Assembly: GCA_029065305.1 (NCBI GenBank) | Contig: JAIEIQ010000271.1 | Coordinates: 1 to 8,516 of the forward strand | Direction: 5' to 3' | Length of the DNA: 8,516 nt | Source of the DNA: Oscillospiraceae bacterium | GTDB taxonomy: Bacteria > Bacillota > Clostridia > Oscillospirales > Oscillospiraceae | Shown: positions 1 to 8,516 of the stretch, piece after piece | Position numbering within the stretch: the first letter of the stretch is position 1 | Layout: every line of letters begins with the position of its first letter | Notes under the pieces: model-generated | What the model saw: the letters and a program-made list of their open reading frames with translations, nothing else | The model's database searches: none | What the model was told of the DNA's origin: nothing | Position numbers and translations under genes: made by a program

Positions 1-45
1 TCCCCTCCCTGTGCTTCGTATTGTACCGCGCTCTCATCCCGGGCC

Positions 46-738
46 CTACTCCTCCACAAGCGCCACCGCCCGGATAGGCGACCCGGACCCGTCCCGGATG
101 CGGAGCGGCAGGCCAAAGTAGAGAAAGCGCCTTCCCACCAGCTGGCGCAGGTTGCACAGGTTTTCCGTGTTGGTGATCCCATACTCCCCGCACACCAGGT
201 GTCCGGAGAAGTCCAAATCCTGCGGGTGGTCGATGGCCGGCGCGTCCACTCCGATGTTCACAACCCCCCGCTCCGCCAGCCACCTCGCCCCGTCCTGGCT
301 CAAACCGCTGTAGGCGGTCTGCCACAGCTCCGTGTCAAAATGCCTGTCGTAGTGCCCGGTATACATCAAAAAGATGTCCCCCCGCCGCAGCTCCTGCCCG
401 GAGCGCTCCACGGCCCGGGCCAAATCCTCCGGCTCAATATACCGCGCTGCGGGGACGAAGGAGAGATCGGCGCATATGGCGCTGCCCCAAAAGTAGTCCA
501 TGGGCATCCGGTCAATGGTCGGGCCGGACGGCTCGTACTCCCACACCGCGTCCGTATGGGTGCCGCCGTGCTCGCTGATGAGCAGGTTACGGGCGGAAAA
601 GCCCAGCTTCGTGCTCCCCGTCCGGCGCATGTTCTCCTCGTGGGTCATGTTCGTCATGATGAACGTAGGCTGGTGCATGGGGAATACGGACATCCCCTGA
701 TAAATCTCCTGGGACAGGTCTATCAGCCGTACAGACAA
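46..738 (-). CDS. Cyclase-family metal-dependent hydrolase (kynurenine formamidase-like fold)
   Basis: A 230-residue protein of the cyclase/KynB superfamily, whose members are soluble metal enzymes that hydrolyse amide or ring C-N bonds (arylformamidase, isatin hydrolase and similar). The signature HGGTHTDA is at residues 57-64, giving H57, H61 and D63 as metal ligands, and a GVDAPAIDHP segment typical of the family is at about 163-172. The third histidine that usually follows (DAPxHF) is replaced: the sequence reads DAVWEY, with E67 in its place. The start is TTG at 736-738, chosen because a strong AAGGAGG lies 7 bases upstream on this strand and the protein begins with the usual LIDLS strand. 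The gene is monocistronic here and sits behind the long leader at 739-1008. Specific substrate unknown; kynurenine formamidase is only one option and no other tryptophan-degradation gene is visible. Confidence 0.88.
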   Translation of the reverse strand: MSVRLIDLSQEIYQGMSVFPMHQPTFIMTNMTHEENMRRTGSTKLGFSARNLLISEHGGTHTDAVWEYEPSGPTIDRMPMDYFWGSAICADLSFVPAARYIEPEDLARAVERSGQELRRGDIFLMYTGHYDRHFDTELWQTAYSGLSQDGARWLAERGVVNIGVDAPAIDHPQDLDFSGHLVCGEYGITNTENLCNLRQLVGRRFLYFGLPLRIRDGSGSPIRAVALVEE

Positions 739-798
739 AAAACCCCCTCCTTTTCAAATCCACAGCCGCTCCGGCGGCGCCTCGCCCCCTGAAAAAAC

Positions 799-838
799 AA
801 AAAAGGCCGCTGACAGAATAAGCCATCTGTCAGCAACC
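799..838 (-). terminator. Intrinsic terminator in the cyclase-gene leader
   Basis: On the minus-strand RNA, bases 838-826 (GGUUGCUGACAGA) pair with 817-805 in a 13-bp stem that includes two U.G wobbles (835/808 and 836/807), with an 8-base loop, followed by six U at 804-799. Read on the plus strand those wobbles would be C/A mismatches, so the hairpin is built for leftward transcription, that is, within the 5' leader of the cyclase gene rather than at the end of a rightward gene. The first six bases (838-833) are shared with the antiterminator stem upstream. Confidence 0.85.
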
Positions 839-873
839 TTTTTTTAAACATAAAATGTTTAAAGAACCATTGC
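833..873 (-). promoter_or_regulatory. Antiterminator stem, mutually exclusive with terminator (leader 1)
   Basis: Bases 873-855 pair in register with 851-833 around a UUU loop: about 16 of 19 positions can pair, including outer GCAAU with GGUUGC and an inner A/U-rich run. The 3' arm takes the first six bases of the terminator stem (838-833), so the two structures exclude each other. The same stem occurs at 4950-4990 with pairing-preserving changes (for example U-A to C-G seven pairs from the loop, and C/A mismatch to U-A ten pairs from the loop). Confidence 0.8.
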
Positions 874-894
874 CTCTATTCAGCTGCCCGCCGC

Positions 895-976
895 GCGAAG
901 CACACCGCAGCGGCACTTGCCACTCGCCCGGCACACAGTACCGGACCACCGGCTTCATGTCTCAGGTGCACTGCAC
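895..976 (-). promoter_or_regulatory. Conserved 82-nt structured leader element, copy 1 (riboswitch-like aptamer candidate)
   Basis: Aligns without gaps to 4846-4927. Proposed fold: P1 pairs 976-965 with 906-895 (11 of 12 pairs); a short helix pairs 961-958 with 912-915; P2 pairs 953-950 with 919-922; terminal P3 pairs 944-938 with 928-934 around a UGU triloop. Purine-rich internal loops separate the helices. Against copy 2, P1 shows double compensatory changes: 966/905 C-G against U-A, 968/903 C-G against U-A, 972/899 A-U against G-C. The short helix adds 959/914 C-G against U-A and 961/912 G-C against A-U. This supports RNA function. No match to a riboswitch class I can recall (T-box, TPP, FMN, SAM, cobalamin, THF, ZTP, glycine, guanidine); ligand unknown. 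Confidence 0.82.
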
Positions 977-1014
977 GGAAAGGGGGGCAATACCGAGAAC
1001 GATAGATTGATTTT

Positions 1015-1043
1015 ACTTTAACAGGACTCACCCGCTTTGTCAA
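1015..1043 (-). promoter_or_regulatory. Sigma-A type promoter for leader 1 and the cyclase gene
   Basis: On the minus strand, TTGACA (complement of 1038-1043), 17-base spacer, TAAAGT (complement of 1015-1020) with an extended -10 TGT just before it. The predicted start is near 1008, giving a leader of about 270 nt before the TTG start at 738. The promoter resembles the one ahead of leader 2: both begin TTGACAAAGC and have TGTTAAA at the -10. Confidence 0.8.
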
Positions 1044-1158
1044 GCATTTTTTCCGGGTGGCCTTCGCGGAAAACATCGGTCGAAAGGCGTCCGCCCCCTT
1101 TTTATTTTTTCGCGCCCACGCCCGCGCTTTCCAAACATTTCCGGAACCGATTCCCCGC

Positions 1159-1187
1159 TTGACAGCTCTGGAGCGATATGCTATATA
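1159..1187 (+). promoter_or_regulatory. Promoter of the DUF2294 gene
   Basis: TTGACA at 1159-1164, 17-base spacer, TATATA at 1182-1187. Transcription should begin around 1194, which puts the in-frame ATG at 1189 upstream of the transcript and supports the ATG at 1234 as the start. Confidence 0.75.
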
Positions 1188-1233
1188 AATGAAAACGGCA
1201 GAATGCTTCACCGTCAGAAGGGAGGACGCCAAT

Positions 1234-1578
1234 ATGGGTGAATTTGTACTGAACGCTTCCATGAAAAAGAAGCTGTTTGAGCTGTACAACGAGGTCAATA
1301 AGGACGTCTACGGGTTCGGAACCAACGAGGCCAAGATCTTTTTCGTGGACAATATGATCATCTTCCACGTACAGCACAACCGTGTGCCCTGCCTGGTCGC
1401 GCTGGAGAGGGATTACCCAACCATCAAGGAAATCACCGACGCCGCGATTATGAAGGTCTTTAAAGAGCGGCTGTCCCAGCGGCTGGAGGAGGCCCTCCAC
1501 ATCCGGTCCAAGGCGGTACTCCGGGATTACAATGCCGACAACCTTATCGCGAGCACAATCGTCATCCTGGATCGCTGA
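1234..1578 (+). CDS. DUF2294 (MpsC-like) domain small protein
   Basis: A 114-residue soluble protein, almost entirely one domain resembling DUF2294, the family Pfam now describes as the MpsC component of a sodium-translocating membrane-potential system. Recognisable elements are the N-terminal helix with a YGFG turn (about residues 25-28), the paired strands KIFFVDNMIIFHV, a charged central helix (KEITDAAIMKVFKERL) and a closing strand IASTIVIL. The biochemical role of stand-alone members is unknown to me. Start: ATG 1234 has AGAAGGGAGG 8 bases upstream, while the longer in-frame ATG at 1189 overlaps the promoter -10 region. No membrane segment or signal peptide is visible. It has its own promoter and converges with the Lrp gene 15 bases away, so it need not belong to the neighbouring catabolic genes. 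Confidence 0.75.
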   Translation: MGEFVLNASMKKKLFELYNEVNKDVYGFGTNEAKIFFVDNMIIFHVQHNRVPCLVALERDYPTIKEITDAAIMKVFKERLSQRLEEALHIRSKAVLRDYNADNLIASTIVILDR

Positions 1579-1593
1579 CCGCCCCGGCGGCTG

Positions 1594-2055
1594 CTACGGC
1601 GCGGCGTCCGTCTCCGGGAGGAGCGGGATGTGCTTGTAGTGCTCCATGTGGATGTAGCTGTCCGTTGCGCCGTATTCCCGTATGCGGGACACCAGGGCAA
1701 AAAAGCGCTCCGCAGTCGTGCAGTATACCCGCAGAATCGCGTCCGTTTTTCCCGGCAGCTCGTCCGCCTCCGCGATTTCGGGCTCGTCCTGGATGAATTG
1801 GAGAAACGCGTCCTTTCTTCCGCTCTGCAGCATGACAATAATGGTCGCCCTGATCTGGAACCCCATCGCCCCGGGGTTGACCCGCAGCGTATAGCCCTCA
1901 ATCACCCCCAGGGACTCCAGCCGCCGGACCCGCTCCCCTACTGCGGGCGCGCTCAAATGGACCTCCTGGCTGAGCCTTTTGATGGAAACGCGCCCGTCCC
2001 GCTGGAGCCGCTCCAAAATGTCCCGATCAATCTGGTCAAACTGGTATGAACTCAT
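1594..2055 (-). CDS. Lrp/AsnC-family transcriptional regulator
   Basis: A 153-residue DNA-binding regulator of standard Lrp/AsnC length. The N-terminal winged helix-turn-helix occupies about residues 5-60 (DQIDRDILERLQRDGRVSI, then LSAPAVGERVRRLESLGVI), followed by the connecting strand GYTLRVNP and a C-terminal RAM ligand-binding/oligomerisation domain from about 65 to 148. Such proteins act as dimers to octamers and usually respond to amino acids or related small molecules. The gene is divergent from the cyclodeaminase-formimidoyltransferase-nitrilase operon, a common arrangement for a local regulator. A 26-base palindrome in the shared intergenic region is a candidate binding site. The ATG at 2053-2055 has a weak ribosome binding site: AGGAG lies about 13 bases away and an AGGAAG abuts the codon, so translation may be modest. 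Regulation of the divergent operon is inference. Confidence 0.93.
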   Translation of the reverse strand: MSSYQFDQIDRDILERLQRDGRVSIKRLSQEVHLSAPAVGERVRRLESLGVIEGYTLRVNPGAMGFQIRATIIVMLQSGRKDAFLQFIQDEPEIAEADELPGKTDAILRVYCTTAERFFALVSRIREYGATDSYIHMEHYKHIPLLPETDAAP

Positions 2056-2108
2056 CTTCCTGCCCTATCTCCTCTCCGGAACGGTTTTTTCGGCCAATTT
2101 CCTTTCGT

Positions 2109-2136
2109 TTGACAAGCGCGCCATAGGGATTATCTT
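2109..2136 (+). promoter_or_regulatory. Promoter of the fchA-ftcD-nitrilase operon
   Basis: TTGACA at 2109-2114, 16-base spacer, TATCTT at 2131-2136. Predicted start is near 2143, inside the palindrome at 2138-2163. The leader to the ATG at 2211 would be about 70 nt. Confidence 0.65.
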
Positions 2137-2137
2137 G

Positions 2138-2163
2138 TGCGGACCATTCACAAATGGTCCGCA
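2138..2163. promoter_or_regulatory. Perfect 11-bp inverted repeat, candidate operator
   Basis: TGCGGACCATT (2138-2148) and its exact complement AATGGTCCGCA (2153-2163) are separated by CACA. The repeat starts directly after the -10 hexamer and covers the expected transcription start, the position where a bound protein would block initiation. No run of T follows, so a terminator is unlikely. The divergent Lrp/AsnC protein is the obvious candidate ligand, but another repressor cannot be excluded. Confidence 0.65.
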
Positions 2164-2210
2164 TTGTTTTACAATAAAAGACAGCAAGGCCGACAGAAAG
2201 GAGTTTTCCG

Positions 2211-2837
2211 ATGGAACTGATTTGCATGGAGGCGAAACGCTATCTGCAACTGCTCGCCTCCGACGCGCCGGCGCCCGGCGGCGGCTCCGCCAGCGCTCTG
2301 TGCGGCGCCCAGGGTGCGGCGCTGATCGCGATGACGGCGCGCCTCACCCTCGGCAGGGCGCGGTACGCCGCCCGTCACGAGGCGTGCCAGGCGATCGCCG
2401 CCGAGGCGGACAGCCTCAGCCGGAAGCTGGCCGCGCAGGTGGATCTGGACGCCGGAGCTTACAGCCAGATGGCCGGCGCGTTTCAGCTGCCAAAAGAGAC
2501 CGGCGCGCAGCAGACAGCCCGCAGGGAGGCCGTCGAAGCGGCCACCCTCCACGGGGCGGAGGTCCCGCTGGAGACCATGCGGCTGGCCGTGGAGGGCCTT
2601 CAGTGCGCCGCCGCGCTGGCGGAGGGCTATAACCACAACTGCGCCAGCGATCTGGGCTGCGGGGCTTACGGACTGCTGGCCTGCGTCAAGGGCGCCTGGC
2701 TCAATGTCCTCATCAACGCCGGCGGGCTCTCCAGCCGCGAGGACGCGGACCGCCTGCGGACAGAGGGCGGAGCGCTGGTCCGCCGCGCCGAGGAGCTCTC
2801 CGCCGCGCTGGACAAGCTGGCCGCCGCCCACCTCTGA
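2211..2837 (+). CDS. fchA: Formimidoyltetrahydrofolate cyclodeaminase-family protein
   Basis: A 208-residue cytosolic helical protein of the FTCD-C/FchA family, which converts 5-formimino-THF to 5,10-methenyl-THF with release of ammonia. The family signature PAPGGGSASAL is at residues 20-30, an acidic helix with QVDLDAGAY at about 76-84, and the C-terminal block NHNCASDLGCGAYGL followed by LNVLIN at about 141-169 corresponds to the usual SDAG...NVRIN block. Length is normal for a stand-alone bacterial cyclodeaminase. Start ATG 2211 has AAAGGAG 7 bases upstream; a second in-frame ATG at 2226 lacks one. It is first in an operon with the formimidoyltransferase 56 bases downstream, the enzyme that makes its substrate. 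The catalytic assignment rests on family and context. Serine cycle or purine-type methenyl-THF cyclohydrolase activity in the same family is an alternative. Confidence 0.9.
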   Translation: MELICMEAKRYLQLLASDAPAPGGGSASALCGAQGAALIAMTARLTLGRARYAARHEACQAIAAEADSLSRKLAAQVDLDAGAYSQMAGAFQLPKETGAQQTARREAVEAATLHGAEVPLETMRLAVEGLQCAAALAEGYNHNCASDLGCGAYGLLACVKGAWLNVLINAGGLSSREDADRLRTEGGALVRRAEELSAALDKLAAAHL

Positions 2838-2893
2838 CGCCGCTCCTCCCCCCGCGAAGCTTCTATTTTTATCATATCACAGGAGGCACGCAT

Positions 2894-3841
2894 ATGTCTA
2901 CACAAAAACAGTATGTATTGGCAGTTCCAAATTTCAGTGAGGGCCGCGACCCCGCAGTGATCGACCAGATTGTCAGTGCCATCCGCGGCATGGAGGGCCT
3001 CAAGCTGGTCGGCGTTGAGCCCGAGGCCGATTTCAACCGCACCGTCGTCACCATGATCGGCGAGCCTGAGGTGATAAAAGCCGCGCTGGTCGCCCTGGGG
3101 CAGGCATCCGTCGCCCACATCGACATGCGCCGGCAGAAGGGAACCCACCCGCGCATCGGCGCGCAGGATACGCTGCCGATCTTCCCCCTGCACAATATCA
3201 CGCTGGAGGAGTGCACCGCCCTGTCGAAGGAGATCGGCAGAGAGTTCCACCAGCGGACCGGGGTTCCCGTGTACTACTGCGGGGAGTGCGCCTCCAATGA
3301 GGAGCGCAGGGCCTTCGCCTATGTCCGCAAGGGGCAGTACGAGGGGCTGGGCCAGCTGCTCCGGGAGACCCGCGACGACCCCGCCCGCCGGGCCGAGTAC
3401 GAGGCCCGCAGGCCGGATCTGAGCACGGACGGCCTGCTCAGCGAGACGGCCGGTGCGACCATCAGCAGCGCGGAGCAGACCGGACTGACCGCCTACAACA
3501 TCTTTCTGGATACGGAGGATGTGGAGGTGGCCCAGGCCGTGGCCCGGACGATTCGCGGACCCTCCGGCGGATTTTCCTCTATCCGCGCGGTGGGGACAAA
3601 GTTCCCGGAGCACAAGGGAACTGTCGTCTCCATGAATATGTTCGACTGCGTGAACCTGCCCATCCCACGCCTGTTCCAGTTTGTCAAAACCGAGGCGGCG
3701 CGCTGCGGCGTCAACGTCACCGGCTCCGCCCTGGTGGGCCCCCTGAAGCTGGAGGCTATTCTCTCCGCGTTCCAGTACTCCCTGGCGCTGGAGGGCTTTG
3801 ACCGCTCCCAGATTCTGGAGACCCATCTGATGGATTTATAG
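2894..3841 (+). CDS. ftcD: Glutamate formimidoyltransferase (FtcD-type)
   Basis: A 315-residue protein with both formiminotransferase subdomains. The family reaction transfers the formimino group from N-formimino-glutamate (or formimino-glycine in purine fermenters) to tetrahydrofolate. VPNFSEGRD is at residues 11-19; the catalytic-histidine block is KGTHPRIGAQD at 82-92, with H85 matching the active-site His of mammalian FTCD; RGPSGGF at 221-227 and HKGTVVSMN at 240-248 mark the second subdomain. Several normally conserved positions differ: T84 stands where KGEHPR has glutamate, F47 where the DxDHNR block has histidine, and the GSE(I/V)VG block reads GSALVG. The formimino donor may therefore not be the classical one (inference). 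Start ATG 2894 has a perfect AGGAGG 7 bases upstream. It lies between the cyclodeaminase and the nitrilase; its TAG stop is part of the nitrilase ribosome binding region. Confidence 0.92.
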   Translation: MSTQKQYVLAVPNFSEGRDPAVIDQIVSAIRGMEGLKLVGVEPEADFNRTVVTMIGEPEVIKAALVALGQASVAHIDMRRQKGTHPRIGAQDTLPIFPLHNITLEECTALSKEIGREFHQRTGVPVYYCGECASNEERRAFAYVRKGQYEGLGQLLRETRDDPARRAEYEARRPDLSTDGLLSETAGATISSAEQTGLTAYNIFLDTEDVEVAQAVARTIRGPSGGFSSIRAVGTKFPEHKGTVVSMNMFDCVNLPIPRLFQFVKTEAARCGVNVTGSALVGPLKLEAILSAFQYSLALEGFDRSQILETHLMDL

Positions 3842-3853
3842 GGGAGGCGGAGT

Positions 3854-4831
3854 GTGAAGCCGCTTCAGGACACCTGCCGGATAGCGGTGGTCCAGGCCGC
3901 GCCGGTCATGTTCGACAAGGACGCCTGCCTCCAAAAGGCGCTGGAGCTGATTGACTCCTGCGCGGCCCGCGGCGCGGAGCTGATTGTCTTTCCAGAGCTG
4001 TTTCTTCCCGGCTATCCCTATGGAATGACATACGGCTTTACGGTCGGCAGCCGCACCGCCGCAGGGCGCGAGGACTGGAGCACCTATTACGATAACTCCC
4101 TCCTGGCGGCCGGCCCGGAGCTGCGGCGGCTGAGGGACAGCGCCCGGACACACGGCGTCTACATCAGCATAGGGTACTCGGAGCGCGACAGCCTCTTGGC
4201 AACGCTCTACAACTCCAACCTGATGATCGCCCCGGACGGCGCTGCGCTCAACCACCGGAAGCTGAAGCCCACCGGCAGCGAGCGGGTGGTGTGGGGGGAC
4301 GGCGACCGGGACTTCTTCCCGGTTATGGACACCCCCTGGGGGCCCATGGGAAATCTAATCTGCTGGGAGAGCTATATGCCCCTGGAGCGGACAGCGCTCT
4401 ACCAAAAGGGGGTCGCGATCTACATCTCCCCGAACACAAATGACAACCCGGAATGGCAGCACACCATCCGCCATATCGCGATTGAGGGGCACTGCTATTT
4501 TGTAAACTGCAACATGTTCTTTACCAGGGCGGATTACCCCAAAACAGCCAGCGGCGGCGCGGAAATCGCCGCTCTGCCGGAGATTGTCTGCCGCGGCGGG
4601 AGCTGCGTCATCGACCCCTACGGGCACGAGGCGTCCGAGACGCTCTGGGACAGAGAGGGCGTGGTTTACGCGGAGCTCACGATGCGGCACGTGCCCGCCA
4701 GCAGGATGGAGCACGATGTGTGCGGCCACTACGCCCGCCCGGATGTTCTGTCGCTGCGGGTAAAAGAGGACGATCCCCCCCGCTTGACAAAGCCGAAAAA
4801 TTGTGTTAAACTGATAAAAAATTTATATTAA
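3854..4831 (+). CDS. Branch-1 nitrilase (carbon-nitrogen hydrolase superfamily)
   Basis: A 325-residue cytosolic enzyme of the nitrilase superfamily with the complete Glu-Lys-Cys triad: E48 in FPELFLPGYP, K136 in NHRKLKPTGSERVVWGDGD, and C170 in LICWESYMPLERT. The block HRKLxPTxxERxxWGxGD together with CWExYMPL is typical of true nitrilases (branch 1; R-CN to acid plus ammonia), a group that includes cyanide dihydratases, rather than of amidases, cyanoalanine-independent N-carbamoylases or omega-amidases. The position equivalent to GDGxG reads GDGDRD, which is slightly unusual. Nitrilases usually form spiral oligomers. The start is GTG 3854 with GGGGAGG 6 bases upstream; that site overlaps the stop of the formimidoyltransferase gene, which suggests translational coupling. 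A nitrilase coupled to folate formimino transfer is not a standard pathway. The last 50 bases of the gene contain the next operon's promoter. Confidence 0.88.
   Translation: MKPLQDTCRIAVVQAAPVMFDKDACLQKALELIDSCAARGAELIVFPELFLPGYPYGMTYGFTVGSRTAAGREDWSTYYDNSLLAAGPELRRLRDSARTHGVYISIGYSERDSLLATLYNSNLMIAPDGAALNHRKLKPTGSERVVWGDGDRDFFPVMDTPWGPMGNLICWESYMPLERTALYQKGVAIYISPNTNDNPEWQHTIRHIAIEGHCYFVNCNMFFTRADYPKTASGGAEIAALPEIVCRGGSCVIDPYGHEASETLWDREGVVYAELTMRHVPASRMEHDVCGHYARPDVLSLRVKEDDPPRLTKPKNCVKLIKNLY
4784..4812 (+). promoter_or_regulatory. Promoter for leader 2 and the abgT-like operon
   Basis: TTGACA at 4784-4789, 17-base spacer, TAAACT at 4807-4812 preceded by TGT (extended -10). It lies within the 3' end of the nitrilase coding sequence; predicted start is about 4819. 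It closely resembles the promoter of leader 1 (TTGACAAAGC start and TGTTAAA at the -10). Confidence 0.8.
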
Positions 4832-4845
4832 GTTGTCTGCTTTAT

Positions 4846-4927
4846 GTGCGATATGTCCGAAATATGGGGCTGGCGGGCCGGCACTGCGTGTCGGGCGGTT
4901 GGCGGGTATTGACGGGATATGCCGCGC
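4846..4927 (+). promoter_or_regulatory. Conserved 82-nt structured leader element, copy 2 (riboswitch-like aptamer candidate)
   Basis: Gap-free counterpart of 976-895 on the other strand. P1 pairs 4846-4857 with 4916-4927 (11 of 12 pairs); a short helix pairs 4861-4864 with 4907-4910; P2 pairs 4869-4872 with 4900-4903; P3 pairs 4878-4884 with 4888-4894 around a UGC triloop. By hand count 51 of 82 bases match copy 1 and about 26 of the 31 differences are transitions, many in paired partners. The element begins about 27 bases after the predicted transcription start and is followed by a 22-base linker to the antiterminator, against 21 bases in copy 1. Ligand or partner unknown. Confidence 0.82.
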
Positions 4928-4949
4928 TTGAGTGGATAGCCGCGCCTGA

Positions 4950-4990
4950 GCAATGGTTTTTCGAGCATTTTATGTTTGAGAAAAGGTTGC
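4950..4990 (+). promoter_or_regulatory. Antiterminator stem (leader 2)
   Basis: Bases 4950-4968 pair with 4972-4990 around a UUU loop; 17 of 19 positions can pair, with G.U wobbles. The 3' arm includes 4985-4990 (GGUUGC), which is also the first six bases of the terminator stem. Compared with copy 1, all substitutions in this stem keep or restore pairing. Confidence 0.8.
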
Positions 4991-5024
4991 TGACAGATAT
5001 GTCCGATCTGTCAGCAGCCTTTTT
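4985..5024 (+). terminator. Intrinsic terminator in the abgT-operon leader
   Basis: Bases 4985-4998 pair with 5006-5019 (14 bp, one U.G wobble), 7-base loop, then UUUUU at 5020-5024. It lies about 155 bases upstream of the transporter start, so it acts on its own operon's leader, and it would also stop read-through from the nitrilase operon. The stem core GCUGACAGA is identical to the leader 1 terminator. Confidence 0.87.
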
Positions 5025-5178
5025 CTGTTTTCACGGCACGTCCGCTGGTCCCCGCCTACCGCGCGGCAGCTGGACGGATGGACCTATGGTTTCCCCGGTC
5101 TGCGGCGGTTCAATGGACAAGCCGGCTGGACGCGCCGCGGACCGTGGCAACAAATATAAAAGAGAGGTGAAGAACTAC
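5025..5178 (+). other. Distal part of leader 2, between terminator and abgT-like start
   Basis: About 150 bases without a supported gene. The first dozen bases (CTGTTTTCA) still resemble leader 1 downstream of its terminator. Beyond that only local GC-rich inverted repeats are seen (GTCC at 5040-5050 against GGAC near 5075-5085), which are not persuasive. The stretch ends with the ribosome binding site AGAGAGGTGA at 5161-5170. Confidence 0.5.
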
Positions 5179-6735
5179 ATGGGCGAAAGAAAGAATCCGA
5201 AGTTGAAAACAGCATCCGGAGGGTTTCTCGGAGCAGTAGAGCGGATCGGGAACAGGATGCCCCACCCGAACTACATCTTTATGATTCTGACGGTGTTTAT
5301 CGTCATCGTTTCGGGACTTGCGGCGGGGTCTGCCGTTATCCATCCGGGCACCGGCGAGGAGGTTGTCGTCAGAAGCCTGGCCAACGCGGATGGCCTGCGC
5401 TGGTTTTTGACCAGCGTGACCAAAAACTTCATCAATTTTGCTCCCCTTGGAAACGTCATCGTCTGCATGATCGGCATCGGCATCGCGGATGAGGCCGGCC
5501 TTCTGGGCTCGGCGCTCAGGCATGTCATGGTGGGCGCGCCTAAAACCGTCGCCACCGCGATCATCATCTTCGCGGGCGTCATGGGCAACATGGCCGGCAG
5601 CGCGACCTTCGTCATTATCCCCCCGCTGGCCGCGATCATCTTCAAGGCCATGGGCCGCCACCCCATCGCCGGGGTAGCCGCCGGCTTCGCGGGTGTTGCC
5701 GCCGGGCTCAACGCCAACCTGCTCATCACAACCACAGACATCACCCTCTCGGGCATCACCACCAACGCCGCCCAGATTGTTGCCCCGGACTTCGCGGAAA
5801 ATCAGGCGGGCAACTGGTACTTCATGATCGCCTCCACCGTTCTGCTCACCGTTGTGGGCACCGTCGTGCTGGAGAAGCTGGTGGAGCCCCGGCTGGGCAG
5901 GTATGACGCCAGTTCCGCCGCAGACAGCGAGGAGGACGTGAAGCGGGAGGCCGAGCTGATGCACCTGACCGACGGCCAGCGCAAGGGGCTGAAGATGGCC
6001 CTGATCACACTGATCGTCTACGTCGTTCTGCTGATGATCTGCGTAGTCCCGTTCAACGGCATTCTGCGCGATCCCGTCAGCCACACCATCGTACCCTCAC
6101 CCTTCATCAACGGCATGGTCGCGATCATCACCATCGGCTTCGCGGCGGTGGGCATCGCCTACGGCATTCCGGCGGGCACCATCAAAAAGTCCGACGACGT
6201 CATTCGGATGGCGACCAAGTCTATGAACGGCTTCTCCGGTTTTATCATTCTCTGCTTCTTCGCCGCGCAGTTCTGCGAGGTGTTCGCCTATACCAACCTC
6301 GGCATGTGGCTCTCCGTCAAGGGCGCCGACGCCCTGGCTCAGGCCGGCTTTACGGGCATTCCGCTGATTATCTGCTTCGTAATCCTCGCCTCTCTCATCA
6401 ACTTCCTGATTGGAAGCGCCTCAGCGAAGTGGACCCTGCTGGCCCCGATTTTTGTTCCGATGTTCATGAACCCCTCTATCGGCTTCCACCCCTACTACAC
6501 GCAGTCCGCCTACCGCATCGCGGACTCGGTCACCAACTGCGTCTCGCCGCTGGAACCCTTCATGCCCTACATTATTTCCCTGATGCAGAAGTACGACAAG
6601 AAAGCCGGTTTGGGAACCGTGGTCTCGGTTATGCTTCCCATCGCCGGCGCGTTTTGGCTCTCCTGGGTTTTGCTGCTGGTCATCTGGTCCATCGCCAAGC
6701 TGCCCCTCGGCCCCGGCGTCGGGATCATGTTTTAA
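5179..6735 (+). CDS. AbgT-family transporter
   Basis: A 518-residue polytopic inner-membrane transporter of the AbgT family (E. coli AbgT, p-aminobenzoyl-glutamate uptake; MtrF and YdaH are structurally known members). The family start VERIGNRMPHP is at about 20-30, followed by hydrophobic segments throughout, the first re-entrant region LNANLLITTTDITLSGI with D187, and the second GSASAKWTLLAPIFVPMF at about 412-430, where S415 and W418 fall in the substrate-site block. C-terminal LPLGPGVGIMF is also typical. Length matches the family. Start ATG 5179 follows AGAGAGGTGA and is where homology begins; the reading frame stays open to a GTG at 4846, but that extension runs through the structured leader and terminator. 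The gene is 31 bases upstream of the M20 amidohydrolase, mirroring the abgAB-abgT link in E. coli. The cargo may be an N-acyl amino acid other than p-aminobenzoyl-glutamate. Confidence 0.92.
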   Translation: MGERKNPKLKTASGGFLGAVERIGNRMPHPNYIFMILTVFIVIVSGLAAGSAVIHPGTGEEVVVRSLANADGLRWFLTSVTKNFINFAPLGNVIVCMIGIGIADEAGLLGSALRHVMVGAPKTVATAIIIFAGVMGNMAGSATFVIIPPLAAIIFKAMGRHPIAGVAAGFAGVAAGLNANLLITTTDITLSGITTNAAQIVAPDFAENQAGNWYFMIASTVLLTVVGTVVLEKLVEPRLGRYDASSAADSEEDVKREAELMHLTDGQRKGLKMALITLIVYVVLLMICVVPFNGILRDPVSHTIVPSPFINGMVAIITIGFAAVGIAYGIPAGTIKKSDDVIRMATKSMNGFSGFIILCFFAAQFCEVFAYTNLGMWLSVKGADALAQAGFTGIPLIICFVILASLINFLIGSASAKWTLLAPIFVPMFMNPSIGFHPYYTQSAYRIADSVTNCVSPLEPFMPYIISLMQKYDKKAGLGTVVSVMLPIAGAFWLSWVLLLVIWSIAKLPLGPGVGIMF

Positions 6736-6766
6736 CGCGGGCTTTAACGAATAAGGGAGGAATTTT

Positions 6767-7954
6767 ATGGATAAGAACACACAGAATCAGATTTTTGCCC
6801 ATGTAGACGCCATCGCGGAGGATCTCACGGCCATGTCCAGGGCTATCTGGGCGCACCCGGAGCTGGGGTATGAGGAGCGGTTCGCGGCGAAAACGCTGAC
6901 GGACTATCTGTCCGGGCGGGGCTTTGCGGTTGAGCGCAATGTCAGCGGCTATGAGACGGCGTTTGTCGCCCGCAAGGGGGACGGAAAGGGCCCCTGCGTG
7001 GCCTTTGTCGCCGAATACGACGCACTTCCCCAGCTGGGGCACGCCTGCGGCCACAACCTCTACTGCTGTTCGGCCGTCGGCGCGGCGGTCGCGCTGGACG
7101 AGCTGACGGGCGGCAAGGGGCTGACGATTATGGTGGCTGGCACGCCTGCGGAAGAGACCTGCGTCAAGGACGCCTCGGGCAAGGTCAAGATGACTCAGGA
7201 CGGCGTGTTCGACGGCGTCGACATCGCGATGATGTGCCACGCCGAGGACAGCGTCGTGATCGAGCGCACCCTCGTGGCGGTAACCTCCACCAGCGCCGTC
7301 TTTCACGGAAAGAGCGCCCACGCCGGCGGCTCGCCCGAAAAGGGGATTAACGCGCTGACAGCCGGCATGCTGACCCTCAACAATATCAACGCGCTGCGCC
7401 AGCACTTTGTGGCCGGAAACATCGTCAACGGGATCATCACAAAGGGCGGCGTTATGGCAAACACCATCCCCGACGAGTGCGAGCTGCTGTTCTCCATCCG
7501 CGCCGCCAGCAAGGAGGAGCGGGACGAGCTGTCCGAAAAGGTTGACCGCTGCCTGCGCGCCGCCGCGATGGTCACGGGCTGCACCGTTGACATCGAAAAG
7601 ACCCCCAACCCCTACGACGACACGCTGCCCAACCACCGCCTGGGCCTGTCCTACCGCAGGGCGCTGATGGAGCTGGGCTATCAGGAGGAGGAGATCCTGC
7701 AGTCCGACCGGCGGAGCTACGGCTGGGACTTCGGCAATATCAGCCACGTCTGCCCGGGCCTCGCACCCTATATGAAGATCGGGCCGGTCGGATTGGTGGG
7801 GCACACGGATGAGTTCCGCGAGTGCTCCAACTCCCCCATGGCCTATAAATCCCTGCTCGACGCGGCGAAAAGCCTCTGCTACACGGCGTGGGACTACCTC
7901 TCCGATCCGGAGATGCAGCGGGAGGTCAGAGAGGAATTTGAAAAGAACAACTAG
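6767..7954 (+). CDS. M20-family amidohydrolase (AbgB/PM20D2-like)
   Basis: A 395-residue zinc-type peptidase/amidohydrolase of family M20, closest in motif pattern to AbgB and the PM20D2/ACY1L2 group that cleave N-acyl or dipeptide-like amides. Metal and catalytic motifs are complete: EYDALPQLGHACGHNL at 83-98 (H92, H96), TPAEE at 126-130 (paired glutamates), CHAE at 157-160, the dimerisation-domain GKSAHAG at 181-187, and C-terminal GHTDEF at 345-350. No signal peptide, so cytosolic. Start ATG 6767 has AGGGAGG 6 bases upstream and the gene follows the transporter by 31 bases, so both are made from one transcript under leader 2. The likely role is hydrolysis of the imported AbgT substrate. 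No separate AbgA-like second subunit is visible, suggesting a homo-oligomer. Confidence 0.9.
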   Translation: MDKNTQNQIFAHVDAIAEDLTAMSRAIWAHPELGYEERFAAKTLTDYLSGRGFAVERNVSGYETAFVARKGDGKGPCVAFVAEYDALPQLGHACGHNLYCCSAVGAAVALDELTGGKGLTIMVAGTPAEETCVKDASGKVKMTQDGVFDGVDIAMMCHAEDSVVIERTLVAVTSTSAVFHGKSAHAGGSPEKGINALTAGMLTLNNINALRQHFVAGNIVNGIITKGGVMANTIPDECELLFSIRAASKEERDELSEKVDRCLRAAAMVTGCTVDIEKTPNPYDDTLPNHRLGLSYRRALMELGYQEEEILQSDRRSYGWDFGNISHVCPGLAPYMKIGPVGLVGHTDEFRECSNSPMAYKSLLDAAKSLCYTAWDYLSDPEMQREVREEFEKNN

Positions 7955-8248
7955 CAGTGCCGCTGGTTGATGCTGCTGGGCTGGTCAGCGGTAAAAAGCA
8001 GGCTCCCCCTTTGAGAAAATCTGTATTTTCAGCACGGAAGCCCTCGAGCCGAATGGTTCGGGGGCTTCCTCCGCTATCAGAAGTTGCGCAGGTGGTCCGT
8101 CTTTTCCGCGCCAATCACTGCGGAGCTTTCGGTCCATGCTCCCCGGATGCTCTTTGCAGAACGAAAAATCGACGTACGCCGAGCGTCTTTGACCTTTTTA
8201 CGCCCTCGCAACCGCCCAACAATATTTTTTAAAATTTCAAAAAAACTC
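7955..8248. other. Gene-free stretch after the amidohydrolase
   Basis: No convincing coding region. A GTG-initiated 91-codon frame (7957-8232) lacks a ribosome binding site and any recognisable motif. The notable structures are a small GAAAAT/ATTTTC hairpin at about 8014-8029 and the strong hairpin listed separately. The last 30 bases (about 8220-8247) are A/T-rich and could serve as an upstream activating tract for the tRNA promoter. Confidence 0.5.
8036..8069. repeat. Strong 15-bp hairpin without T-tract
   Basis: Bases 8036-8050 pair with 8055-8069 (two wobbles on the plus strand) around GAAT. It lies 80 bases after the amidohydrolase stop and may end the operon transcript or protect its 3' end, but no run of T follows on either strand, so a classical intrinsic terminator is not supported. 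Confidence 0.6.
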
Positions 8249-8277
8249 TTGCAAATCTCAGGAGAATGTGGTATTCT
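8249..8277 (+). promoter_or_regulatory. Promoter of the tRNA-Pro gene
   Basis: TTGCAA at 8249-8254, 17-base spacer, TATTCT at 8272-8277, preceded by TGG (extended -10). An A/T-rich tract lies directly upstream. Predicted start near 8284, about 25 bases before the mature tRNA. Confidence 0.75.
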
Positions 8278-8307
8278 ATTCTAGCTGACAGGGGTCAGTT
8301 GCTTTAT

Positions 8308-8384
8308 CCGGGTGTGGCGAAGTTTGGTATCGCGCTTGAATGGGGTTCAAGAGGCCGCTGGTTCGAATCCAGTCACTCGGACCA
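8308..8384 (+). tRNA. tRNA-Pro, anticodon GGG
   Basis: Complete cloverleaf: acceptor stem 8308-8314 with 8374-8380 (one G.U), D stem GCGA/TCGC at 8317-8320 and 8330-8333 with a GG-containing loop, anticodon stem 8335-8339 with 8347-8351, loop 8340-8346 with anticodon GGG at 8342-8344, five-base variable loop, T stem 8357-8361 with 8369-8373 and loop TTCGAAT. The C1-G72 pair with A73 is the bacterial proline tRNA identity set. CCA is encoded at 8382-8384. It reads CCC and CCU codons. Confidence 0.95.
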
Positions 8385-8389
8385 CCCGA

Positions 8390-8423
8390 AATCCCTGTAA
8401 CCGCAATGGTTACAGGGATTTTT
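8390..8423 (+). terminator. Intrinsic terminator of the tRNA-Pro gene
   Basis: A perfect 13-bp stem (8390-8402 with 8408-8420), loop GCAAT, and a T run through 8423, starting 6 bases after the tRNA CCA. This marks a single-gene tRNA transcript. Confidence 0.9.
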
Positions 8424-8441
8424 CCTGTTTGTTGGAAGATG

Positions 8442-8462
8442 TTTTCCCTTAATTTTCCCTTA
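8442..8462. repeat. Short tandem repeat of TTTTCCCTTA
   Basis: TTTTCCCTTA occurs at 8442-8451 and again at 8453-8462, an 11-base period, just downstream of the tRNA terminator. Function not evident; short direct repeats next to tRNA genes can be integrase arm sites, but no integrase or att duplication is visible here. Confidence 0.5.
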
Positions 8463-8463
8463 T

Positions 8464-8515
8464 CGGAAAGAGCCCCGCAAAACCCTTGAAATTACAGGGG
8501 TTTTGCGGGGTTCCG
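8464..8515. repeat. Large inverted repeat at the window edge
   Basis: CCCCGCAAAACCC (8473-8485) pairs perfectly with 8498-8510, and flanking CGGAA (8464-8468) pairs with TTCCG (8511-8515) after a small AGAG/no-base asymmetry. No T-tract is seen before the window ends. It may be a terminator of a gene beyond the right edge or a dispersed palindromic repeat. Confidence 0.6.
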
Positions 8516-8516
8516 G

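Follow-up and report, generated by a model that had tools for sequence, protein, structure and literature searches.

The question raised by this locus is whether two look-alike leaders, one in front of an abgT-M20 operon and the other in front of a cyclase gene on the opposite strand, are copies of a single regulatory RNA, and what such an RNA could sense. To address it, we performed sequence comparisons, RNA folding, simulations and homology searches on the window, a stretch of 8,516 nucleotides from an Oscillospiraceae bacterium (Table 1). A domain scan of eight window proteins identified FTCD_C and FTCD_N, a nitrilase, an AbgT transporter, an M20 amidohydrolase, an AsnC-type regulator and a cyclase. 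At positions 2109-2164, a promoter-like site before the FTCD_C gene is followed by a 12-pair inverted repeat (GTGCGGACCATT...AATGGTCCGCAT), which is a possible operator for the neighboring AsnC-type regulator.

The genome of the window is an assembly of 377 contigs that is 70% complete. The GC and tetranucleotide make-up of the window falls inside the range of 12 other contigs from the same genome, a comparison that gives no sign of misbinning. Strong AbgT matches were found in 5/149 relatives and strong cyclase matches in 1/394 genomes of the order (its own included), and because such matches are so rare among relatives the window may still be misbinned.

Table 1. Features of the window discussed in the text (positions in the window; copy 1, abgT leader; copy 2, cyclase leader).
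Feature	Position	Strand	Remarks
Cyclase-family gene (PF04199)	46..738	-	Downstream of copy 2 leader; TTG start codon
Leader, copy 2	1044-794	-	Before cyclase-family gene
Cyclase leader promoter	1015..1043	-	TTGACA, 17 nt, TAAAGT; TG before -10
Upstream element, copy 2	875..1006	-	Outer stems 1006-1002/879-875, 996-992/884-880 and 989-985/889-885 round long hairpin
82-nt core, copy 2	895..976	-	Ungapped alignment to copy 1
Antiterminator hairpin, copy 2	832..874	-	-10.9 kcal/mol alone
Intrinsic terminator, copy 2	799..844	-	19 pairs
Gene of rare 114-aa protein	1234..1578	+	Divergent from cyclase leader; weakly MpsC-like
FTCD_C, FTCD_N and nitrilase genes	2211..4831	+	Between both leaders
Leader, copy 1	4783-5031	+	Between nitrilase gene and abgT
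abgT leader promoter	4784..4812	+	TTGACA, 17 nt, TAAACT; TG before -10
Upstream element, copy 1	4832..4940	+	Outer stem 4832-4842/4930-4940 round long irregular hairpin; 3-nt loop (4885-4887)
82-nt core, copy 1	4846..4927	+	Ungapped alignment to copy 2
Antiterminator hairpin, copy 1	4949..4991	+	-16.4 kcal/mol alone
Intrinsic terminator, copy 1	4980..5024	+	19 pairs
AbgT-family transporter gene (abgT)	5179..6735	+	Downstream of copy 1 leader
M20-family amidohydrolase gene	6767..7954	+	Downstream of abgT

Local alignment of the two leaders extends from CTTGACA to just past the terminators and delimits a duplicated promoter-and-leader unit of ~250 bases, with one copy per operon on opposite strands. 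When wider flanks were aligned, blocks of 20 columns contained 6-18 matches inside this stretch and 0-10 outside it, and the similarity appears to be confined to the region from the -35 box to where the terminator ends, without a clear continuation on either side. The homology proposed in the initial annotation thus held, with the extent of 4819-5030/1008-790 given there corrected to an alignment from 4783/1044 to 5031/794. As a control, local alignment scores of five parts were compared with those of 1000 dinucleotide shuffles, and in no part did any shuffle score as high: whole leader (178 versus a shuffle maximum of 57.5), upstream element (62.5 versus 45.5), core plus a few flanking bases (55.5 versus 43), antiterminator hairpin (42.5 versus 28) and promoter region (39 versus 27), which bears out the claim of two homologous leaders on opposite strands. 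Within the ungapped 82-nt core, 51/82 positions are identical and 26 of the 31 changes are transitions, reproducing the earlier figures, including the identity of ~62%. Judged from these alignments, both leaders descend from a single promoter-and-leader unit by duplication.

Each unit opens with a predicted promoter, from which transcription would start near 4819 (copy 1) and 1008 (copy 2). The abgT promoter overlaps the nitrilase ORF, lying in its final 48 bases (4784-4831), as if the nitrilase end had been extended into the promoter unit or the unit had been inserted there. Since the cyclase start codon lies 60 bases past the terminator stem and the promoter scan lists no promoter in between, the cyclase gene is probably transcribed by read-through.

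The order of parts described before (promoter, core, linker, antiterminator and terminator) was retained, with the correction that an outer stem enclosing the core in each copy had been missed; in copy 2, this stem is extended relative to the 989-985/889-885 pairing. In both copies, the resulting upstream element is one irregular, long hairpin with a 3-nt loop, and it lacks a multi-stem junction. Relative to shuffles, the folding energy of the complete leaders is lower by 6.15 and 6.41 standard deviations, in part owing to their terminators. Across both copies, all 88 scorable cells of the fold (45 pairs) hold standard pairs, a proportion that falls to 33.7-50.0% when partners are slid along, in a comparison favored by the derivation of the fold from the same two sequences. 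In seven pairs, both partners differ between the copies; five of these pairs belong to P1, and one each to the inner hairpin and the antiterminator. Every pairing measure of the actual fold was matched by 4/500 letter shuffles, and the RNAalifold consensus energy of the core by 5/1000 column shuffles.

To account for drift, the same number of transitions and transversions was introduced without structural constraint, starting from each copy. Drift from copy 1 yielded a mean of -22.6 kcal/mol, compared with -41.2 kcal/mol for copy 2, and the reverse drift a mean of -23.2 kcal/mol, compared with -40.1 kcal/mol observed; 0/500 simulations reached the observed energy in either direction. The pairs kept averaged 22.0 against 27/31 observed (reached by 62/5000 simulations) and, in reverse, 21.2 against 26/30 (80/5000), and the observed double changes were reached by 44/5000 and 243/5000 unconstrained simulations in the two directions. 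Pair counting alone is moderate evidence and the double changes alone are weaker. Taken with the energies, the five double changes in P1 and the one in the inner hairpin agree with the earlier claim that the structure was kept through compensatory changes, and constitute good evidence, judged from one sequence pair, that selection has acted on a predicted RNA structure. Common descent explains most of the shared sequence, because only two copies were found, both in one locus.

Downstream of this element, AGCAAU (copy 1) or GGCAAU (copy 2) pairs with GUUGCU around an inner A/U-rich stem to form the antiterminator, whose RNAalifold energy was reached by 0/1000 column shuffles. The 5' strand of the terminator starts with the 3' strand of this antiterminator, and sharing these bases makes the two hairpins mutually exclusive. 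Minimum-energy folds of the growing transcript (8-base steps) placed the antiterminator before the terminator in both copies, the latter appearing as soon as its 3' half has been transcribed. Over the region that starts with the antiterminator, equilibrium favors the terminator state, by about 8 kcal/mol in copy 1 (-35.2 versus -27.3 kcal/mol) and 12.5 kcal/mol in copy 2 (-32.5 versus -20.0 kcal/mol). A fold in which the 5' end masks the antiterminator strand was obtained in copy 2 only. These in silico results support the terminator/antiterminator anatomy assigned to the leaders. A riboswitch joins a structured sensor kept by selection to an expression platform of mutually exclusive structures; the former was found here in two copies only, and the latter in silico.

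We then compared the leaders with known RNA families. The initial annotation did not recognize the fold as a known riboswitch, in agreement with the Rfam searches of the window and of each leader, in which no family reached its cut-off on the leaders (15 and 23 rows, E up to 10). Nearly all sub-cut-off rows for the leaders lay on or included the terminator region. The best row of copy 2 by bits, PyrG leader (RF02371), covered only 794-869 and was rejected, its 22.6 bits standing against a cut-off of 65. A literature search returned no description of these leaders in the titles or abstract openings among the matches listed.

To search for further copies, two models were built on the two known ones, with the terminator (R1) and without it (R2). 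Sensitivity was gauged with a model that used only copy 1 and its fold; run over the window with default filters, it recovered copy 2 at 87.4 bits (E 8.9e-21). The genome samples overlap, so their counts are not additive. No third copy was found in the window's own genome, where, apart from antisense rows of the same leaders, the other rows reached at most 19.1 bits and were terminator-like or partial (19.1, 17.4 and 11.2 bits). A blastn search of 99 relatives hit the window's own genome and, in three others, stretches of 21, 24 and 29 bases, which were judged from their DNA to be chance matches. R1 matched 8/25 genus genomes, own included, and its matches outside the window were read as terminators, with the sensor part skipped or badly paired; the alignments inspected covered 6/11 and then 5/5 rows, leaving out L018 (minus strand), and L026, matched in the genus search, had no row in the later alignments.

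With R2, only the own genome was found among 400 family genomes, among 86 phylum genomes and among 19 chosen genomes (18 plus its own), and 391 class genomes gave one extra row in one genome (21.4 bits, E 0.039), which has several unpaired positions and was taken as chance; the family, class and phylum searches used stricter filters that may lose weak relatives, and still found both known copies. Loci with related genes were also searched. R1 gave a single row of 14.1 bits in 85 AbgT loci, R2 none in 18 loci that carry the closest cyclase or AbgT genes, and R2, in 23 loci that included 11 wider cyclase loci, only the L024 row already present among the earlier alignments. This row (22.4 bits), the one row confined to the sensor tip, corresponds to a GC-rich hairpin flanked by A/T runs directly after an ORF, which looks like an ordinary terminator. 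Among GTDB species, the closest AbgT relatives share 53-58% identity (7/80 loci kept), and the cyclase relatives, in 11 loci of other genomes, share 64-77%; by the model, none of these 7 AbgT and 11 cyclase loci carries such a leader. The AbgT leaders of two 53-54% identical relatives (L039 and L041, 5900-5960 each) contain a short inverted repeat of the GCATATC...GATATGC type near the promoter, unlike the window. Viral contigs (one pattern), plasmids and phages gave no DNA match, and AbgT relatives in viral contigs are at most 42% identical. With no credible third copy in the genus, family, class or phylum samples or in the AbgT and cyclase loci, the proposal of a new RNA class is so far unsupported, and the unit appears to be rare or confined to a poorly sampled lineage.

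The genes around related cyclases point to a pathway. An FTCD_N gene lies close to the cyclase in 6/11 cyclase loci of other genomes. Of these 11 loci, gene-by-gene annotation covered L131 and two genes of L129. L131 (5337-13130) carries in a row genes for PucR, the cyclase, FTCD_N, an allantoinase-like amidohydrolase, an isochorismatase-family protein, UbiX and UbiD, with the PucR regulator on the opposite side of the cyclase from the UbiX/UbiD row. The xanthine pathway of purine-fermenting clostridia runs through ureidoimidazole carboxylate, aminoimidazole, imidazolone and formiminoglycine. By its gene content, the L131 cluster reads as most of a putative xanthinase-type purine pathway, in which, by our own assignment of genes to steps, the cyclase would be a candidate 4-imidazolone hydrolase. 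A passage of a 2012 genome paper states that xanthine-pathway genes could not be located in C. acidurici (PMC3519856), and a 2025 paper reports the later identification of the xanthinase cluster in Clostridia and Bacilli (PMC12507026). In Neofamilia massiliensis, locus L038 (2924-9560) unites an adenine-deaminase-like gene with M20, AbgT, cyclase and FTCD_N genes, without the leader, which suggests that this gene set, the same as in the window, works as one pathway. The window is without the first xanthinase steps, so its substrate may differ.

Taking these results together, we propose that the leaders are transcription attenuators whose long hairpin is the likely sensor of a small breakdown product common to both operons, a reading that we favor while holding it tentatively. 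Without the signal, the terminator would win; binding of the metabolite to the upstream hairpin would hold the antiterminator long enough for RNA polymerase to pass, and abgT-M20 and the cyclase gene would be switched on together. The coupling of upstream hairpin to antiterminator is a proposed step of this model. Because the locus has formiminotransferase and cyclodeaminase genes and a relative of its cyclase lies in a xanthinase-like cluster, we infer that the signal would belong among the imidazolones, the formimino amino acids or related products of purine-ring breakdown. The nature of the ligand, the direction of the switch and sensing by RNA rather than protein are our suggestions, as are a ligand common to both leaders and the label "riboswitch". 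A bolder version, which we regard as doubtful, is a new kind of junction-less RNA sensor, a ~110-nt hairpin with its own antiterminator in a duplicated promoter-sensor-terminator unit, that would switch on uptake and ring-opening genes for an imidazolone or formimino compound. We know of no riboswitch for either type of compound.

An alternative that we consider somewhat unlikely is that the same attenuator receives its signal through a LicT- or HutP-like RNA-binding protein bound to the long hairpin or to the antiterminator. Consistent with a protein, the antiterminator was the clearest among the column-shuffled parts (0/1000, against 5/1000 for the core) and the long hairpin has no junction. 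No LicT/BglG- or HutP-type protein was found among the eight window proteins scanned, in a genome that is 70% complete, and the absence of HutP from the 50 matches listed carries no weight against its presence. One candidate is the 114-aa protein encoded beside copy 2. It is rare: among 5.8 billion clustered proteins, the search listed 9, the protein itself among them. One of these (73% identical) and a cyclase of 86% identity are both listed with 11973 bases as their longest contig, consistent with a single contig carrying both. Against MpsC it scored 17.9 bits, under the Pfam cut-off of 23; its predicted fold is confident (pLDDT 92) with no clear match, PADLOC returned nothing for it, and a literature search on MpsC/DUF2294 gave only unrelated papers among the matches listed.

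Sensing may also be absent, the leaders being chance duplicates of constitutive partial terminators or of small RNA genes, in which the long hairpin merely persists. The complete terminator that ends each unit and the lack of a credible third copy in the genome samples would fit such an origin, but copy 2 ends 60 bases ahead of the cyclase start codon, the antiterminator is kept in both copies and the long hairpin retains its fold in sequences that are 62% identical (0/500 drift simulations), making this explanation unlikely. Less likely still is translation-coupled attenuation, in which ribosome stalling on a leader peptide starting at an aligned ATG (4864; 958) would decide the fold. The initial annotation had ruled out coding by a TGA, wrongly, as this stop belongs to another frame than the aligned ATG, whose frame stays open in each copy (for 42 codons in copy 2 and through to abgT in copy 1), and the first residues are alike by eye. 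Nevertheless, changes in this frame number 7, 9 and 6 at the first, second and third codon positions, and because they are spread so evenly coding conservation is unsupported. By eye, neither ATG has a good ribosome-binding site ahead of it, the copy 1 frame has no stop before abgT, and its leader part found no scoring relative.

Attenuation with sensing by the long hairpin remains our preferred reading. On the modeled folds, the leaders are a real, duplicated, structure-conserving attenuator that belongs to no known family and is not yet a class. If the sensor is RNA, the locus would add a hairpin-only metabolite sensor, an example of a whole promoter-sensor-terminator unit copied between operons of one pathway, and a direct handle on the compound degraded by an uncharacterized AbgT/M20/nitrilase/cyclase/formiminotransferase locus. 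Even if control depends on a protein, two opposite-strand operons would be tied to one signal, and the pathway could be tested by simple transcription assays.

Several known systems resemble these leaders in part. T-box leaders have a long first stem followed by an antiterminator and a terminator, an order also seen here, together with a UGGU stretch in the antiterminator. The genes controlled by our leaders are presumably unlike the usual T-box genes, and neither leader gave a T-box or NMT1-motif row at E up to 10 in Rfam, whose library contains models of both. Terminator-type control is shared with the PyrG leader (RF02371) and other attenuators. A hairpin overlapping the 5' strand of the terminator is a likeness to the LicT/BglG-type and HutP-type antiterminators, which are protein-dependent. 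The NMT1-motif (xanthine/uric acid) riboswitch is similar as a hairpin-type sensor near purine and histidine-related genes, and its description reports adjacent copies in opposing orientations in one bacterium (PMC7373994). That class is described there from Proteobacteria and as an OFF switch, and the leaders analyzed here differ from it in having a longer hairpin set on a terminator/antiterminator pair.
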